From contig NZ_LR593886.1 of NCBI RefSeq assembly GCF_901538265.1, forward strand, positions 1,736,001 through 1,800,000: a DNA stretch of 64,000 bases, read 5' to 3'. The first letter of the stretch is position 1. Every line of letters starts with the position of its first letter. Under the pieces are notes generated by a model. The model had not been told where the DNA came from and searched no databases. It saw only the letters and a program-made list of their open reading frames with translations. This DNA comes from Gemmata massiliana (GTDB lineage: Bacteria > Planctomycetota > Planctomycetia > Gemmatales > Gemmataceae). The translations under genes were made by a program, and so were the position numbers. Shown one piece after another: positions 1 through 64,000 of this stretch.

Positions 1-764
1 GGGGTCGCGACAATGAAGTGAAAGAAGCCCCATTCGTTCGAGTAAGGCACTAGCTCTACAATCTTACCTCCGCCCCATTCATTCCCTTGCCACGCACACC
101 GCTCGTTCAGGTCGGGCATAATGAACCGGACGATCTCCTCCCAGTCCCGTTCGGTTTGTACGTGCGTTGCGGCCACTTTGCTGTCGTGGGCAACGGACTG
201 TGACTCGCAAGCCTCCGGAGCAGAGTGGGAGGGGTTCGTTGACACTGGTGGATTAGCGGCGACCTTGACCAGTGCCTTTTTCGCGACGTTCTTTTTCGCC
301 ACAACCGCGGGCCGACAGCGGCCATCTCGTCCCTTCCGCGTGGTGCCGGCCAACTGGGGAATTTCCCCAGTTGCTTGAACCGTCCGGCGTACCGCTGCGA
401 CGGTCTTGTGGTCGACCTTCACTTCGGCGGCAATGGACCGGTCCGACTGGCTTGGTTGAGACCTCAGCTTGTACGCAATCACGGCACGCTTTTGGTCTCG
501 TGTGAGGTGACGCCGATCCAAGTTTAGTGCATCAGAGTGAACGGCCGCTTCCTCCGCAGTGCCGACGAACGTCTTTGTCTTTGGCTCAATCCCCAATTCC
601 TTGCACGCCCGGTAACGATTGCGACCGTCGAGGATCTTGCCCTCAAATAACTCGATCTCGACCTTCTGCCCGTTCGCTCGGATGCTTGCTTTGAACTCCT
701 GGTAATCCTCGCCGTTGAGGAGCGGGTATCGCTCTGCCAGTGGGTGTGGCAACAGATCTTTCAT
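1..764 (-). CDS. ParB-like nuclease-domain protein, partial (runs off left edge)
   Basis: The minus-strand frame is open from an ATG at 764 to the window edge, giving at least 254 residues. The first 60 residues resemble the ParB/sulfiredoxin-like N-terminal domain, with the box KILDGRNRYRACKELG. Residues about 75-125 (LTRDQKRAVIAYKL...SIAAEVKVDHKTVAAVRR) look like the helix-turn-helix that follows this domain in ParB-type proteins and plasmid or phage adaptors. A Lys/Ala-rich linker follows. The start codon overlaps the stop of the upstream XRE gene (TCAT on the plus strand), so the two genes are probably translationally coupled. In a small-gene island next to a tRNA remnant, an accessory-element role is more likely than chromosome partitioning; this is inference. 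Confidence 0.85.
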   Translation of the reverse strand, partial: MKDLLPHPLAERYPLLNGEDYQEFKASIRANGQKVEIELFEGKILDGRNRYRACKELGIEPKTKTFVGTAEEAAVHSDALNLDRRHLTRDQKRAVIAYKLRSQPSQSDRSIAAEVKVDHKTVAAVRRTVQATGEIPQLAGTTRKGRDGRCRPAVVAKKNVAKKALVKVAANPPVSTNPSHSAPEACESQSVAHDSKVAATHVQTERDWEEIVRFIMPDLNERCAWQGNEWGGGKIVELVPYSNEWGFFHFIVAT

Positions 765-988
765 TTCGCCACCTCTACTTCATTCACCGGTTGTGGATCT
801 GCGAGCAGCACGTCAGCACTGACACCGAACGCATCGGCGAGCTTCTTCAGTGCGTCGAGGCGCGGTTCTCGGCTCCCGCCTTCCCAGTTCTGGTAGCTCC
901 GGTACGCGATCCCGGCGACACGAGCGGCAGCCGACTGCGACCAGCCCCTTTGGGCGCGCAGTCGCTTAAGGTTCTTTCCGAACGTCAT
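761..988 (-). CDS. XRE/Cro-CI family HTH regulator
   Basis: A 75-residue protein that is almost entirely one Cro/CI-type helix-turn-helix: MTFGKNLKRLRAQRGWSQ, then AAARVAGIAYRSYQNWEGG and a C-terminal helix LDALKKLADAFGVSADVLL. I chose the ATG at 988 over the upstream GTG at 1000 because GGGGGA lies a few bases before it and the fold begins there. It is the first gene of a two-gene operon with the ParB-like gene, joined by a 4-base stop/start overlap. A perfect 8-bp inverted repeat lies just upstream (1013-1035), which suggests autoregulation. Confidence 0.85.
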   Translation of the reverse strand: MTFGKNLKRLRAQRGWSQSAAARVAGIAYRSYQNWEGGSREPRLDALKKLADAFGVSADVLLADPQPVNEVEVAK

Positions 989-1012
989 GATGTCCCCCAC
1001 TTGGGTATGTGA

Positions 1013-1035
1013 ACTGGCGTGAAGTGTACGCCAGT
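1013..1035. promoter_or_regulatory. Perfect 8-bp inverted repeat, candidate operator of the XRE-ParB operon
   Basis: ACTGGCGT at 1013-1020 and ACGCCAGT at 1028-1035 are exact reverse complements with a 7-base spacer. The site lies 25 bases upstream of the XRE start codon, where an autorepressor operator is expected. The regulator assignment is inferred from position only. Confidence 0.5.
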
Positions 1036-1088
1036 CTGGTGTGGGGCCGCAAGGTGGCTAGATGTGGGGCGCCGTCCCTCGGAGGTGT

Positions 1089-1316
1089 TTACTTCGGGCT
1101 TTCTGCCTTCCAAAACCCGCGATCGGAGAGAAACGCACGGAGGGCCGCTTCAACGGTGCTCCTCACGGAAGCCGGGTGTTCGGCGGTTTCGTTGTACTTC
1201 GCGATGTAGTCATCCATCGACTTGCGGATATCCGCGTCGATGTAGCACCCCAACGCGACCCCTGTGCGGTTCGCTTTTTTGCGCCCTGTCGATTTCTTCG
1301 GCATGACGGAAATCAT
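1089..1316 (-). CDS. Small ribbon-helix-helix-like protein
   Basis: A 75-residue basic protein: MISVMPKKSTGRKKANRTGVALG, then CYIDADIRKSMDDYIAKYNE and a C-terminal helix SVRSTVEAALRAFLSDRGFW. A short strand followed by two helices with a basic N-terminus is typical of ribbon-helix-helix DNA-binding proteins or antitoxins, but no family signature is unambiguous. The ATG at 1316 is preceded by GGAGG at good spacing, better than the internal ATG at 1304 or the TTG at 1331. It lies upstream of the XRE-ParB pair on the same strand. Confidence 0.65.
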   Translation of the reverse strand: MISVMPKKSTGRKKANRTGVALGCYIDADIRKSMDDYIAKYNETAEHPASVRSTVEAALRAFLSDRGFWKAESPK

Positions 1317-1400
1317 AACACCCTCCAACACACCGTGTCCACTTCCGGAGTGTACACAATCCCTTTCGCTGTCTCAACATCGATATTACTTCCTAAAAGT

Positions 1401-1428
1401 GTTGTTGAGTGTCTTGACACACAATAAC
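1401..1428. promoter_or_regulatory. Imperfect palindrome overlapping a -35 box, candidate operator
   Basis: GTTGTTGAGTGTC at 1401-1413 and GACACACAATAAC at 1416-1428 are reverse complements at 11 of 13 positions around a TT centre. The palindrome covers the TTGACA hexamer at 1414-1419, so a bound protein would block that promoter. The XRE or RHH-like protein nearby is the natural candidate; this is inference. Confidence 0.45.
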
Positions 1429-1442
1429 GCAAGATCTACCAT
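1414..1442 (+). promoter_or_regulatory. Candidate sigma-70-type promoter for the small-gene row
   Basis: TTGACA (1414-1419) is separated by exactly 17 bases from TACCAT (1437-1442), which matches the -10 consensus at four of six bases. It points toward the gene at 1577 and sits in the divergent region between the RHH-like gene and the plus-strand row of small genes. Confidence 0.45.
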
Positions 1443-1576
1443 TCCCTCCACCGGTATCGATCATTCCGAACGTGCGGTTGAAGGCTGCCCCAAAGGACTC
1501 CCGCGCGTCATGAAATCCACCACGCGAACCGCGGTTCGCCCCGCTACCGGTGCGCACTTATCCGGAGGCTGAGACG

Positions 1577-1789
1577 ATGAACCCCGAACTGATCGAAGTC
1601 GAAGTGTGGGTGATGGTCGATGAGAACGGTGATTACGAGGTGTCGAAGGACGTGGACGATCTCCAGCCCGAATCGGGCCTCGCGTCCCGGATGGTGAAGG
1701 TAACGATCAAGGTGCCGACGCCGAAGGCCGTTGAACTGGTAGCGACCGTAGCGGCCGAACCCGACGCGGGCGAACTGAAGGTCGCGTAG
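1577..1789 (+). CDS. Small hypothetical acidic protein
   Basis: A 70-residue protein beginning MNPELIEVEVWVMVDENGDY. I do not recognise it. It is acidic with alternating hydrophobic residues (VEVWVMV, KVTIKVPTP), which suggests a small beta-rich fold. The ATG at 1577 is preceded by GGAGG about 10 bases upstream, and a candidate promoter lies at 1414-1442. It is the first of a row of small co-directional genes inside the putative mobile element. Confidence 0.65.
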   Translation: MNPELIEVEVWVMVDENGDYEVSKDVDDLQPESGLASRMVKVTIKVPTPKAVELVATVAAEPDAGELKVA

Positions 1790-1901
1790 TTCACCCGGGC
1801 CGGAACCCCGGCCCATCCCCTGCACAACCTGAAGCACAACCGGCGACTCAGTGCGAGCCGCCCCGTCGAAAGTACGTCCACAACCAACACGAGGAACCCC
1901 A

Positions 1902-2168
1902 ATGACCGCCACAACGATCGCGCCCGCGAAGGGCAACATGAAGACCCGGCCGACAGTCCAGGACCGCACTGGCGAGGAGAAGAGAGCGAAGCTCCTCGAC
2001 GAGATCGTGCGGATCGGTGGCCTACTGAGCCGGGTGGACCGAATGGAGACCGAACTGAATGAGGCGGGTTACTCCGGGAACGCGCCTCTCGGCGACGAGT
2101 TTAACGCGATCTCGATCGACCTCCAGGCCGCCGTCTTCGCCTACGTTCGCGCGCTGGGGCGCGGCTGA
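1902..2168 (+). CDS. Small hypothetical protein, member 1 of a tandem pair
   Basis: An 88-residue protein. After a basic N-terminus it has a helical stretch KLLDEIVRIGGLLSRVDRME, then a loop (YSGNAPLGDEFNAI) and a second helix. The pattern (two helices around a GD/DEFNxI segment) recurs in the next gene, so the two look like diverged tandem paralogues. GAGGA lies 8-10 bases before the ATG. Function unknown; mobile-element location is the only contextual clue. Confidence 0.65.
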   Translation: MTATTIAPAKGNMKTRPTVQDRTGEEKRAKLLDEIVRIGGLLSRVDRMETELNEAGYSGNAPLGDEFNAISIDLQAAVFAYVRALGRG

Positions 2169-2200
2169 CCCACATCACAACCACCATGAGGACGGCGACC

Positions 2201-2434
2201 ATGAGCGCGAAGAACACCAAGTCCGCAGACCCGAAGAAGGCGCGACTGTACGAGGCGATGGTTTCGATGGGCCGATTGGTTGACGAAATGGAGCGCTGCC
2301 GCGCCGAGTACGGCGATCTGCTGGAACAGGCGGAAGGCCCGGACGGTGACGACGTTCACCCTTGGCTCAACCTATTCAACGATATCGCGAGCCAGTACGG
2401 GCGCGAAGAGTCACGGGTGAGCCGCAAGAGTTGA
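2201..2434 (+). CDS. Small hypothetical protein, member 2 of a tandem pair
   Basis: A 77-residue protein with helix ARLYEAMVSMGRLVDEMERC, then YGDLLEQAEGPDGDD and LNLFNDIASQYG. The arrangement parallels the preceding gene (EIVRIGGLLSRVDRME / GDEFNAISIDL). I placed the start at the second ATG (2201) because the GAGGA that would serve it lies just after the first ATG (2186). No known family recognised. Confidence 0.6.
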   Translation: MSAKNTKSADPKKARLYEAMVSMGRLVDEMERCRAEYGDLLEQAEGPDGDDVHPWLNLFNDIASQYGREESRVSRKS

Positions 2435-2543
2435 TCCGGCCGCGGGTCGTTTGGAGGGCGTGGAGAACGACCTGTACAAAGTGCCCCCGATTGGAGTATG
2501 CGATGCCTGATCCACAACACCTACCAACCTCAGAGGAACGGTT

Positions 2544-2723
2544 ATGCACTCGAACATTACGACCCAGGGCCACAACATCCCGAGCGCGCCCCGGTGCCCC
2601 GCGTGCGCCACGTGCTGTTTCTGGTGGTCTAGCGACGGAGACAATGGAGAACGCGAACTCGTGTGCCCGAACTGCACGAGTTACATGCCCACGGAGTTGA
2701 TCGCGGATCGGACGGGCGAGTAG
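2544..2723 (+). CDS. 59-residue zinc-ribbon protein
   Basis: A very short gene starting at an ATG preceded by GAGGA at ideal spacing and ending TAG at 2721-2723. The product contains CPACATCC near residues 18-25 and CPNC at 41-44, two Cys knuckles 16-20 residues apart as in a zinc ribbon. The aromatic stretch FWWSS lies between them. It sits in the co-directional row of small mobile-element genes. Zinc binding is predicted from the Cys spacing; the partner or target is unknown. Confidence 0.65.
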   Translation: MHSNITTQGHNIPSAPRCPACATCCFWWSSDGDNGERELVCPNCTSYMPTELIADRTGE

Positions 2724-2852
2724 CCAGAGCAACTCCAACGTCACCCCCACCCGGCTAACTGGCCGTGTGGGGTCGTTTCTTTACCGTTGCACAGTACACG
2801 AGGTGAATGTATACGCGGGTGCATTTGTGTTCTTCAACCCCAATGGTGTGGA

Positions 2853-3161
2853 ATGCCGCCAGCAAAGACTTGGGATTCGGTTCAGCCGGTCGTTTACGAG
2901 ACGCTCCCGATGCTGGCGCAGCGGGTCGGAAAGACTCGCATGACGGTGTGGAACTGGATCAAGAACGGAATCACGGTCGGGAATCGCAAAGTGAAGCTCG
3001 CCGCAATTCGCGTCGGTCGGCAGTGGTGCGTAGCGCCGGACTGGTACGAACAGTTCCTTCTCGACTGCAATCCGGAGTTGCGTGCGCTTCCCGAATCACC
3101 GGCCGCGGAAAAGAGACGACTCGCGTCGGAACAGGCTCGTGCGAAGATCCTGATCGGGTAA
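2853..3161 (+). CDS. HTH protein, excisionase/DUF1580-like
   Basis: A 102-residue protein with a single winged-HTH-like region: LPMLAQRVGKTRMTVWNWIK, then NGITVGNRKVKLAAIRVGRQW and WYEQFL. This layout (helix-turn-helix, a wing carrying 'K L xx I R V G R', an aromatic C-terminal helix) matches excisionase-like and DUF1580-type proteins common in planctomycetes. It is the last gene before the tRNA-His remnant at 3321, the usual position of a recombination directionality factor. Start chosen at ATG 2853; longer in-frame starts lack the fold. Excisionase activity is inferred. Confidence 0.7.
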   Translation: MPPAKTWDSVQPVVYETLPMLAQRVGKTRMTVWNWIKNGITVGNRKVKLAAIRVGRQWCVAPDWYEQFLLDCNPELRALPESPAAEKRRLASEQARAKILIG

Positions 3162-3178
3162 CGCGAACGTTGATTTTC

Positions 3179-3207
3179 GACTACCGCAATTGGGTACGGG
3201 ACTACCG
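3179..3207. repeat. Two direct GACTACCG repeats beside the putative attachment site
   Basis: GACTACCG occurs at 3179-3186 and again at 3200-3207, two helical turns apart (21 bases), in the noncoding strip between the HTH gene and the tRNA remnant. Phased short direct repeats here would fit integrase arm sites or excisionase sites, but two copies of an 8-mer are weak evidence. Confidence 0.35.
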
Positions 3208-3320
3208 TTTTCGCCTGTGATTTCTTGCTGCATTTGCGTCCACTTGCGTTTCCGGTGTGAAATGGCAATATGCTTGGAATCTCAGGCGATTCGTGCTCCG
3301 GATAAAGGGCTTCCCGGCGT

Positions 3321-3362
3321 TTGTGGATCTGGAAGTCGCGGGTTCAAATCCCGTCAGTCACC
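3321..3362 (+). other. 3' half of tRNA-His, probable attachment-site remnant of an integrated element
   Basis: From the anticodon loop onward the sequence fits tRNA-His. It has loop TTGTGGA with anticodon GTG at 3323-3325, 3' anticodon-stem strand TCTGG, a 5-base variable loop, a T arm GCGGG/TTCAAAT/CCCGT (3338-3354), acceptor strand CAGTCAC and discriminator C at 3362. The 5' half is absent: upstream bases neither pair with TCTGG nor contain a D arm. A free-standing 3' tRNA half is the classic scar left at the distal end of an element that integrated into a tRNA gene. The intact tRNA-His should then lie left of the window. Confidence 0.7.
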
Positions 3363-3376
3363 CTAGGAACAAGCGA

Positions 3377-3406
3377 CCAAAAGCCCCAGAATTCTGGGGC
3401 TTTTGG
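3377..3406 (+). terminator. Perfect 30-bp palindrome with T-run, Rho-independent terminator of the tRNA-His locus
   Basis: The 30 bases are a perfect palindrome centred on GAATTC, giving a stem of AAAAGCCCC/GGGGCTTTT plus flanking pairs, followed by CGTTTTTG. Placed 15 bases after the tRNA-His 3' half, it is most simply the original tRNA terminator. Confidence 0.75.
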
Positions 3407-3663
3407 CGTTTTTGCCCCAGAACGGGCTAGTGGACAGATTTGAGCAACCTGCGACAGCGCGAGACCCTGCGAGATGTCCGCTTACGCAAGGGTTACGCAA
3501 GCGGTTTCAGCCGGCTGACCGCTCTCGCAAGGTGCGAGAGCTCACTTTCGGCGTAGTGTGATTGAGCATAGCCCGAACTGATTTGTGGTGCTCATCAAAC
3601 CGGTGCGATTAGAAGCGCGGAACGCGGCTACAAATCTTGATTCGGTCTTTCTGGTGGTCATTC

Positions 3664-4356
3664 CTAGTTCGTCGAACGTGGCAGCGCTTCCACAGCAGTG
3701 AGTAGACGCGCCGCGAGTTCCGCCCGTGCGATATGCCGATATCCGCCCGGCCCGGCGCCGATGAGTGCCCAGTCGCGCATGCCCTCCAGTGTGTTCGCGA
3801 CCATCAGGTCGGCGCGCGAATGCACCCGCGAGCGCTCCGCGATTTCTTCTAGTTCCGCGGCCGAGACTCCAACTTCGAGTTTGAACTTCACCAACTTCCC
3901 GGTGAACCCCCATTCTGCGCGCACCTTGTCGACCAACTTCGGTGCCGGGGTGAGCTTCAACCACAGTTCGGGGTACGAACTTTTCACCTTCCCGGCGGTC
4001 GCGTCCTCGAACTGCCCGTCCCGGTGCGTGAACACTCCCGCGACGTGGTAGTCGCTCACTGCCGCCGCGTGGACGATCGCGTCGTATCCACCGGTCGTGA
4101 TTTCGGCGCGCATCAGAGCGTCGAGGTCGTCGAACGTGCGGTACGCGCGCACGCCCCACTGCGGCGCGACGCGTTCTCGGGTGCTTGTGATCTCGTCGAG
4201 AACCTCGGGGTGCGACGTGAGCAGTGTCACGGTGTGCCCGCGCTCGAACGCGCTCGACGCGACTTGGGCACCCGTGCGCCCGGAGAAGATGTTCGTGATG
4301 CACCGCACGCGGTCCACCGGTGTCTGCGTGTTCCCGGCCGTAACGAGAATGTTCAT
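3664..4356 (-). CDS. CoaB-like phosphopantothenate-cysteine ligase domain protein
   Basis: A 230-residue single-domain protein of the DNA/pantothenate-metabolism flavoprotein (CoaB) fold. The N-terminus MNILVTAGNTQTPVDRVRCI and SGRTGAQVA match the nucleotide-binding TAGGT-x-EP-x-D...S-GxMG region of CoaB, and VHAAAVSDY matches the conserved AAAVADY motif. Usual bacterial CoaBC is a roughly 400-residue fusion with an N-terminal decarboxylase (CoaC); only the synthetase half is present here, as in organisms with split enzymes. It would join 4'-phosphopantothenate to cysteine in coenzyme A synthesis. Whether it is the housekeeping enzyme or a paralogue cannot be told here. Confidence 0.75.
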   Translation of the reverse strand: MNILVTAGNTQTPVDRVRCITNIFSGRTGAQVASSAFERGHTVTLLTSHPEVLDEITSTRERVAPQWGVRAYRTFDDLDALMRAEITTGGYDAIVHAAAVSDYHVAGVFTHRDGQFEDATAGKVKSSYPELWLKLTPAPKLVDKVRAEWGFTGKLVKFKLEVGVSAAELEEIAERSRVHSRADLMVANTLEGMRDWALIGAGPGGYRHIARAELAARLLTAVEALPRSTN

Positions 4357-4685
4357 GAGGCGCCCGTGGAATCGTCTGCGGCAGTGTGATTACGGTACTG
4401 TGACGAACTTTTGTCAGGATACGGTTCCGCAGCACGGGAGCTGTCCGCTTTCGGTTGAGTCGATCTGTAAAACTTTGCAGTGCGCGAGAAATTTCAAAAT
4501 CGTAGGTGCATACCACGCACCCACTACGAGCACAGCGCCTCGAATGCCCGTTGTCCGCACCAGAACGTGGCGATAAGTTTAGTTCACCCACGAGCAAATC
4601 TCCCGCCCGCTCCGAGTTCGAGCGGGAACCGGCACAAGGGCCGCATTGTGGGTTCCGGGATCGCCCCGCGCGAGGTCGACGCACT
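4357..4685. other. Divergent intergenic region
   Basis: These 329 bases separate the minus-strand CoaB-like gene from the plus-strand desaturase gene and must hold the promoters of both. I see no convincing -35/-10 pair, tRNA or long hairpin. Open frames crossing it are upstream extensions of the desaturase frame or antisense shadows. Confidence 0.4.
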
Positions 4686-5510
4686 ATGGCTGTGACCGTT
4701 CCCGATGGCCCCGCACTCAACGCCGGGATCTGGAAACTGTACCGCGAGTTCTTCGAACTCGCCGAGCGCCGGCGCCGGTGGATACTCGAAACCGATGTGC
4801 CCTGGGACCAGTGCAACCCGAACACGCCGCCGGAAATCGCCGACGTCGTCGAGTCGTTCTGCGCGGTCGAGTTGTTCCTGCCCGACTTCGTCGGCAAGGC
4901 GCTCCCGATGGCCCGCACCGTCCGCGGGCGCGCGTGGTTCCTGGCGAACTGGGGGTACGAGGAGTCGAAGCACTCGCTCGTGCTCCAGGAGTGGCTCCTC
5001 CGCTCCGGTGCGCGGACCGAGAACCAGCTCGAAGAGGTCGCGAACTGGGCAGTGGTCGGCGAGTGGCAGCTCCCCCAAGACGACGTGCGCGGGATGACCT
5101 GCTACACGATGTGCCAGGAACTCGCCACCTGGCTACACTACCGCAACCTCCGGTTGCTCCTGGGCAACACCGACCCGGCGCTGAATAAGATCCTCTCGCT
5201 CATTAGCATCGACGAGCGCGCGCACTACGACTTCTACGTCAAGGTGATGAAACTGCACCTCGCCGACGACCGCGCCGGCACGCTCGAACAGCTCAAGCGC
5301 GTGCTCAACGGGTTCGCGATGCCGGTCACGCACCTGCTCGCCGATAGCGCGCGCCGGACCGCCGCTGTGAAAAACATGAACATTTTTAACGAAGCGCTGT
5401 TCTACTCGGACGTGCTCGTGCCCATTCTGACGACACTCGGGATCGATAAGGCGGAGCTTCGGAACCGGGCGCTTCAGAAGAAGAGTCTGCCCCCGACGAC
5501 GCCCCGATGA
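4686..5510 (+). CDS. Acyl-ACP desaturase-like di-iron protein
   Basis: A 274-residue all-helical ferritin-like protein of the acyl-ACP (stearoyl-ACP) desaturase type. Iron ligands can be placed: Glu in VESFCAVELF (about 56-62), EESKH (92-96), Glu145 in MCQELATWLHYRN and DERAH (176-180), giving the two E-x-x-H motifs of the family. Such enzymes use O2 and reduced ferredoxin to put a double bond into an acyl chain carried on ACP. The ATG at 4686 is chosen because homology begins there. Its stop overlaps the next start as ATGA (5507-5510), so it is coupled to the two ketosynthase genes and probably modifies the chain they make. Confidence 0.8.
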   Translation: MAVTVPDGPALNAGIWKLYREFFELAERRRRWILETDVPWDQCNPNTPPEIADVVESFCAVELFLPDFVGKALPMARTVRGRAWFLANWGYEESKHSLVLQEWLLRSGARTENQLEEVANWAVVGEWQLPQDDVRGMTCYTMCQELATWLHYRNLRLLLGNTDPALNKILSLISIDERAHYDFYVKVMKLHLADDRAGTLEQLKRVLNGFAMPVTHLLADSARRTAAVKNMNIFNEALFYSDVLVPILTTLGIDKAELRNRALQKKSLPPTTPR

Positions 5511-6826
5511 CGGCCACTTACCCGCAGGACCGTTCCCACGCGATCGATATGGCCACGCACTCTCGTCGAACCGTCATCACCGGGCTAGGCGTTCTCAGTC
5601 CGATCGGCTCAGATCCCGTCGCCTTCTGGGGGGCGCTCCGGGCCGGCGCGTCCGGTATCCGCACCGTTCGTGCGGTCGAACCGTCTGTTCTCTCCTGCCG
5701 AATCGCGGGGGAGATCCCGGATTTCTCGCCAAAAACGCTTATCGACAAGAGCTACCGCAAGCCGCTCAATGCGATGTCGCGTCCGGTTCAGTTCGGCGTC
5801 GTTGCCGCGCAACTAGCGGTTCAGAACGCCGGGTTGGTAAAGGGTACGGTGCCGCCCGAGCGATTCGGCGTCGTGTTCGCCTCGGTCATGAACGAGACCG
5901 AAATCGACGACCTGACCGGACTCAGTGTCGCGTGCTCGGCTGGTTTCGGTCGACCGGTCGATATGGCCGCTTGGGGGCGGGTGGGCGTTCCCCAAATGCC
6001 CCCCACGTGGATGTTGAAATACCTGCCGAACATGCCGGCATGCCACGCGACCATCATGCACGACGCACAGGGGCCGAGTAACTCACTCACGCCCAGCGAT
6101 CTTGCCGGAGTCGCGGCTGTGGGCGAGGCGCTTCACGTGATCCGGCGCGGGACCGCGGACGTCATGTTGGCCGGTGGGTGCGAATCGAAAATCACCCCGG
6201 TCACGCTCGCCCGACTGGACACGTTCGCCCCACTGACACGCGAGTACGAGCACCCCGAAAGTGCAGTTCGTCCGTTCGACCGCGATGCCTCCGGTACTTG
6301 CCTGGGCGAAGGCGCAGCGGTCTTTACCCTGGAAGAACTCGCGCACGCACAAAAGCGCGAGGTACCGATCCTCGGCGAGATCGTCGGGTTCGCGTCCGGG
6401 GTGGACCGCGGGATGACCGGTGCGGGGCTTGCTCGCATCATTCGCACTGCGCTCACCAACGCGGGAATCCAGCCCGGCGACATCGACCACGTCAACGCTC
6501 ACGGCGTCGGCGTGCCCGAACTCGATCGCTTCGAGGCGCGCGGGATCGCTGCGGTATTCGATCGGGACGTGCCCGTGTTCGCGCCGCTGAGCCGGTTCGG
6601 GAACATGGGGGCCGCATCGGGAACGATGGAACTCGCGTGCAGCGTGCTCGCGCTGCAACACGGGGTACTTCCCGGCACGCTCAACCACACCGTCCCGGAC
6701 GATGACTGCCCGATTACCGTTCACACTGGTGCTCCGCGCCCGGTGACCAAGCCCTACGCGATCAAAATTACTGTCACGGACCTTGGGCAGTGCGGAGCGG
6801 TCGTCATCAAACGGTGGGAAACGTAG
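5507..6826 (+). CDS. Ketosynthase-like protein lacking the catalytic Cys (chain-length-factor type)
   Basis: A 439-residue thiolase-fold protein of the beta-ketoacyl-ACP synthase II family (RRTVITGLGVLSPIGSDPVA at the N-terminus). The nucleophile position is altered: where active enzymes have TACAxG this has TPSDLAG, with Asp198 at the Cys position in my alignment. The first His is kept (NAHGVGVPELD, H332), but the second GH motif reads GNMGAASG (N366). Loss of Cys and one His with the fold kept is the hallmark of KS-beta/chain-length factors that pair with an active KS. The active partner lies 81 bases downstream and the desaturase upstream overlaps by ATGA. It is expected to be a non-catalytic subunit in the cytoplasm. 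Confidence 0.8.
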   Translation: MTATYPQDRSHAIDMATHSRRTVITGLGVLSPIGSDPVAFWGALRAGASGIRTVRAVEPSVLSCRIAGEIPDFSPKTLIDKSYRKPLNAMSRPVQFGVVAAQLAVQNAGLVKGTVPPERFGVVFASVMNETEIDDLTGLSVACSAGFGRPVDMAAWGRVGVPQMPPTWMLKYLPNMPACHATIMHDAQGPSNSLTPSDLAGVAAVGEALHVIRRGTADVMLAGGCESKITPVTLARLDTFAPLTREYEHPESAVRPFDRDASGTCLGEGAAVFTLEELAHAQKREVPILGEIVGFASGVDRGMTGAGLARIIRTALTNAGIQPGDIDHVNAHGVGVPELDRFEARGIAAVFDRDVPVFAPLSRFGNMGAASGTMELACSVLALQHGVLPGTLNHTVPDDDCPITVHTGAPRPVTKPYAIKITVTDLGQCGAVVIKRWET

Positions 6827-6885
6827 CGGCCGGTGTGAGCCGGCTGGTTGTTGTGCGGAATTTACCGGCCGGCTCACACCGGCCG
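6827..6885. repeat. 18-bp perfect inverted repeat between the two ketosynthase genes
   Basis: Arms at 6827-6844 and 6868-6885 are perfect reverse complements (CGGCCGGTGTGAGCCGGC on the left) with a 23-base loop. The hairpin starts at the first base after the KS-beta stop codon and ends 23 bases before the KS-alpha start. No T-run follows, so it is more likely an mRNA-stability or attenuation element than a simple terminator. Confidence 0.65.
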
Positions 6886-6907
6886 TTCGCCAGTAGAGTA
6901 AGTGTAG

Positions 6908-8200
6908 ATGCGTAGGCGTGTCGTCATCACCGGGATGGGCGTCATCACCCCTCTGGGGCACAGCGTGGGCGAGTTGTTCGCCTCGCAGATCGAGGGGCGC
7001 ACGGCGGTCGGGCCGATTTCGCGGTTCGACGCCTCGACCCTGGCCACCACGTTCGCCTCGGAAGTGAAACACTTCGACCTCGCGAAGTACCTGAAGGACG
7101 CGACCCGGTTCGCCCACAGTGGGTTGAACACTCGGTTCGCGCTCGGCGCCGCGCAGCAGGCTATTGCGGACGCCGAACTGTTGGACGAGTCCCACGGCGA
7201 CCGGGGGCGGATCGGCGTCTACCTCGGGGTCGGCGAGGGGCAAGAGAACTTCGCGGGGCTCATCAACAGTACCGCAGCGGCGGTTACGAGCGGTAGCGAC
7301 CGCGCCGACCCCGTGCGGTTCATCACGGCTCTGCGGCCGGTCCTCGACGCACGCAACGAGTCCGAGGTCGAAACGCACACCACGATCGGCCACCTGGCGA
7401 ACCTGTTCGCACTGGACGGCCCGACCGTGTCCTGCCTCACCGCGTGCGCGGCCGGGTCGCAAGCGATCGGCGAGGCCGCAGAGCTGATCCGTACCGGCGA
7501 CGCGGACGCGATGGTCGCGGGCGGATCGCAGAGCATGTTACACCCGCTCGGGGTCGCCGGGTTCACCCGACTCAGCGCCCTATCACAGCGGAACGACAGC
7601 CCCCAAACGGCGAGCCGGCCGTTCGACCTCACGCGCGACGGGTTCGTAATCGGTGAGGGGGCGGGAGTCGTGGTTCTGGAGGAACTGGAACACGCGAAAG
7701 CACGCGGCGCGACGATCTACGCCGAACTCACCGGCTACGGCTCCACGGCCGATGCGTACCGGATGACCGACCCCCACCCCGCGGGTAAGGGCGCGATCCG
7801 GTGCATCGCGAACGCCCTCACCGACGCCGGGCTGCGCCCCATCGACATCGGCTACATCAACGCCCACGGCACCAGCACCGCCGCGAACGACGCGATGGAA
7901 ACGGTGGCGATCAAATCTGTGTTCGGCGACTACGCCCACAAGATCCCCGTTTCGAGCAGCAAGAGCATGCTCGGGCACCTGATCGCCGCTGCCGGGGCCG
8001 TCGAACTGGTGATTTCTGTGATGGCGATCCGCTCGGGCGTGCTCCCGCCGACCACCAATTACGAGACAAAAGACCCGGCCTGCGACCTGGATTATATCCC
8101 CAACGCGGCGCGCGAGGTCCGAGTCGACCACGTTCTCTCAAACAGCTTCGGCTTCGGGGGCCAGAACGTGGCGCTCGTGATGAGCCGATATCGCGCGTAG
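6908..8200 (+). CDS. Beta-ketoacyl-ACP synthase II-type (active KS)
   Basis: A 430-residue ketosynthase with a full catalytic triad: Cys180 in [15 protein letters not shown], His320 in [11 protein letters not shown] and His357 in [16 protein letters not shown]. It catalyses decarboxylative condensation of malonyl-ACP with an acyl-enzyme. It resembles FabF and type II polyketide KS-alpha. It follows the degenerate partner and desaturase, so a heterodimeric KS/CLF making a long or unsaturated acyl chain is more likely than the housekeeping FabF. No ACP, ketoreductase or dehydratase gene is seen next to it in the window. Confidence 0.85.
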
Positions 8201-8235
8201 GGGGCGCCGGTTCCCGTCACGCGCGGAGCAACCGG

Positions 8236-9660
8236 TCATCCGGTCGGGTTCGGTGCGCGACCGAGCCAACGTTCGAGCCAGCGCAGCCGTACCCCGCCTT
8301 TCACAAGACTAATCATCACCGCGATCGGTAGTAGCGCCACTCCCAGAACGAGGAAATCGAGCCCCGGGACGTCCTCACGCAGCGCGCGGTACGAGCGCCA
8401 CGCGACCGTCCCCGCCCACCCGATCGCCACCGCTGCACCGGTTGCTCGGCGCCACCAGTCGCGGCGCCATAACGAGGTCCAAACCGCGAGCACGACTGCA
8501 GCGGCCAGAAACGCCGGCCGCGGCGCAATCAAGTCGCCAAACGTGAGCGTGTTCGGCTTCACGAATGCCAGCACCACGAACACGATGCTCAGTGTGTCTG
8601 GAGCCAGAGCAACGCCGCGTGCCCACGAATAAAGGTAAAAACCTCCCGCTGCGAGGAGCGTCACGAACAGTGGCGTGCCGCCGAGCCGCGTCGCGAAGTG
8701 GTCGAGGAACTCCCGGTAGATCGCGTCGCTCCGGTGCCCCACCGCGGCCAGCGCCACCAAACCCACCGGCACCGCTAGCGCCACCCATTGCGTCGCGCGG
8801 CTCTTTTCCACGAGTCCGAGTTCCAGCAACAGAATTGCAATCACGAACCCGAACGGCACCAGAAAGTACGGCCCGAAAATGAGTTGGTCGCTGGCGTTGG
8901 GCAGCAGGTGGAACGACCAGCACAGCAGGAACGCGCGCCCGCACACGGCGACCGCGAGGAACACGAACACCGACCACGGGTAGAACGGCCACGGCCACGG
9001 GCTGCCGTTGTCGCGCACGTACCCGCGCCCATGTCGGATCGCAACAACGAGCGTCAGGAACACCAGTCCCGCGGCCGGTGCGAACCCCCACAACCCCCAC
9101 ATCAGTGCCTCATTGTGCGGATCAGACAGTAGGGGCACGAGCGCGAGCGGGTACAGGAAGAACAGCGCCAGCGCGAGGTGATACGGCACGCGGAAGCCGA
9201 GGGGCAACCGCAGCCGGATGCTCCGCAGAACCAACTCGGTTACCGCGACCGCGAACGCCAGCCCGCCGACGAAGTACCCGCGCCCGCGGTCGGGGTTCAG
9301 CACGAGCAGTTCGTCGAACGTGACCGACGTCGCGAGGAACATCAGCACCACGAGCAACAGTACGGTGCGGACGTCGTTCCACACGCGACCGAACCGCACC
9401 AGCACCAGCGCGGCCGACGCGAGCAGGAGCGCGTACCCCGCCAGCCCACCCATAAGTGCCCAGGAATCGGTATCGCGCTCCCGGGCGCTGAACGACATAC
9501 GCAGCCCGAACAGGAACAAGCCGGCACTGATGACGTAGAACGGGTTGCTCGTGGACACCCACCGGAGAAACGGGTGCGGCCCGCTCGCGGGTGGGGGCGA
9601 ACTACTTGTGGGCGGGGGAGAATTGGGAACATCGGGAACGGGAATATCAGCCGACGACAT
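8236..9660 (-). CDS. Polytopic membrane protein of unknown function
   Basis: A 474-residue protein. After a Pro/Ser-rich cytoplasmic-type leader (about 30 residues) come roughly 12 hydrophobic segments, e.g. FYVISAGLFLFGL, VRTVLLLVVLMFLATSV, LALALFFLYPLALVPLL, VFVFLAVAVCGRAFLL and FLVLGVALLPIAVMISL. No catalytic motif or transporter signature was recognised. The ATG at 9660 replaces a GTG start 5 codons upstream. It is convergent with the ketosynthase gene, and its promoter lies in the 9661-9973 divergent region. Confidence 0.75.
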   Translation of the reverse strand: MSSADIPVPDVPNSPPPTSSSPPPASGPHPFLRWVSTSNPFYVISAGLFLFGLRMSFSARERDTDSWALMGGLAGYALLLASAALVLVRFGRVWNDVRTVLLLVVLMFLATSVTFDELLVLNPDRGRGYFVGGLAFAVAVTELVLRSIRLRLPLGFRVPYHLALALFFLYPLALVPLLSDPHNEALMWGLWGFAPAAGLVFLTLVVAIRHGRGYVRDNGSPWPWPFYPWSVFVFLAVAVCGRAFLLCWSFHLLPNASDQLIFGPYFLVPFGFVIAILLLELGLVEKSRATQWVALAVPVGLVALAAVGHRSDAIYREFLDHFATRLGGTPLFVTLLAAGGFYLYSWARGVALAPDTLSIVFVVLAFVKPNTLTFGDLIAPRPAFLAAAVVLAVWTSLWRRDWWRRATGAAVAIGWAGTVAWRSYRALREDVPGLDFLVLGVALLPIAVMISLVKGGVRLRWLERWLGRAPNPTG

Positions 9661-9973
9661 GGGTACGACCCTCAAAAACTACGGGCCAGAATAACGAGTT
9701 GGGGAGATGAAAGATGTGAGAACAGCGTCCCCGCTCGTGCCCGTTATTCGAAATGACGTTCCCCGTAGTGCGCCAGTTCAGGTACACTCACCGCGCTCCA
9801 ATGAACACGTTCGCCCCAACAGAGTGAACTTCTCATTTGTGGTAACGAAGTGTAACAATTCGCACCGCACCGCAAACTCTCCGAGGGGCCAGAACGTCGG
9901 AATACGTTAGCATCGGGTGATTTGCGTTACGACCTTTCCCGCCCCGCCAGGGGCTTCTTCACGAGGGTTGGGC

Positions 9974-12208
9974 ATGTTTAGCGCGAAGTGGCTGCTGTTG
10001 GGCATCCCGGTCGCGGGTGCGGTCGGGCTGGGGGTGGGCGTCGATCGATGGCTCAGCGCGGCCGGCGAAGCGAAGCAAGACCTCAAACCCGCAACCACGC
10101 TCCCGATCTCCCGTGTGGTCCTGTTCAACAGCGGGGTCGGGTACTTCTCGCGCTCGGGCGAGGTGGAGGGTGACGCGCGCGTCGATCTCACGTTCCCCGA
10201 AAGCGACGTGAACGACCTGCTCAAGAGCATGGTCCTCGAAGACTTCGGGAACGGGCGCATTTCCGCCGTGTCCTACGACTCCCGCGAGCCTATCGCGCGC
10301 ACCCTCAGCTCGTTCGCGATCAACCTGAACAACAACCCGACATTCGCGGGCATCATCGCCCAACTGCGCGGCGAGCGCATTGAGGTCGCCGTTAGCGCGA
10401 CGGCCGCGAACCAGCCGGGCAAGCTCACGGGAACCATCGTCGGCGTTGAGAAACAGAAGGTTCCCGTGGGCACCCAAACGACCGACGCGGAAGTGCTCAA
10501 TATGTGGTGCGCGGAGGGGATGCGCGCCATCAAGATGAGCGACATCCAGTCCCTCCGGTTCAGCAACCCGGTCATCGAGAGCGAGTTCCGGCGCGCACTG
10601 GAAGTGCTGGCTCTGAGCCACGACAGCCAGAAGAAGGCCGTACAGTTACACTTCGCAGGCGAGGGCAAGCGCAAGGTCCAGGTCGGGTACGTCATCGACG
10701 CGCCCATCTGGAAGACCAGCTACCGTCTGCTCTTGAAGGACCAGGACAAGCCGTATCTGCAAGGTTGGGCGATGGTCGAGAACCCGACCGACGAGGACTG
10801 GTCCACGGTCAAGATGGCGCTCGTGAGCGGGCGCCCGATCAGCTTCAAGATGGACCTGTACAACCCGCTCTACATCAACCGACCCACCGTCGAACCCGAA
10901 CTCTTCGCGTCACTCCGACCCGTCACCTACTCCGGCGGGTTCAAGAACGACGGTCGGGTCGTCAATGGCCCGCGGCATTTGGAAGACCTCGCTCGCGCAC
11001 CGCAGAGCGCACCCCCAGGGCTCCCCGCCCCTGGTGGTCCTGGCTTCGGCGGTCCCGGTGGTATGCCCGGAGGAGGCCCCGGAAGCGGGGCCGGCGGCTT
11101 CGGCGGAGGAGGTGCTCAATTCGGCCTCGCCGACACGCGAGACAAGTTCAAGGAAGCCGAAAACAAACGGTACGCGCAAGACTTTGGCCGCGAACTCGCC
11201 GGCAAGATGAGTACGGGGAGTGTCGGTAATGCGGCGACGGCGGGCGCGCTGGGCGACTTCTTCCAGTACACGATTGACCACCCGGTCACGCTGGTCCGGC
11301 AGAAGAGCGCGCTGCTCCCGATCGTGGGTAAGGACATCGAAGGGACGCGCGTCTCGATCTACAACGCATCGGTCCAAGCGAAGCACCCGCTGCTGGGCTT
11401 GCGCCTCAAAAACACGAGTGGTGCGCACCTGAATCAGGGGCCGATCACCGTGTTCGAGGGGAGCACCTATGCCGGGGACACCCGCGTCCTCGACGTTCAG
11501 CCCAACGAAGAGCGCCTGCTTTCCTACGCCATCGACCTGGGTACCGAGGTCGACCCCAAGGGCGGCGCGGGCAAGCAGAAGATCACCAGCGTCAAGGCTG
11601 TCAAAGGCATCGTGACCACCACCACGAAGATCACGGAAGAGACCACATACAAGGCAGTAAACCGCTCGCAAACGGATCGTACCCTGTTGATCGAACACCC
11701 GAACCGCAAGAACCAGCAGTTCAAGCTCGTGGACACGGATAAGCCGGCCGAGGACACACCCGAGGTGCTCCGGTTCCAGACCCAGGTGAAGGCCGGCGAA
11801 ACCAAGTCCTTCACGGTCAAGGAAGAGAAGGACATCGAGCAGTCTATGGCCTTGACCAACGGGTCCGAGAACCAGATCCGGTACTTCGTCTCGCTGAGCG
11901 AGGCCAGCGCGGGCCTCAAGGCGAAGCTCCAAGAGGCGCTGAAGATCAAGAGCGACTGGGACGTGACGCTCCGCGAACTGCGTCATGTCCAGTCCGAACT
12001 CCAGCGCCTCAGCGTCGACCAGGAACGGATTCGGAAGAACCTGCGTGAGACGCCGAAGGAAGCGGACGTGTACGCGACGTACCTGAAGAAGCTCTCGGAC
12101 CAGGAAAAAGAGATCGACGCGCTGACCGCGAAAGAGAAGGAGCACACCGCGACCGAGTTCAAGGCGCGCAAGAAGTACGAAGATTACCTCGCCAACATCT
12201 CCGACTGA
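9974..12208 (+). CDS. Secreted DUF4139-like protein
   Basis: A 744-residue protein with an N-terminal hydrophobic segment (WLLLGIPVAGAVGLGVGVD) that can act as signal or anchor. The ISRVVLFNSGVGYFSRSGEV start of the mature part and the VGYVIDAPIWKTSYRLLL...QGWAMVENPTDEDW core resemble the DUF4140/DUF4139 pair of uncharacterised secreted beta-rich proteins. A Gly/Pro-rich linker (about residues 355-385) splits the protein. A Lys/Glu-rich helical, probably coiled-coil, region fills the last 100 residues. I take the ATG at 9974 rather than the GTG at 9917 because the signal segment follows it directly. Function unknown. Confidence 0.75.
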   Translation: MFSAKWLLLGIPVAGAVGLGVGVDRWLSAAGEAKQDLKPATTLPISRVVLFNSGVGYFSRSGEVEGDARVDLTFPESDVNDLLKSMVLEDFGNGRISAVSYDSREPIARTLSSFAINLNNNPTFAGIIAQLRGERIEVAVSATAANQPGKLTGTIVGVEKQKVPVGTQTTDAEVLNMWCAEGMRAIKMSDIQSLRFSNPVIESEFRRALEVLALSHDSQKKAVQLHFAGEGKRKVQVGYVIDAPIWKTSYRLLLKDQDKPYLQGWAMVENPTDEDWSTVKMALVSGRPISFKMDLYNPLYINRPTVEPELFASLRPVTYSGGFKNDGRVVNGPRHLEDLARAPQSAPPGLPAPGGPGFGGPGGMPGGGPGSGAGGFGGGGAQFGLADTRDKFKEAENKRYAQDFGRELAGKMSTGSVGNAATAGALGDFFQYTIDHPVTLVRQKSALLPIVGKDIEGTRVSIYNASVQAKHPLLGLRLKNTSGAHLNQGPITVFEGSTYAGDTRVLDVQPNEERLLSYAIDLGTEVDPKGGAGKQKITSVKAVKGIVTTTTKITEETTYKAVNRSQTDRTLLIEHPNRKNQQFKLVDTDKPAEDTPEVLRFQTQVKAGETKSFTVKEEKDIEQSMALTNGSENQIRYFVSLSEASAGLKAKLQEALKIKSDWDVTLRELRHVQSELQRLSVDQERIRKNLRETPKEADVYATYLKKLSDQEKEIDALTAKEKEHTATEFKARKKYEDYLANISD

Positions 12209-12229
12209 GAATTGAGGCGCTGAAACGAA

Positions 12230-12302
12230 TTTCGTAGGTCGGGCTGTGCCCGACGCATAGTGCGATTGAGCGCCCGCGTCGGGCACAGCCCGACCTACGA
12301 AA
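12230..12302. repeat. 27-bp perfect inverted repeat
   Basis: Arms 12230-12256 and 12276-12302 are perfect reverse complements around a 19-base loop. The arm core is GTAGGTCGGGCTGTGCCCG. It lies 22 bases after the DUF4139-like gene. The length and perfection exceed what a terminator needs, and this type of palindrome occurs as dispersed repeats in bacterial genomes, so a repeat-family copy is plausible. Confidence 0.7.
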
Positions 12303-12305
12303 CGC

Positions 12306-12337
12306 ACCGGCCCGCGAGCAACAGCTTGCGGGCCGGT
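12306..12337 (+). terminator. GC-rich hairpin terminator
   Basis: ACCGGCCCGC pairs with GCGGGCCGGT, with AGC/GCT pairs inside and an AACA loop, followed by TCGTTT. It directly follows the 27-bp palindrome and would end transcription of the DUF4139-like gene. Confidence 0.55.
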
Positions 12338-12406
12338 TCGTTTCATGATCGCGGCCTACATTATGACTGAGTGAAGGCGCCAACAATCCGTCACCGAAAG
12401 TCCCGG

Positions 12407-13150
12407 ATGAACCTCTATCGCGACACACACTACACCTTTCGTTTCGCGGAAGATCGGCTCATTCCGCGGTTCCACCTAGAAGGCGTCGAACCGGGACGCG
12501 CGGTGACCGTCTTCGCGCTTGCGGACGACGGATCGCGCTCGCACCTTCTGGCGAAAGCGCGTGTGGGGGAGGGCGGTTGGGTGGAACTGGCGGACTCGCT
12601 CGTTGTGCGTGCGGGAAGCGGGTTCGTTGCGGTACCGGCGCCGGTGTACACGATTCGTGACGAAGTTCCCACCGATGCCGAGGGCGTCCGGCTCGTGAAC
12701 CGGCTCGCGTTCAACGGGGACGCGGAGGCCGATCTGGTCGAGGTGCTCCGCGCGGGCGGGTACGTTCGCGCGTCGCTCGTCGCGGAAAGCGAGGGGCGAA
12801 TCGTCGGTCATATTCTGCTCAGTGATCTGCCGATCGTCACCGAATGCGGAACCGTTTCCGCGCTGGCACTCGCACCAATGGCCGTGTTGCCGGAGTTTCA
12901 GAATCTCGGCGTCGGCTCGCGACTGGTACCCGCGGGACTCGATGCGTGCCGTGAACGGGGGCACCGGATCGTCGTCGTACTCGGGCACCCGGCGTTCTAC
13001 CCGCGGTTCGGGTTCTCGCCAGCGCTGGCCATGCGGCTCAGCTCCCCGTTCTCGGGCGAAGCGTTCATGGCGGCCGAGTTGGTGCCCGGCGCGCTCACCG
13101 GGGTTGCGGGCCGCGTCGAGTACACGCCGCCGTTCGGAGCCTGGGTGTGA
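12407..13150 (+). CDS. GNAT N-acetyltransferase with N-terminal extension
   Basis: A 247-residue protein. Residues about 88-247 are a GNAT domain (YhbS-like): TIRDEVPTDAEGVRLVNRLA, VAESEGRIVGHILLSDLPI, then the acetyl-CoA loop VLPEFQNLGVGSRLVPAGLDAC and YPRFGFSPAL. Residues 1-85 are a separate beta-rich segment (FRFAEDRLIPRFHLEGVEPG...LLAKARVGEGGWVELAD) that is not part of GNAT and that I do not recognise. The ATG at 12407 is preferred to GTG 12371. Substrate unknown. It ends 20 bases before the dus gene and may share its transcript. Confidence 0.8.
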   Translation: MNLYRDTHYTFRFAEDRLIPRFHLEGVEPGRAVTVFALADDGSRSHLLAKARVGEGGWVELADSLVVRAGSGFVAVPAPVYTIRDEVPTDAEGVRLVNRLAFNGDAEADLVEVLRAGGYVRASLVAESEGRIVGHILLSDLPIVTECGTVSALALAPMAVLPEFQNLGVGSRLVPAGLDACRERGHRIVVVLGHPAFYPRFGFSPALAMRLSSPFSGEAFMAAELVPGALTGVAGRVEYTPPFGAWV

Positions 13151-13170
13151 GTCTGTGATACACTACCTTC

Positions 13171-14148
13171 ATGCTCAACGCCGATAAACCCGCACTGGTG
13201 CTCGCGCCGATGGAGGGCGTGACCGATGCGCCCATGCGGGCGGTCCAGGGGGATGCGGGCGCGTTCACTTACGCCGTTACCGAGTTCCTCCGCGTCAGTC
13301 ACGCGGTCCCGCCCCGGCACGTCTTCCGCGACCACGTTCCCGAACTGGACACCGACGCGAAAACGCTGACCGGGCTCCCCGTTCAAGTTCAACTGTTGGG
13401 CGGTGATGCGAACCTGATGGCGGAATCGGCGGTCCGCGCGCACGAACTCGGCGCGACGGCCGTCGACATCAACTTCGGGTGTCCCGCGCCCACCGTGAAC
13501 CGGCACGACGGCGGGGCCGCGCTCCTGCGCCACCCGAAGCGCATCCGCGAGATCGTTACAGCCGTCCGCGCCGCGCTCCCGCGCGCGGTGCCGGTGTCGG
13601 CGAAGCTGCGGCTCGGCTGGGACGGGATCGACGCGATCCACGAGAACGCGACGATGGCCGCCGAGGGCGGGGCGTCGTGGATCACAATCCACGGGCGCAC
13701 GCGCGTCGCGGGGTACGCTCCGCCGATCTACTGGGAACCGATCGGGGCGGTGCGCGAGCGGCTCGGGCTGCCGGTCGTGGCCAACGGGGACATCTGGACG
13801 CTCGACGATTTCCGCCGGTGCCGCGACGCGACCGGGTGCCGGCACTTCATGCTCGGGCGCGGGGCGCTCGCGGACCCGCGACTCGCGCACCGCGTCGCGG
13901 CCGAACTCGGTCTGCGCCCGCTCTCGGAACGCGCTTCCCCAGAAGTGCCATTCGATTGGCCCGCTCAGTTGCGGGCGCTCGTGGAGTGGTCGCGCCGGTT
14001 CGATATGATGCGGTCCAATAAGAACGTGAGCCGGCTCAAGCAGTGGCTCCGGCTGGCCGCCCAGTTCGGGAGCTTCACGCGCTTCGATGCGGTCAAGCGC
14101 GCGGATAACGTCGAAGATTTGTTCGCGGCCCTCGAAGCCCATAACTGA
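13171..14148 (+). CDS. dusC: tRNA-dihydrouridine synthase, DusC-like
   Basis: A 325-residue FMN-dependent TIM-barrel enzyme that reduces uridine to dihydrouridine in the tRNA D loop. Family marks: LAPMEGVTDAPMR at the N-terminus, VQLLGGD, NFGCPAPTVN with the catalytic Cys, KLRLGWDG, ITIHGRTRVAGY and VVANGDIW...MLGRGALADP. The TEFLRVSHAV segment and C-terminal SRLKQWLRLAAQFG helix resemble the DusC (U16) subgroup more than DusA/DusB. Symbol assignment is by this resemblance. Confidence 0.85.
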   Translation: MLNADKPALVLAPMEGVTDAPMRAVQGDAGAFTYAVTEFLRVSHAVPPRHVFRDHVPELDTDAKTLTGLPVQVQLLGGDANLMAESAVRAHELGATAVDINFGCPAPTVNRHDGGAALLRHPKRIREIVTAVRAALPRAVPVSAKLRLGWDGIDAIHENATMAAEGGASWITIHGRTRVAGYAPPIYWEPIGAVRERLGLPVVANGDIWTLDDFRRCRDATGCRHFMLGRGALADPRLAHRVAAELGLRPLSERASPEVPFDWPAQLRALVEWSRRFDMMRSNKNVSRLKQWLRLAAQFGSFTRFDAVKRADNVEDLFAALEAHN

Positions 14149-14157
14149 ACCTTTTCC

Positions 14158-17100
14158 CTACTCGGTTCCGTCGAGCACGGCCCGCACTTTCCGTGCGAGT
14201 GAGGTGGGGGTGAACGGTTTCTGGAGGAACGCATCGGTTGCTTCCACGATTCCGTGGCGCACGATCGCGTCGTCGGTGTACCCGCTCACAAACAGGACTT
14301 TGACCCCCGGTCTCTGCGCACGCAGCGCCTCAGCGACCTCGCGCCCGCCCATGACCGGCATCACGACATCGGACACCAGCATGTGAATCGGGGTCGGGTG
14401 CTCCACTGCCGTGCGCACTGCTTCCACACCGCCGCTCGCTTCCAGGACCGTATACCCGTGCATCTCCAGCGCAAGCCGGGCCAGGCGCCGGACCGTTTCT
14501 TCGTCCTCGACGAGCAGGATCGTCTCCGCGCCCCGCGGAACGGTCCGTAGCTCGCCGGATCGTGGCCCCGGGCGCGTTTCGTCGGTTACCGGCAGCAAAA
14601 TTTTGAACGTCGTACCCACGCCGACCTCGCTGTAAACGGCGATGTGCCCGCGGTGCGTTTTGACGGCCCCGTACACCATCGCCAACCCCAACCCTGTTCC
14701 CTTGCCGATCTCTTTGGTCGTGAAGAACGGCTCGAAGATCCGCGCCTTCACCTCGTCCGTCATCCCGGTCCCGGTGTCCGAAACGGCCATGAGGACGTAC
14801 CGCCCGCACGGGAGCTCCGGGTACGTGACCGCGTCCTCTTCCCGGAGCGTTACGTTACGGGTTTCGATGGTCAGTTGCCCCCCGCGGGGCATCGCGTCGC
14901 GCGCGTTGACCGCGAGATTGATGACGATCTGCTCTGCGTGCGTCGGGTCCACTTTGACCGGGCGCAGGTTCGGGTCCAGGGCCGTCGCTAGGCGCACGTC
15001 CTCGCCCAGAATCCGGTGCAGGAGCAGTTCCGATTGCGTTATCACCTCGTTCAGATCGAGGACGCGCGGCTCCACGATGGCCTTGCGGCTGAACGCGAGC
15101 AGCTTGGCCGTCAGCGCGGTCGCCCGCTCGCCCGCGGTCGCAATCTCCTTCACGAGCCGGCGCCCCGGGTCGCGCGGGGGGAGTTGCTCCATCAGGAGCT
15201 GCCCCGACACGTTGATGACGGTGAGCAGGTTGTTGAAATCGTGCGCCACACCGCCCGCCAAGCGCCCAATGGCGTCCATCTTTTGGGCTTGCCGGAACTG
15301 GTCTTCCAGGCGCCGGCGCTCGGTCAGATCGCGGACCACTTTCGTGAACCCGCGGAGTTCCCCGGACCCGTCGTGTAGCACCGTGATGACGACCCCGCCC
15401 CAGAATCGCGTCCCGTCCTTGCGCAACTGCCACGCCTCGTCCTCGAAGCGCCCGCGAAGAACGGCCAGTCGAAGTTCCTCTTCGGCCCGGCCCGCGTCGA
15501 GATCTTCGGACCGGTAGAAGGCGGAATAGTGGCACCCGACGATTTCCGCGGCCGGGTACCCGAAGAGGCGCTCGGCCCCGGCGTTCCAGGTGAGCACGTT
15601 GCCGCCCGGATCGAGCATGAACACGGCGTAATCCCGGACCCCGTCCACCACGAGCCGGAACCGCTCCTCGCTGACGCGCAGGGACTCCTCCGCCGCGCGC
15701 CGGTCCGAGATGTCGATTATTACGGCCGAGGCCCGAACCGGGCGCCCGGTCGCGTCGCGCGCGGCGACCACGCTGATCCGCGCCCAAAGGGTGCTGCCGT
15801 CCTTCCGCCGGTAGCGCCGGTCCGCCTCGTATGAAGCGCCCTCGGCTCGCCCAATGTGCTCGTATTGGCGCAGCACTTCGTTCAGGTCTTCGGGGTACAC
15901 AAAGTCCGACACGGCCCTGGTGCGCAGTTCTTCCTCGGTGTACCCGATCATCCGGCAGAACGCCTGATTCGCGTTCAGAATACGGGCGTCGGGCGAGAGC
16001 TCGACCATGCCGGCGGTCGTCGCGTCGAAGAATGCCCGGAACCGCCACTCGCTCTCGCGCAGCTCCTCTTCCGCCAGCTTCCGATCGGTGACGTCCTGCA
16101 CCTGACCGACGTACAGCGCTGGGTGCCCGCGCTCGTCGCGGACGAGCGACACGCTCGTCATCCCCCAGAGGATGTGCCCGTCCTTGTGGACGTAGCGCTT
16201 GTGCTGGACGAAGTGCGACGCGCCGGCCAGGAGCAGTTCCCGGCGGGCGTAACTCTCGGGCAGGTCGTCGGGGTAGGTGACGTCCGCCGTTGACATGTTC
16301 AGCATTTCGGTCTGCGTGTAGCCGAACAGTCGGGCGAACGCGGCGTTGGCCCGGAGGAACCGGTGGTCCAGCGCCGTGATAACCATCGGCACGTTCGAGT
16401 CCTCGAACGCCCCGCGCAGCATGGCCTCGCTCGCGCGCAGCGCGTTCTCGGTTTCCTTGAGCGGCTGAATGTTCCGGCTGGCGCCAACCAGTCCCACAAT
16501 TTCTCCGCCGGTGCCGCGCAGGGGCGTTTTCAGAACGAGGTGCCAGCGCTCGCGCCCCTCGGGATCGCGCACCAGTTCTTCTTTGTTGAAGACCGTTTCG
16601 CCGTCGCGGAGCACTCGTAGGTCGTCTTCGTGGTACTCCTGCGCAAGATCGGGCGGGTGAAAATCGAAGCCGGTCTTCCCCGTGACTGCGGCCTCGTCCG
16701 GTGCACGAACGAGTTCGACGTGTGCCGGATTGCTGACGACGAACCGCGCGTCCGCGTCCTTCGTCCAGATCGCGATCGGCAGCGCATCAATGAGCGTGCG
16801 CAGGAGCGTGCGCTCGCGCCGCAAGGCGTCTTCGGTCGCGCACCGCTCGGTCACGTCGCGGAAAATAAGGACCGCGCCGAGGAGTGTGCCGTCGTCGGCC
16901 CGAATCGGTGCGGCGGAATCGTCGATCGGGCGCTCGGTGCCGTCCCGGGCGATGAGAACGGTGCCCCGGGCTAGTTCGGCATTCTCGCCGTCGGCCAGAA
17001 CTCGCGCGACGGGGTTCTCGACCGGTTCCCGAGTGTGTTGGTTGACGACCCGGAACAAATCGCTGATTGGTGCGCCGGTGGCGTCCGCGGCCGCCCAACC

Positions 17101-17901
17101 GGTGAGGCGCTCGGCTACGGGATTGAGCACCGTCACCAGTCCCCGCGTGTCGGTGGCGATCACCGCGTCGCCGATGCTCTCCAGCGTTACGCGCAGCTTC
17201 TCGCGCTTGCGCCACAGTTCCCGTTCGGACCGAAGGCGCGCGTCCACTTCGGCCTGGAGGTGGTCGTTGGCTTCCGTCAACTGGGCCGTGCGCTCGCGCA
17301 CGCGCTCTTCAAGTTCCGCCTTGAGTCGAGTGAGTTCCTCGTTCGCTTCGCGGAGCTGCCGGTTCGCTTCCTGGATCTGCTGCGCCCGCTGGAAGACCTC
17401 GGCCTCCAACCGCTGCCCGCGCGCGATCAGATCGTCCGCACGCCGTTCGTGCTCGATCCCGCGCATGCGGAGGTAAATGAAATCCGTGACGTCCTCGACG
17501 CGGTGGACGATGTACGCGACGCGCCCGTCCGGCCCGAGCACCGGCGAGTTCACAGGGCTCCAGTACCGTTCCTCGAACGCCCCGCCTTCGTCGGCCGGGC
17601 GCCGGACGTCGTACTTCTGGACGGCCATCGCGTCCGGCTTGCGGAGATCCCGTGCGCGCTCTAGGGATGCGCGAAGGTTGCGCACACCAGTGGCGCCGGG
17701 GTCGTCCGGGTTGTCCGGGAACACGTCGAAGATCCCGCGCCCGAGGATCGCCACGCGCTCGGTCATGGTCGCGCGGAGGTACGCCTCACTGACGGCCGCA
17801 ATGGTGAACTTGGGGGAATCGGGGAGCAGAACGAGGTACAGCCCAGGGGCCGACTCGAAGAGGAGCCGAAAGTCGGGAGATATGGGCGAGGCGGTAACCA
17901 T
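14158..17901 (-). CDS. Hybrid histidine kinase with six PAS domains and a receiver
   Basis: A 1247-residue soluble kinase with no membrane segment. Order: a PAS-like domain (about 1-145); a coiled coil (about 160-235); five PAS/PAC units, the later ones marked by repeats such as GDAVIATDTRGLV, LPIAIWTKDADARFV, NVPMVITALDHRFL, TAGMVELSPDARIL and DYAVFMLDPGGNVL; a HisKA H-box GGVAHDFNNLLTV (about 890); HATPase (NLAVNARDAMPRGG, DTGTGMTD, GTGLGLAMVYG); and a C-terminal receiver (LLVEDEE, phospho-Asp in VSDVVMPVMGG, QKPF). The ATG at 17901 is preferred to a TTG at 18036. The ligands are unknown; cytosolic redox or small-molecule sensing is likely. Confidence 0.85.
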   Translation of the reverse strand: MVTASPISPDFRLLFESAPGLYLVLLPDSPKFTIAAVSEAYLRATMTERVAILGRGIFDVFPDNPDDPGATGVRNLRASLERARDLRKPDAMAVQKYDVRRPADEGGAFEERYWSPVNSPVLGPDGRVAYIVHRVEDVTDFIYLRMRGIEHERRADDLIARGQRLEAEVFQRAQQIQEANRQLREANEELTRLKAELEERVRERTAQLTEANDHLQAEVDARLRSERELWRKREKLRVTLESIGDAVIATDTRGLVTVLNPVAERLTGWAAADATGAPISDLFRVVNQHTREPVENPVARVLADGENAELARGTVLIARDGTERPIDDSAAPIRADDGTLLGAVLIFRDVTERCATEDALRRERTLLRTLIDALPIAIWTKDADARFVVSNPAHVELVRAPDEAAVTGKTGFDFHPPDLAQEYHEDDLRVLRDGETVFNKEELVRDPEGRERWHLVLKTPLRGTGGEIVGLVGASRNIQPLKETENALRASEAMLRGAFEDSNVPMVITALDHRFLRANAAFARLFGYTQTEMLNMSTADVTYPDDLPESYARRELLLAGASHFVQHKRYVHKDGHILWGMTSVSLVRDERGHPALYVGQVQDVTDRKLAEEELRESEWRFRAFFDATTAGMVELSPDARILNANQAFCRMIGYTEEELRTRAVSDFVYPEDLNEVLRQYEHIGRAEGASYEADRRYRRKDGSTLWARISVVAARDATGRPVRASAVIIDISDRRAAEESLRVSEERFRLVVDGVRDYAVFMLDPGGNVLTWNAGAERLFGYPAAEIVGCHYSAFYRSEDLDAGRAEEELRLAVLRGRFEDEAWQLRKDGTRFWGGVVITVLHDGSGELRGFTKVVRDLTERRRLEDQFRQAQKMDAIGRLAGGVAHDFNNLLTVINVSGQLLMEQLPPRDPGRRLVKEIATAGERATALTAKLLAFSRKAIVEPRVLDLNEVITQSELLLHRILGEDVRLATALDPNLRPVKVDPTHAEQIVINLAVNARDAMPRGGQLTIETRNVTLREEDAVTYPELPCGRYVLMAVSDTGTGMTDEVKARIFEPFFTTKEIGKGTGLGLAMVYGAVKTHRGHIAVYSEVGVGTTFKILLPVTDETRPGPRSGELRTVPRGAETILLVEDEETVRRLARLALEMHGYTVLEASGGVEAVRTAVEHPTPIHMLVSDVVMPVMGGREVAEALRAQRPGVKVLFVSGYTDDAIVRHGIVEATDAFLQKPFTPTSLARKVRAVLDGTE

Positions 17902-18298
17902 TTCGAGCGCTCGTCGGACGAGGTTCGAGCAAGTGTTCGGGTGGTTCGCGTTGGGGTGCGGGGCGGCTCCGGGTGCGGTGGCATCGCCGTACCGCGCCGA
18001 AGTCCGCTCGGGCTCACAGATCAAGCAGGAAAGCAAAACCTAAAAGCAATTGTTCGAGCGACTAACCACCCAGAGTATCGAACGGTAACTACGCCAAGCA
18101 AGGCACAACTTCACCGATTCGACGTGGCGCGCGGACCGAAGGCGAGAAAATTGAGAGCGGACGTGGGAATTCAGACGGACGTGAAACGCGCCCTCTTATT
18201 CGCTTGTGGCGTGAATCGATCGCCGTGCGAATACTCCTTTATTCTTTGCAAAACGAACAAAATCGCGGGTCACGCGGGGAGCCTTTTTCGACCGGCCC
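17902..18298. other. Intergenic region upstream of the hybrid kinase
   Basis: These 397 bases separate the kinase start from the PaiB stop; both genes are on the minus strand. The kinase frame stays open to a TTG at 18036, so up to 45 extra residues are possible. Beyond that I see no tRNA, hairpin or good promoter hexamers. Confidence 0.4.
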
Positions 18299-18925
18299 TT
18301 ATTTCCCAGTATCGAGTGTGGCTCGCATCAGTGACGCGATGTCTGTGGCGTTCTCGTCGCCCCGTGACTGTAATGCGCGGATCACTTTCTCCCGGCGCTC
18401 GGTGGGGTGGTTCTGGTTGAGTTTCTGCTTCCCTTCAATTTTTGTGATCTCGATCCGGAACCCGACGATTTGCGGCAGGAGCCGGTCCACGAACGTGCCG
18501 GACTCGTCCATCACCCACGGGTTCGACAGCGCGGATTCGTAGTAGGTGACGGTGCGCCGAACGATGTCGAGTAGCGCGTCGCGTTCCTCGACAAGTGTCG
18601 CGCGCCCGGTCACGTGAACCGCGACATAGTTCCAGGTGGGGACGACGTGTGTGCTCTCGTACCACGTCGGCGAGATGTAGGCGTGCGGCCCGCTGAACAC
18701 CGCGAGCGCGGGCTGCGCGGTCAGTTCGCGCCAGTGCGGGTTCGCGCGGGCCACGTGGCCGACGAGTGCGCCGTGTGGACCCGCGTCGCGGTTGAGAAGG
18801 AAGGGTAAGTGCGTCGCGAACGGTACCCCGTCCACGAGTGACACGAGCACGCCGAAACTGTGTCGCTCAATGAGATCGTGGAGCGCGGTGCGGTCGGTCT
18901 CGGCGAAGTACGGCGGTGTGTACAC
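18299..18925 (-). CDS. paiB: PaiB-family FMN-binding protein
   Basis: A 208-residue protein matching the PaiB family (negative regulator of sporulation/protease production in Bacillus, split-barrel FMN-binding fold). It starts MYTPPYFAETDRTALHDLIE, followed by FGVLVSLVDGVPFATHLPFL, GHVARANPHW, FSGPHAYISPTWYES and VPTWNYVAVHVTG, all at the positions typical for PaiB. Full length. In bacteria outside Bacillus its role is usually unknown; it may be a flavin/heme-binding oxidoreductase rather than a regulator. Confidence 0.85.
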   Translation of the reverse strand: MYTPPYFAETDRTALHDLIERHSFGVLVSLVDGVPFATHLPFLLNRDAGPHGALVGHVARANPHWRELTAQPALAVFSGPHAYISPTWYESTHVVPTWNYVAVHVTGRATLVEERDALLDIVRRTVTYYESALSNPWVMDESGTFVDRLLPQIVGFRIEITKIEGKQKLNQNHPTERREKVIRALQSRGDENATDIASLMRATLDTGK

Positions 18926-19467
18926 GAGCAGTCCTCGGGGGAGTTAGCACAGACACGTCTCGCGTGCGACAAGTTCGCACGGGAAGCATGGGCAGTTTGG
19001 CGATTCGAGTATGACCGCGGAATTATTATCGGCTTTAACGTCGCGCGCCGGGCGCCTCGACGAATCGCAGATTTTCGTACCGCGAGTGGCACGCCCGCTG
19101 CGTTACTACTCGCATCGAACACGCGAACGGGTCGCGGTTCGGCAACAAATACAGTGCGAGATTCACGATGACCCCCGTGGATGCCCTCTCCGACTTGACA
19201 CAATCCACCCAGATTGACGCGACGGCCCCCCGATTCTTCCTCGACCCCGCAATCGACGCGAACCCGGACGACGGTGACTGGTGGCTAGATATCGGGGGTG
19301 TGGATCTGCCCGGCTCCCTTGCCGTGTAACCCTTTCCATCCACACGACTCGAACTGTAGTTTTTACGCATATTTTCGAGGGACGTTCCGGCGCAAACGAC
19401 CATCCCTTGAGGCGTTACGAGGTCAACAGCAACGAGCGCCCGGCTCACACTTGAGGAAATCAACGTC
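18926..19467. other. Gene-poor intergenic region
   Basis: These 542 bases lie between paiB and a small plus-strand gene. All reading frames are short and poorly conserved in pattern. The only one with a reasonable start is the 53-codon frame at 19168, listed separately. No tRNA or strong hairpin seen. Confidence 0.4.
19168..19329 (+). CDS. Possible 53-residue protein (low confidence)
   Basis: An ATG at 19168 opens a 53-codon frame ending TAA at 19327. The product is acidic (AIDANPDDGDWWLDIGG) and not recognised. No clear Shine-Dalgarno site precedes it, so it may be a chance frame. Confidence 0.25.
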   Translation: MTPVDALSDLTQSTQIDATAPRFFLDPAIDANPDDGDWWLDIGGVDLPGSLAV

Positions 19468-19671
19468 ATGGAACGCGAACTCGACGTGCTGACGATGCTC
19501 CTGCTCGACCCGTGTCTGACGGCCGACGAAGCGGCCCGCGAAGCCGCCGCTCGCCACCACCTCGCGGTGGTCGTGGCCGAAGCCCGCGACGAACACCTCT
19601 CCCCCCGCGCCCGTCGGAGCCTCCGAGCTGAACGCGCACCAGCCGGTGACGGCCCCGCTGTCGGGTTCTGA
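19468..19671 (+). CDS. Small helical protein (uncertain)
   Basis: A 67-residue frame starting MERELDVLTMLLLDPCLTAD with an amphipathic helical first half rich in Ala, Glu and Arg. GAGGAA lies 10-15 bases upstream, and a strong terminator-like hairpin begins 21 bases after the stop, which supports a real transcription unit. No family recognised. Confidence 0.45.
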   Translation: MERELDVLTMLLLDPCLTADEAAREAAARHHLAVVVAEARDEHLSPRARRSLRAERAPAGDGPAVGF

Positions 19672-19692
19672 TTTCGCGCGACCAATGACGTT

Positions 19693-19739
19693 ATCAACGA
19701 GCGCGGGCCGTGGATCTTCCACGGCCCGCGCTCGTTGAT
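19693..19739 (+). terminator. 21-bp stem hairpin
   Basis: Arms 19693-19713 and 19719-19739 are perfect reverse complements with a 5-base ATCTT loop, followed by GTGTTTTG. It fits a terminator for the small gene ending at 19671. Confidence 0.65.
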
Positions 19740-19954
19740 GTGTTTTGTAGGTTGGGTTTAAAGTTTGGGGCGGGCTACTGGCTTTGCACTTCCACACTCC
19801 ACCGGCCGGCTGACATCCTCGCGGCCGAGGGCCTCACCAAAGATCAAGCGGCGCTTCACACTTTCACGCTCCACCGGCCCGTCTCCGAGAAGCACGTGTC
19901 AACGAACGAGTGAAATTTTCGCCCGCTCCTCGGGTCGGGGCCGGTAACAACGAC

Positions 19955-21088
19955 TTACTTCTTTTTGCAATAGCTGATTGAAAGAACTGCGAACGCGGTG
20001 GCGAGTTCGGGCAGGTTTTCCAGAAACGCGCCGTTGGAGTTGGCCCAGCTCCCGTTTTCCTTCTGGCGCTTCTTGAGTTCGTCGAACAGTTCCTGGCGCC
20101 AGTCGTGCTTGGTCCCTTTGGCGTCGGCGAACTCGTCCTCGCCGAGCGCGTCCATCGCCTTGGCGAACGTGTGGTAGTAGTAGTACAGGCCCGAGTCCTT
20201 CTGCCCCGGGTTCTCGGTCACGGTGTAGTGCTGGCGCACCCAGTTCACCGCGGCCTGGACGCGCTTGTCGTCCTTGCCCACGCCCGCGTACAGGAAGCTC
20301 TTGAGGCCCGCGTAGGTCATCCCGCCCTCGCTCCGCAGCCCGCCCTCGGCGGTCAGCTTGGGGCTCTTCGGGTTGTCCGCGTCTGACAGGTTGTAGACGA
20401 ACCCGCCCTTGTCCGCCTCGCCCGCCTTCTTCGCGAACGGCAGGTTGTTGAACTCGTCGCTCGCCAGGTTCTGGCTCCGGCTGACGTACACGAGCGCCCG
20501 CTTGATGGACGGGTCGTCCTTGCTCACTCCGGACGCCAGCAGCGCCTCGACCATGAAGTGCGTGTTCGACATGTCCGGGCGCGCCCGCCCGCCCGGTTTG
20601 TCGTACCCGGCCCCGCCGAAGTTCGCATCCTTCTCGGTCAGCCCCTCGGCGAACTGGAGGGACTTCACGTATTTCGCGGCGCTCTCGATCACCTTGTCGT
20701 ACTTGCCCCCGGCGTTCGCCTCCTTGAACGTCATAATGGCAAGGGACGTCATGTAGTTGGACAACCCCTGATCGTACACGCCGCCGTCTTTTTGAATCTT
20801 CGATTCGAGGTACTTGAGCCCCTTGGCGATAGTCGGATCTTCGGCCGAGACCCCGTTCTTGACGAGCGCGGAGACGACGAGCGCGGTCAACCCCGGCTCG
20901 CCGGACCGTGGGGTTCCGAAACTGCCGTTCTCCTTCTGAGCCGTCTTGAAGAACTTGAGGGCCTTGTCGACAACGGCCTTCACGTCGTCGGCGCTCGGCG
21001 CCGCGAACACGGTCCGCGGAAAGGCGACCAGCGCCGCGGGCGCAACGGCAGCAACTTTGAGCCAGTCGCGACGGTTCAGGTGGGACAT
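19955..21088 (-). CDS. Tat-exported prenyltransferase/squalene-cyclase-repeat protein
   Basis: A 377-residue protein. The N-terminus MSHLNRRDWLKVAAVAPAAL is a twin-arginine signal (RRDWLK) with a hydrophobic core ending at AFPRTVFA. The mature part consists of alpha-toroid repeats of the prenyltransferase/squalene oxidase type: KFFKTAQKENGSFGTPRSGE, KYLESKIQKDGGVYDQG, MTYAGLKSFLYAGV, NWVRQHYTVTENPG and LKKRQKENGSWAN. The DxDD motif of squalene-hopene cyclase is not visible, so catalysis is doubtful; such exported proteins are common and uncharacterised in planctomycetes. The start at 21088 puts the Tat motif close to the terminus. Confidence 0.8.
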   Translation of the reverse strand: MSHLNRRDWLKVAAVAPAALVAFPRTVFAAPSADDVKAVVDKALKFFKTAQKENGSFGTPRSGEPGLTALVVSALVKNGVSAEDPTIAKGLKYLESKIQKDGGVYDQGLSNYMTSLAIMTFKEANAGGKYDKVIESAAKYVKSLQFAEGLTEKDANFGGAGYDKPGGRARPDMSNTHFMVEALLASGVSKDDPSIKRALVYVSRSQNLASDEFNNLPFAKKAGEADKGGFVYNLSDADNPKSPKLTAEGGLRSEGGMTYAGLKSFLYAGVGKDDKRVQAAVNWVRQHYTVTENPGQKDSGLYYYYHTFAKAMDALGEDEFADAKGTKHDWRQELFDELKKRQKENGSWANSNGAFLENLPELATAFAVLSISYCKKK

Positions 21089-21251
21089 TCGCAACCTCGA
21101 ATTTTAGGGGATCGGGGCAAAGGCGAAGTGTACTCGAACCTGTGCGCGGGTCCGAAGCGGGCGCGCACAGGCCCAACGCCAGATTACGCGGGAATCCAGG
21201 CGGGGGAAATGGATAATCGTTGACCAGGTGCGGGCGAGAAGTGACCAGAAG

Positions 21252-21288
21252 AAATGAAGGCACGGGACAAAACCCCGTGCCTTCATTT
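21252..21288 (-). terminator. 15-bp stem terminator hairpin
   Basis: AAATGAAGGCACGGG (21252-21266) pairs perfectly with 21274-21288 across a 7-base loop. It begins just past the stop codon of the large minus-strand gene ending at 21295 and is read on that strand. Confidence 0.6.
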
Positions 21289-21294
21289 GCGTTG

Positions 21295-24200
21295 TTACTT
21301 CAGCACTTCCAGTTTGATGTCCTTGAAGCGCACTTCGAGCGGGCCGCCGCTGTGCAACTGCAACCCGACCACGCCCCGCCGGGCGAGCTTGTCGTCCGTG
21401 TAGTCCGTACACAGGTTGCCGTTGATCCAGATCTTCACGTGTCCGCCCACGGCTTCCACGACGTAGTCGTTCCACTCGTCGGGCTTCACGAACCGCTCGC
21501 CGCCCTCTTTCGCGAGCAGCCCGCGCCCGCTCTCCTCGTAGAGCTTACCCCACCACCCGGCACCGATGTCGGCCTGCGGCCCGCGCATCTCGCCGTCCGG
21601 GAGGGGAACGCTGCGGAACTGAATCCCGCTGTTCTCCTTGTTCGGCGCGAGCTTCACCTTGAGCGACAGTTTGAAGTTCTCGACCGCGGCGTGCGACTTC
21701 AGGAACGTGTTCTTCTTCAACCCGGTGGTGGACTTACCCACGATCTCGCCGTTGTCCACCGCCCACAACCCGTCGTCGCCGTCCCAGCCGGTCAGGTCCT
21801 TGCCGTTGAAGAAGTCCTTCGCGTTGTCGGCCGTGGCCAGGAGCGGCACCTGCCCGTTGGTCTGCAGGTACGCGATCAGCGACCGGAACTCGTACTCGCT
21901 CGTCTGCTTCAGAATGTCCTCGGGCATCATCGAGAGTTCCGACGCCTTGCTGCTCGCGACGTCCTTCGAGGAGATGGTCAGCGTCTCGCGCTCGGTCAGC
22001 ACGGTCAGCACGCCGTTCACCTCGCTCTTCACGATCCCGGTCACCACGCGGTCATCGGTCAGCACGATGCGCGTGGCCGCGTACTCCTTGGGGATGACCG
22101 CGCTGGGGTCGAGGATGTTTTCGAGCAGGTAGTCGATGTTCGAGCGGTTCGCGCCGGTAATTTCCGGACCGACCTTCCCGCCCACCGCGTAGAGCGTGTG
22201 GCACTGCATGCACGTCTTCGCGAACACGGTGCGGCCCAGGTTCACGTCCGGCGCCGGCATCGCGGCGTTCGTGAGCTTGGACTTCCACGACGCGATCAGC
22301 TTTTTGCGCTCCTCCGGGGACTCGCGCACGACGCCCCACAGGTCCGCGATGCGCTTGTCAATGGCCGCGTCCTGGTACCCGCGCAACTGGCGGACGATTT
22401 CCGCGGGCACGTCGGTGGCGGGGATCTTCTTGTCGGCGATCGCGTTCATCAGCTCCTTCGCGAAGCCGGCGCGGGCGGCGAGCGTCGCCACCGCGTCGCG
22501 CTTTTCCGCGAGGTTGAAGTTCGCGTACTGAGCCAGAATCGCGGCCGGGGTCTTCGCGTCGTCGAATGCGGCTAACCCACGCAGAGCGGCCGTCCGGAGA
22601 TTCTTGTCCGCGAGCGCGACCTGGAGCAGCGGCGCGGTTTCGGCATCCTTCGCATCGACCAGCACGGTCAGAGCAGCGAGTCGTGCGGCGGAATCGGCTT
22701 TCGCGTCGGTCAGCACCTTGCGCAGCGTGCCGAGCGCGTTCTTGTCGCCGAACACAACCGCGAGTCCGAGTGACTGCTGCCGAACACCCGTGTCCGGAGA
22801 CTTCATGAGCGCCTCGAACGCGGCACCCCAATCTTTCGGCATCGGGAGCGCGCGCTTCCCCTTCGCACCTTCTTGCAGCCCGTGGAGGTACGCGACCCGC
22901 TGTTCTTCCGTCTTCGCTTCGGCGAGTGACTTTGTAAGCAGATCAAACGCTTCCGGTGTACCTAGCGCCCCGACGCGCCGCGTCGCGCTTTGCAGCACGA
23001 ACGGGATCTTGCCCCCAGCGGCGAGTGCCAGCGCCTTCGCCGGGTTTTCGGCGCACAGCGGCTCGAGCGCGTACCAGTAGAGGTACGACAGGTTGTGGTC
23101 GGTCGCGTCCTCGGTGTGCGAAACCAGTTTGGCGAGAAGCTCCCACCGCTCCTCGGCCGCCAACTTGGGTACCGCCGATGCCACGGCGCGCCGGACGACG
23201 GGCGCCGAAACCTGATCGTTCAAATAACTCTTGCAAACGGCCGCGACCTGCGGGGAATTGGCTTCGGTCAGCAATTGCACGGCCCACACCCGCATTTGCT
23301 CACTGCCTTTATTCAGCACGGCAATGACGGAATCGTTATCGGCACCGCCAGAAACGTGGAGCGCCCACAGCGCCCGCAACCGAATCGCCTCGTCCTTGTG
23401 TTCGCTCAATACCTTCACGAGTTCGGTGCGCGTGGGTGCGGTGAGTGCGCCGGCTGCGGCGCGTTCCTGGAGCAACCGCCGCGCGGTGCGCGCGTACCAA
23501 TCGTTCTCGTGGAGTTGATACTTCACGAGTTCGTCGTCGGTCGCCTTTGACAGATCGAGGTTCTTGACCGGCTTTGCGTCCTTATGCGAGATCTTGTAAA
23601 TACGGCCGTTGGTGCGGTCCCACTTCTCCGGCTGGTTCAGGTGGCAGATTTGCTGGTCGTACCAGTCGATGAGGTAGGCGTTGCCGTCCGGACCGGACCT
23701 CAGCGCGAGCGGGATCGCCCACTTGTCGTTGGTTAGCAGGAAGTCCGGGTTGCGGTCCGCCACGTACCCGCTGCCCTTCGGGGTGACCACGTCCACGTTG
23801 ATGCGGTGGCCGTGCAGGTTCCCCATGAACAGTTTGCCGTGATACTCCTTCGGCCACGCGCCGCCCTGGTAGCACATCAAGCCCGCGTGCGCGTGGCCGC
23901 CACCGACGCTGTCGCTGCGGCCGTTGCCGCCGTGCGGGTTGGCCCCGGCGTAGTGCCGGTGGACCGCGATGGTTTTGATGTCGTCGTAGGTGTACGGGTT
24001 GAAGTCGGTCCCCGCCTGGCGCATGTAGCGCCCGCCCTGGATGATGTGCCACATGTGGGGGATCACACAGGCTTCGATGAAGAAGTCGCCGGTCGCGTTG
24101 TAGTCCAGCCCCCACGGGTTCGATGTGCCCCGCGCGAACACCTCGAAGACGTGCTTCGTGGGGTGGTAGCGCCAGATGCCCGCGTTGATGGGCGCCCGCT

Positions 24201-25347
24201 GATTGTCCGGCGTGCCCGGCTTACCAACGCGGCTGTGCGTGAACACGCCGTGGCAGCCGTACAGCCAGCCGTCCGGCCCCCAGATGAAACTGTTCAGCGT
24301 CTCGTGCGTGTCCTGGTAGCCCCAGCCGTCGAGCAAGATCTTCGGTTCGCCCGCGGGCTTGTCGGTCTTCTCGTCGTGCGGAACGAACAAGAAGTACGGA
24401 GCGGCCCCGATCCACACGCCACCGAACCCGACCTCGATGCCCGAAACGAGATTCAGACCCTCCATGAACACCGTGCGCTTGTCGAACTTCCCGTCGCCGT
24501 CGGTGTCCTCGAAGATCAGGATCTTATCGCCCAGCGCTTTGTCCTTCTCAGGGAGGATCGGCCCCTTCGCCGGGTTGCGCCGCGGGTACACATACGCCTC
24601 GACCACCCACAACCGCCCGCGGTGATCGATGCAGAACGCGACCGGTTGGTGAACGTCTGGCTCGCCCGCGAACAGCGTGACCGAGAACCCGTCCGGCACG
24701 GTCATCGCTTTGGCCGCGTCGAGCGGCTTCAGCCCCGCGTGCTTGTAGGCGTCTGCCACACCCGGTAGTTCCGCCTTCGGGCGCTCGGGGAACGAGGGCT
24801 TCTTCTCGTGGAACCGGAAGTCGTCGAAGTTGATGTGCCCCCACCCGCCCGCGTCCTTATCGACCACGCGGACGAAGATCACTTTGTCCTTGAACTTGGT
24901 CAGATCGACGGACACCCGGCGCATGTCCTCTTCGTCCGTCCCCGTAGCGCGAAAGATCACGTCCTTCCCGCTCACGATTTCGACGCACGTGTCGAGCGTG
25001 TGCGACCCGCCGCCGACGAGGAAGCTGGCCCACGGGTGCGTCACTTTGAACGGCGCGCTCGTGAGTGTGCCCGTCGGCTTGTCGCCGAGTTTCTCGTAGC
25101 CGCCGATCCAGAACTGGCCCTGGTGCCGGCTGCGGTTGTCGTTGCGCCGCGGGAACACCGTGTCGCCCTTGATTGGCTGGCCCTTGAAGGCTTCGCCCTC
25201 CGCGGTCCAGTCCTTCAGGTTGCCGGTTTCAAAGTCGAGGTTCAGCGTTTTGCCGTCTGTGCCGACCGGCAGCACGCCGATGTCGTTCGGATCGGTCTTC
25301 GGCTGCGCCGGTGCGAGTAATGCGAGAGAAAGTATCAACGAATTCAT
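21295..25347 (-). CDS. Giant secreted propeller / HEAT / cytochrome c / DUF1080 protein
   Basis: A 1350-residue exported protein with signal MNSLILSLALLAPAQP. Order: an N-terminal beta-sandwich-like region (about 25-190); a PVC-type 'membrane-bound dehydrogenase' beta-propeller (MTVPDGFSVTLFAGEPDVHQ, DTDGDGKFDKRTVF, GTSNPWGLDYNATGDFF, DGNAYLIDWYDQQIC; about 210-610); HEAT-like repeats (about 640-990); a c-type heme domain with CMQCH and downstream LSMMPEDILK, whose Met may be the axial ligand; and a C-terminal DUF1080 lectin-like domain (FFNGKDLTGWDGDDG, GEIVGKS, GIQFRSVPLPDG). Family knowledge suggests periplasmic oxidation or binding of sugars or other polymers; the substrate is unknown. 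Confidence 0.85.
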   Translation of the reverse strand: MNSLILSLALLAPAQPKTDPNDIGVLPVGTDGKTLNLDFETGNLKDWTAEGEAFKGQPIKGDTVFPRRNDNRSRHQGQFWIGGYEKLGDKPTGTLTSAPFKVTHPWASFLVGGGSHTLDTCVEIVSGKDVIFRATGTDEEDMRRVSVDLTKFKDKVIFVRVVDKDAGGWGHINFDDFRFHEKKPSFPERPKAELPGVADAYKHAGLKPLDAAKAMTVPDGFSVTLFAGEPDVHQPVAFCIDHRGRLWVVEAYVYPRRNPAKGPILPEKDKALGDKILIFEDTDGDGKFDKRTVFMEGLNLVSGIEVGFGGVWIGAAPYFLFVPHDEKTDKPAGEPKILLDGWGYQDTHETLNSFIWGPDGWLYGCHGVFTHSRVGKPGTPDNQRAPINAGIWRYHPTKHVFEVFARGTSNPWGLDYNATGDFFIEACVIPHMWHIIQGGRYMRQAGTDFNPYTYDDIKTIAVHRHYAGANPHGGNGRSDSVGGGHAHAGLMCYQGGAWPKEYHGKLFMGNLHGHRINVDVVTPKGSGYVADRNPDFLLTNDKWAIPLALRSGPDGNAYLIDWYDQQICHLNQPEKWDRTNGRIYKISHKDAKPVKNLDLSKATDDELVKYQLHENDWYARTARRLLQERAAAGALTAPTRTELVKVLSEHKDEAIRLRALWALHVSGGADNDSVIAVLNKGSEQMRVWAVQLLTEANSPQVAAVCKSYLNDQVSAPVVRRAVASAVPKLAAEERWELLAKLVSHTEDATDHNLSYLYWYALEPLCAENPAKALALAAGGKIPFVLQSATRRVGALGTPEAFDLLTKSLAEAKTEEQRVAYLHGLQEGAKGKRALPMPKDWGAAFEALMKSPDTGVRQQSLGLAVVFGDKNALGTLRKVLTDAKADSAARLAALTVLVDAKDAETAPLLQVALADKNLRTAALRGLAAFDDAKTPAAILAQYANFNLAEKRDAVATLAARAGFAKELMNAIADKKIPATDVPAEIVRQLRGYQDAAIDKRIADLWGVVRESPEERKKLIASWKSKLTNAAMPAPDVNLGRTVFAKTCMQCHTLYAVGGKVGPEITGANRSNIDYLLENILDPSAVIPKEYAATRIVLTDDRVVTGIVKSEVNGVLTVLTERETLTISSKDVASSKASELSMMPEDILKQTSEYEFRSLIAYLQTNGQVPLLATADNAKDFFNGKDLTGWDGDDGLWAVDNGEIVGKSTTGLKKNTFLKSHAAVENFKLSLKVKLAPNKENSGIQFRSVPLPDGEMRGPQADIGAGWWGKLYEESGRGLLAKEGGERFVKPDEWNDYVVEAVGGHVKIWINGNLCTDYTDDKLARRGVVGLQLHSGGPLEVRFKDIKLEVLK

Positions 25348-25584
25348 GCGGTCGCTCCGGAGGGAGAGTCACGGTACTAACGTGATACCCGGAGCCGTAC
25401 ATCCGAACAAGTATGTAACCGGCACGTGCGATGGCGCGTCTCGGACAATGATCCGAGACGCTAGGTGCGACTGTGCGTGCCGTGACGTGTGGCGACCTCA
25501 ACGCCGCTTGCTTTTCCCGCGAACCTCGGTTTAACTGCGCCGGTCGGGTATCATGGCTGACGTACCCTCGCACGAGAGCCGCCC

Positions 25585-25926
25585 ATGCCAATCACATTCA
25601 ATTGCCCTTGTGGGAAGATGTTGCGCGTTCCCGACGAGTCCGCGGGTAAACGCGCGAAGTGTCCCGTGTGCCACGCGATTGCTGCCATACCCGAAGCCGA
25701 ACCCGTGTTCGAGATCGTGGAAACGCCTCCCGAACCGGTCGAGGTTCCGCCGCTGATCCCGCCAAAACCTTACGGTAAGCCACGTTACGATGACGACGAG
25801 GACGACAAGACGCCTTACGGTCTGATCCAGCCCGCGCCGTCCAGTTCCACACTCGACCGCCACGGCCAGCCGCGGAAGAAGGACGGGCTGCCGAACTTCA
25901 ACAAGGGGCGCAAGAACTACGGCTAA
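25585..25926 (+). CDS. Zinc-ribbon protein, first of a pair
   Basis: A 113-residue protein. The first 37 residues form a zinc ribbon (NCPCGKMLRVPDESAGKRAK, then CPVC). A Pro/Glu-rich acidic stretch and a disordered Lys-rich tail follow. The next gene shares the ribbon. This N-terminal module recurs in Gemmata-type planctomycetes ahead of disordered or membrane regions; its ligand is unknown. Confidence 0.75.
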   Translation: MPITFNCPCGKMLRVPDESAGKRAKCPVCHAIAAIPEAEPVFEIVETPPEPVEVPPLIPPKPYGKPRYDDDEDDKTPYGLIQPAPSSSTLDRHGQPRKKDGLPNFNKGRKNYG

Positions 25927-25966
25927 CGCCGGCGCCCGTTATCCCCTCACACGCCCACGGTACCCC

Positions 25967-26530
25967 ATGCCCATTGCGTTCGATTGTGCTTGCGGACGGC
26001 ACTTTAGTGTCGGCGATGCGTTCGCCGGCAAGCGGACCAAGTGCCCGTCGTGTAATGCCCCGCTCACCGTTCCTGTACCCGAAACAACGCCACCGGAACC
26101 GAGTCACGCAGAAGACGAAGCGTACCGCGCGCTGCTGGAAAGCCCTGATCCGGAACCAGTCACGACCGACTATTCGGCCCGAACCGCCCCGCAAACCGAC
26201 GAGGACGGGCGCCCGAAAAACGCCTCGCCAATTGGGAAACCGCTTTCGACCAAAAAAGCGGCCAAATTCACCAAACCATCGGCCGAAGAACGCGCGGAGC
26301 GGAAGGAACGCAAGCGGCGCGAGGGCCGACCATACGACCCAGAGCGCCCGCGGAAGGTTCTGTACATGATCGGCGGCGTACTGATGATTGTCGGTGGCGG
26401 GGCACTTTGTTTTTTCTCGATCAACGAAGGTATTTCGATCCGCGGGGGCGTTTTTGGTTTCATGCTCGCGTTCGGGGGTGTCGGCACGTTCTTCCAAGGC
26501 GTTACCGGTGATTTCAGCGACGATGCGTGA
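25967..26530 (+). CDS. Zinc-ribbon membrane protein, second of a pair
   Basis: A 187-residue protein starting with the same ribbon type (DCACGRHFSVGDAFAGKRTK, CPSC). A charged disordered linker (EERAERKERKRREGRPYDPE) and two hydrophobic segments at the C-terminus follow (VLYMIGGVLMIVGGGALCFF and GGVFGFMLAFGGVGTFF). The layout predicts a cytoplasmic zinc ribbon tethered to the inner membrane. It is 40 bases from its soluble paralogue and probably in the same transcript. Confidence 0.75.
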   Translation: MPIAFDCACGRHFSVGDAFAGKRTKCPSCNAPLTVPVPETTPPEPSHAEDEAYRALLESPDPEPVTTDYSARTAPQTDEDGRPKNASPIGKPLSTKKAAKFTKPSAEERAERKERKRREGRPYDPERPRKVLYMIGGVLMIVGGGALCFFSINEGISIRGGVFGFMLAFGGVGTFFQGVTGDFSDDA

Positions 26531-26733
26531 CCATGTTTTGTGCGCTGTTCGTGTGGGCTGCGCGGCTGTCGTTCGTGTTGCCGCCAAAGACTCGTGTTTT
26601 GGAATGATTGGACCGGGAACGGGGCGGGAATAGCCCACTCGCGCGGGCGACCTCCGCGTATACAATTCCATCAAGGCGAGCGGGGGGCGAATGCCCCCTG
26701 TTTCTGTTGGTGCTCGCACTCACGGAGAATCCC

Positions 26734-28158
26734 ATGTCCGACGTTCGCGAAACGCAGCTCCTCGTCATCGGTGGCGGCCCCGGCGGGTACCCAGCCGCGC
26801 TCCACGCCGCCGACCACGGGATCAAGGTCACGCTGGTGGACGAGGGGGCAAAGCTCGGTGGCGTGTGCCTCAACCGAGGGTGCATCCCGAGCAAGGCGCT
26901 GCTGCACACTGCGAAGATCATTCGCGAAGCGCACGAGATGGCGAACTACGGCGTGACGTTCGGCGAACCGACGCTCGACCTCGCCAAGCTGCGGGACTTC
27001 GTGCAGGCGAAGGTGGTGGGCAAACTGACGGGCGGCATCGGCCAGCTCACGAAGGGCCGCGGGGTCGATGTGGTGAAGGGGCGCGCGGTGTTCACGTCGC
27101 CCAACACGGTCGAGGTGACCGGCGATGCGCCGCAAACGATCAAGTTCCAGAACTGCATCATCGCGACCGGGTCGCTCCCGGTGGTGCCGAAGCCGTGGCA
27201 GATCAACGACGACCGCGTGATGGACAGCACCGGTGCGCTCCTGTTGCCGGACGTGCCGAAGAAATTCCTCGTGATCGGCGGTGGGTACATCGGCCTGGAA
27301 ATCGGCAGCGTGTACGCGGCTCTGGGCAGCAAGGTAACGGTGGTCGAAGCGCTCGATCGCATCCTGTTCATGGCCGACAAGGATCTCGTTGATCCGCTCG
27401 AACGGAAGCTCAAGAGCGAGTTCGAGGCGATTTACACGGCCACGAAGGTGATGGGGCTGGAAGCGACGAAGGACGGCATCGTCGTGAAGCTCGAAGGGGC
27501 GGGGGCGCCGGCGTCGCTGACGTTCGACCGCGTGCTCATTTCCGTCGGGCGCCGGCCGAACTCGGCGGGTCTCGGGCTCGACAAGGCCGGCATCAATGTG
27601 ACCGAAAAGGGCTTCATTCCCATCGACAAACAGCGCCGCACGAACGTCCCGCACATCTTCGCGATCGGCGACGTGGGCGAGGAGCCCGGTCTCGCTCACA
27701 AGGCCACGGCGGAAGCCCGCGTTGCGGTGGAGGTGATCCACGGCGAACCGGCCGAATGGAACCCGCGTGCGATCCCGGCGGTGATCTTCACTGACCCCGA
27801 GATCGCGTGGGCCGGCATCACGCAGAAGGAAGCCGACGAGAAGAAGATCCCCTACGAGGCGCTGAACTTCCCGTGGGCCGCGAGCGGCCGGGCCGTGAGC
27901 ATCGCCCGCACCGAGGGGCGCACGAAAATGCTCGTCGACCCCGAAACCAAACGCATTCTGGGGGTGGGGATCGTGGGCGCGGGTGCCGGCGAGATGATCG
28001 CGGAAAGCGTTCTGGCGATCGAAATGGGCGCGGTGGCGCGCGACGTGTTGGAGAGCATCCACCCGCACCCGACGCTGAGCGAAACCGTGATGGAGAGCGC
28101 CGAACTCGCTTACGGGGCCGCCACGCACGTCGGCCGGCCGCGCAAGGTCGCGCGGTAG
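26734..28158 (+). CDS. lpdA: Dihydrolipoyl dehydrogenase
   Basis: A 474-residue flavoprotein disulfide reductase, the E3 component of 2-oxoacid dehydrogenase complexes. FAD-binding VIGGGPGGYPAALHAADHG comes first. The redox-active pair is in GVCLNRGCIPSKALL, NAD binding is at VIGGGYIGLEIGSVYAALG, the second FAD motif is FAIGDVGEEPGLAHKA, and the C-terminal catalytic dyad is HPHPTLSE. All key residues are present. The ATG at 26734 is preceded by GGAG. No E1 or E2 gene is adjacent, so it probably serves complexes encoded elsewhere. Confidence 0.9.
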   Translation: MSDVRETQLLVIGGGPGGYPAALHAADHGIKVTLVDEGAKLGGVCLNRGCIPSKALLHTAKIIREAHEMANYGVTFGEPTLDLAKLRDFVQAKVVGKLTGGIGQLTKGRGVDVVKGRAVFTSPNTVEVTGDAPQTIKFQNCIIATGSLPVVPKPWQINDDRVMDSTGALLLPDVPKKFLVIGGGYIGLEIGSVYAALGSKVTVVEALDRILFMADKDLVDPLERKLKSEFEAIYTATKVMGLEATKDGIVVKLEGAGAPASLTFDRVLISVGRRPNSAGLGLDKAGINVTEKGFIPIDKQRRTNVPHIFAIGDVGEEPGLAHKATAEARVAVEVIHGEPAEWNPRAIPAVIFTDPEIAWAGITQKEADEKKIPYEALNFPWAASGRAVSIARTEGRTKMLVDPETKRILGVGIVGAGAGEMIAESVLAIEMGAVARDVLESIHPHPTLSETVMESAELAYGAATHVGRPRKVAR

Positions 28159-28182
28159 TACACGCGAGCCGTCGGTAACTCG

Positions 28183-28209
28183 AACCCCGGGGCCAATTGC
28201 CCCGGGGTT
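28183..28209 (+). terminator. Hairpin after lpdA
   Basis: AACCCCGGGGC (28183-28193) pairs perfectly with GCCCCGGGGTT (28199-28209) around a CAATT loop, 25 bases after the lpdA stop. The T-run is weak. Confidence 0.5.
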
Positions 28210-28259
28210 CTGGGTAGAATGCTCCCCATCTCCCCGAACGAGAACAGGAGCGCTCCGTC

Positions 28260-29693
28260 GTGCCGACACCGACCCCGCTGACCGGGTACACATCGTACAA
28301 GGGTTTGCCGCCACTCGCCGGGCTTTGCACGCTCGAAGAGGCCGCGCGCCCGGGCCTGTCCGTCGAAGAATGCGTCCGGCGACTGAAGCGCTTCCACTAC
28401 TGCTTCAAGCGGCTGCACCAGATTCTTACGGCTCGCATCACCGCGGAACCGATTTACGAACTGAAAACCGCCTTCGCGCACCACGCCTATTTGTGCGCGG
28501 AACACGTCACCGCGCTGCGCACGCGTATCGGCGAGATGCGCGAACCGCCACTAGGACTGGAAGACGTTCCGCATCCGGCGCTGGAAGCGTTCTTTGATGA
28601 AATCCTCGCGGCGCCGACGACGGAGGAATTGTTGTGGAGCGTGTACACGACCGCGATTTCTGAACTGAATCGAGCGATGCGTGACTACTTGGGTGAGACG
28701 AACCCGCTCACCGACGCCCCGTCGCGCCGAACCCTTCGGTTCGCTCTGCTCGAACTCGATGACATCGGCCGCTGGGGGTGGGAAGCTGTTCACGCGCTCG
28801 CCGTCGTGCGGCAGAGCGAGATGTTGCCGTGGTCGCGCTTGTTGGACGACCTGCTGTGCGCGGCCGGCGGCATTGAGGGCACGCGGCCCGAAACCGGCGA
28901 TTCCATCACGCGCCGCTACTCCGCGCAGCCCTACGTCTATGACCCCGTCCCCCAGCGCGACGAGCGGTTCTCGGACCCGTGGAACCAGGGCGTGAACGCG
29001 GAATCGTTCCTGTACGACCCGGCGAAACCGGCGCGCGCGAAGGCGCTCATGATGCTCTACAAGCGCCTGCGCGAGATCGATGTGCCCGAAATGATGGCGT
29101 CGATTATCACGCAGACGCCGGGCAAGCCGTGGGGTTACTACCGCGACATGACCCGCCAATTGTGGGACGAGGCCCGGCACGCGATGATGGGTGAGGTCGG
29201 GTTCGTCGCGCTCGGCGTGGACTGGACGAAGGCGAAGATCACGTTCAACTGGTCGTACCGGCTCAACACCGAGTGTACCCCGATGGAGCGGCACGGTGTG
29301 CTGTACTTCATCGAACAGGGGCTCATGCCGCGTACCGGTAAGCGCTACGAGTTCGAGGTCGCGCGGGACTCTGGGCTGCCACTCATGGCCACGCTGCAAG
29401 ACTTCGACTGGGCCGACGAGGTGCTCCATTCGCAGATCGGGCGGGCGTGGTACGTGCCGCAGTTCGGCAGTCTGAAGGAGTCGCTCGATTACGGCGACGC
29501 GGCGTGGTCGAAGGTGCTGAGTAACTGGGCGACCGTGAAGGAGCGGGGGCTCACGCAGCACGAGAACTGGTGGCCCGCGGTGTACGCGATGGCCTGCGCC
29601 GCAGAAGGCGTGCAGCCGGACGCGGTCGTGCTCGCGTTCGATGAAACCTACGAGGGCAAACGCGCGGACCTGCAGCGCATCGCCGCCGAGTAG
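28260..29693 (+). CDS. Ferritin-like-fold protein of unknown function
   Basis: A 477-residue largely helical protein starting at GTG 28260. Helix ELKTAFAHHAYLCAEHVTAL and the later TRQLWDEARHAMMGEVGF carry E/H pairs (CAEH, DEARH) of the ferritin-like di-iron type, resembling DUF455-like proteins with a DEARHA motif. Further helices (LLELDDIGRWGWEAVHAL, DWADEVLHSQIGRAW) could supply more ligands. The middle contains a conserved-looking YDPVPQRDERFSDPWNQG loop. No specific family is recognised. Oxidase or hydroxylase activity is possible but unproven. Confidence 0.65.
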   Translation: MPTPTPLTGYTSYKGLPPLAGLCTLEEAARPGLSVEECVRRLKRFHYCFKRLHQILTARITAEPIYELKTAFAHHAYLCAEHVTALRTRIGEMREPPLGLEDVPHPALEAFFDEILAAPTTEELLWSVYTTAISELNRAMRDYLGETNPLTDAPSRRTLRFALLELDDIGRWGWEAVHALAVVRQSEMLPWSRLLDDLLCAAGGIEGTRPETGDSITRRYSAQPYVYDPVPQRDERFSDPWNQGVNAESFLYDPAKPARAKALMMLYKRLREIDVPEMMASIITQTPGKPWGYYRDMTRQLWDEARHAMMGEVGFVALGVDWTKAKITFNWSYRLNTECTPMERHGVLYFIEQGLMPRTGKRYEFEVARDSGLPLMATLQDFDWADEVLHSQIGRAWYVPQFGSLKESLDYGDAAWSKVLSNWATVKERGLTQHENWWPAVYAMACAAEGVQPDAVVLAFDETYEGKRADLQRIAAE

Positions 29694-29732
29694 GGGGGCT
29701 GCTTATAGGGTGCCGACCCGCGGGAGCATCAA

Positions 29733-30527
29733 GTGGGGTGGTTCAGCAATGCCTTCGTGTTCGCCCAGGAACCGCACTGGAAGGCGCTCGCCAGGTCCGG
29801 TATCCGGTGCGCGGGGATCTGGGGGTACAAGCACCGCACGCGGGACGTCTGGCTAGCGGCCCTTCCCGCAACTGCGGACGAGAACCTCTCCCCGTTCGCG
29901 ATGGACGTCCCGACGGACTTTCGCACCGACGGCTCGGTCGCGCCGCACGCCCTGGACCGGTTCGACAAAGTGGCCCGGGCGCTGAGCACCCAGTACCTGG
30001 ATCTGTGTGTCGGGTACGTTCACCTGACGCTGGCTGTGGCACAGCGGGCGGGGGTGCCAACTTTCTTCTTCGCTGCCGACGACGAGTTCCGCGACGTTGG
30101 ATGCCGAGCGAACCCCAACGGGCTGGAGCAGTTCGCCGGCAAGTTCCCCGATTTCCTGGTGCGGTACGGGGACCGGCGGCTGACCGTTCTGGTTCCCGAC
30201 GTGGAGAGCCTACAGTCCTTCTCCGCAGCTCGGCTTGAACGCTGTCGGCGGCTCAAGGACGTAACCGTGATCGCACACGACGCGCCACCACCTCCGCTTC
30301 CATCGGCCCCGCCCCGGTCGCGGCGACGCATCCGGGCTACGAGTTCCGCTGGTGCGGACGATCTGGCCCGATGGGGAACGTTCTACCGCTTCCCGGTGGA
30401 ACTCTGGCCCCCGGCGGCGGGCGCCCCCGGCGAAGTTCTCGGGCTCGGCACGTGGGACGTGTGGGACGGGTTCGACGACAACTTTGAGGTCGTGTTTCGT
30501 GGACCGAGCAAGGCATCCAAGCGCTAG
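29733..30527 (+). CDS. Hypothetical protein, 264 residues
   Basis: Starts at GTG 29733 with GGGAG at good spacing. I do not recognise the family. The N-terminal two thirds look like an alpha/beta fold with a high share of aromatic residues (WKALARSGIRCAGIWGYKHR, YLDLCVGYVHLTLAVAQRAG, VPTFFFAADDEF). A Pro/Arg-rich linker (about 190-215) precedes a short C-terminal segment (RWGTFYRFPVELWPP, LGTWDVWDGFDDN). It lies 39 bases after the ferritin-like gene and is convergent with the MFS exporter. Confidence 0.55.
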   Translation: MGWFSNAFVFAQEPHWKALARSGIRCAGIWGYKHRTRDVWLAALPATADENLSPFAMDVPTDFRTDGSVAPHALDRFDKVARALSTQYLDLCVGYVHLTLAVAQRAGVPTFFFAADDEFRDVGCRANPNGLEQFAGKFPDFLVRYGDRRLTVLVPDVESLQSFSAARLERCRRLKDVTVIAHDAPPPPLPSAPPRSRRRIRATSSAGADDLARWGTFYRFPVELWPPAAGAPGEVLGLGTWDVWDGFDDNFEVVFRGPSKASKR

Positions 30528-30559
30528 ACCCATCGAATCGACCGCTGTACCCACGGGCA

Positions 30560-31852
30560 TTAACCCGAAGGAGGGGACTGGGGAGCAGTTCTGGGCGTAC
30601 GTCGCACCACCAGAATGCCCGCGAGCAGCACGGTCACCGCCGCGATTCCTGTGGCCATTCCGAACAGCACCGGGCCGACCCCAACCTCTGTAATCATGTG
30701 GCCCGCGATCAAGTGACCGAGTGGGGCACTCGCGCTCAGGGTCATGGCCCAAATCGCCATCACGCGCCCGCGCACTTCGTCCGGCACCGCGAGCTGGAGC
30801 GCGGATTGTGCCGTCGCGAGGAACAGAATCATCCCGAAGCCGATCGCGGCGCAGCACCCGCCCGCGGTCCACGCCTGGTCCGCGAACCCCAACCCGACCA
30901 TCCCACTAGCGCACACCGCAACACCCATCAGCATGAACGCCCCGCGGCGCGACACGCTCCCGAAAGTGGCGGTCATAAGTGCGGCGCCGAGAGCGCCCGC
31001 GCCGAGCGAACTCAGCAAGAAACTGTACGCTTCTTCCTTCAGCCCGAGCCGGAGCTTCGTGTATGCGGGGAGCACCGTGATAATGGGCCAGCCGAACACG
31101 CACAGCGCGAACGTGAGCAGCACGACGGCCCCCATCGCGGGGTGCGCACGCAGGTAGCGCACTCCGGCCCACGCGGAGGCGCCGGGCTTCTCGTGAACGC
31201 GGGGTTCGGGGATACCGCGCAGCGCCCGGAGCACCGCGAGGAAGCTGATCGCGTTCAATGCGAAACAGGTGGTCGCGCCGATGGTGACCGCGTTTGCGCC
31301 GTCGGGCAGGTACGGCACCAGCGCGCCCGCGACGACGAACAGCACGCCCGCCAGCGCCGGGCCGACAGCGCGGGCGGAGTTGAAGACGAGCGAGTTCAAC
31401 CCGACCGCGTTGATGAGGTCTTCCTTGGGCACGAGATCTGGCACGAACGCGAGCCGCGTGGGGAAGTCTACGGCCTGAATCACGCCGTTGAGTGCGATGA
31501 GGGCCAATACGAGGACGGGCGTCGCGAACCCGCACCCGACCACCGCGGCGAGCGCGAGCGCGTTCAGGAGAAAGGCGGTCTGCGTTGTGGAAACGAGTTG
31601 GCGTTTGGGGTACCGGTCCGCGAGTGCTCCGCCCCATGCGCCGAGCAGGAGCGTCGGGCCGATCTGGGCGACGAGCAACCACGACGGCCAGCGCGGGTCG
31701 TTGGTGCGCTCGTACATCAGCCACATGAGCGCGGCCGACTGCATCCACGTGCCGACGAACGAAACGATCTGCCCCGCGAAGTACCGCCGGTAGTTCGGGT
31801 GCCGCAGCGAGCGGAAGGTCGTTTCCTTCAACGCGACCCACAATCTGCCCAT
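30560..31852 (-). CDS. MFS exporter, EntS-like (MFS_3)
   Basis: A 430-residue major-facilitator transporter with about 12 hydrophobic segments. The start FRSLRHPNYRRYFAGQIVSF and FVGTWMQSAALMWLMYE, the cytoplasmic loop GALADRYPKRQLVS (MFS signature A) and VPDEVRGRVMAIWAM are typical of the EntS/MFS_3 group that exports siderophores or drugs. The ATG at 31852 is chosen; a GTG at 31894 would add 14 residues. Substrate unknown. Confidence 0.8.
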   Translation of the reverse strand: MGRLWVALKETTFRSLRHPNYRRYFAGQIVSFVGTWMQSAALMWLMYERTNDPRWPSWLLVAQIGPTLLLGAWGGALADRYPKRQLVSTTQTAFLLNALALAAVVGCGFATPVLVLALIALNGVIQAVDFPTRLAFVPDLVPKEDLINAVGLNSLVFNSARAVGPALAGVLFVVAGALVPYLPDGANAVTIGATTCFALNAISFLAVLRALRGIPEPRVHEKPGASAWAGVRYLRAHPAMGAVVLLTFALCVFGWPIITVLPAYTKLRLGLKEEAYSFLLSSLGAGALGAALMTATFGSVSRRGAFMLMGVAVCASGMVGLGFADQAWTAGGCCAAIGFGMILFLATAQSALQLAVPDEVRGRVMAIWAMTLSASAPLGHLIAGHMITEVGVGPVLFGMATGIAAVTVLLAGILVVRRTPRTAPQSPPSG

Positions 31853-32085
31853 AGTCGTGAGTCCACCGCCCTCGATCCGCCACCGTTCCTTCACATTCGG
31901 CCGGCGCCGGTGGCGAAGAACGACGGGCTACGAACTCAAGACTATGAACCCGTCATCGGTCGGGAGTTGAGAGGTGGTGAATGCGGGATGAGAGTCGCTG
32001 CGGTGGTGCGCAACGTCGAGTCGCAGATGCGCTCCTCTCACGGAATGGATGAACGAAACGCCCACCCAACATGAGGAGCACGACC

Positions 32086-32346
32086 ATGATCCGCAAGATA
32101 ATCCTGTCTGCTGTGATCGCCACCGCGACTGTCGCCGGCCTGACCGCGACGCCGAGCACTGTCGAAGCCGCGTCGCCGGGTGTATTCGACCGACACGGGG
32201 TTCGGTTCGAGGTGCAAGTGCGGCACCGGGGGCACTGGGACACCTACGGCACGTACCGAGACCGGGATGAAGCCCGTCGTGTGGTTCGGATGTTGGAACG
32301 CCAGGGGAAAGACGCGCGGATCGAAGTGGAACGGGACCGCTGGTAA
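32086..32346 (+). CDS. Small secreted SPOR-like protein
   Basis: An 86-residue protein with a signal peptide (MIRKIILSAVIATATVAGLT, cleavage near VEAAS). The compact mature domain FEVQVRHRGHWDTYGTYRDR plus DEARRVVRMLERQGKDARIE resembles half of a SPOR-type alpha/beta fold. AGGAG lies about 8 bases before the second ATG (32086), which decides that start over 32071. Periplasmic; binding partner unknown. Confidence 0.65.
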   Translation: MIRKIILSAVIATATVAGLTATPSTVEAASPGVFDRHGVRFEVQVRHRGHWDTYGTYRDRDEARRVVRMLERQGKDARIEVERDRW

Positions 32347-32354
32347 GCAGATGT

Positions 32355-32423
32355 GAGCGCAAAAAAGGACCGGTCGCGGACTTCGGAGCGTCGCCCATTC
32401 ACTCCGATGTACCACGACCGGTC
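32355..32423 (+). ncRNA. Two-stem hairpin element, copy A
   Basis: GAGCGC and an A-run precede a nested hairpin. The outer stem is GACCGGTCG (32368-32376) with 32415-32423. The inner stem is TCGGAG (32383-32388) with CTCCGA (32402-32407). The apical loop contains GTCGCCCATTC. Copy B at 33270-33338 has the same flank and loop, but different stem sequences that still pair. That covariation is what RNA or single-strand DNA structure conserved by selection would show. Transcript, strand and function are not known. Confidence 0.55.
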
Positions 32424-32690
32424 TAAAGGCAGAATACCTGCGCGACACAGTTGTGCACACCCGAAGTGGGCGGAAATTCCTCGAACACCAAAAGCTAGCG
32501 TCCGAATTTCAGACAGGGCGCGAACGGAAGTGACCCGCGTCGAGTAACTTTGCATATTTCTGCAATAAAGTTCGCGCCGAAAGAGAATCAGGCGAAATCT
32601 CAACAAGACCGCAAATCGTCTTCTACGGTTGTGTTGTCTGATCCAACTCGCTCGTCGCTCCGCCCAAAACGCCCCGAACACCAACGAGAT
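32424..32690. other. Noncoding interior of the duplicated element, copy A
   Basis: These bases lie between the first and second structured motifs. I find no plausible gene. A local inverted repeat (AACTTT at about 32546 with AAAGTT at about 32567) is visible. The interior does not align clearly with copy B. Confidence 0.35.
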
Positions 32691-32770
32691 TTGTTCCGGT
32701 TCGCCACTCGGAACCCCAGCCGGGTCGGGTTGAGGCCGTTCCACGCGCCCTCGCTTCCCCGAACCGGCGG
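32691..32770 (+). ncRNA. Second conserved hairpin motif, copy A
   Basis: GCCGGGTCGGG (32719-32729) pairs with 32758-32768 at 10 of 11 positions. The 28-base loop begins TTGAGGC and ends GCCCTCGCTTC. The block from TTGTTCCGG onward aligns with copy B at 33590-33667, including that loop. An alternative 8-bp pairing CCGGTTCG/CGAACCGG also exists here. It ends 63 bases upstream of the 32834 gene, so a cis-regulatory leader role is possible. Confidence 0.5.
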
Positions 32771-32833
32771 GTTCACACACCCGCCCGCCGCGACTGACTG
32801 TTTGAGCACACGTTCGTTTATACCGAGGTCATA

Positions 32834-33136
32834 ATGTCTCAAGTGCCGCAGACCGCGACTTTGGCCCAGGCCATCGAAGAAGCTCAAGTGCCCTCCCCGG
32901 TCGAATCGCGGGACAACTGGCGCGAAGAGACGATTCGGGCCGGGGTGCTCGTGGCTCTGGGGCGCCCGCAGCAGTTGCTCAGGGTATCGGTCCGTGCGCT
33001 GTGGGGAGACAACTACCGGGTTAACGTCTGGACCGGCGAGAACGCATCGGCCACGGTTCCCAACAGCTACTTCGTGACGGCCGACGAACGGGGCCTGATC
33101 CTCCGGTCGGAACCGCCCATTCAAAAGCAGTATTGA
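32834..33136 (+). CDS. Hypothetical protein, 100 residues
   Basis: A small protein starting MSQVPQTATLAQAIEEAQVP, with GAGGT before the ATG. The second half is beta-rich (LLRVSVRALWGDNYRVNVWT, TVPNSYFVTADERG). I do not recognise the family. It is sandwiched between the two copies of the structured noncoding element: copy A ends 63 bases upstream and copy B begins about 130 bases downstream. Confidence 0.6.
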   Translation: MSQVPQTATLAQAIEEAQVPSPVESRDNWREETIRAGVLVALGRPQQLLRVSVRALWGDNYRVNVWTGENASATVPNSYFVTADERGLILRSEPPIQKQY

Positions 33137-33269
33137 TACACCGTCAAAGGTAAGCTTAGCTTTGCAGAACCTGTAGCTGCTGGAAGCTTCGCTCGGGTTT
33201 GGTGATGTGAATGTAAGCTGTTCTTGGAACAGAACCTCAGTTCCCGAAGCTGCCAACGCAATTGAAATG

Positions 33270-33338
33270 AGCGCGCAAAAAGATCGGCCGCTAAATCATC
33301 ACACTGTCGCCCATTCAGTGTGATAATCGCGGCCGATC
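33270..33338 (+). ncRNA. Two-stem hairpin element, copy B
   Basis: GAGCGC plus A-run, then outer stem GATCGGCCGC (33282-33291) with GCGGCCGATC (33329-33338), inner stem ATCACACT (33298-33305) with AGTGTGAT (33317-33324), and loop GTCGCCCATTC (33306-33316). The loop is identical to copy A over 11 bases while both stems differ yet remain fully paired. Confidence 0.55.
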
Positions 33339-33589
33339 TACCGTAATATTACACTCTGTTCACACCTGGTTTACGCGCAAAGCCTAATAAACACCAAGAT
33401 TCTCGCCGCGGTTACAACTGGATTCGCGCCATAGTCGCAATTTTCAGTAGCTGCGAAACACTCTGCGAATTCTCATTAGTTCTTTCGAGATGTCTGCGTT
33501 AGGATAACGTCTAACCTACCGTAGGGGCTTTGCTCTCGCTAAGACACGGGATTCGCACGGTCGTTCGTTAACTGTGTGATCCTGCCGAA
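33339..33589. other. Noncoding interior of the duplicated element, copy B
   Basis: No credible gene: frames here are short and lack good starts. The stretch is richer in A+T than the surrounding coding DNA. It separates the two structured motifs of copy B by about the same distance as in copy A. Confidence 0.35.
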
Positions 33590-33675
33590 TTGTCCCGGCT
33601 CGCCCTCGGGACGCCGCCCGGATTGGGTTGAGGCTGCCTCGTGCCCTCGCTTCCCCGATCCGGGCGGTCTTTTTC
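33590..33675 (+). ncRNA. Second conserved hairpin motif, copy B, with T-run
   Basis: GCCCGGATTGGG (33616-33627) pairs with 33654-33665 over 12 bp with one G-T wobble. The loop starts TTGAGGC and contains GCCCTCGCTTC as in copy A. It is followed by GGTCTTTTTC, so in this copy it could end transcription. The stem sequence differs from copy A while pairing is kept. Confidence 0.5.
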
Positions 33676-33873
33676 TGTCGTGCAAGTTGCGCAAATTCCC
33701 CCTCAACTTTACAACCCATGACAACCGCGCTCAACAGTGCGCGGGCCTATCGGTATCCTTCATCTCAAACGCTCCGCGAGTAGTCGCTCAACTATCACGG
33801 GTAGCTCCGCAACACTTATATGCCCGGTGGGGTGAGTGCGAACTCGTCGAATGAGATTGATAGGTGAACGCGG
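33676..33873. other. Upstream region of the WD40-like gene
   Basis: No gene found apart from a 21-codon frame at about 33718 that I do not support. TATATG at about 33819 could be a -10 box, but no matching -35 is clear. Confidence 0.3.
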
Positions 33874-34950
33874 ATGCGCGAGTTGCAAGTTTGTCCGCCG
33901 ACGAAACACAAACCGATCGAGGTCGTTCGCCGGCTCGAATTTCGCGCGAGCGGTGCCGAGTTGGTCGCGTGGTGCGGAAGCGAAGCGGCCACCAAAGACG
34001 GTCGCACCGGGTTCACCAATAAGCTGCACGTCTACGACTGTGTGGCCGGCTCCGCGCGAGAATTGTTTGCGGGCTGGTTCTTCTATGAGTCATCGGATGA
34101 GCGCACGCCCGATCCGGTAATCTCGCCAAACCGCGAGTTGATCGCATTTGAGGACACTGTAGCCGGCACTCATATCTACTTCGAGGGGCTTACGGATGCT
34201 GCAGGAGAGACGCCATCGTTTCCCAGTCTACCCGGGGGACCGCGCGGGGCGGGTGGGTTGGCGTTCACACGCGACGGTACGGAACTGATCGCGGTCCGGA
34301 ATCTCATGGAGGGGGGAGCGTTCGCACCAGATGTTGTGAGGTTCACGATCGCTTCGCTATTCAAGGTGTTGGGGACAGAGGAGAAGATTAATCCTCTCAA
34401 TGGTAAGCCATATCAGAAGCGCATTTACGATGTCCGCTGGCAGGAGAGTTTGACGCTTCCTCCGGGCGAGCGATTGGTCACTGCGTGCCTTTCGGCGGAC
34501 GATCGACTACTTGTGGTCGGCGGCAACGAAGGGGTACTGCACGTCGCGGATTTGGAGCAGAAGAAAGTGCTCGCTTCGTTTCCGTGGGAGGGACGCAAAC
34601 TGCGTGACCGGTCCGCGGTGCGGGTGGCATTTAGTCCCGACGCGAAGTGGGTGGTGATGCTAGCCAACGGGCGGTTGTTCGCGCGCCCGCTCGGGGAAGG
34701 TAAAGCGTGGCAGACGAAGAGCACGCTGGGTTACGCCCACGACTTTGCGTTCCACCCCGCGGGACGCACGCTGTGCGCGGTGTTCGCGGACGGTCGGGCT
34801 CGCGTACTCGATGCGCTCACGGGGAACGTGCTCCAATCGTTTCAGTGGGGCAAGAAGCCGCTGTACTCGGTCGCGTTCGCACCGGACGGCCTCACCTGTG
34901 CAGCCGGCGGACCGAACGGGCGCGTCGTTGTTTGGGATATTGATGGGTAG
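33874..34950 (+). CDS. WD40-like beta-propeller protein
   Basis: A 358-residue protein of repeated beta-blades without signal peptide. WD40-type repeat ends include LLVVGGNEGVLHVADLEQKK, RVAFSPDAKWVVMLANGRLF, DFAFHPAGRTLCAVFADGRA and SVAFAPDGLTCAAGGPNGRV followed by VVWDIDG at the C-terminus. Only about five to six blades are clear; the first 200 residues are more diverged. ATG 33874 is chosen as the start of the conserved-looking part. It likely serves as a protein-interaction scaffold; partner unknown. Confidence 0.7.
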   Translation: MRELQVCPPTKHKPIEVVRRLEFRASGAELVAWCGSEAATKDGRTGFTNKLHVYDCVAGSARELFAGWFFYESSDERTPDPVISPNRELIAFEDTVAGTHIYFEGLTDAAGETPSFPSLPGGPRGAGGLAFTRDGTELIAVRNLMEGGAFAPDVVRFTIASLFKVLGTEEKINPLNGKPYQKRIYDVRWQESLTLPPGERLVTACLSADDRLLVVGGNEGVLHVADLEQKKVLASFPWEGRKLRDRSAVRVAFSPDAKWVVMLANGRLFARPLGEGKAWQTKSTLGYAHDFAFHPAGRTLCAVFADGRARVLDALTGNVLQSFQWGKKPLYSVAFAPDGLTCAAGGPNGRVVVWDIDG

Positions 34951-35109
34951 GCGTGTTCTCAAAGTCGCACCGACCCGAACGCTTTTTCACAAGCTTCCGT
35001 GACGTTTACCCAGACCGTTCGAGTGACACGAATGTCATTGATGAGAGCCGCGCACGAGGGTACCTTGCTTTTACCCTCGAGTTTGCACTTAGTAACGCGC
35101 AGGCTTGTC

Positions 35110-36000
35110 ATGAATTTCAGCCCACTTCGGCTCCTCTCACCGATCCAACTGTTCTTTTGTCTGATCCTGTTCTTTCTTCCGTGGGTCGAAGTGCAGTGCG
35201 TCATGCCCAAAGATGGGTTGGGTGGTTTCGACGCGGACCCCATGCCCGGAATGAAAGCGGGCGCCGGTAAAGCCATATCTTCGGCGGGGTCGCGCCCGTT
35301 CATTACCCAGAGTGGGCTCCAGATCGCGACCGGCGGCTATTCTTTCGCCAGTCCCGAATTGAAAATGCTGATGGACGAAGCGGAGAAATCCGGGCAGAAG
35401 ATGGGCGCGCCCCCCGGCAAGGGCAACGAAAAGGACGAATTGGGCAAGGGCGTCATCCTATTCTTGTTCCCGATCCTCATTCTCGTCGGGGGAGTGCTCG
35501 GCATCGTGCTGGGACCGGGGCTCCCACGTCGGCTCGTTGTGGCCGGGTGTTGCGCGGGGGCGCTTGGGGTGGTCGGCATCCAAGCCGCGATCGGGTTCCC
35601 CATCGAACAGCAGATCAAGAAAGAGGCCGAGAAAGAAAAGGAGATGGCGAAGCAGTTCGGTGGGGACGCGAGTAAAGTCGAGAACCCGTTCAAGATTGTG
35701 TGGAAATTCCCGCTCTACCTCACGCTGCTGCTCCTGGTCGGCGCGACCGGGACCGCGTTCGTGGACGGTGGCGTAAAGAAGCGGAAGCGCGTCAGTTACG
35801 ACTTCGACGATGATGAAGACGACGAAGAGTACGAAGACGATCGACCGCGGCGCAAGAAGAAGAAACCGATTGTGGAAGAGATACCCGACGAGGACGAAGA
35901 GGAAGAGCGGCCACGGAAGCGAAGGCGACCGCGCGACGATGATGAGGACGAAGAAGACGATCGGCCGAGGCGGAAGCGGCGCCGCGATGGTGACGACTGA
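35110..36000 (+). CDS. Membrane protein with highly charged C-terminal tail
   Basis: A 296-residue protein. Hydrophobic segments lie at the N-terminus (IQLFFCLILFFLPWVEVQC), at about 119-140 (VILFLFPILILVGGVLGIVL), 145-165 and about 210-230 (LYLTLLLLVGATGTAFV). The last 70 residues alternate acidic and basic blocks (FDDDEDDEEYEDDRPRRKKK and similar) and are surely disordered. The ATG at 35110 gives the N-terminal membrane segment; earlier starts add a non-conserved stretch. Function unknown. Confidence 0.7.
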   Translation: MNFSPLRLLSPIQLFFCLILFFLPWVEVQCVMPKDGLGGFDADPMPGMKAGAGKAISSAGSRPFITQSGLQIATGGYSFASPELKMLMDEAEKSGQKMGAPPGKGNEKDELGKGVILFLFPILILVGGVLGIVLGPGLPRRLVVAGCCAGALGVVGIQAAIGFPIEQQIKKEAEKEKEMAKQFGGDASKVENPFKIVWKFPLYLTLLLLVGATGTAFVDGGVKKRKRVSYDFDDDEDDEEYEDDRPRRKKKKPIVEEIPDEDEEEERPRKRRRPRDDDEDEEDDRPRRKRRRDGDD

Positions 36001-36026
36001 GCCGCGTTGTTCGGGGCAGAAATGAC

Positions 36027-36087
36027 GAACCGGCCCTCGGGTGAGGGAACGAGTCTTTGGCTCGTTCCCTCACCCGAGGGCCGGTTC
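36027..36087. terminator. 27-bp perfect stem between convergent genes, bidirectional terminator
   Basis: Arms 36027-36053 and 36061-36087 are perfect reverse complements with a 7-base loop. GTTTT follows on the plus strand. It lies between the convergent genes ending at 36000 and 36100, so it can serve both. Confidence 0.75.
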
Positions 36088-36099
36088 GTTTTCCGAAGC

Positions 36100-36675
36100 T
36101 CAATCTTCGCGCTTGGCTTCGGCGATGCTCTTGATCTTCTCGCCGAGCAGCGCCACGTCGAACGGCTTCTTGAAGATGTCGTTGAAGCCGTACTGCGTGA
36201 GTTGCTCGGGAGCGGCCTCGTCCTCGCTCGCCAGGCCCACGATGAGCGTGGTCGCGTAGGCCTCGTCCTTGCGCAAATTGGAGACGATCTGGATCGACTC
36301 GGCGCGCCCCAGACCGAGATCGATTACGATCGTGTCCGGGTGGAAGCTGCCGGCGAGGATACCGGCCTCGAACCCGCTGTTGGCGAGCTCGAACTTGAAG
36401 TCGTCATTTTCCGGAAGTATTTCTTTGATCCGGTCGTTGAACAACTTCTCGGTGCCGATGAGCAGCACCTTGTGCCACTCTTCTTCTTCAAGTTCTCCCA
36501 GCGGCATCCCGTGTTCCTTGAGGAACCGGATGAGCTGTTCGCGGGGGATGCGCCGGTCCTGGCTGCCGGGGATGCGGTACCCCTTGAGGCGACCGGAATC
36601 GAACCACTTGGACACGGTCCGGGGGGCAACCTTACAGATCTTCGCGACCTGTCCGGTGGTGAACACCTTTTTCAT
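36100..36675 (-). CDS. Excisionase-type HTH fused to a receiver-like domain
   Basis: A 191-residue protein. Residues 1-55 are a MerR/excisionase-type DNA-binding domain (FTTGQVAKICKVAPRTVSKW, then GYRIPGSQDRRIPREQLIRF). Residues about 68-188 have a receiver-like alpha/beta pattern: HKVLLIGTEKL, phospho-acceptor-type Asp in TIVIDLGLGRAES, LIVGLASEDE and Lys in FKKPFD. The acidic pair normally after the first strand (as in VDDE) reads IGTE, so Mg2+ binding may be impaired and phosphorylation is uncertain. It probably acts as a transcription regulator; no cognate kinase is adjacent. Confidence 0.75.
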   Translation of the reverse strand: MKKVFTTGQVAKICKVAPRTVSKWFDSGRLKGYRIPGSQDRRIPREQLIRFLKEHGMPLGELEEEEWHKVLLIGTEKLFNDRIKEILPENDDFKFELANSGFEAGILAGSFHPDTIVIDLGLGRAESIQIVSNLRKDEAYATTLIVGLASEDEAAPEQLTQYGFNDIFKKPFDVALLGEKIKSIAEAKRED

Positions 36676-37346
36676 GGCGAGACACTCCGTTTGAACTCGC
36701 TTCGTCCCGCGCCCCGCCCATTACCGTCCTGGCGGGCTGCTATGGGTTCCAGGGGCGAACCCTCGGGGCGAGGGGCGTGCCGCACGATCGGGGGCCTCGT
36801 GGCGGCGATGTATGAACGTCCGGCGGGGAGCCTGTGGGCCGGATTTCTAACGGCGCTGGGTTTCTCGCGGTCCGATTGCGCCCGGGCGAACTGGGCGGAT
36901 CGGGCGGTCCGGGCGATTAACCCGGGTGGCGCGGGAAACGGTTGCGACGCTAACTCCATCGGCTACACCAACCGTCCGTCTTCGCAAAACCCGCGAAATT
37001 GGGAGGTTGGTAAAGGCGGTGGGTTCCGGCGGGGTTGGGGCCGCTGGAGCGGGCGAACGGTCCAAGGCCGACCATCGGCCTCCGGGCGCTCGCACTGTCA
37101 GTCACAATGATCGTTCGGGCTGGATGTGTAACTTGGGTGAGAACTCTTCGCCGTGACGTGCCTTCCGTGGCAGGAGGGCCGATCGATCCGGTTGGTCCGG
37201 TTCTACCGGCTCGCGAGGCATCATACGCAGCGGGGCAAGAGGGGTATTTTAAGCGCCCCGCGAACGGTAAAAACTGCAACGCGACGCATAATCACGAATG
37301 CGCAGAAGATCCGGAGCCGCGGCGCGGAAAAGTGCCCGCAGAATGC
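36676..37346. other. Intergenic region of 671 bp without a supported gene
   Basis: It separates two minus-strand genes. Long open frames cross it on both strands because of high GC, but their products are Arg/Pro/Gly-rich without recognisable structure and their starts lack ribosome-binding sites. The promoter of the HTH-receiver gene should lie near 36680-36760. No RNA gene found. Confidence 0.4.
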
Positions 37347-37826
37347 TCAAAGTGCGCCCAATCGTTTTGTAAAAATCGCCATCCCGTCGCCGTCCGCGTA
37401 GAAGTCCGCGATCCGGCCCGCGGCGGTGTAGCCGTGCTTGAGGTAAAACTGGCGGGTCGGCTCGTAGTGCTCTGTGGTGGACGTTTCAACGACGAGCAGG
37501 CGCCCCCCCAATTCACGGACGTCCGCCTCTGCAAAGGCGAGCAGCTTCCCGCCGATCCCGAGCCCCTGCTGGTCGGCCGCGACCGCGATCCACCACAAGT
37601 ACCAAGTGCGGTCGGTCATCTCTTCGGGCGCGTGGTAGACGTACCCCAACGGGCGCCCGTCGTGCTCCCATACGAACGCGCGGTGCCCGTAGTCGTCGCG
37701 GTTGGACGCGAAGAAGTCGTTCAGCACACCTTCGAGGGTTTCCACCTCGAGCGGCTTGAAGAACCCCGTACCGGCCGTGAGGTCGAGCAGGGCGGCGGTG
37801 TCGGCGGGTGTCGCGGGTCGGATCAT
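37347..37826 (-). CDS. GNAT N-acetyltransferase
   Basis: A 159-residue single-domain acetyltransferase: MIRPATPADTAALLDLTAGT at the N-terminus, RPLGYVYHAPEEMTDRTWYL, the strand-beta4/loop WWIAVAADQQGLGIGGKLLA (the Q-x-x-G-x-G/A acetyl-CoA loop) and TRQFYLKHGYTAAG. Full length. The substrate cannot be predicted; small-molecule and ribosomal-protein acetyltransferases share this layout. Confidence 0.85.
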   Translation of the reverse strand: MIRPATPADTAALLDLTAGTGFFKPLEVETLEGVLNDFFASNRDDYGHRAFVWEHDGRPLGYVYHAPEEMTDRTWYLWWIAVAADQQGLGIGGKLLAFAEADVRELGGRLLVVETSTTEHYEPTRQFYLKHGYTAAGRIADFYADGDGMAIFTKRLGAL

Positions 37827-37915
37827 GGGTGGAAGTGTAAACGGGCGGAGGAAGAAGGTAAACTGAGGGCACTAATACGCGGCTTCATTTGTGACGAGTA
37901 CCCGTGGGAATAGTC

Positions 37916-38395
37916 ATGGCGAAGCGAATGCGATACCTGTTCGTTGGGGGCGTGGGGCTGGCCCTCGCGGTGCTGGGCTACGATCAGATGTTTAAGCTTC
38001 GCTGGGGTGGCTTCACTGAACTTACCGTTGAGTTCGTCGTGACGGACGCGGAAACGGGATTACCGGTCGAGGGGGCTGAGGTCTTTGTTGCCGACGAATC
38101 GTACTCCGCTGCGAACGTTGAGATTCTGGAGCCCCAGTTCAAAACCAACCGAGAGGGCGTCGCGGTTGCTCAATTTCCATCGCAACGGTGCGGAGGTGAT
38201 CTGAGTCGATTGGGTTTCACAAACACGCGATCCGTGTTACTTCCCGAAATTCGCTTCTGGTGCAAGGGGGCGGGGCTTAGACAAAGCGACGTCTTGTACC
38301 TCAACGACCAACCGCACCGCCGATCAATCCAGCACACTGGACCGGGGCAGGATCGGCTCATCGTGTCGGTGGCCCTTTGCAAATCGCAGCCGTAA
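37916..38395 (+). CDS. Membrane-anchored protein with carboxypeptidase-regulatory-like domain
   Basis: A 159-residue protein with an N-terminal anchor (YLFVGGVGLALAVLGYDQMF). After this, ELTVEFVVTDAETGLPVEGA and EVFVADESYS...TNREGVAVAQFP match the pattern of carboxypeptidase-regulatory-like (CnaB/TTR-fold) domains, in which a G-x-P-V-x-G-A turn and a TDxxG repeat occur. The domain would face the periplasm. The ATG at 37916 is preferred to a GTG four codons earlier. Function unknown. Confidence 0.65.
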   Translation: MAKRMRYLFVGGVGLALAVLGYDQMFKLRWGGFTELTVEFVVTDAETGLPVEGAEVFVADESYSAANVEILEPQFKTNREGVAVAQFPSQRCGGDLSRLGFTNTRSVLLPEIRFWCKGAGLRQSDVLYLNDQPHRRSIQHTGPGQDRLIVSVALCKSQP

Positions 38396-38414
38396 TGGGT
38401 GAACCTGTGAGTGC

Positions 38415-38444
38415 GTGTACCCCTCTGTTGGAGGAGGGGCACAC
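38415..38444 (+). promoter_or_regulatory. Hairpin covering the ribosome-binding site of the zincin gene
   Basis: GTGT-CCCCTC (38415-38425) pairs with GAGGGG-ACAC (38434-38444) at 10 of 11 positions (one A-C mismatch). The paired right arm is the Shine-Dalgarno region (GGAGGAGGGG) two bases before the ATG at 38447, so folding would limit translation. Confidence 0.45.
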
Positions 38445-38446
38445 AA

Positions 38447-39061
38447 ATGTCGCACTTCTATCGCAAGACCGCGCCGGGCGTTCGCAACGGGCGTGTGCAG
38501 AAACAGAATAATTGGGCACTCTCACCGAGCGTGTATCGCAATACGCAGACTTGCTTGGTGATCGATCGACGCAAACCCGGGGAAGGGTACCGGCACCTTC
38601 TTTTGAAGCGCGACATTGAGCGCTTCGTTGCACTGATCCCGAACTGGGATGCGCTCGCGGTCGGTTTGGACCTGATCAGCCTCGATTGCGGGCGACACGG
38701 GTGCGACGGGTGGTACAACCGCGGCGCACTCGGCATCTGTGCGTGGCCCAAGGAGATGAGTTACGTGCTCGATACGGTGTGGTTCGCCGAACACCGTAGG
38801 TTCCTCGAGCGCATTGGTGCTCGTGTTGAAGAAGGTGGAATTGGGAGAGATATCGTCATTCACTGGACGGACGCCACCGCCCGCGCCTACCAACTCTGTC
38901 ACGTCTTCCTGCACGAACTCGGCCACCACGCGGACCGCATGCACACCCATGCGAAGAAAGACAACGCGCCACGCGGAGAGGGGTTCGCGGAGGATTATGC
39001 GTTCGATCTGGAGCGCGAAGTTCTGGAACGCTACTTCGCGGAATTTGGGTTCCCAGAGTGA
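38447..39061 (+). CDS. Zincin-like metalloprotease-fold protein
   Basis: A 204-residue cytoplasmic-type protein. The helix LCHVFLHELGHHADRMHTHA contains HExxH (HELGH plus an extra His), and the downstream GEGFAEDYAFDLEREVL offers a Glu as third ligand in the gluzincin manner. The N-terminal half (YRNTQTCLVIDRRKPGEGYR, LDLISLDCGRHGCDGWYN) is not recognised. A GGAGGAGG ribosome-binding site lies just upstream and is itself in a hairpin. Protease activity is predicted only from HExxH. Confidence 0.65.
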   Translation: MSHFYRKTAPGVRNGRVQKQNNWALSPSVYRNTQTCLVIDRRKPGEGYRHLLLKRDIERFVALIPNWDALAVGLDLISLDCGRHGCDGWYNRGALGICAWPKEMSYVLDTVWFAEHRRFLERIGARVEEGGIGRDIVIHWTDATARAYQLCHVFLHELGHHADRMHTHAKKDNAPRGEGFAEDYAFDLEREVLERYFAEFGFPE

Positions 39062-39073
39062 ACCCGAGCGCTG

Positions 39074-39679
39074 TTACGGGCGCTTCAACTCGAACAGGTC
39101 CGACGTGTGGCACCAGAACGCCCCGCCGAGGCGCGCGACCGTTTTGAGCTTACGCGGATCGACGCCGCCTTTGCCGTCGAGCACTTCGTCCGCGACGTGA
39201 ATCATCACCACTTCGCCGATCACCAGGTTTGCCGCGATCGGGCCGGTTCCGCACGGAACGATCTGGCGGACGACGCACTCCAGCGCGACGGGAGCTTCGG
39301 CGAGTCGTGGGGGCTTCACTTTGGCGCTCGGGCGTGTGCTCAGGCCAGTGAGAGCGACTTCGCTCTCATCGGGGGCGATCTCTTTAGAGGAGAGGTTCAC
39401 TTTCTCCGCAAGCGGCGCGGTCGCGGCGTGAATAACGAACTCACCGAGCTTTTCGAGGTTGAGCAGCGTGTCCTTTTTCGTGCCGTCGCGCCGGAGCGTG
39501 GGGGAGAACACGACGATGGGCGGGTTCGCGCCAAACGCATTGAAGAAGCTGAACGGCGCGAGGTTCACCATCCCGGTCGGTGAGAGGGTTGTCACCCACG
39601 CGATGGGCCGCGGGGTGACGAGCCCCACGAGGTACTGGTACACGTCCGGAACGGGCGCGGTCGTCGGGTCGATCTGCAT
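39074..39679 (-). CDS. Flavin reductase-like FMN-binding protein
   Basis: A 201-residue split-barrel flavin reductase domain protein: YQYLVGLVTPRPIAWVTTLS, VNLAPFSFFNAFGANPPIVV, GEFVIHAATAPLAEKVN and a C-terminal LVIGEVVMIHVADEVLDG. These match the flavin reductase-like (FMN-binding) family that reduces flavins or nitro/azo groups with NAD(P)H. It lies 16 bases downstream of the nucleoside-hydrolase-like gene on the same strand, probably cotranscribed. Confidence 0.85.
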   Translation of the reverse strand: MQIDPTTAPVPDVYQYLVGLVTPRPIAWVTTLSPTGMVNLAPFSFFNAFGANPPIVVFSPTLRRDGTKKDTLLNLEKLGEFVIHAATAPLAEKVNLSSKEIAPDESEVALTGLSTRPSAKVKPPRLAEAPVALECVVRQIVPCGTGPIAANLVIGEVVMIHVADEVLDGKGGVDPRKLKTVARLGGAFWCHTSDLFELKRP

Positions 39680-39694
39680 GAGCGGTCGCGTGGG

Positions 39695-40561
39695 TTAGCG
39701 GAAGTGGCACAAGTGGTCCCAGAGGGCATGATAGTCGATCGCCGCGAGGATGTGGTCGCCGTCGCCCGCGAGGTCCGTTCCCCAACCCGCGCCCCTGCGA
39801 ACCGTGCGCCCGCGGACCCACGAGCCGATTTCCGGGTGGAGGTGGCACACGGCCGCGGTCGGGTCGTGGAACTTCTTGCCGTCGGTTGATTTGAGGAGCA
39901 GCCGCGCGGCCTCCGCGAAGAACTCGGACGTGGCGCAACGCGGCTTCAGCGCACTGGCTCTTATGGCGGCGAACAGAACCGTGTGACAGACGTTCTTACC
40001 CACCATTCTGCGGTCAGCGATGTTCGCCGCGAGGAACACGTCCGCGCCCTTGCGGTCACCGTTCAGGTTGAACGTGGGGACGTTGTCTTGGCCGTCGAAA
40101 TCCGGCAGTCGCGGGCACTCGAACAAATGCTGGTGGTAACCGAGGAAGCCGCCCTGCATTGTGGCCCGGGCAACGATCGTTGTTGGGTGCTGCTTCAAGT
40201 AACGGCCGATGGAACTGACGGGACCGATGACGAACAACTCGCTGTTCGGGTACACCCGAAGTGCTTCCGCGCAGACATCGGCCCCGTCGCCATCGGGTTC
40301 CGCAGCGCGCGATAAACCGTATCGGGCGAGAAGATCGTAGTGCAGTCCGCCGGAGGATTGCTTGTCGCGCCCGAGTTTGGCGACTCCGATCGGACACGTT
40401 ACCCCAGCGCGCTGGAGTAAGAGTCGCGCGACCGCGATTTGATCCGGGTCGCCGGGGGAGATCAGGACCGCGCGAACGTTCGCGCCCGCAGCAATCAGGT
40501 ACGTGATGGCGAACAGGTCGTCGGGATCGCGCCCTATGTCCGTTTCAATGATGAGGTCCAT
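39695..40561 (-). CDS. Inosine-uridine preferring nucleoside hydrolase-like protein
   Basis: A 288-residue protein. The N-terminus DLIIETDIGRDPDDLFAITY carries the Ca2+-binding DxDxxxDD-type motif of nucleoside hydrolases (here TDIGRDPDD). AGANVRAVLISPGD, ELFVIGPVSSIGRYL, FNLNGDRKGADVFLAA and the late HDPTAAVCHLHPE match later family motifs, including the metal/ribose Asp. It would cleave the N-glycosidic bond of ribonucleosides. I start at ATG 40561; a GTG at 40576 is possible. Confidence 0.75.
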   Translation of the reverse strand: MDLIIETDIGRDPDDLFAITYLIAAGANVRAVLISPGDPDQIAVARLLLQRAGVTCPIGVAKLGRDKQSSGGLHYDLLARYGLSRAAEPDGDGADVCAEALRVYPNSELFVIGPVSSIGRYLKQHPTTIVARATMQGGFLGYHQHLFECPRLPDFDGQDNVPTFNLNGDRKGADVFLAANIADRRMVGKNVCHTVLFAAIRASALKPRCATSEFFAEAARLLLKSTDGKKFHDPTAAVCHLHPEIGSWVRGRTVRRGAGWGTDLAGDGDHILAAIDYHALWDHLCHFR

Positions 40562-40698
40562 GCCGGATTTAGACACGCTGGGGTGACAGAAGTTCGCCCG
40601 GATCGCGTGCGGATGTCGCGGTTGGCCTTCGCGCCGGTTCCGCTTCTCGCTATGCCGCTTCCCAAACTGTGCACGTTGTTTCGTGCGGGAGGCCCATC

Positions 40699-41547
40699 AT
40701 GTTGCGATTTACGGTTTTGGCGCTCGCGTTCTCGACCGCCCTCCCGGCGCTCGGACAACCTCCAGCGCCAGCACCGGCCGCGCCGCGGTTCAAGTGGGAG
40801 CCGGGGAAGGTGCTCGCGTACCGCGTCGTTCAGTCCACGACCGTGGAGGAAACGGTTCTCGACGAGAAGACCGAAAAGCCGGTCCCGAGTACGTCCAGCA
40901 CGAACCTCACGCTCGTCCGCAAGTGGACCGTGAAGGACGTGGATAAAGAGGGCGTCGCGACGCTCGAAATGAGCATCAGCGAAATGAAGAGTGTGATCGG
41001 CCAGCCCGACGGTACCACGGTGACGACCGATTCGACCAAGCCCGAGGACGCGAAGAACATGGAGGCGTTCCTGAACAAGCCGATCGTCACCGTGCGCGTG
41101 GACTCGCAGGGCAAACTCATCGAAGTGAAGGACGCGAAGACCGGCTCCGCGGCGCGCCTGCAAGCGGAACTGCCGTTCCGCCTCGTGTTGCCGGACGCGA
41201 TGCCGGACGCGGGCAAGTCGTGGGACCGCCCGTTCGGGGTGAAGATCGACCCGCCGAACGGCACCGGCGAGAACTACGATTTCACCCAGAAGTACACGAG
41301 CAAGGGATTGAAGGACGGGTACCTCATTGTGGGTGTGGAAACGGCGTTGAAGGCCCCGCCGAAGGCGACCAGCGAGCACGTTCCGCTGGTGCCGATGCAG
41401 TGGACCGGTGACGTGTACTTCAATACGGTCGCGGGCAAGTATCAGGCGTCGCGCCTCACCGCGAAGGCCGAACTCATGAACCACCAGGGCGAGGGTACCA
41501 AGTTCGTTTACAAGAGCACCTACGCCGAAGACGCGATCGACAAGTAA
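40699..41547 (+). CDS. Secreted hypothetical protein
   Basis: A 282-residue protein with a signal peptide (MLRFTVLALAFSTALPALGQ) and an Ala/Pro-rich start of the mature chain. The remainder is a beta-rich domain (FKWEPGKVLAYRVVQSTTVE, KWTVKDVDKEGVATLEMSIS, YTSKGLKDGYLIVGVETALK) typical of uncharacterised planctomycete periplasmic proteins. GGAGG precedes the ATG. It ends at a strong hairpin shared with the convergent Uma2 gene. Confidence 0.75.
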   Translation: MLRFTVLALAFSTALPALGQPPAPAPAAPRFKWEPGKVLAYRVVQSTTVEETVLDEKTEKPVPSTSSTNLTLVRKWTVKDVDKEGVATLEMSISEMKSVIGQPDGTTVTTDSTKPEDAKNMEAFLNKPIVTVRVDSQGKLIEVKDAKTGSAARLQAELPFRLVLPDAMPDAGKSWDRPFGVKIDPPNGTGENYDFTQKYTSKGLKDGYLIVGVETALKAPPKATSEHVPLVPMQWTGDVYFNTVAGKYQASRLTAKAELMNHQGEGTKFVYKSTYAEDAIDK

Positions 41548-41571
41548 CGCGACGTGAGTGAATGGAAGCAG

Positions 41572-41592
41572 CGGCCGGCTAAAAGCCGGCCG
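41572..41592. terminator. 9-bp hairpin terminator between convergent genes
   Basis: CGGCCGGCT (41572-41580) and AGCCGGCCG (41584-41592) pair perfectly with an AAA loop, then TTGTCGTTTT. It would end the secreted-protein gene. Confidence 0.65.
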
Positions 41593-41600
41593 TTGTCGTT

Positions 41601-42207
41601 TTACGGCAGCAGATCGGCTACCCGGATCGGCGCAGTCGATACCGCGAGTGGAGACAGCATCCGTCGGCTGGAGCACGTCGTGTGTGCGGTACGCGGTGGC
41701 GTCGAGCGCGTTCGGTAGTGGTTGCGGATCGCGGAACACGTGAAGCTGGCGCCCGTTGAGGTCGAGTATCCAATAGTCCGCGATCCCGGCCGTCGCGTAC
41801 AGTTCCGCTTTCGTCGTCGTGTCGTCGGCCAGAGTCGTGTCCGCGACTTCGACAACGAGCAGCGCGGTTCGAGGGTGCTCGGCATAGTCTTCGGGGTGGC
41901 CGGGAATCACGGCCACGTCCGGCTGAGGTTCGGAATCGCCCGTCGCGAGCGGTCCCTGTTCGTTCACCCAGCCGATCCCGTTAAAGGCCGAACTCAGCGC
42001 CCGGGCGAGTTTGATTTTCCCGAGCTGATGGGGCCAGTTGATCGGGCTCATTTCGAGAATCTCGCCGCGGATCAGTTCGACCCGTTTTGCGTCGAAGAAT
42101 CCCAGTTCACCGAGGCGGTGATACTGTTCGCGACTGAACCGAAATGAGCGAACGGGGATCGCGGGGGGCGTCACGGGAGCCTCCTCAAACACCGAGCGTA
42201 ACGTCAT
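41601..42207 (-). pseudogene. Uma2-family (PD-(D/E)XK) nuclease gene with a one-base frameshift
   Basis: From ATG 42207 the frame encodes a Uma2/DUF820 protein: FSREQYHRLGELGFFDAKRV, ELIRGEILEMSPIN, EPQPDVAVIPG, ALLVVEVADTTLADDTTTK (Asp/Glu/Lys of the nuclease core) and GIADYWILDLNGRQLHVFRD. The typical C-terminus LSPLAVSTAPIRVADLLP-stop is found in another frame, ending at 41601. Removing one base near 41658 joins QPTD to LSPLA. As read, the original frame runs on antisense through the neighbouring gene to 40534. Either a real disruption of the last 25 residues or a sequencing error. Confidence 0.75.
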
Positions 42208-42335
42208 TATTTGCCGGAGGCGAGGTCAACAATTCGGCACACATTTTCACTTCAAATGCCGTACTCGTCGGACCACCCCGAAAGTTTTCTCCAGAGTGCC
42301 CACTGTCCACCTCACCTACTTCAAATATTCTCCAC

Positions 42336-42364
42336 TTGAAACCGCGATGGCACGTGCCTAGAAA
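42336..42364 (+). promoter_or_regulatory. Candidate promoter of tRNA-Gly
   Basis: TTGAAA (42336-42341), a 17-base spacer, then TAGAAA (42359-42364). The tRNA starts 23 bases after the -10 box. Confidence 0.4.
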
Positions 42365-42386
42365 TGGGAGTGCCGAGATGACGAGT

Positions 42387-42458
42387 GCGGGTGTAACTCA
42401 GTGGTAGAGTACCTCGTTGCCAACGAGGTTGTCGTGGGTTCAAGTCCCATCACCCGCT
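42387..42458 (+). tRNA. tRNA-Gly(GCC)
   Basis: A complete 72-base cloverleaf: acceptor GCGGGTG/CACCCGC, D arm ACTC..GAGT with loop AGTGGTA, anticodon stem CCTCG/CGAGG with loop TTGCCAA (anticodon GCC), variable loop TTGTC, T arm GTGGG/CCCAT with loop TTCAAGT, discriminator T. CCA is not encoded. It lies upstream of tig. Confidence 0.95.
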
Positions 42459-42518
42459 CTGATTTGACGTGGCGCGCGAGCGCACAAGGGCCGGGAAGTC
42501 GCGGGCTTACGGCGGGTA

Positions 42519-42524
42519 TATAAT
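42519..42524 (+). promoter_or_regulatory. TATAAT -10 box upstream of tig
   Basis: A consensus TATAAT stands 85 bases before the tig start. No good -35 hexamer is visible 17 bases upstream. Confidence 0.4.
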
Positions 42525-42608
42525 CCCGCTGCCCCAACTTCCCGGTTTGTCGTTTTAAGGCGACTCATATACGGCACGAGTTCGGCTTCACCGACGGAGG
42601 ATATTGCG

Positions 42609-44135
42609 ATGGCCGACGAAACAACCCCAACCACCGAGGCCCCAAAGGACGACGTCACGGCGACCGCACTCGCCGAGATCGCCGGTGCCGAAGTCGCTGC
42701 CGAGGCGGACGTTAAGCTCCAGCAGGCGGTCGAGATCAAGGACGTTGGGCCGTGCAAGAAGCACGTGAAGGTCACCGTCGAGCGCGGGGCCATCGACAAG
42801 CGGTTCGATGAGAAGTTCACCGAACTGACGCGGAGCGATCAGCCGCAGGTGCGCGGGTTCCGGCCCGGCAAAGCGCCGCGCAAGATGATCGAGAAGCAGT
42901 ACTACGAGAGCGTCGCGGAAGAGATCAAGTCGCAGGTTCTCATGGCGAGCCTCGAACAGCTCGCGGAAGACCAGGCGATCGCGCCGCTCAGCCCGCCGGA
43001 ATTCGACCCGACGCTCGTGAACATCCCGAAGGAAGGGCCGTTCGTTTACGAGTTCGACATCGAAGTGCGCCCCGAGTTCGACCTGCCCGAGTACAAGGGC
43101 ATCAAGCTCCGCCGCCCGGTCCACACCTACACCGCGGACGAGGTCGAGGCCGAAAAGAAGCGGCTGCTCGAGCCCTACGGCCAGATCGTTCCGAAGGAGC
43201 CGGCGGTCGTCGAACTCTTCGACACCGTGACTGCGGACGTCACGATCGCCTTCAACGGCAAGGACATCAACAAGCTCGACGAGGTCCAGGTTAAGGTCGA
43301 GCCGCAACTCGCGCTCTCCGACGGCGTTGCCACGAGCTTCGGCGCGAAGATGAAGGGCGCCAAGCCCGGCGACGTGCGCGTGGTCGATATCACGCTCTCC
43401 AAGGAAACGGCCTCGGAGCAACTCCGCGGAGCGACGGTGCAAGCGACCTTCACCGTGAAAGACGTGAAGACCACGCGCCAGCCGGAAGTGACGCAGGAGC
43501 TTCTGGAAGGCTCCTTCGGCGTCAGCACGCCGGACGCCTTCACCGAACTCGTGCAAGCGGTTCTGGACCGGCGCCTCGAGTACAGTCAGCGCCGCTCGGC
43601 CCGCGAACAGGTGCTGCAAACGATCGCGTCGGCCGCGGCGTGGGATCTGCCGCAAGACATGCTTCGCAAGCAGGCCCGCAAGACGCTCGCCCGCAAGGTC
43701 ATGGAGATGCGCAACGCGGGCATGACCGACGAGCAGATCCAGGGCCGGCGCCGGGTGCTCGAGCAGGACGTGCTCAAGAGCACGGCCGACGCGCTCAAGG
43801 AGCACTTCGTGCTCCAAAAGATCGCCGAGGTCGAGAAGATCGAGATCGAGGAAGAGGACATCGACGTCGAGATCGACCGCATCGCGGAGCAGTCGGGCGA
43901 GAGCTTCCGCAAGGTGAAGGCCCGGCTCGAAAAAGAAGACCTGCTCGAAGCGGTCGCGGCCGACCTGCTCGAGCGCAAGGCGCTGGACCTCATTATCACC
44001 AACGCGACCTACGAAGACTACGAACTGAAGGCGGACGAGCAGCCGGGCGAGGTCGCGACCGTCGAACAGGCCGCGCTCCCCGAGCCCGAAGCCCCGGCCG
44101 AGGGCGGCGAACCGAAGGCCGACACCGCCAGTTGA
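42609..44135 (+). CDS. tig: Trigger factor
   Basis: A 508-residue ribosome-associated chaperone and peptidyl-prolyl isomerase. The ribosome-binding signature GFRPGKAPRKMIE stands at about residues 84-96. A PPIase-like region follows (DTVTADVTIAFNGKDINKLD...), then a long helical C-terminal chaperone domain. It is longer than the usual 430 residues: an acidic Ala-rich N-terminal leader of about 40 residues and a Glu/Pro-rich tail are added. The gene order tig-clpP-clpP is the common bacterial arrangement of folding and proteolysis genes, although clpX does not follow here. Confidence 0.9.
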   Translation: MADETTPTTEAPKDDVTATALAEIAGAEVAAEADVKLQQAVEIKDVGPCKKHVKVTVERGAIDKRFDEKFTELTRSDQPQVRGFRPGKAPRKMIEKQYYESVAEEIKSQVLMASLEQLAEDQAIAPLSPPEFDPTLVNIPKEGPFVYEFDIEVRPEFDLPEYKGIKLRRPVHTYTADEVEAEKKRLLEPYGQIVPKEPAVVELFDTVTADVTIAFNGKDINKLDEVQVKVEPQLALSDGVATSFGAKMKGAKPGDVRVVDITLSKETASEQLRGATVQATFTVKDVKTTRQPEVTQELLEGSFGVSTPDAFTELVQAVLDRRLEYSQRRSAREQVLQTIASAAAWDLPQDMLRKQARKTLARKVMEMRNAGMTDEQIQGRRRVLEQDVLKSTADALKEHFVLQKIAEVEKIEIEEEDIDVEIDRIAEQSGESFRKVKARLEKEDLLEAVAADLLERKALDLIITNATYEDYELKADEQPGEVATVEQAALPEPEAPAEGGEPKADTAS

Positions 44136-44174
44136 CCTCCTGCGTACAGTGTTAGTGACCCCATTCTTGTTTCG

Positions 44175-44219
44175 CCGCGACCCGGCGCGAGAGCGTAATG
44201 GCTCCGCGCCGGGTCGCGG
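44175..44219 (+). terminator. 15-bp stem hairpin between tig and clpP
   Basis: Arms 44175-44189 and 44205-44219 are perfect reverse complements with a 15-base loop. No T-run follows. It could be a processing or attenuation hairpin that separates tig from the clpP genes. Confidence 0.5.
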
Positions 44220-44249
44220 TCGAACGGCTCAGCTCGGAAGGCCAAAATC

Positions 44250-44897
44250 ATGTTCTCACCGTTTGAACCGATGGCCGCGGCCCGCACCTTCGAGCCGACG
44301 CTCCAGCGCGGCCAGACCTCGCGCCAGCGCACGGTCGGCATCGCCGACCTGCTCATGGACAACCGGATCATCTTCCTCGGGGCCGGTCAGGACCTCGGGA
44401 GCCCGGTCATCACCGACCTGATGGCGAGCTTCGTGATCCAGCGCCTCTTGTTCCTCCAGTACGAGAACAAGACCGCGGACATCCACATGTACATCAACAG
44501 CCCCGGCGGGTCCGTTTCCGCCACGCTCGCGATCTACGACACGATGCAGTTCATCGAGGCGCCGATCCACACGTACTGCATGGGCTTGGCGGCTAGCGGC
44601 GCGGCCGTGCTGCTCGCGGCCGGGAGCAAGGGCAAGCGGTACGCGCTGCCGAACTCCAAGGTGATGATCCACCAGCCCTACGGACAGGTCGGCGGGCAGG
44701 TCTCGGACATCGAGATCCAGGCCAACGAGATCATCAAGGAGCGCCAGCGGCTCAACGAGATCCTGGCCAAGCACACCGGCCAGCCGCTCGAGGTCATCGC
44801 CAAGGAAACCGACCGGGACAAGTACTACCACGCGGACGAGGCCAAGGCGTTCGGCCTCGTGGACGAGGTGCTCTCGCGCCCGGAACCCAAGAAGTAA
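44250..44897 (+). CDS. clpP: ATP-dependent Clp protease proteolytic subunit, copy 1
   Basis: A 215-residue Ser protease subunit. The triad is Ser in GLAASGAAVLL, His in KVMIHQPYGQ and Asp in [27 protein letters not shown] is the conserved oxyanion region. It differs from typical ClpP in having ASGA instead of ASMGA around the nucleophile, a variant seen in secondary ClpP paralogues. It would form heptameric rings with ClpX/ClpC-type ATPases, possibly mixed with copy 2. Confidence 0.9.
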   Translation: MFSPFEPMAAARTFEPTLQRGQTSRQRTVGIADLLMDNRIIFLGAGQDLGSPVITDLMASFVIQRLLFLQYENKTADIHMYINSPGGSVSATLAIYDTMQFIEAPIHTYCMGLAASGAAVLLAAGSKGKRYALPNSKVMIHQPYGQVGGQVSDIEIQANEIIKERQRLNEILAKHTGQPLEVIAKETDRDKYYHADEAKAFGLVDEVLSRPEPKK

Positions 44898-45135
44898 ATC
44901 CGACGCGGAACCCGGATCGTGGGGCGCGGAACTGAAGAGAAAAGCAAAAAACGGGAACGAGCCACCGCCCGCTGCCCGTTGCTTTCGCTCCGCACCCCGC
45001 ACCCCGCTTCCCGCGCCTCTACCGCAAGTCCGCCACGCCGCAGGCGCGCGCGACTAACACTCAGGGACACCGCTCATCACCCGCGACCCGCCCGCCCGAT
45101 ACTGAGGGCGCGGCGCTTCGCTCGGAGGACCGAAC

Positions 45136-45753
45136 ATGCCGCTCGTACCGATCGTCGTGGAGAGCCGGGGCCGCGAAGAACGCGCCTACGACATCTACAG
45201 CCGCCTCCTGAAGGACCGGATCATCTTCCTTCAGGGCGTGGTCCAGGACGACATGGCGAACCTGATCGTCGCGCAGATGTTGTACCTCCAGTTTGAAGAC
45301 CCGAAGCGCGACATCAGCCTTTACATCAACAGCCCCGGCGGGAGCGTCACCGCGGGCATGGCGATCTACGACACCATGCAGTTCATCACGTGCGACGTGG
45401 CGACGTACTGCATGGGCCAGGCCGCCAGCATGGGCGCGATGCTCCTGACGGCCGGGACGAAGGGTAAGCGGTACGCCCTGCCGCACGCCCGCGTGATGAT
45501 CCACCAGCCCAGCGCCGGGAGCGAGGGCACCGCGGAAGAGATCCTCATCCACGCGAAGGAGTTCCTCCGCACGAAGGACACGCTGAACAAGCTGATGGCC
45601 AAGCACAGCGGTCAGCCGGTCGAGGCGATCGCGAAGGGCACCGACCGCGACAACTTCATGTCCGCGCAAGAGGCCCGCGACTTCGGTCTGGTCGACAAGG
45701 TTCTGGAACGGATGCCGGCGGAGGTCCTCGCCAACCGCCCGACGGGGGATTAA
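45136..45753 (+). CDS. clpP: ATP-dependent Clp protease proteolytic subunit, copy 2
   Basis: A 205-residue ClpP with canonical motifs: [20 protein letters not shown], nucleophile in [11 protein letters not shown], His in [10 protein letters not shown] and Asp in [10 protein letters not shown]. It is closer to the standard housekeeping ClpP than copy 1. The two genes are 238 bases apart in the same orientation, implying that a hetero-oligomeric ClpP1P2 is possible, as known in several bacteria with paired clpP genes. Confidence 0.92.
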
Positions 45754-45857
45754 GGAGAACCGCCCCCTCTCGTTCCGAACCGGCGCGAGCGCAGGAAATT
45801 GGTTCTGCCCCCTCTCGAAGAACGGGAGGGGGAGGGGGGTAGGTTTTGGGAAGCAGG

Positions 45858-46757
45858 ATGCGACACCACTGGCGGAACCCGCGCTGGTTCACGCACCGCG
45901 TTGCGGCCGGTGGGGTCGTCTGCATCACGTTCGCATTTCTCACGGGTTGCAAAACCAACAACCGGTACGACCTGCTCGAAGCGGAAATCCGCACGCGCGA
46001 GAAAGAACTCGCGGACACGCGGGCCGCGCTCGATCAGTCACGCAACCTGCTCCGCGCTTACGAAGCCTCGCAGCGCCCAGCGCCCACATCCGGTCCGCAA
46101 CCCGGAGCGGTCACCGGGGGAAGTGCGTACTTCCCGGTGAAGGAACTCGCGATCGCACGCGGAACTGGCGGCGTCGACGACGACGGCGTTCCCGGTGATG
46201 AAGGACTACTCGTTGTGATCGTGCCGCGGGACGAGGACGGCTCCGCGGTGAAGGTTCCGGCGCGGGCTTTGGTTGCGGCGTGGGAGATCACCCCCGCGGG
46301 GCTGAAGAATCCCATCGGGTCGTGGAACATCTCGGCCGACAAGCTCCGCCCGACGTGGAAAAGCGGCCTTATTAGCACGGGTTACTTCGTCGCGGTACCG
46401 TGGCAGACGCTCCCGAGTTCGGAACGCGTTCGGGTCGCAGTGCGCTTGGTGACCACCGATGGCCGCACGTTCGAGGCCGATCGCGACATTACCGTGAAAC
46501 CACCTGCTCCGATGCGTGCGGGGGGCGGTGGAGGAAACGTGTTGCCGTACCCGCAGTTGCCTGGCTTCGAGGGGCCGCGTGTGCCCACGATTCCAACCCC
46601 GCCCGGAAGCGGCGGAAACGGGCGCCAGCCGGTCTTCCCGGAAATGCCCCCTCCTGGTGTGCCGCCCGCGATTCCACCTGGCGCGGAAGAACTTCCCACC
46701 CCCGCGCCGTCCAGTGGCGAACGCGGCGCGCGACTGCTACCGCCCGTAAAGCCATAA
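45858..46757 (+). CDS. Lipoprotein with coiled coil and Pro/Gly-rich tail
   Basis: A 299-residue protein. The signal sequence ends in the lipobox FLTGC (about residue 30), so it should be a lipoprotein. A coiled coil follows (YDLLEAEIRTREKELADTRA). Residues about 90-215 are a beta-rich domain (LLVVIVPRDEDGSAVKVPAR, RVAVRLVTTDGRTFEADRDI). The last 80 residues are Gly/Pro-rich and disordered. ATG 45858 is chosen over TTG 45846. Function unknown. Confidence 0.75.
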   Translation: MRHHWRNPRWFTHRVAAGGVVCITFAFLTGCKTNNRYDLLEAEIRTREKELADTRAALDQSRNLLRAYEASQRPAPTSGPQPGAVTGGSAYFPVKELAIARGTGGVDDDGVPGDEGLLVVIVPRDEDGSAVKVPARALVAAWEITPAGLKNPIGSWNISADKLRPTWKSGLISTGYFVAVPWQTLPSSERVRVAVRLVTTDGRTFEADRDITVKPPAPMRAGGGGGNVLPYPQLPGFEGPRVPTIPTPPGSGGNGRQPVFPEMPPPGVPPAIPPGAEELPTPAPSSGERGARLLPPVKP

Positions 46758-46817
46758 AATGGCTCGGGTTCGGTTCAGTTGGCGCATTTGCGAATGTCTC
46801 GCGTTACACGTGGTGCC

Positions 46818-47297
46818 ATGTCCACACTGTCGCATTTCGATGAGTCCGGCGCGTCCCGCATGGTTGATGTCGGTGCGAAGGCCGAAACGCACCGCGTGGC
46901 CCGGGCGTCGGCGGTCGTGCGCATGCTGCCGACCACGCTCGCCCTCATCCGGGACAAACAGGTTTCCAAGGGCGACGTGCTCGAAGTGGCCCGGCTCGCG
47001 GGGATCATGGCGGCGAAGAAGACCGCCGACTTGATCCCGCTGTGCCACCCGCTCCCGCTGACGTCCGTGAAGCTCGATTTCGCGTTCCCGACGGGGGATT
47101 CGCTGCGGATCGAGTCCGCGGTCACGGTTTTCGCCCGAACGGGTGTTGAAATGGAGGCCCTGACTGCGGTTACCGTAGCAGCCCTGACGGTGTACGACAT
47201 GTGCAAAGCCGCCGACCGCGAGATGGTGATCGAGGCGGTCCGGCTGGAAGAGAAGGACGGCGGGAAGAGCGGACACTTCGTTCGCGACCCGGCGTAA
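46818..47297 (+). CDS. moaC: Cyclic pyranopterin monophosphate synthase
   Basis: A 159-residue MoaC, which converts the MoaA product to cPMP in molybdenum cofactor synthesis. Motifs: [53 protein letters not shown] (active-site His-Pro), [20 protein letters not shown] and [13 protein letters not shown] (catalytic Lys/Asp). Full length. I use the ATG at 46818, where homology begins. No other moa gene is adjacent. Confidence 0.92.
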
Positions 47298-47404
47298 CTC
47301 TGTGCGACCCGGGAGCCGTGCCCGCGGTTGCAATTGACGGTCGGCATCACGGGCGTATGCTTTCCGGGTTGCGGCACGCACCGGAAATGCGGGAGGGCCG
47401 CGCG

Positions 47405-48454
47405 ATGGGGACCGCAATGGCAACCGTTTCGCCCGCTACTACTGGCGGAACCGCTCCGGGGATCGATCCCACTCACCGATCCGGCTCGAGGGCCGCGGGT
47501 TTGGCGTTCGCCCCGGTCGCGGCGGATATTGCAGAAGCCGAACGCATCTTCGACAGCACGCTGGCGCCCCACCGCGGCCCGTTCGGACCACTCATCGAGC
47601 ACCTCAAGCACTACCGCGGGAAGCGGCTCCGCCCGGCGCTGCTACTCCTTACGGGTAAAGCCGTTGGGAAGATAACGCCCGCGCACTACACGCTCGCTGC
47701 GGCGATGGAGATGATCCACACCGCGACCCTCGTTCACGACGACGTGCTCGACGAGGCCGAGATGCGCCGGCACGCCCCCACGGTCAACTCCGGGTGGGGC
47801 AATAAGGTCAGCATTCTGCTCGGCGACATGCTGTTCACGCACGCCTTCCACCTGACCAGCACGGTCGACGGGCGCGCGTGCCAGATTACGGGTGAAGTGA
47901 CCAACCGTGTGTGCGCCGGTGAACTCCGGCAGGTCACCGAACGCGGGAACCTCGAACTGACCGAGGCCGACTACTTCGCCATCATCGACGGCAAGACCGC
48001 GGCGCTGACCGAGTGCTGCGGGCGGCTCGGCGCGCTCTACGCGGGCGCGTCCGAGGACGTAGCGGCGAAGCTCGGGAACTACGGGCGGTCGCTGGGGCTG
48101 GCGTTCCAGATCGCGGACGACCTGCTCGACCTCGTCGGCACCGAGGACGCGGCGGGCAAGACCCTCGGCACCGACCTCGAACAGCAGAAACTCACGCTCC
48201 CGGTGATCCACTGCCTGAACCGCCTCGCGCCGACCGAGTCCGCGAAACTCCGCGACGCGATCCGCACCAACGCGGAGGGGCTTGGGGTGCGTGTGCTTCA
48301 GGCGTTGGAAAAGACGCAATCCGTTGCATTTGCCAAGCGCCGGGCGGAGGAACTCGCACGCGCCGCCAAACAAGAGCTGGAGTGCCTCCCGCGCAACGAG
48401 TGCCGCGCGATCCTGGAAGCCATCGCGGAGTGGAGCATCCGCCGGGAGAAGTAA
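47405..48454 (+). CDS. Trans-polyprenyl diphosphate synthase
   Basis: A 349-residue isoprenyl diphosphate synthase. The first Asp-rich motif is DDVLDEA (LVHDDVLDEAEMRR), the second is DDLLD in FQIADDLLDLVG, and the substrate-binding YRGKRLRPALLLL and GNKVSILLGDMLF are present. The residue five before the first motif is small (Ala-Thr), as in long-chain (octa/decaprenyl, IspB-like) enzymes that make the quinone side chain. The start ATG 47405 has GGAGGG upstream; earlier in-frame codons lie within moaC. Confidence 0.88.
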   Translation: MGTAMATVSPATTGGTAPGIDPTHRSGSRAAGLAFAPVAADIAEAERIFDSTLAPHRGPFGPLIEHLKHYRGKRLRPALLLLTGKAVGKITPAHYTLAAAMEMIHTATLVHDDVLDEAEMRRHAPTVNSGWGNKVSILLGDMLFTHAFHLTSTVDGRACQITGEVTNRVCAGELRQVTERGNLELTEADYFAIIDGKTAALTECCGRLGALYAGASEDVAAKLGNYGRSLGLAFQIADDLLDLVGTEDAAGKTLGTDLEQQKLTLPVIHCLNRLAPTESAKLRDAIRTNAEGLGVRVLQALEKTQSVAFAKRRAEELARAAKQELECLPRNECRAILEAIAEWSIRREK

Positions 48455-48477
48455 GAGCGGGACGCGCCCGAACTGTT

Positions 48478-48777
48478 ATGTTCGAGGGCAAGTCGATGGG
48501 AACTCTGGCACCCGAACTGATTCTGCGCGCTGCCTTGTACGTCGTTCACGTTGCCGCGTACACGACACGCAACTGGACGTTTGCGGATCAAGTGCCCCGA
48601 CAGCAGATCCACGATTTGTGGGAAGCCATGCACGAGATCCCGAGTCTCGTGCTGCGGTGGCGTCCCGATGCCGAACAGGAATTGATCCGGTATCTCGATG
48701 AGTACGACCGCAAGTGGCCGAGCCCGCGGTTCCGGGAGATGTACCAGCGCCACTTGGAACACGGGCATCCCGCCTGA
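48478..48777 (+). CDS. Small hypothetical protein
   Basis: A 99-residue helical protein (LILRAALYVVHVAAYTTRNW, QQIHDLWEAMHEIPSLVLRW, LIRYLDEYDRKWPSPRFREM). It starts 23 bases after the polyprenyl synthase stop. The frame is open further upstream inside that gene, but the ATG at 48478 (or 48496) is the plausible start. No family recognised. Confidence 0.6.
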   Translation: MFEGKSMGTLAPELILRAALYVVHVAAYTTRNWTFADQVPRQQIHDLWEAMHEIPSLVLRWRPDAEQELIRYLDEYDRKWPSPRFREMYQRHLEHGHPA

Positions 48778-48822
48778 AGCGCGTCGATCCCGGTCCACGG
48801 GCTACAACCTCACAGTGCCCGT

Positions 48823-49548
48823 ATGAACCCCGAAGACCTCGACCGCTTCTTCACGCAATCGCTCGCCGACCGCAAGCTCTCCGGCGGCGAGAAATCCGCG
48901 CTCACGGACTGGCTCGCGAAGAACGTGAAGACCGACCAGCACCGCGGACTGGTGCGGCGCGCCGCGTTCGACGTCGTGCGCCGGGCGATCGCGGACCCCG
49001 CGTCCGCCGAACTGGTGGAGTGGCTCGAAGACGTGATGAAGGTACTCGCGCCGCTCGCCCCGACCGCTCAAGCGTCTGGTGTGCCCGCGGCCGGGCAAGA
49101 CGAAGCGTTCTTCGCGCCGGGCGAACAGTGCCTCCAGCAAATCCTTCACCGCTTCAGTCAGTGCCGCCGGACCGCAGACGTGTGCGTGTTCACGATCACG
49201 GACGACCGCATTTCGCGCGCGATCCTCGACGCGCACCGGCGCAAGGTGGCCGTGCGGGTCATCACGGACAACGAGAAACAGCACGACGCCGGCTCGGATA
49301 TTCAGAAGTTCCGCGAAGCCGGTATCGCCGTGAAGACCGATGACATGCACGGGCACGCGGATACCGGGCTCAATGGGCACATGCACCACAAGTTCGCGAT
49401 CTTCGACGGCACGCGGCTCCTGAACGGCAGCTACAACTGGACCCGCGGCGCGGCCGACCTGAACTTCGAGAACATCGTTGATACTGCCGACGCGAGTCTG
49501 ATTGCCGCGTTCACCGCCGAATTCGCTCGGTTGTGGAGCCGGTTCTAA
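48823..49548 (+). CDS. PLD-family nuclease
   Basis: A 241-residue protein. The C-terminal 150 residues form a single phospholipase D-like domain with one HKD motif: HMHHKFAIFDGTRLLNGSYN (H-x-K-x4-D, then the G-S-x-N of Nuc-type enzymes). One HKD per chain implies a homodimer, as in Nuc and mitochondrial PLD/Zucchini. The N-terminal 85 residues are helical and unrelated. The stop codon lies inside a 51-bp unit that is tandemly duplicated. Confidence 0.8.
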   Translation: MNPEDLDRFFTQSLADRKLSGGEKSALTDWLAKNVKTDQHRGLVRRAAFDVVRRAIADPASAELVEWLEDVMKVLAPLAPTAQASGVPAAGQDEAFFAPGEQCLQQILHRFSQCRRTADVCVFTITDDRISRAILDAHRRKVAVRVITDNEKQHDAGSDIQKFREAGIAVKTDDMHGHADTGLNGHMHHKFAIFDGTRLLNGSYNWTRGAADLNFENIVDTADASLIAAFTAEFARLWSRF

Positions 49549-49628
49549 CCGGGTACACTCGGTCCCACCTCAAGCATTCGGTTGTGGAGCCGGTTCTAAC
49601 CGGGTACACTCGGTCCCACCTCAAGCAT
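49527..49628. repeat. Exact 51-bp tandem duplication across the end of the PLD gene
   Basis: Unit 1 (49527-49577) and unit 2 (49578-49628) are identical. Unit 1 contains the last seven codons (RLWSRF-stop context) of the PLD gene. Unit 2 is a noncoding copy just upstream of the next gene, starting 29 bases before its ATG. Complete identity implies a recent event. Confidence 0.9.
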
Positions 49629-49657
49629 CCCGCCACGCGCACACGTCCGGAGCCGCG

Positions 49658-51832
49658 ATGACGCGCCTGTATTCGTTCCTCACGGCCGCGCTAGTGGTCG
49701 GTGTCGCTCTCGTTCCGTCTCAGACACTCGCTCCCGCGGCGCAACCGGCAAAGGAACCCGCGGGCGAGTACGTGAATAAGGGGAACCGCCCGGACAGCGT
49801 GCGCGCCACGCTCGCGGCGCACAAGTTGCCAACGCTCGAAGGCAAGTGGTACTCCGCGGGACCGTTCGACAACACCAACAAGACCGGGTTCGACTTCGCG
49901 TTCCCACCCGAGAAGAAGGTCGATCTGAAGGCGACCTACGTGGGCAAGTCCGACGCGAAAGTAACCTGGAAGGAGTACGATACGTTCCGGCTGGGCAAGG
50001 TCATCAACCTTCAGAAACTGTTTCCGGACGTGACGACGGACGCGGTGGTGTATCTCTACCACACGTTCGAGTCACCCAAGGCGTTCAAGCTCCCCATCTC
50101 GCTCGGGAGCGACGACACCATCAGCGTGTTCGTGAACGGCAAGCGCGTGCTGCACGAGGCGCACTTCCGCGGAGCCGCGCCGGACCAGGACTTGGCAGTG
50201 GCCGAGATCAAGGCCGGGACCAACGAACTGCTCATCAAGGTGTGCCAGGAGGCGGGCGGGTGGGCCGTGTACGTGAACCCGGAACTGCCCGACATCGTGC
50301 CGGAAACGATCCGCAAGCGCCTCGACCGCGACTTCCCGTCCAAGAGCGTCGTTGAGTCCGCGCAAACAGCCGCGAAGAACGAAGCCGCATCGTACCGGAT
50401 CGACACGGTTCCCCTCGCGAACGACTGCGTGCTGGAAGTGGGCGGGCTGGCGTTCCGGCCGGACGGGAAGTTGCTCGCCTGCACGCGGCGCGGTGACGTG
50501 TACCTGATCCACAACCCGACCGCGTCGAACCTCGCCGACATCAAAATGACGAAGTTCGCGACCGGGATGCACGAAGCGCTCGGGATGTTCGTCGAGTCCA
50601 ACAACACGGTGTTCGTGGCCCAGCGCCCCGAACTGACGAAGCTCATCGACGCGGACGGCGACGGGCGCGCGGACGAGTACCAGACCGTGTGCGACAAGTG
50701 GGGCGTATCGGGGGACTACCACGAGTACGCCTTCGGCCCCGCGCGCGACAAACAGGGGAACTTCTTCATCACGCTCAACGTCGGGTTCGGCGGCGGGCAC
50801 CAGTCGAAGGCCCCGTGGCGCGGGTGGTGCGTGAAGGTCTCGCCCGAGGGCAAAATGGAACCCTACGCTTGCGGCCTGCGATCGCCCAACGGCATCAACT
50901 TCGCGCCGGACGGCGAACTCTTTTACTGTGACAATCAGGGCGAGTGGTCGGTGACGAACAAGATGCACCACCTCAAAAAGGGCGCGTTCTACGGGCACCC
51001 GGCCGGGTTGCGGTGGGTGAAGGACTCGCCGTTCGCAGAGAAGATGCCGGAGAAGGTCGCGAGCGGGATGTGGTACGACGGGACGCAACCCTCGCAGAAG
51101 AAATGGAACGACCTCGGGCGCACGATCCCGTGGGTGCGCCCGGCCCCGGTGTACCCGGACCTGGACCCGCCGTGCATCTGGTTCCCCTACGGGCGCATGG
51201 GGAAGTCCGTCAGCGAACCGATCTGGGACACCACGGAGGGTAAGTTCGGCCCCTACGCGGGTCAGTGCTTCGTCGGGGACCAGACGAACGCCGTCGTAAT
51301 GCGCGTGGCGCTGGAGCAAGTGAACGGCGTGTACCAGGGCGCGTGCTTCCCGTTCCGGAGCGGCTTGCAGTGCGGGGTGAACCGGCTGTGCTTCGCGCCG
51401 GACGGGAGCCTGTTCGCGGGGCAGACGAACCGCGGGTGGGGCTCGCTCGGCGGCAAGCCCTACGGCCTCCAGCGGATCACGTACACAGGCGTCGAACCGT
51501 GCGATATCCATCACATCAACCTGACGAAAGACGGCTTCGCGCTCACGTTCACCAAGCCGCTGGACCCGAAGACGCTCGGGCAACAGCCCGTGTCGGTGAG
51601 TTCGTACACCTACGCCTACAAGAGCGATTACGGCGGCCCGGAAGTGGACACCCGCGCCGAGAAGGTCGGCGCCGCCGTGCTCTCGAAGGACGGCAAGACG
51701 CTCACCGTTCCGGTGGGCGGGTTGAAAAAGGGCCGCGTGTACGAGTTCCGTCTCGACGGCCCGAAGTCCCGCGCCGGCGAACCCGTACTCCACCCGGAAG
51801 CGTACTACACGCTCAACGAACTGGTGAAGTAA
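49658..51832 (+). CDS. Secreted PVC-type propeller protein
   Basis: A 724-residue exported protein (signal [20 protein letters not shown]). Residues about 45-215 resemble a carbohydrate-binding/PA14-like sandwich ([40 protein letters not shown]). Residues about 240-640 are a glucose-dehydrogenase-like propeller of the planctomycete type ([11 protein letters not shown]-like repeat [53 protein letters not shown]). No heme motif. Related to the propeller part of the giant 21295-25347 protein. Periplasmic; substrate unknown. Confidence 0.8.
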
Positions 51833-51869
51833 CCCCACCTCGCGCTTACAAAGGCATTCACAGGCTCGC

Positions 51870-51900
51870 GGCGCAGCCAACGAATCGCGTTGGCTGCGCC
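51870..51900 (+). terminator. 13-bp hairpin terminator-like element
   Basis: Arms 51870-51882 and 51888-51900 pair perfectly with a 5-base loop, 38 bases after the propeller gene stop. The T-run is absent. Confidence 0.5.
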
Positions 51901-51932
51901 TGACGCCGTTCAGTTACCGCAACTCGTTACGT

Positions 51933-52445
51933 ATGAACTCACTCAACCCGTTCGACCTCGCGTTCACCGACCCGGCGCACCCGTTCCACGTTCACCACAT
52001 GGAGACGGCGCTGGCCGAGGCCGGCGCCGCCGCCCAGGAGGACGAGGTGCCGGTCGGGGCTGTCATCATTCACCCGGAACTGGGGGCGATCGGGCAGGCG
52101 CACAACATGCGCGAGCAACTCAAAGACCCGACCGCGCACGCGGAGATGATCGCGCTCACGCAGGCCGCCACCGCGCTCAAGTCGTGGCGGCTGGAAAAGT
52201 GCATCCTGTACGTCACGCTCGAACCGTGCCCGATGTGCGCGGGGGGGATCGTTCAGGCCCGGGTGCCGATGGTGGTGTACGGCTGCACCGACCCGAAGGC
52301 CGGGGCGTGCCACACGCTCTACCAGATTGCGAGCGACCCGCGGCTGAACCACCGGGCCGAGGTCGTCGGCGGCGTGCTCGCCGACCGGTGCTCCGCGCTT
52401 CTCACCGACTTCTTCCGCCGGAAGCGCGAGTTGGGCAAGAAGTGA
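51933..52445 (+). CDS. Nucleoside/tRNA-adenosine deaminase-like protein
   Basis: A 170-residue cytidine deaminase-fold enzyme. Zinc site: HAE in [13 protein letters not shown] and PCPMC in [27 protein letters not shown] and [10 protein letters not shown] also fit the TadA/guanine deaminase group. TadA makes inosine at the wobble base of tRNA-Arg. The long N-terminal leader ([20 protein letters not shown]) and the C-terminus differ from the E. coli enzyme, so I leave the symbol open. Confidence 0.82.
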
Positions 52446-52584
52446 GTGGCCCGCACAACCGGCGCCACCCGTACCAGTTCCGGATTCTTCGCCGGCCGTT
52501 CGAGCGGTTCCGCGCTCACGTTCGCGGTGGGGCGCTGTTAGACTAAAAGTTAAGTTTCGCGCCCGCCGCACCGGAGTCGCATCT

Positions 52585-54384
52585 ATGTGGCATCGTCTCG
52601 CCGCGGTCGTCGGCCTCGCACTCGCGGCCGGCTCCGCTTCGGCTCAACAGAACAACGTGTACTCGAAAGCGATACCGCCGGAGAAGGCGGTACTCGACCG
52701 GTTGAACCTCCGCACCGAGTGGAGCGTGGTGGTCCCGGTCGAGGGCAACCGCGACACGCTCTCGCAGGTCCAAACGATCGGCGATCAGGTGTTTGTGCAG
52801 ACGCGGACCGGGACGCTCGCCGCTATCGACGCGCTCACCGGGCGCGTACAGTGGACCGCGCAACTGGGGAACGGCACGTCTTGGACCGCGTACCCGGTCG
52901 CGGCCAACGCGAACTTCGTGTTCGCCGCCCACGTCACCAAACTGTACGCTTTTTACCGCTACACCGGGGTCACGGAGTTCGTGACGGAGCTCGGCACCAC
53001 GCCGACCACCGGGCTGGTCGCGGACAACGAGGCCGTGTACTGCGTTCTGGGCACGCGCTCGGGGAGCGTGGGTTCGCACCGCATTGTGGTGTTCCAAACG
53101 CCCGCGCCGATTGTTGTGACCGCTCCGGCCCGGGGCGAGACCGACCCGCTCAAACAGGGCGCGGCGAAGACGGGTGCCAATCCGGTCGATGACCTGGTCG
53201 CCCGCTACGCTCCCGGCACGAACCCGGCGCAGTACGACACGTTCGATCAGCGGGTCGCATCGCGCACCGTGGGCGCCCCTGTGGGCGGGGGGGCCGGGAC
53301 GAAGACCCCGTCGCTGAGCACGCTCCCGAGCGTTTCCCCGCCGTACTCGCTCGACAACCGGGCGCCGGCCCCGTCGCTCAACGTGGTTCCGTCACTGCGC
53401 CAGCCGTACCGCATCCAGAACGACTCGGGGCGGTACATTCAGCAGTCGGCGTCGCTGAGTACTATTCCGCCGTCCGTTGGCGCGGCCATGCGTCTGAGCG
53501 ACCTGCGCCCGAAAGGGGTCGAACCCAAGTTGCGGTGGGAGTACGGGTTGTCCGCCCGCGTTCTGTACCCGCTGACACTCACCCCGACGCGGGTGTGGGG
53601 CGTGACCGACGACAACGGGATCTTCGCGCTCAGTAAGCAGCGCGGCCGGGACGAGAGGGTGGTGGCGGAAGTGAGCGAGCGACTCATGTCCGCGATGCCA
53701 GCGGCGCCCGTTGCGAGCGGAACGACACACTACATCCCGTTCGCGAACGGCACCCTGATCGCAATCGACGCGACGGGCGGGAACCTGTCCGGCGGGGTCT
53801 CGCCCCGGTGGCGCTCCGACCCCGGTGGGCTCAACAACCACTCCCCGTTCGTCACGAAGACGCACCTCTACGCGGCCGGCGACAACACCGGCGTCGTGTG
53901 TCTGAACCGCGCCACCGGTGACATCGTTTGGCGCTCGGACAACAGTGCGGACCGGGTCATCGGGGCGAACGAGGAACTCGTTTACATCCGCGACCGCCAG
54001 GGCCGGTTCCTCGTGTACGACGCGAAGCGCCCCACCGACCCGGCGCGCCAGAAGTCGGCACCGCTCGGTTCGGCCAACTTCAGCGATTTCAACATCAACG
54101 TCGTGAACACCGCGTCGGACCGCGTGTACCTCGCCGCCGACAACGGGCTGATCGTGTGCCTCCGGGACGCGGCCGCCAAGTATGCCAAGCCGGTGACCAT
54201 CTGGCCGCCCCCCGAGGTGAACCGGATCAACGTGATCGGCGTGGACACGCAACCCGGCAAGGGCGGTATGGGTAACGAACCGAAGAAGGATACGGAGCCG
54301 AAAAAGGAGCCGGCACCGAAGAGCGATTCGGAACCGAAGAAAGATCCTGGGGCCAAGAGCGATTCGGAACCGAAGAAACAGTAA
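52585..54384 (+). CDS. Secreted PQQ-like beta-propeller protein
   Basis: A 599-residue exported protein (signal MWHRLAAVVGLALAAGSASA). PQQ-enzyme-like repeats: TRTGTLAAIDALTGRVQWTA, TGVVCLNRATGDIVWRSDNS and DRQGRFLVYDAKRP. The middle (about 185-320) is a low-complexity Pro/Ser linker. The last 40 residues are repeats of EPKKD/PKSDSEPKKD, charged and disordered. No catalytic Asp/Glu or signature for quinone binding is evident, so a structural or assembly role (BamB-like) is as likely as dehydrogenase activity. Confidence 0.75.
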   Translation: MWHRLAAVVGLALAAGSASAQQNNVYSKAIPPEKAVLDRLNLRTEWSVVVPVEGNRDTLSQVQTIGDQVFVQTRTGTLAAIDALTGRVQWTAQLGNGTSWTAYPVAANANFVFAAHVTKLYAFYRYTGVTEFVTELGTTPTTGLVADNEAVYCVLGTRSGSVGSHRIVVFQTPAPIVVTAPARGETDPLKQGAAKTGANPVDDLVARYAPGTNPAQYDTFDQRVASRTVGAPVGGGAGTKTPSLSTLPSVSPPYSLDNRAPAPSLNVVPSLRQPYRIQNDSGRYIQQSASLSTIPPSVGAAMRLSDLRPKGVEPKLRWEYGLSARVLYPLTLTPTRVWGVTDDNGIFALSKQRGRDERVVAEVSERLMSAMPAAPVASGTTHYIPFANGTLIAIDATGGNLSGGVSPRWRSDPGGLNNHSPFVTKTHLYAAGDNTGVVCLNRATGDIVWRSDNSADRVIGANEELVYIRDRQGRFLVYDAKRPTDPARQKSAPLGSANFSDFNINVVNTASDRVYLAADNGLIVCLRDAAAKYAKPVTIWPPPEVNRINVIGVDTQPGKGGMGNEPKKDTEPKKEPAPKSDSEPKKDPGAKSDSEPKKQ

Positions 54385-54420
54385 ACACTGGGTGTATTTC
54401 TCCACCCGCTCGTTAACACT

Positions 54421-54454
54421 CGCGGTTCGCCCAGAAATTTCCGGACGAACCGCG
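54421..54454 (+). terminator. 9-bp hairpin after the PQQ-like gene
   Basis: CGCGGTTCG (54421-54429) pairs with CGAACCGCG (54446-54454) over a 16-base loop. Weak; may be an end-of-transcript hairpin. Confidence 0.4.
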
Positions 54455-54547
54455 AACCACCTCAACTGCCCACATTTTTTGCTCGGCGCAAGAACCGGAT
54501 AGTTCCCCTCTCGCACACCGCGGTATCGTAAGCACGGAGGTACCGCG

Positions 54548-55384
54548 ATGCCGACCGTCGCCGATCCCGATACCGTTTCGCTCGTCGCCGATCTGTGCGA
54601 CTACATTCGCGCGAATCTCGAAACGCCGCTAACGCTCTCCCATCTGGGGAAGCAAGCCGGTTTCAGCCCCGCGCACCTCCAACGGGTGTTCAAACGGGTC
54701 GTCGGCCTCAGCCCGCGCCGGTTCGCGGACGCCTGCCGGCTCGACCGACTCAAAACGAAACTCAAGGGAGGGGATACCGTGACGACCGCCATGACCGCGG
54801 CCGGGTACGGGTCCAGCAGCCGGCTCTACGAGCGCGCTGCGGACCAACTCGGCATGACCCCGGGCCAGTACCAGAAGGGCGGCCCGGTCACAATCCGGTT
54901 CACCACGGCGAAGTGCGACCTGGGTTGGGTGCTTCTGGCCGCAACGGAGAAGGGGATCTGCTGGCTGAGTTTCGCGGACAGTGTTGTGCAGGCCGAAACC
55001 GCACTCCGGGCCGAGTTCCCCGCCGCGGCCGTTGACCGTAACGACGGCGAACTGGAGCCGTGGCTCACGGAACTGCAACGGCACCTCGCCGGCGACCAAC
55101 CGCACATCGAGTTGCCGCTCGACGTGCGCGCGACCGCGTTCCAGCGGCGCGTGTGGGACGCGCTGCTCGCGATTCCTTACGGCGAAACGCGGAGCTACCG
55201 CGAAGTGGCCGAGGCGATCGGAGCCCCGACCGCGGCGCGGGCCGTGGCCCGCGCATGTGCGACCAACCCGGTCGCAGTGATCGTGCCGTGCCACCGCGTC
55301 ATCGGCACCGACGGCAAGCTCCACGGCTATGCCGGCGGCGTCCACCGCAAGAAGAAACTGCTCGCGACCGAGCAGAAGAACTAA
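54548..55384 (+). CDS. AraC-type HTH fused to O6-alkylguanine-DNA methyltransferase
   Basis: A 278-residue Ada-like protein lacking the N-terminal zinc/methylphosphotriester domain. Residues 10-110 are an AraC HTH pair (YIRANLETPLTLSHLGKQAG, FSPAHLQRVFKRVVGLSPRR). Residues 115-190 are an RNase H-like domain, and 195-275 carry the methyl-acceptor site VPCHRVIG with NPVAVI before it and ARACATNP. It repairs O6-methylguanine in a suicidal reaction. Without the Cys that senses methylphosphotriesters, its regulation must differ from E. coli Ada. Confidence 0.85.
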   Translation: MPTVADPDTVSLVADLCDYIRANLETPLTLSHLGKQAGFSPAHLQRVFKRVVGLSPRRFADACRLDRLKTKLKGGDTVTTAMTAAGYGSSSRLYERAADQLGMTPGQYQKGGPVTIRFTTAKCDLGWVLLAATEKGICWLSFADSVVQAETALRAEFPAAAVDRNDGELEPWLTELQRHLAGDQPHIELPLDVRATAFQRRVWDALLAIPYGETRSYREVAEAIGAPTAARAVARACATNPVAVIVPCHRVIGTDGKLHGYAGGVHRKKKLLATEQKN

Positions 55385-55410
55385 CTGCATCCGGGTGGCC
55401 GCGGGCCGCG

Positions 55411-56532
55411 TCACTTCAGCGTTTTCGCGGTTCCCACGCCGTAGTCGTCTTCCGGGTTGCGGATGACGGTGTGGATGTGATCGGTACCGCCCTGCGGAGC
55501 GTACTCGATCACCACGTTCGGCCCCTGGACCCGGAAATAGGCGGCCTTACCCTTCTCGGTCGGGCCGCTCCACGCGAAGTGCGTATCGCCGATCTTCTCC
55601 TTGATCGCCGCCATTCGCGCCGCGGCCGCGTCGGGTTCCACGATGTTGACCCACGCGCCGATCACGTCCAGGAGTAGTGCTTGCTGATCGGCGGTGAGCG
55701 CGGAGCCTTTAATCCCCTTCGGCTCGATCGTCTTGCCGTCGCGCCCCGGTCCCAGGAGGAGTTCCTGTTGGGACCGCGCGCCGATAATTGCCTCCGCGCG
55801 CTGCTTTTCGTTCAGGGCCGCCATCAGTTTGAACGCCGCGTCGCTCTCGGCGCCGAGCGGTCGCACCTCTTTGTCGTCTCGCTTAAATAGAGCCGGTTGT
55901 GCCCCCGTGTGCGTCGGGGTGAGCACGAAGTGCTTGCCGATCACGGTCACGTTGATGCCCAGGTGGTGCCCACCGAACTGCACCATCCACGGCTTCGTTT
56001 CGGACGGCGTGCCGAAGATCGCCAGGTAATACAGATCCTTTCCGAACAGTGGCCCCTTTCCGCCGCCCTTGCCGCCTTTGCCCGCGTTGTCGAGCAGTTT
56101 CTGGTCGCCGTCCATGATGTCGATGACCTTCTGGTACCCGTCTTTGCTGAGAACCGACGCGACCACGCTCATCGCCTTGTTCCGCTGTTCTTTCGTCAAG
56201 TCGCCGAGCGGAACGCCGTTCCGCGGGACGAAGCTCGTTGGGAGGTTGGACCAGTTGGGCTTCTTGTCGCTGCTGTATTCGAGTTGCGCCTTTTCCCGCA
56301 GTTTGGCGTCGAGAGCGTCGAGGAACGCATTCGCCGCTTCAACCGCACGCGGAGCGGGCGCTGCGGGCTTTTGCTCGCGCGATTCTTCGGCCGCCAGGTC
56401 CGGCACCGGCGGGAGCGAATCGCGCGAGGTGTAGAGCGTCAGCCCGATGAGCAGCGCCGCGCTAAACACCGCGAGCAACTTCGCGCCGCTGCGCCCGGTC
56501 GAAGGCGGAACCGTCCGGATCGAGCCGTTCAT
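55411..56532 (-). CDS. DUF3500 family secreted protein
   Basis: A 373-residue protein with an N-terminal anchor (LLAVFSAALLIGLTLYTS). FLDALDAKLREKAQLEYSSD, GVPLGDLTKEQRNKAMSVVA, DLYYLAIFGTPSETKPWMVQ and FGGHHLGINVTVIG with a late DHIHTVIRNPEDDYG match the DUF3500 pattern, whose biochemical role is unknown. His-rich motifs GGHH and DHIHT suggest metal binding. It is convergent with the methyltransferase gene. Confidence 0.78.
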   Translation of the reverse strand: MNGSIRTVPPSTGRSGAKLLAVFSAALLIGLTLYTSRDSLPPVPDLAAEESREQKPAAPAPRAVEAANAFLDALDAKLREKAQLEYSSDKKPNWSNLPTSFVPRNGVPLGDLTKEQRNKAMSVVASVLSKDGYQKVIDIMDGDQKLLDNAGKGGKGGGKGPLFGKDLYYLAIFGTPSETKPWMVQFGGHHLGINVTVIGKHFVLTPTHTGAQPALFKRDDKEVRPLGAESDAAFKLMAALNEKQRAEAIIGARSQQELLLGPGRDGKTIEPKGIKGSALTADQQALLLDVIGAWVNIVEPDAAAARMAAIKEKIGDTHFAWSGPTEKGKAAYFRVQGPNVVIEYAPQGGTDHIHTVIRNPEDDYGVGTAKTLK

Positions 56533-56609
56533 TGGCTACTCCTGTTGAGGGCGAACCCGAACCTCGGCACATTCTAAGCGCTGCGGCGCGGTGGTGCCGC
56601 GCACCATCT

Positions 56610-59600
56610 CTAAACGGATTGGAGGGCGTTCGACGACTCAACCTCAGCGTCTGGTGCTGTGAGGGCAGACGAGGATCGCTGATCGACGAACCACTGGATG
56701 GCGAAGTAAAACACGGGCGTGAGGAAGATACCGAACGCGGTCACTCCGATCATCCCCGCGAACACCGCGGTACCCAACGCTCGCCGCATTTCGGCACCAG
56801 CGCCCTCGGCCACCAGCAGCGGAGCCACCCCCAGGATGAACGCGATCGAGGTCATCACGATCGGCCGCAACCGCAGTTGGCACGCCGCCAGAGTCGCGGC
56901 CCGACGGTCCAGTCCTTCTTCGCGCTTTTGCTTGGCGAACTCGATGATGAGGATCGCGTTCTTACACGCCAGCCCGATGAGCACGACGAACCCGATCTGC
57001 GTGAAGATGTTCATGTCCAGCCGGGCCATGAGCACGCCGACGAGGGCACACAGCAAACACATCGGTACGACCAGGATGACGGCGAGCGGCAGCGCCCAAC
57101 TCTCGTACTGAGCGGCCAGCACCAGGAACACCAGAACGACCGCGAGCAGGAACACCCACATGGCCGTGTCGCCGGCCTGGAGTTGGAGCAGTGCCAGTTC
57201 GGTCCACTCGGCGCGCATGGTCGGCGGCAATTTGCTGCGTGCGGTTCCGCCGAGTCGAGTGAGTGCCTCGCCGGAACTGCTCCCCGGGGCCGCGTCCGCG
57301 TTGATCGCTGCCGACTGGTACATGTTGTACCGCATCACCAGGACCGGACCGCTCGTCGGTCGAACGGACGCCAGCGACCCGAGCGGCACCATCCCGCCGC
57401 CCGCTCCGCGCACCTTTAATTGACCGATCGCCGCGGCGTCCTGGCGGTACAAGTCCCGCGCCTGCACGTTTACCTTCCACGTGCGCCCGAACCGGTTGAA
57501 GTCGTTCACGTAGTACGGCCCGAGACTCGCTTCGATCGTGGTCCGGATGGAGTCGATGGACACCCCGCGGTCCTTGGCTTGCGCCCGGTCGATCACCAGT
57601 TCCAGCCACGGAACGTCGGCCCGGAAGCTCGTCGACACTCGTTGCAGGGCCGGGTCAGCCGATGCCGAAGTGACCACCCGGTCGGCCGCGGTCTGGAGGT
57701 CGACCAACTCACCAGCCGATCGGTCTTCGACGATGATCTTGAAGCCGCCCGCTGTGCCCAAGCCCTCGACCGGCGGCGCCCCGAACACGGCCACCACCGC
57801 GTCCGGCACTTCGGCCCGGAGCCGCTCCTGGAGCGCGGACACGATCGCGTCGGCCGATAGGTCGGGCGCGCGCCGTTGGTCGAACGGGTCGAGCATCAGG
57901 TACAGCGAGCCGAAGTTCGGCGCCGCCGCGTTCTGAAGAAGGGATTGCCCGGACACCGCGATCGCGTCCTTCACCCCGGGGGCGCTGCGTGCGGCCGATT
58001 CGACGCGGCGGACCACTTCGGCCGTTCGTTGTGCGGACGACGCATCCGGGAGCCGGATGTCGACCAGTAGGTAGCCCTTGTCTTGAGCCGGGATGAACCC
58101 GGTTGGAGTGCGCGTGAAGGTCGTGTACGTCAGTCCGAGTAGACCGCCGTAAACGAGTAGCACGATCGGAGTGACGCGCAGTAACCCGGCCACGATCCGC
58201 GTGTACCAGTTGGTGCCTCGGTCGAACCAGTGATTGAACGCTCCAAACGACCAGCCCAACAGTGCATCCACCGGACGAGCCAGGAGTCGGCCCACGATCG
58301 CACCGGCCAGCGCGCCGACCGCGAGCCAACTCCACGCGGGCACCGCCATCCCGACCAATTCGCCAACAGCAACGGGCCACCGCATGGCGGTGGCGACACC
58401 AAGTCCCGCTCCCAGGGCCAAATACCCGATTCGTGGTAGGGCTTCCGCTCGGTGGCCCCGCTGGGGGCGGAGCAGGATCGCGGCGAGCGCCGGGCTGAGC
58501 GTGAGCGAGTTGAACGCGGACAGCAGTGTGCTGACGGCGATCGTCACCGCGAACTGGCGGAAAAACTGCCCGGTCACGCCCCCGAGGAACGCACACGGGA
58601 TGAACACTGCGGACAGCACCAACCCGACCGCCACGACGGGGCCGCTCACTTCGTTCATGGCTCGCGCGGCCGCGTCGCGTGGCGTCATGCCGTGGTCCAC
58701 GTGGTGCTGGACGGCCTCGACCACGACGATGGCATCGTCGACCACGATCCCGATCGCGAGTACCAGCCCGAACAGCGTCAGTGTGTTCAGACTGAACCCC
58801 GCGCAGGTTAGAGCTGCGAACGTGCCGATGACCGCGACCGGGACCGCGGCGAGCGGAATGATGGCCGCGCGCCACGACTGCAGGAAAAGCAGTACGACCG
58901 CCGCGACCAGTACCACAGCTTCGATCAAGGTGCGGAACACTTCGCGAATCGATTCGTTGATGAACGGTGTGGTGTCGTACACGATCGCGTAGTCGATCCC
59001 GGCCGGGAAGTGCTCGCGTAATTCCTCCATCTTCGCCTTCACGCGGCCGGATACTTCCAGCGCGTTTGATCCGGGAAGTTGGTACACGGAAAGGGCCACC
59101 GACGGGCGCCCGTTGAGAGTGCAGCTCTGGTCGTAAGACAGTGCCCCCAACTCGATCCGGGCCACGTCCCGCATGTAGACGAGCGTACCGTCTAGCCCGC
59201 GCTTGAGCACGATTTCCCCGAACTGCTCGGGCGTTTCCAATCGCCCCAGCGTGGTCATGGTGTACTGGAACACTTGCCCGGACGGAGTTGGTTGCTGGCC
59301 GATCTGCCCGGCCGCCACCTGAATGTTTTGTTCATTGACCGCCGCGATCACATCTTGAGGCGTCAACCCGACCGCCTGGAGCTTCTGCGGGTCGAGCCAT
59401 AGCCGCATGCTGTAGTCGCGCTGTCCCAGGTAGGTCACGTCCCCGACCCCGGGAATCCGTTTCAGCCCGTCGGCGATCTGGATGGTCGCGTAGTTGCTCA
59501 AGAACAAGTTGGTCGCGGCCGGGTCGCCGCTCTGTTCCGTCGTGAACAAGTTGACCATCATCAGGATGTTCGGTGACTTCTTCTTCACCGAGATCCCGCG

Positions 59601-59972
59601 CCGGCGGACCAGGTCCGGGAGCACCGGTTCGGCCATCGACACCCGGTTCTGGACCAGCACCTGCGCGATGTTCAGGTCGGCTCCTGGCTCGAAGGTAGCG
59701 GTCAGTGTGTACACGCCGTCGTTCGTGCATTGCGACGACATGTACAGCATCTTCTCGACGCCGTTTACCTGCTGCTCGATCGGTGAGGCTACGGTGTCCG
59801 CGACCACCCGCGCGTTCGCCCCCGGGTACACCGCGGAGACTTCCACTGTCGGCGGGGCGATCTCCGGGTACTGCGCGACCGGCAACGTCGACAGCGCGAT
59901 CCCGCCGGTCAGTACGATCGCGATCGACAGCACGGCCGCGAAGATCGGCCGGCCGATGAAGAAATGGGACAT
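56610..59972 (-). CDS. RND multidrug efflux pump, AcrB-type (second of two)
   Basis: A 1120-residue HAE1-family inner-membrane proton antiporter. FIGRPIFAAVLSIAIVLTGG at the N-terminus, GIVVDDAIVVVEAVQ (two TM4 proton-relay Asp) and GLACKNAILIIEFAKQ (TM10 Lys) are intact. Ahead of TM7 there is an insertion of about 70 residues (roughly 510-580) with extra hydrophobic stretches (YLALGAGLGVATAMRWPV, WSWLAVGALAGAIVGRLL) that AcrB lacks. Its ATG follows the upstream pump's stop directly (TAAATG), so the two are coupled. Confidence 0.9.
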   Translation of the reverse strand: MSHFFIGRPIFAAVLSIAIVLTGGIALSTLPVAQYPEIAPPTVEVSAVYPGANARVVADTVASPIEQQVNGVEKMLYMSSQCTNDGVYTLTATFEPGADLNIAQVLVQNRVSMAEPVLPDLVRRRGISVKKKSPNILMMVNLFTTEQSGDPAATNLFLSNYATIQIADGLKRIPGVGDVTYLGQRDYSMRLWLDPQKLQAVGLTPQDVIAAVNEQNIQVAAGQIGQQPTPSGQVFQYTMTTLGRLETPEQFGEIVLKRGLDGTLVYMRDVARIELGALSYDQSCTLNGRPSVALSVYQLPGSNALEVSGRVKAKMEELREHFPAGIDYAIVYDTTPFINESIREVFRTLIEAVVLVAAVVLLFLQSWRAAIIPLAAVPVAVIGTFAALTCAGFSLNTLTLFGLVLAIGIVVDDAIVVVEAVQHHVDHGMTPRDAAARAMNEVSGPVVAVGLVLSAVFIPCAFLGGVTGQFFRQFAVTIAVSTLLSAFNSLTLSPALAAILLRPQRGHRAEALPRIGYLALGAGLGVATAMRWPVAVGELVGMAVPAWSWLAVGALAGAIVGRLLARPVDALLGWSFGAFNHWFDRGTNWYTRIVAGLLRVTPIVLLVYGGLLGLTYTTFTRTPTGFIPAQDKGYLLVDIRLPDASSAQRTAEVVRRVESAARSAPGVKDAIAVSGQSLLQNAAAPNFGSLYLMLDPFDQRRAPDLSADAIVSALQERLRAEVPDAVVAVFGAPPVEGLGTAGGFKIIVEDRSAGELVDLQTAADRVVTSASADPALQRVSTSFRADVPWLELVIDRAQAKDRGVSIDSIRTTIEASLGPYYVNDFNRFGRTWKVNVQARDLYRQDAAAIGQLKVRGAGGGMVPLGSLASVRPTSGPVLVMRYNMYQSAAINADAAPGSSSGEALTRLGGTARSKLPPTMRAEWTELALLQLQAGDTAMWVFLLAVVLVFLVLAAQYESWALPLAVILVVPMCLLCALVGVLMARLDMNIFTQIGFVVLIGLACKNAILIIEFAKQKREEGLDRRAATLAACQLRLRPIVMTSIAFILGVAPLLVAEGAGAEMRRALGTAVFAGMIGVTAFGIFLTPVFYFAIQWFVDQRSSSALTAPDAEVESSNALQSV

Positions 59973-62900
59973 TTAAGGGACCACCTCAGAATGATTGGAC
60001 AGGACCGCGCTGCGGGTCGTGATTGGTTCGGGTTGTAAGGTGATTACAGACGTGCGCGTGCTGGGTGAAGTTGACCGGGCGGCACGGAAACGCCCCCGGG
60101 TTGCGCCGACGACCGTGCGCGTCAGGCTCCACAGCGGGCGCAGGCGAACGAGGTCTAGCCCGCCTTGCCCGATCCGGCGCACCCAGCGGGTGCGGCCCAG
60201 CCGTCCCTCAGCGCCCCATTCGATAACGAAGAAGAACACGGGGGTGAGGAGCAAACCGAACACCGTGACACCGATCATCCCGGCGAACACCGCGGTGCCC
60301 AGCGCACGTCGCATTTCGGCACCGGAGCCGGTCGCGAAGACCAGTGGGACGACCCCGAGAATGAACGCGACCGAGGTCATCACGATCGGCCGCAACCGCA
60401 GCCGACTGGCCTCGACCACCGCGTCCCGGGCCGAGCGTCCGGTGGCGTGCAGCGCCCGCGCGAACTCGACGATGAGCACCGCGTTCTTGCACGCTAGCCC
60501 GATGAGCACCACGAACCCGATCTGCGTGAACACGTTGATGTCCGAGCCGGCCACCGCCACGCCCGCGATCGAACTCAGGACGCACAGCGGGACGATCGGA
60601 ATGACGGCCAGCGGAAGCGCCCAACTCTCGTATTGGGCCGCCAGCACCAGGAACACGAACAGCACCGACAGCGGGAAGATGAGCTTGTTCCAGATGTTTT
60701 TTCCGGCATCGATCTGGATGTAGTTGATCTCCGTCCACTCGTGGGCCGTCCCTTCCGGGAACACGCGGGCGGCGAGTTGGTCGATCGCCACGATCCCGTC
60801 CCCGGAACTGATTCCGGGCGCTGTTGAACCCATGACCGCAGCGGCCGGGTGCATGTTGTACCGGGTAATCACGAGTGGCCCGGCCACCTCCCGGATGTCG
60901 AGCACGGCCCCGAGTGGGACCATCCCGCCCTGGTCGTTCCGCACCCGAATCCGCTTCGCGTCCTCGACGGTGTGGCGGAACGGCCCCTCGGCCTGAACGA
61001 TCACCTGCCACGTGCGGCCGAACCGGTTGAAGTCGTTCACGTAGCGCGAACCGAGGAACGCTTGTTGCGCGGCGAACACGTCTCCGACGGGTACGCCCAT
61101 CGTCTGGCACTGCTGCCGGTTCACGTCCACGAACAGTTGCGGCGCGTCGGCCCGGAACCCGGTAAACAGCCCGGCCAGGCGCGGGTCTTTCCGCCCCTCA
61201 ACGATCAGGCGCTCGGTGCTCCTCTGGAGGCGCAGGATGTCGTTCTCTCCGCTCCGGTCCTCGACCATCACTTTGAATCCGCCGGCCGATCCCAAACCGG
61301 GCACCGCCGGCGGAGCCATGACCGTGACAAGAGCGTCCGGCAGACGAGCGGTGAACGCTTTCCGCAGACCGGCGCTGATCGCGTTCGCGGAACGTGAAGG
61401 GTGCGTGCGCTGTTCGATCGGATCGAGCGTGATGAGCATGGTTCCGTAGTTCGACCCGTTCGCGCCAAGTGGGAGCGACCGGCCCGAAACAGCGACCGTG
61501 TGAGCTACCCCGGGCGTTTCGCGTGCGATCCGGGACACTTCGTCCACCACTTCCTGGGTACGCTCCAGCGAGGCCGCGTCGGGCAACTGGATCGAGCACA
61601 TCAACCGCCCCTGGTCCTGGTTCGGGATGTACCCGGTTGGGAGCTTGCCGAATCCCCACCACGTCAGCCCGAGTAACCCCAAGTACGCGATCAGCACGAG
61701 GGGCGTGACGCGCACGGTCAACCCGACGCACCGAGCGTACAGGCTCGTGGACCGCCCGACCCCGGCGTTGAACAGCCGGAAGAACCACCCGAATAGGAAA
61801 TCGAGTACCCGCCCCGGTAGGTCTTTCCGGACGCCCGCGGGCTTCAGCAGGATCGCGCACAGAGCGGGGCTGAGCGTCAGCGAGTTGAGCGCAGAAAGTG
61901 CAGTCGAGACGGCGATGGTGACGGCGAATTGACGGAAGAACAGCCCTGTAATGCCCCCGAGGAACGCGCACGGCACGAACACCGCGACGAGCACCAATCC
62001 GGTTGCGATCACAGGGCCGCTGACTTCCTCCATCGCGCGGCGGGTCGCTTCACGCGGGGACAGACCGTGCTCGATTTTGTGCTGAACAGCTTCAACTACA
62101 ACGATGGCGTCATCAACCACGATCCCAATCGCCAGCACCAATCCGAACAGCGTCAGCGTGTTGAGCGTGAAACCGAGTGCGGCCATCGCCGCGAACGTGC
62201 CGACGACTGCGACCGGGACCGCGGCGAGCGGAATGACGGCCGCGCGCCACGACTGGAGGAACAGCAGCACCACCACCGCGACCAGCGCCACGGCTTCGGT
62301 GAGAGTTTTGACGACCCCCTGGACCGACTCGCGAATAAACGGCGTGCTGTCGTTAGCGATTGTGTACTCGATCCCGGGCGGGAACGCTTCCTTCAGTTCT
62401 TCCATCTTCGCGCGCACGCGATCCGCTACTTCCAGAGCGTTCGCGTCGGACAGTTGAAACACGCCGATGTTTGCGGTCGGCTTGCCGTCGAGCTTATCGG
62501 AAGTATCAACGCTCTTGGCGCCGAGTTCGACTCGACCGACATCACGAATACGCACCTGCCGGCCGTCGGCCGTGCGGCGGATCACGATGTCGGCGAACTC
62601 TTCCGGCGCGGTCAGACGGCCGAGGACGTGGATCGGGAACTCGAACGCCTGCCCATCGGGAACCGGGGACTGCCCGACCTGTCCCGCCGCGACCTGCTGG
62701 TTCTGTTCGCGAATCGCGGTGAGCACGTCGCCGGCGGTAATCCCCATTGAGGTCAGTCGATCGGGATCGACCCAGACCCGCATGCTGTAGTCGAGGCTCC
62801 CGAACAGCCCGACGTCGCCCACCCCTTTCACTCGCGCCAGTTCTTCCCGAATGTTGATCGCGGCATAGTTGCTGAGGTGGAGCTGGTCGTACTCCCCGGT

Positions 62901-63338
62901 GGGGGAATACAGGTTGATGACCATGAGCATGTCCGGGTTCCGCTTGCGGGTCGTGACCCCGGCCTGGCGGACCACGTCGGGCAGCAGCGGAAGGGCCAGG
63001 TTCACTCGGTTCTGCACGAGCACCTGGGCGAAGTCCAGGTTGGTCCCCGGTTTGAACGTGACGCTCAGACTGTACGACCCGTCGTTGGCCGAGTTCGAGG
63101 ACATGTAGAGCATGTTCTCGACCCCGTTCACCTCCTGCTCGATCGGTGCTGCCACGGCGTCGGCCACGACCTTCGCGCTGGCGCCGGGGTAGCTGGCCGA
63201 AACGGTGATGTTCGGCGGGGTGATCGGCGGGTACTGCGTCATCGGCAGATTCACCAACGCGACCGCGCCGGCGAGCGTCACGACGAGCGACAGGACGGTG
63301 GCGAACACCGGCCGACCGATGAAGAAGTAACTCAGCAT
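59973..63338 (-). CDS. RND multidrug efflux pump, AcrB-type (first of two)
   Basis: A 1121-residue HAE1-family pump: FIGRPVFATVLSLVVTLAGA at the start, porter-domain motifs (SYPGASAKVVADAVAAPIEQ), TM4 GIVVDDAIVVVEAVQ and TM10 GLACKNAVLIVEFARA. It lacks the central insertion of the next pump but carries a basic, disordered C-terminal extension of about 75 residues. It works with the adaptor encoded upstream and an outer-membrane channel not seen here. It lies 30 bases after the adaptor gene, in the same operon. Confidence 0.92.
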   Translation of the reverse strand: MLSYFFIGRPVFATVLSLVVTLAGAVALVNLPMTQYPPITPPNITVSASYPGASAKVVADAVAAPIEQEVNGVENMLYMSSNSANDGSYSLSVTFKPGTNLDFAQVLVQNRVNLALPLLPDVVRQAGVTTRKRNPDMLMVINLYSPTGEYDQLHLSNYAAINIREELARVKGVGDVGLFGSLDYSMRVWVDPDRLTSMGITAGDVLTAIREQNQQVAAGQVGQSPVPDGQAFEFPIHVLGRLTAPEEFADIVIRRTADGRQVRIRDVGRVELGAKSVDTSDKLDGKPTANIGVFQLSDANALEVADRVRAKMEELKEAFPPGIEYTIANDSTPFIRESVQGVVKTLTEAVALVAVVVLLFLQSWRAAVIPLAAVPVAVVGTFAAMAALGFTLNTLTLFGLVLAIGIVVDDAIVVVEAVQHKIEHGLSPREATRRAMEEVSGPVIATGLVLVAVFVPCAFLGGITGLFFRQFAVTIAVSTALSALNSLTLSPALCAILLKPAGVRKDLPGRVLDFLFGWFFRLFNAGVGRSTSLYARCVGLTVRVTPLVLIAYLGLLGLTWWGFGKLPTGYIPNQDQGRLMCSIQLPDAASLERTQEVVDEVSRIARETPGVAHTVAVSGRSLPLGANGSNYGTMLITLDPIEQRTHPSRSANAISAGLRKAFTARLPDALVTVMAPPAVPGLGSAGGFKVMVEDRSGENDILRLQRSTERLIVEGRKDPRLAGLFTGFRADAPQLFVDVNRQQCQTMGVPVGDVFAAQQAFLGSRYVNDFNRFGRTWQVIVQAEGPFRHTVEDAKRIRVRNDQGGMVPLGAVLDIREVAGPLVITRYNMHPAAAVMGSTAPGISSGDGIVAIDQLAARVFPEGTAHEWTEINYIQIDAGKNIWNKLIFPLSVLFVFLVLAAQYESWALPLAVIPIVPLCVLSSIAGVAVAGSDINVFTQIGFVVLIGLACKNAVLIVEFARALHATGRSARDAVVEASRLRLRPIVMTSVAFILGVVPLVFATGSGAEMRRALGTAVFAGMIGVTVFGLLLTPVFFFVIEWGAEGRLGRTRWVRRIGQGGLDLVRLRPLWSLTRTVVGATRGRFRAARSTSPSTRTSVITLQPEPITTRSAVLSNHSEVVP

Positions 63339-63368
63339 GTGGGTGTCTCGTGTGGTGGATCGGGACTG

Positions 63369-64000
63369 TTACCGACCCGACTTGCCGCTCTTGGGACCAC
63401 CCGAACCCGCGGGCGGGCGAGACATCGGCCCTTCGGATGGGGCCGGAGCGGGCGCCCCGGTTGTGGGACCACTCGCGCCTGCTGACACATCTCCTGGACC
63501 CGCCGGCGATGGCCCCGCCCCGGTAGGGGCCGACTTGACTCGCGGCATCTCGACGGTCTTCGCCACCACTTCCGATTTCGGGCGCACGTTCTGTAGCCCG
63601 CGGACGATCACGCGTTCGTCGCCCGTCAGCCCCTTTTCGATCGCGATCAGCCCGTTCGACCGTGGCCCGACTTCGACAGGCACCCGGGCCGCGCGGTTCT
63701 CGGCATCAACGGCATAGACGTACCTGCGACCCTGGTCCGAACCGAGTGCGGCTTCGGCCACCATCAACACCGATCGCGGGGCGCCGACTTGGAGCCGCAC
63801 GCGGACGAACAGCCCGGGGTGCAGATCTCGCTTCGGGTTCGCGAACGTGCCCCACACGCGGAGCGTCCCGGTGTTCGGGTCCACCTTGTTGTCCGTGAAC
63901 TTCAGCTCTCCGGAACGTGAGAACTCTTCCGGGCGCTCGTCGGACAGACCGAGCGAAACCGGCAGCGCCTGATCGGACTTGGTTGCGCCGTTCGGAGCCA
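63369..64000 (-). CDS. RND efflux periplasmic adaptor (membrane-fusion protein), partial at right edge
   Basis: The frame is open to the window edge; at least 210 C-terminal residues are visible. GELKFTDNKVDPNTGTLRVW followed by FANPKRDLHPGLFVRVRLQV and VLMVAEAALGSDQGRRYVYA matches the beta-barrel and membrane-proximal domains of AcrA/MexA adaptors. The last 50 residues are Pro/Gly/Ser-rich and probably disordered, an extension beyond AcrA. It bridges the pumps to an outer-membrane channel. The N-terminus, lipoyl and hairpin domains lie outside the window. Confidence 0.88.
   Translation of the reverse strand, partial: APNGATKSDQALPVSLGLSDERPEEFSRSGELKFTDNKVDPNTGTLRVWGTFANPKRDLHPGLFVRVRLQVGAPRSVLMVAEAALGSDQGRRYVYAVDAENRAARVPVEVGPRSNGLIAIEKGLTGDERVIVRGLQNVRPKSEVVAKTVEMPRVKSAPTGAGPSPAGPGDVSAGASGPTTGAPAPAPSEGPMSRPPAGSGGPKSGKSGR

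Follow-up and report, generated by a model that had tools for sequence, protein, structure and literature searches.

Multicopy sRNAs, sponge RNAs and antisense RNA pairs each offer partial parallels to the hairpins described here. The Qrr1-5 RNAs of Vibrio are multicopy sRNAs with a common core and sigma54-dependent promoters, and they are Hfq-dependent and longer. Sponge RNAs of the CsrB/CsrC and CrcZ types carry many repeats of a short motif and titrate a protein, while RNAI and RNAII of ColE1 are an antisense kissing-loop pair. LhrC of Listeria monocytogenes is, according to PMC4132741, a multicopy short sRNA with redundant pairing sites, which binds Hfq, yet whose stability and target interaction are independent of Hfq.

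The window considered here, a 64,000-nt stretch of Gemmata massiliana DNA, contains two hairpins of a family that resembles LhrC in having several copies of one short (putative) sRNA per genome. LhrC has CU-rich sites and copies under one two-component system, whereas the Gemmata hairpins keep their loop while the stems diverge, appear to use two sigma types, and are encoded alongside a divergent, motif-rich RNA (element B). With Qrr1-5 they share the multicopy habit, a common core and sigma54-type promoters, but in Gemmata the RNA would consist of nothing but the hairpin, and sigma70-type boxes accompany most copies. Element B is like CsrB, CsrC and CrcZ in being a predicted noncoding RNA with a repeated short motif, but its repeats are complementary to an RNA loop rather than protein-titrating. 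As in RNAI/RNAII, a short hairpin RNA would start pairing with another RNA through its loop; unlike that pair, hairpin and B do not overlap as antisense transcripts of a single stretch, and the copies would act in trans. On the sequence comparisons below, the family probably functions in the manner of a multicopy sRNA that has an encoded sponge. The best reading overall, to which a probability of roughly 0.6 can be given, is that the hairpins are seed-sharing sRNAs and the B RNAs their encoded sponges.

The two hairpins of the window (Table 1) are tandem duplicates 916 bp apart, each preceded by an A-run, with the loop GTCGCCCATTC at 32390-32400 in hairpin 1 and 33306-33316 in hairpin 2. Both had been picked out in a first-pass annotation made from the letters alone, and their presence and positions hold: for either copy and on either strand, the fold of a 101-nt stretch is more stable than all 200 of its shuffles (z of -5.1 and -5.2 for the minus strand and of -3.6 and -5.8 for the plus strand), and the trimmed minus-strand RNAs reach z of -6.2 and -8.1. 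The loop, described there as a fixed 11-mer, is constant in both copies, but the constant block is 12 nt long and includes the A after the loop. The stems, said to pair perfectly, nearly do so: read on the plus strand, copy 1 closes its loop with C·A, the minus-strand counterpart of which is U·G.

Table 1. Coordinates of predicted features in the window.
Feature	Position	Strand	Remarks
Predicted sRNA, copy 1	32361..32424	-	Hairpin 32368-32423, then U-run (plus-strand A-run 32361-32366)
Loop block of copy 1	32390..32401	-	Invariant 12 nt, UGAAUGGGCGAC
-10-like box of copy 1	32431..32436	-	TATTCT; 7 nt off hairpin base
-35-like box of copy 1	32454-32459	-	TGTGCA; weak, 3/6
Element B, copy 1	32693..32784	+	Small hairpin, loop with UUCGCC, then terminator-like hairpin; 75.8 bits
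Predicted sRNA, copy 2	33277..33340	-	Hairpin 33282-33338, extra A-T pair 33281/33339, then U-run
Loop block of copy 2	33306..33317	-	Invariant 12 nt
-10-like box of copy 2	33346..33351	-	TAATAT; 6 nt off hairpin base
-35-like box of copy 2	33368-33373	-	TAAACC; weak, 3/6
Element B, copy 2	33592..33680	+	Small hairpin, loop with CUCGCCCU, then terminator hairpin and TTTTT; 92.3 bits

When 74 non-redundant hairpins are aligned to a two-helix structure, 88.4% of 1255 cells are standard pairs (66.8 +/- 0.8% in shuffles), 15 of the 17 pairs have changes on both sides, cells with such changes number 263 against 78 shuffled, and the covariation score is 0.607 against 0.217, the relatedness of the hairpins being able to inflate covariation relative to shuffles. 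Slid versions of the structure, over which one named from the first sequence is inherently favoured, give at most 48.8% pairing. At six outer-helix pairs 15-21 cells are unpaired, a result of other stem classes being out of register in this part of the alignment, and the true pairing is therefore probably higher than the figure measured. The stems fall into several sequence classes (GACCGGCCGC, GTCCCGCCGG, GGGCGGGAT, GCGGGGTGAC and others) and have diverged around an unchanged loop, whose full 12 nt are invariant across the 74; since the loop was part of the patterns or models with which most instances were detected, and TTTT too in many cases, the constancy of the loop and the presence of U-runs are partly selected. 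All 20 distant members read individually retain UGGGCGA (partly selected for as well, since these were found with a loop-scoring model), and they differ in the bases ahead of it (UGACUGGGCGAC, UGAUUGGGCGAC, UGAGUGGGCGAC, CGAAUGGGCGAC). Further copies with a constant loop and covarying stems, on whose existence the first-pass annotation had made its proposal depend, are thus present. Its structured RNA under selection is borne out by the covariation, the further copies and the G·U strand bias, with the RNA on the strand opposite to the one it had read. It is very probable that the minus strand encodes a genuine, hitherto undescribed family of hairpin RNAs conserved in the loop; with conservation confined to the loop, this family is of a kind that ordinary sequence searches miss.

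The strand can be judged from the 74 hairpins folded both ways: G·U pairs number 188 on the minus strand (as in the window) and 35 on the plus strand, the minus strand is the more stable in 62 and the plus strand in 12, and the loop is closed by U-A in 42 hairpins and by U-G in 32, the latter becoming C·A on the plus strand. These three observations together argue for an RNA made leftwards in the window. A plus-strand reading, with the ATAATAC after the hairpin as a plus-strand -10, was dropped: the conserved positions fit minus-strand TAnnnT, and the plus-strand C·A mismatches are U·G on the minus strand.

Sequences flanking the hairpins suggest where such an RNA would begin and end. A TAnnnT ending 5-7 nt ahead of the hairpin base is present in 67 of 92 instances and never on the opposite side (shuffled mean 4.0, maximum 9); 14 of 106 loop instances had been removed by name before counting (L160-L168, L184, L186, L187, L008 and L206, the last two arguable). 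TAnnnT is combined with a TTG at a spacing of 16-18 in 56 of the 92 (0.5 in shuffles, maximum 3). A sigma54-type box (YGGYNS-N7-GC) lies 9-16 nt ahead of the base in 14, with none on the opposite side (0.46 in shuffles), and these boxes sit ahead of stem classes other than the TAnnnT-bearing ones. Neither box is found, by looser criteria, in eight of the 92, three of which have a correctly placed TTGACC-N17-TAAAGA. The window's own copies have fair -10 boxes and weak -35 boxes. At least four T occur within 10 nt past the hairpin in 90 of 92, many instances having been found with a TTTT-containing pattern; hairpin and U-run together are 55-72 nt long (median 64). If no RNA began with the hairpin, it would be difficult to account for promoters of two kinds directed at the same spot, and to judge by these sequences the RNA would have its own promoter and terminator, the stand-alone unit of a trans-encoded multicopy sRNA. 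By eye, an AT-rich stretch like GAAAAAACTGACAC also recurs upstream of the -35 box in many copies (e.g., L097, L111, L120); it is possibly an UP element or operator.

The loop 12-mer with TTTT occurs in all 19 genomes of the genus, where a reversed-pattern control gives 0 throughout, and in 32 of 95 genomes (7 of 39 genera) of the family. A model built from 16 copies matches 17 of the 19 genus genomes (E <= 0.1), and one built from the 74 non-redundant hairpins matches 76 of the 95 family genomes, in 34 of 39 genera (E <= 1e-4); the window's genome accounts for 14 of its matches. Matches in a class sample (40 of 198 genomes) belong to the window's family in 39 cases, and in one, weak (2.2e-5), to another family of the same order; the loop pattern is present in 10 of 392 genomes of a phylum sample, the window's own included, and the other nine look like chance by eye. 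Among named genomes, 112 stretches contain the loop with T6. On 80 listed loci of these, model R3 scores at least 52 bits at 23, in records titled Gemmata, Gemmataceae, Fimbriiglobus, Isosphaera and unplaced Planctomycetota, Planctomycetia or Planctomycetaceae; nine more rows score 21-33 bits, three of them the opposite strand of true matches and six from other phyla (e.g., Clostridia, Bacillus), the latter probably chance. At L310 and L311, two family hairpins stand in tandem. On contig 1 of genome G000 all nine strong matches to the first model (at least 53 bits) are on the plus strand, whereas orientations are mixed in three other genomes (G002, G012, G016); the uniformity may be chance.

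With Rfam 15, the sole match in the window is a tRNA at 42387-42458, no family reaching its gathering threshold for the hairpin, and at E <= 0.1 twelve loci yield a tRNA and one sub-threshold miRNA match; by these searches the hairpin belongs to no Rfam family. A search of open-access literature found no paper on small-RNA regulators of Gemmata; Rhodopirellula-1 is named for Proteobacteria and Planctomycetes in a table row of PMC2864571.

The scanned neighbors of the hairpins show no common function. Those in the window are an MFS transporter and a WD40-like protein; elsewhere they include DabA, a cyclophilin-domain protein, SurE, two ECF-type sigma factors, DUF1328, an ABC ATPase and, at one locus, an MCP with a sigma54-activator response regulator. 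Hairpins of the GTCCCGCCGG class lie divergent to one metallophosphatase gene at all 17 genus loci tested (one of them a short 57-aa match), and likewise at 3 of 14 loci tested outside the genus, a placement that fits vertical inheritance of a core copy with later multiplication.

Element B begins 303 and 286 nt to the right of the two window loops, the unit of hairpin and B (A-B) being duplicated there. An unselected count for the genus gives 38 B matches, and for 29 of them a hairpin of like orientation lies no more than 800 bp upstream. Of the remaining nine, G016 holds four and G009 one, and the other four, all weak (E > 0.005), are in G003 and G013; a sensitive search found no hairpin beside three of the G016 copies. 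The G009 copy lacks a nearby hairpin because an inversion has moved it away: in this close relative about 326 kb of contig 4 separates the halves of the A1-B1 unit (L002, L010), which are on opposite strands, with the breakpoint within the intergenic spacer, at about 32582-32586 of the window. A tandem pair of B elements in G016 (L013, G016:C1:8921645-8921897) has no recognizable hairpin sRNA adjoining and is perhaps an orphan sponge. Hairpins are found in 17 of the 19 genus genomes and B in 9, some hairpins having no B found nearby; the 86 loci searched for B were mostly chosen for holding a hairpin. In 14 B sequences, 96.5% of cells are paired and 10 pairs are changed on both sides (2.6 in shuffles).

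What connects the two elements is a motif. TCGCCCA occurs 73 times in 33 A-B regions (shuffled mean 1.9, maximum 11), TCGCCC 123 times (12.0, maximum 25), and the reverse complement TGGGCGA 0 times (0.7). In a count of all 7-mers ahead of B, with none singled out in advance, made in 32 of the 33 regions (the second tandem B of L013 was omitted here and from the box and duplex counts below), TCGCCCA has the highest total, 65 with the next at 35, and it is present in 15 regions, as is ATCGCCC, the joint highest figure (maximum 8 in 20 shuffles). As RNA, UCGCCCA is the exact complement of UGGGCGA, the stretch of the loop that distant members retain. One locus (L093) has 13 copies of TCGCCCA ahead of one B, with unequal spacers and no reading frame kept. 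On the B strand a sigma54-like box is present in 18 of 32 regions (4 on the reverse strand; shuffles mean 2.8, maximum 7), at region position 110-148 in 17 of the 18, with the first TCGCCC 14-28 nt after it in 12. Sites complementary to the putative seed, as a sponge would need, precede B in 15 of the 33 regions; the other 18, the window's two included, have no TCGCCCA there. The two window B RNAs also lack a sigma54-like box; the loops of their small hairpins hold TTCGCC or CTCGCCCT, and the first has CGCCCAAAACGCCCC upstream as well. Such motif-poor regions count against the pairing, as does the loop-B duplex energy, a weak signal with z <= -2 in just 4 of 32 B RNAs. On balance it is fairly probable that pairing with UCGCCCA RNAs is how the loop acts, B being the sponge.

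Two observations concern genes beside B. At L096 (2566-4121), B is convergent with a sigma54-activator response regulator gene (PF00158 and a receiver domain) about 36 bp away, and an MCP gene lies on the other side of the A-B unit. In the window, a small protein (about 95-100 aa) that matches nothing in Pfam is encoded at 32834-33136, on the same strand and just downstream of B; a similar small protein follows B at L095 (2811-3095), DNA for its C-terminus recurs in L004, and it may have been duplicated along with the A-B unit.

No mRNA target for the loop emerged from sites in the genome or from upstream regions in the window; the loop's seed is complementary to the UCGCCCA arrays. The window's genome has 44 TCGCCCATTC sites, 13 of them within hairpins; the remaining 31 were read, and most are in or antisense to long open frames, with no mRNA target among them. 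From -60 to +30 of the 52 genes called in the window TCGCCCA occurs 0 times, permuted heptamers averaging 0.38. Hfq (PF17209) was found in 0 of 19 genus genomes by a search that was positive in 5 of 14 control genomes, so that an Hfq-dependent sRNA is not what the genus appears to offer.

This bears on another possibility, that the sRNA stands but its loop binds a protein, the UCGCCCA RNAs not being its base-pairing partner. The whole 12 nt are constant in the 74 hairpins, more than a 7-nt seed needs, and many loci have no UCGCCCA RNA; since Hfq was not found, the protein would have to be another one. A shared protein would not predict, however, that the enriched motif is the exact complement of the distantly kept part of the loop, and this account is unlikely. 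Roles could also be reversed, C-rich B regulating G-rich mRNA sites and the hairpins serving as decoys that remove it. C-rich sRNA motifs of low-GC Gram-positives, which pair with ribosome-binding sites, are a precedent, and B RNAs are multicopy and often behind sigma54-type boxes. But TGGGCGA occurs 0 times and GGGCGA once from -60 to +30 of the 52 window genes, and the hairpins are more widespread than B, some having none found, which leaves the reversal quite improbable.

Hairpin and U-run are also the anatomy of an ordinary intrinsic terminator of leftward transcription, whose loop, given the tandem duplicates here, might be constant merely through recent duplication. That the stems have diverged into classes and the loop has not argues against this, as do the promoter-type boxes 5-7 nt ahead of the hairpin, which would leave no transcript body to terminate; such a terminator is very improbable. 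The alternative raised in the first-pass annotation, a mobile-element end, or more generally a DNA hairpin recognized single-stranded, draws on the many dispersed copies in some genomes, the duplicated A-B unit and a transposase gene adjoining one copy (L094). This transposase, the only one in a Pfam scan of the neighbors of own-genome copies, is of the IS4/5 DDE type, not the IS200/IS605 type that had been envisaged. The RNA-type G·U bias, the promoter and U-run anatomy, the metallophosphatase place kept at 17 of 17 genus loci, and model matches in 0 of the 31 viral contigs with the loop pattern all run counter to a mobile element, which is scarcely credible. An integron attC site was set aside too: attC sites have conserved R and L boxes in the stem and a variable loop, the opposite of the constant loop and variable stem here.

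Assuming that the hairpins are seed-sharing sRNAs and B their sponge, each hairpin would be the gene of a minus-strand small RNA of about 64 nt, transcribed from the base of the hairpin onward under a sigma70-type promoter or, where the stem class is another, a sigma54-type one. Hairpin and U-run would terminate their own transcription, and activity would reside in the loop. Each genome's copies (14 matches here) would display one seed, UGGGCGA, on stems that drift yet pair, so that different promoters would supply a single pool. The divergent RNA B, found at many loci and often preceded by a sigma54-type box, would carry UCGCCCA up to about 13 times and its own terminator; most likely it would capture sRNA loops when a sigma54 activator fires, altering expression of the sRNA targets. 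Extended to the Gemmataceae, this becomes a tentative proposal: a family-wide, Hfq-independent network of up to about 14 sRNAs per genome with one 7-nt seed, and with complement-array sponges under sigma54 control, may integrate sigma54 and housekeeping signals.

The hairpin family spans 34 of 39 genera of its family, including a genus without detected Hfq, and a B with up to 13 perfect loop complements is a directly testable partner for it. If the proposal is true, sigma54 signals and housekeeping transcription meet at a single RNA seed, and the Gemmataceae would provide a natural case of an sRNA pool and its encoded sponge evolving together.
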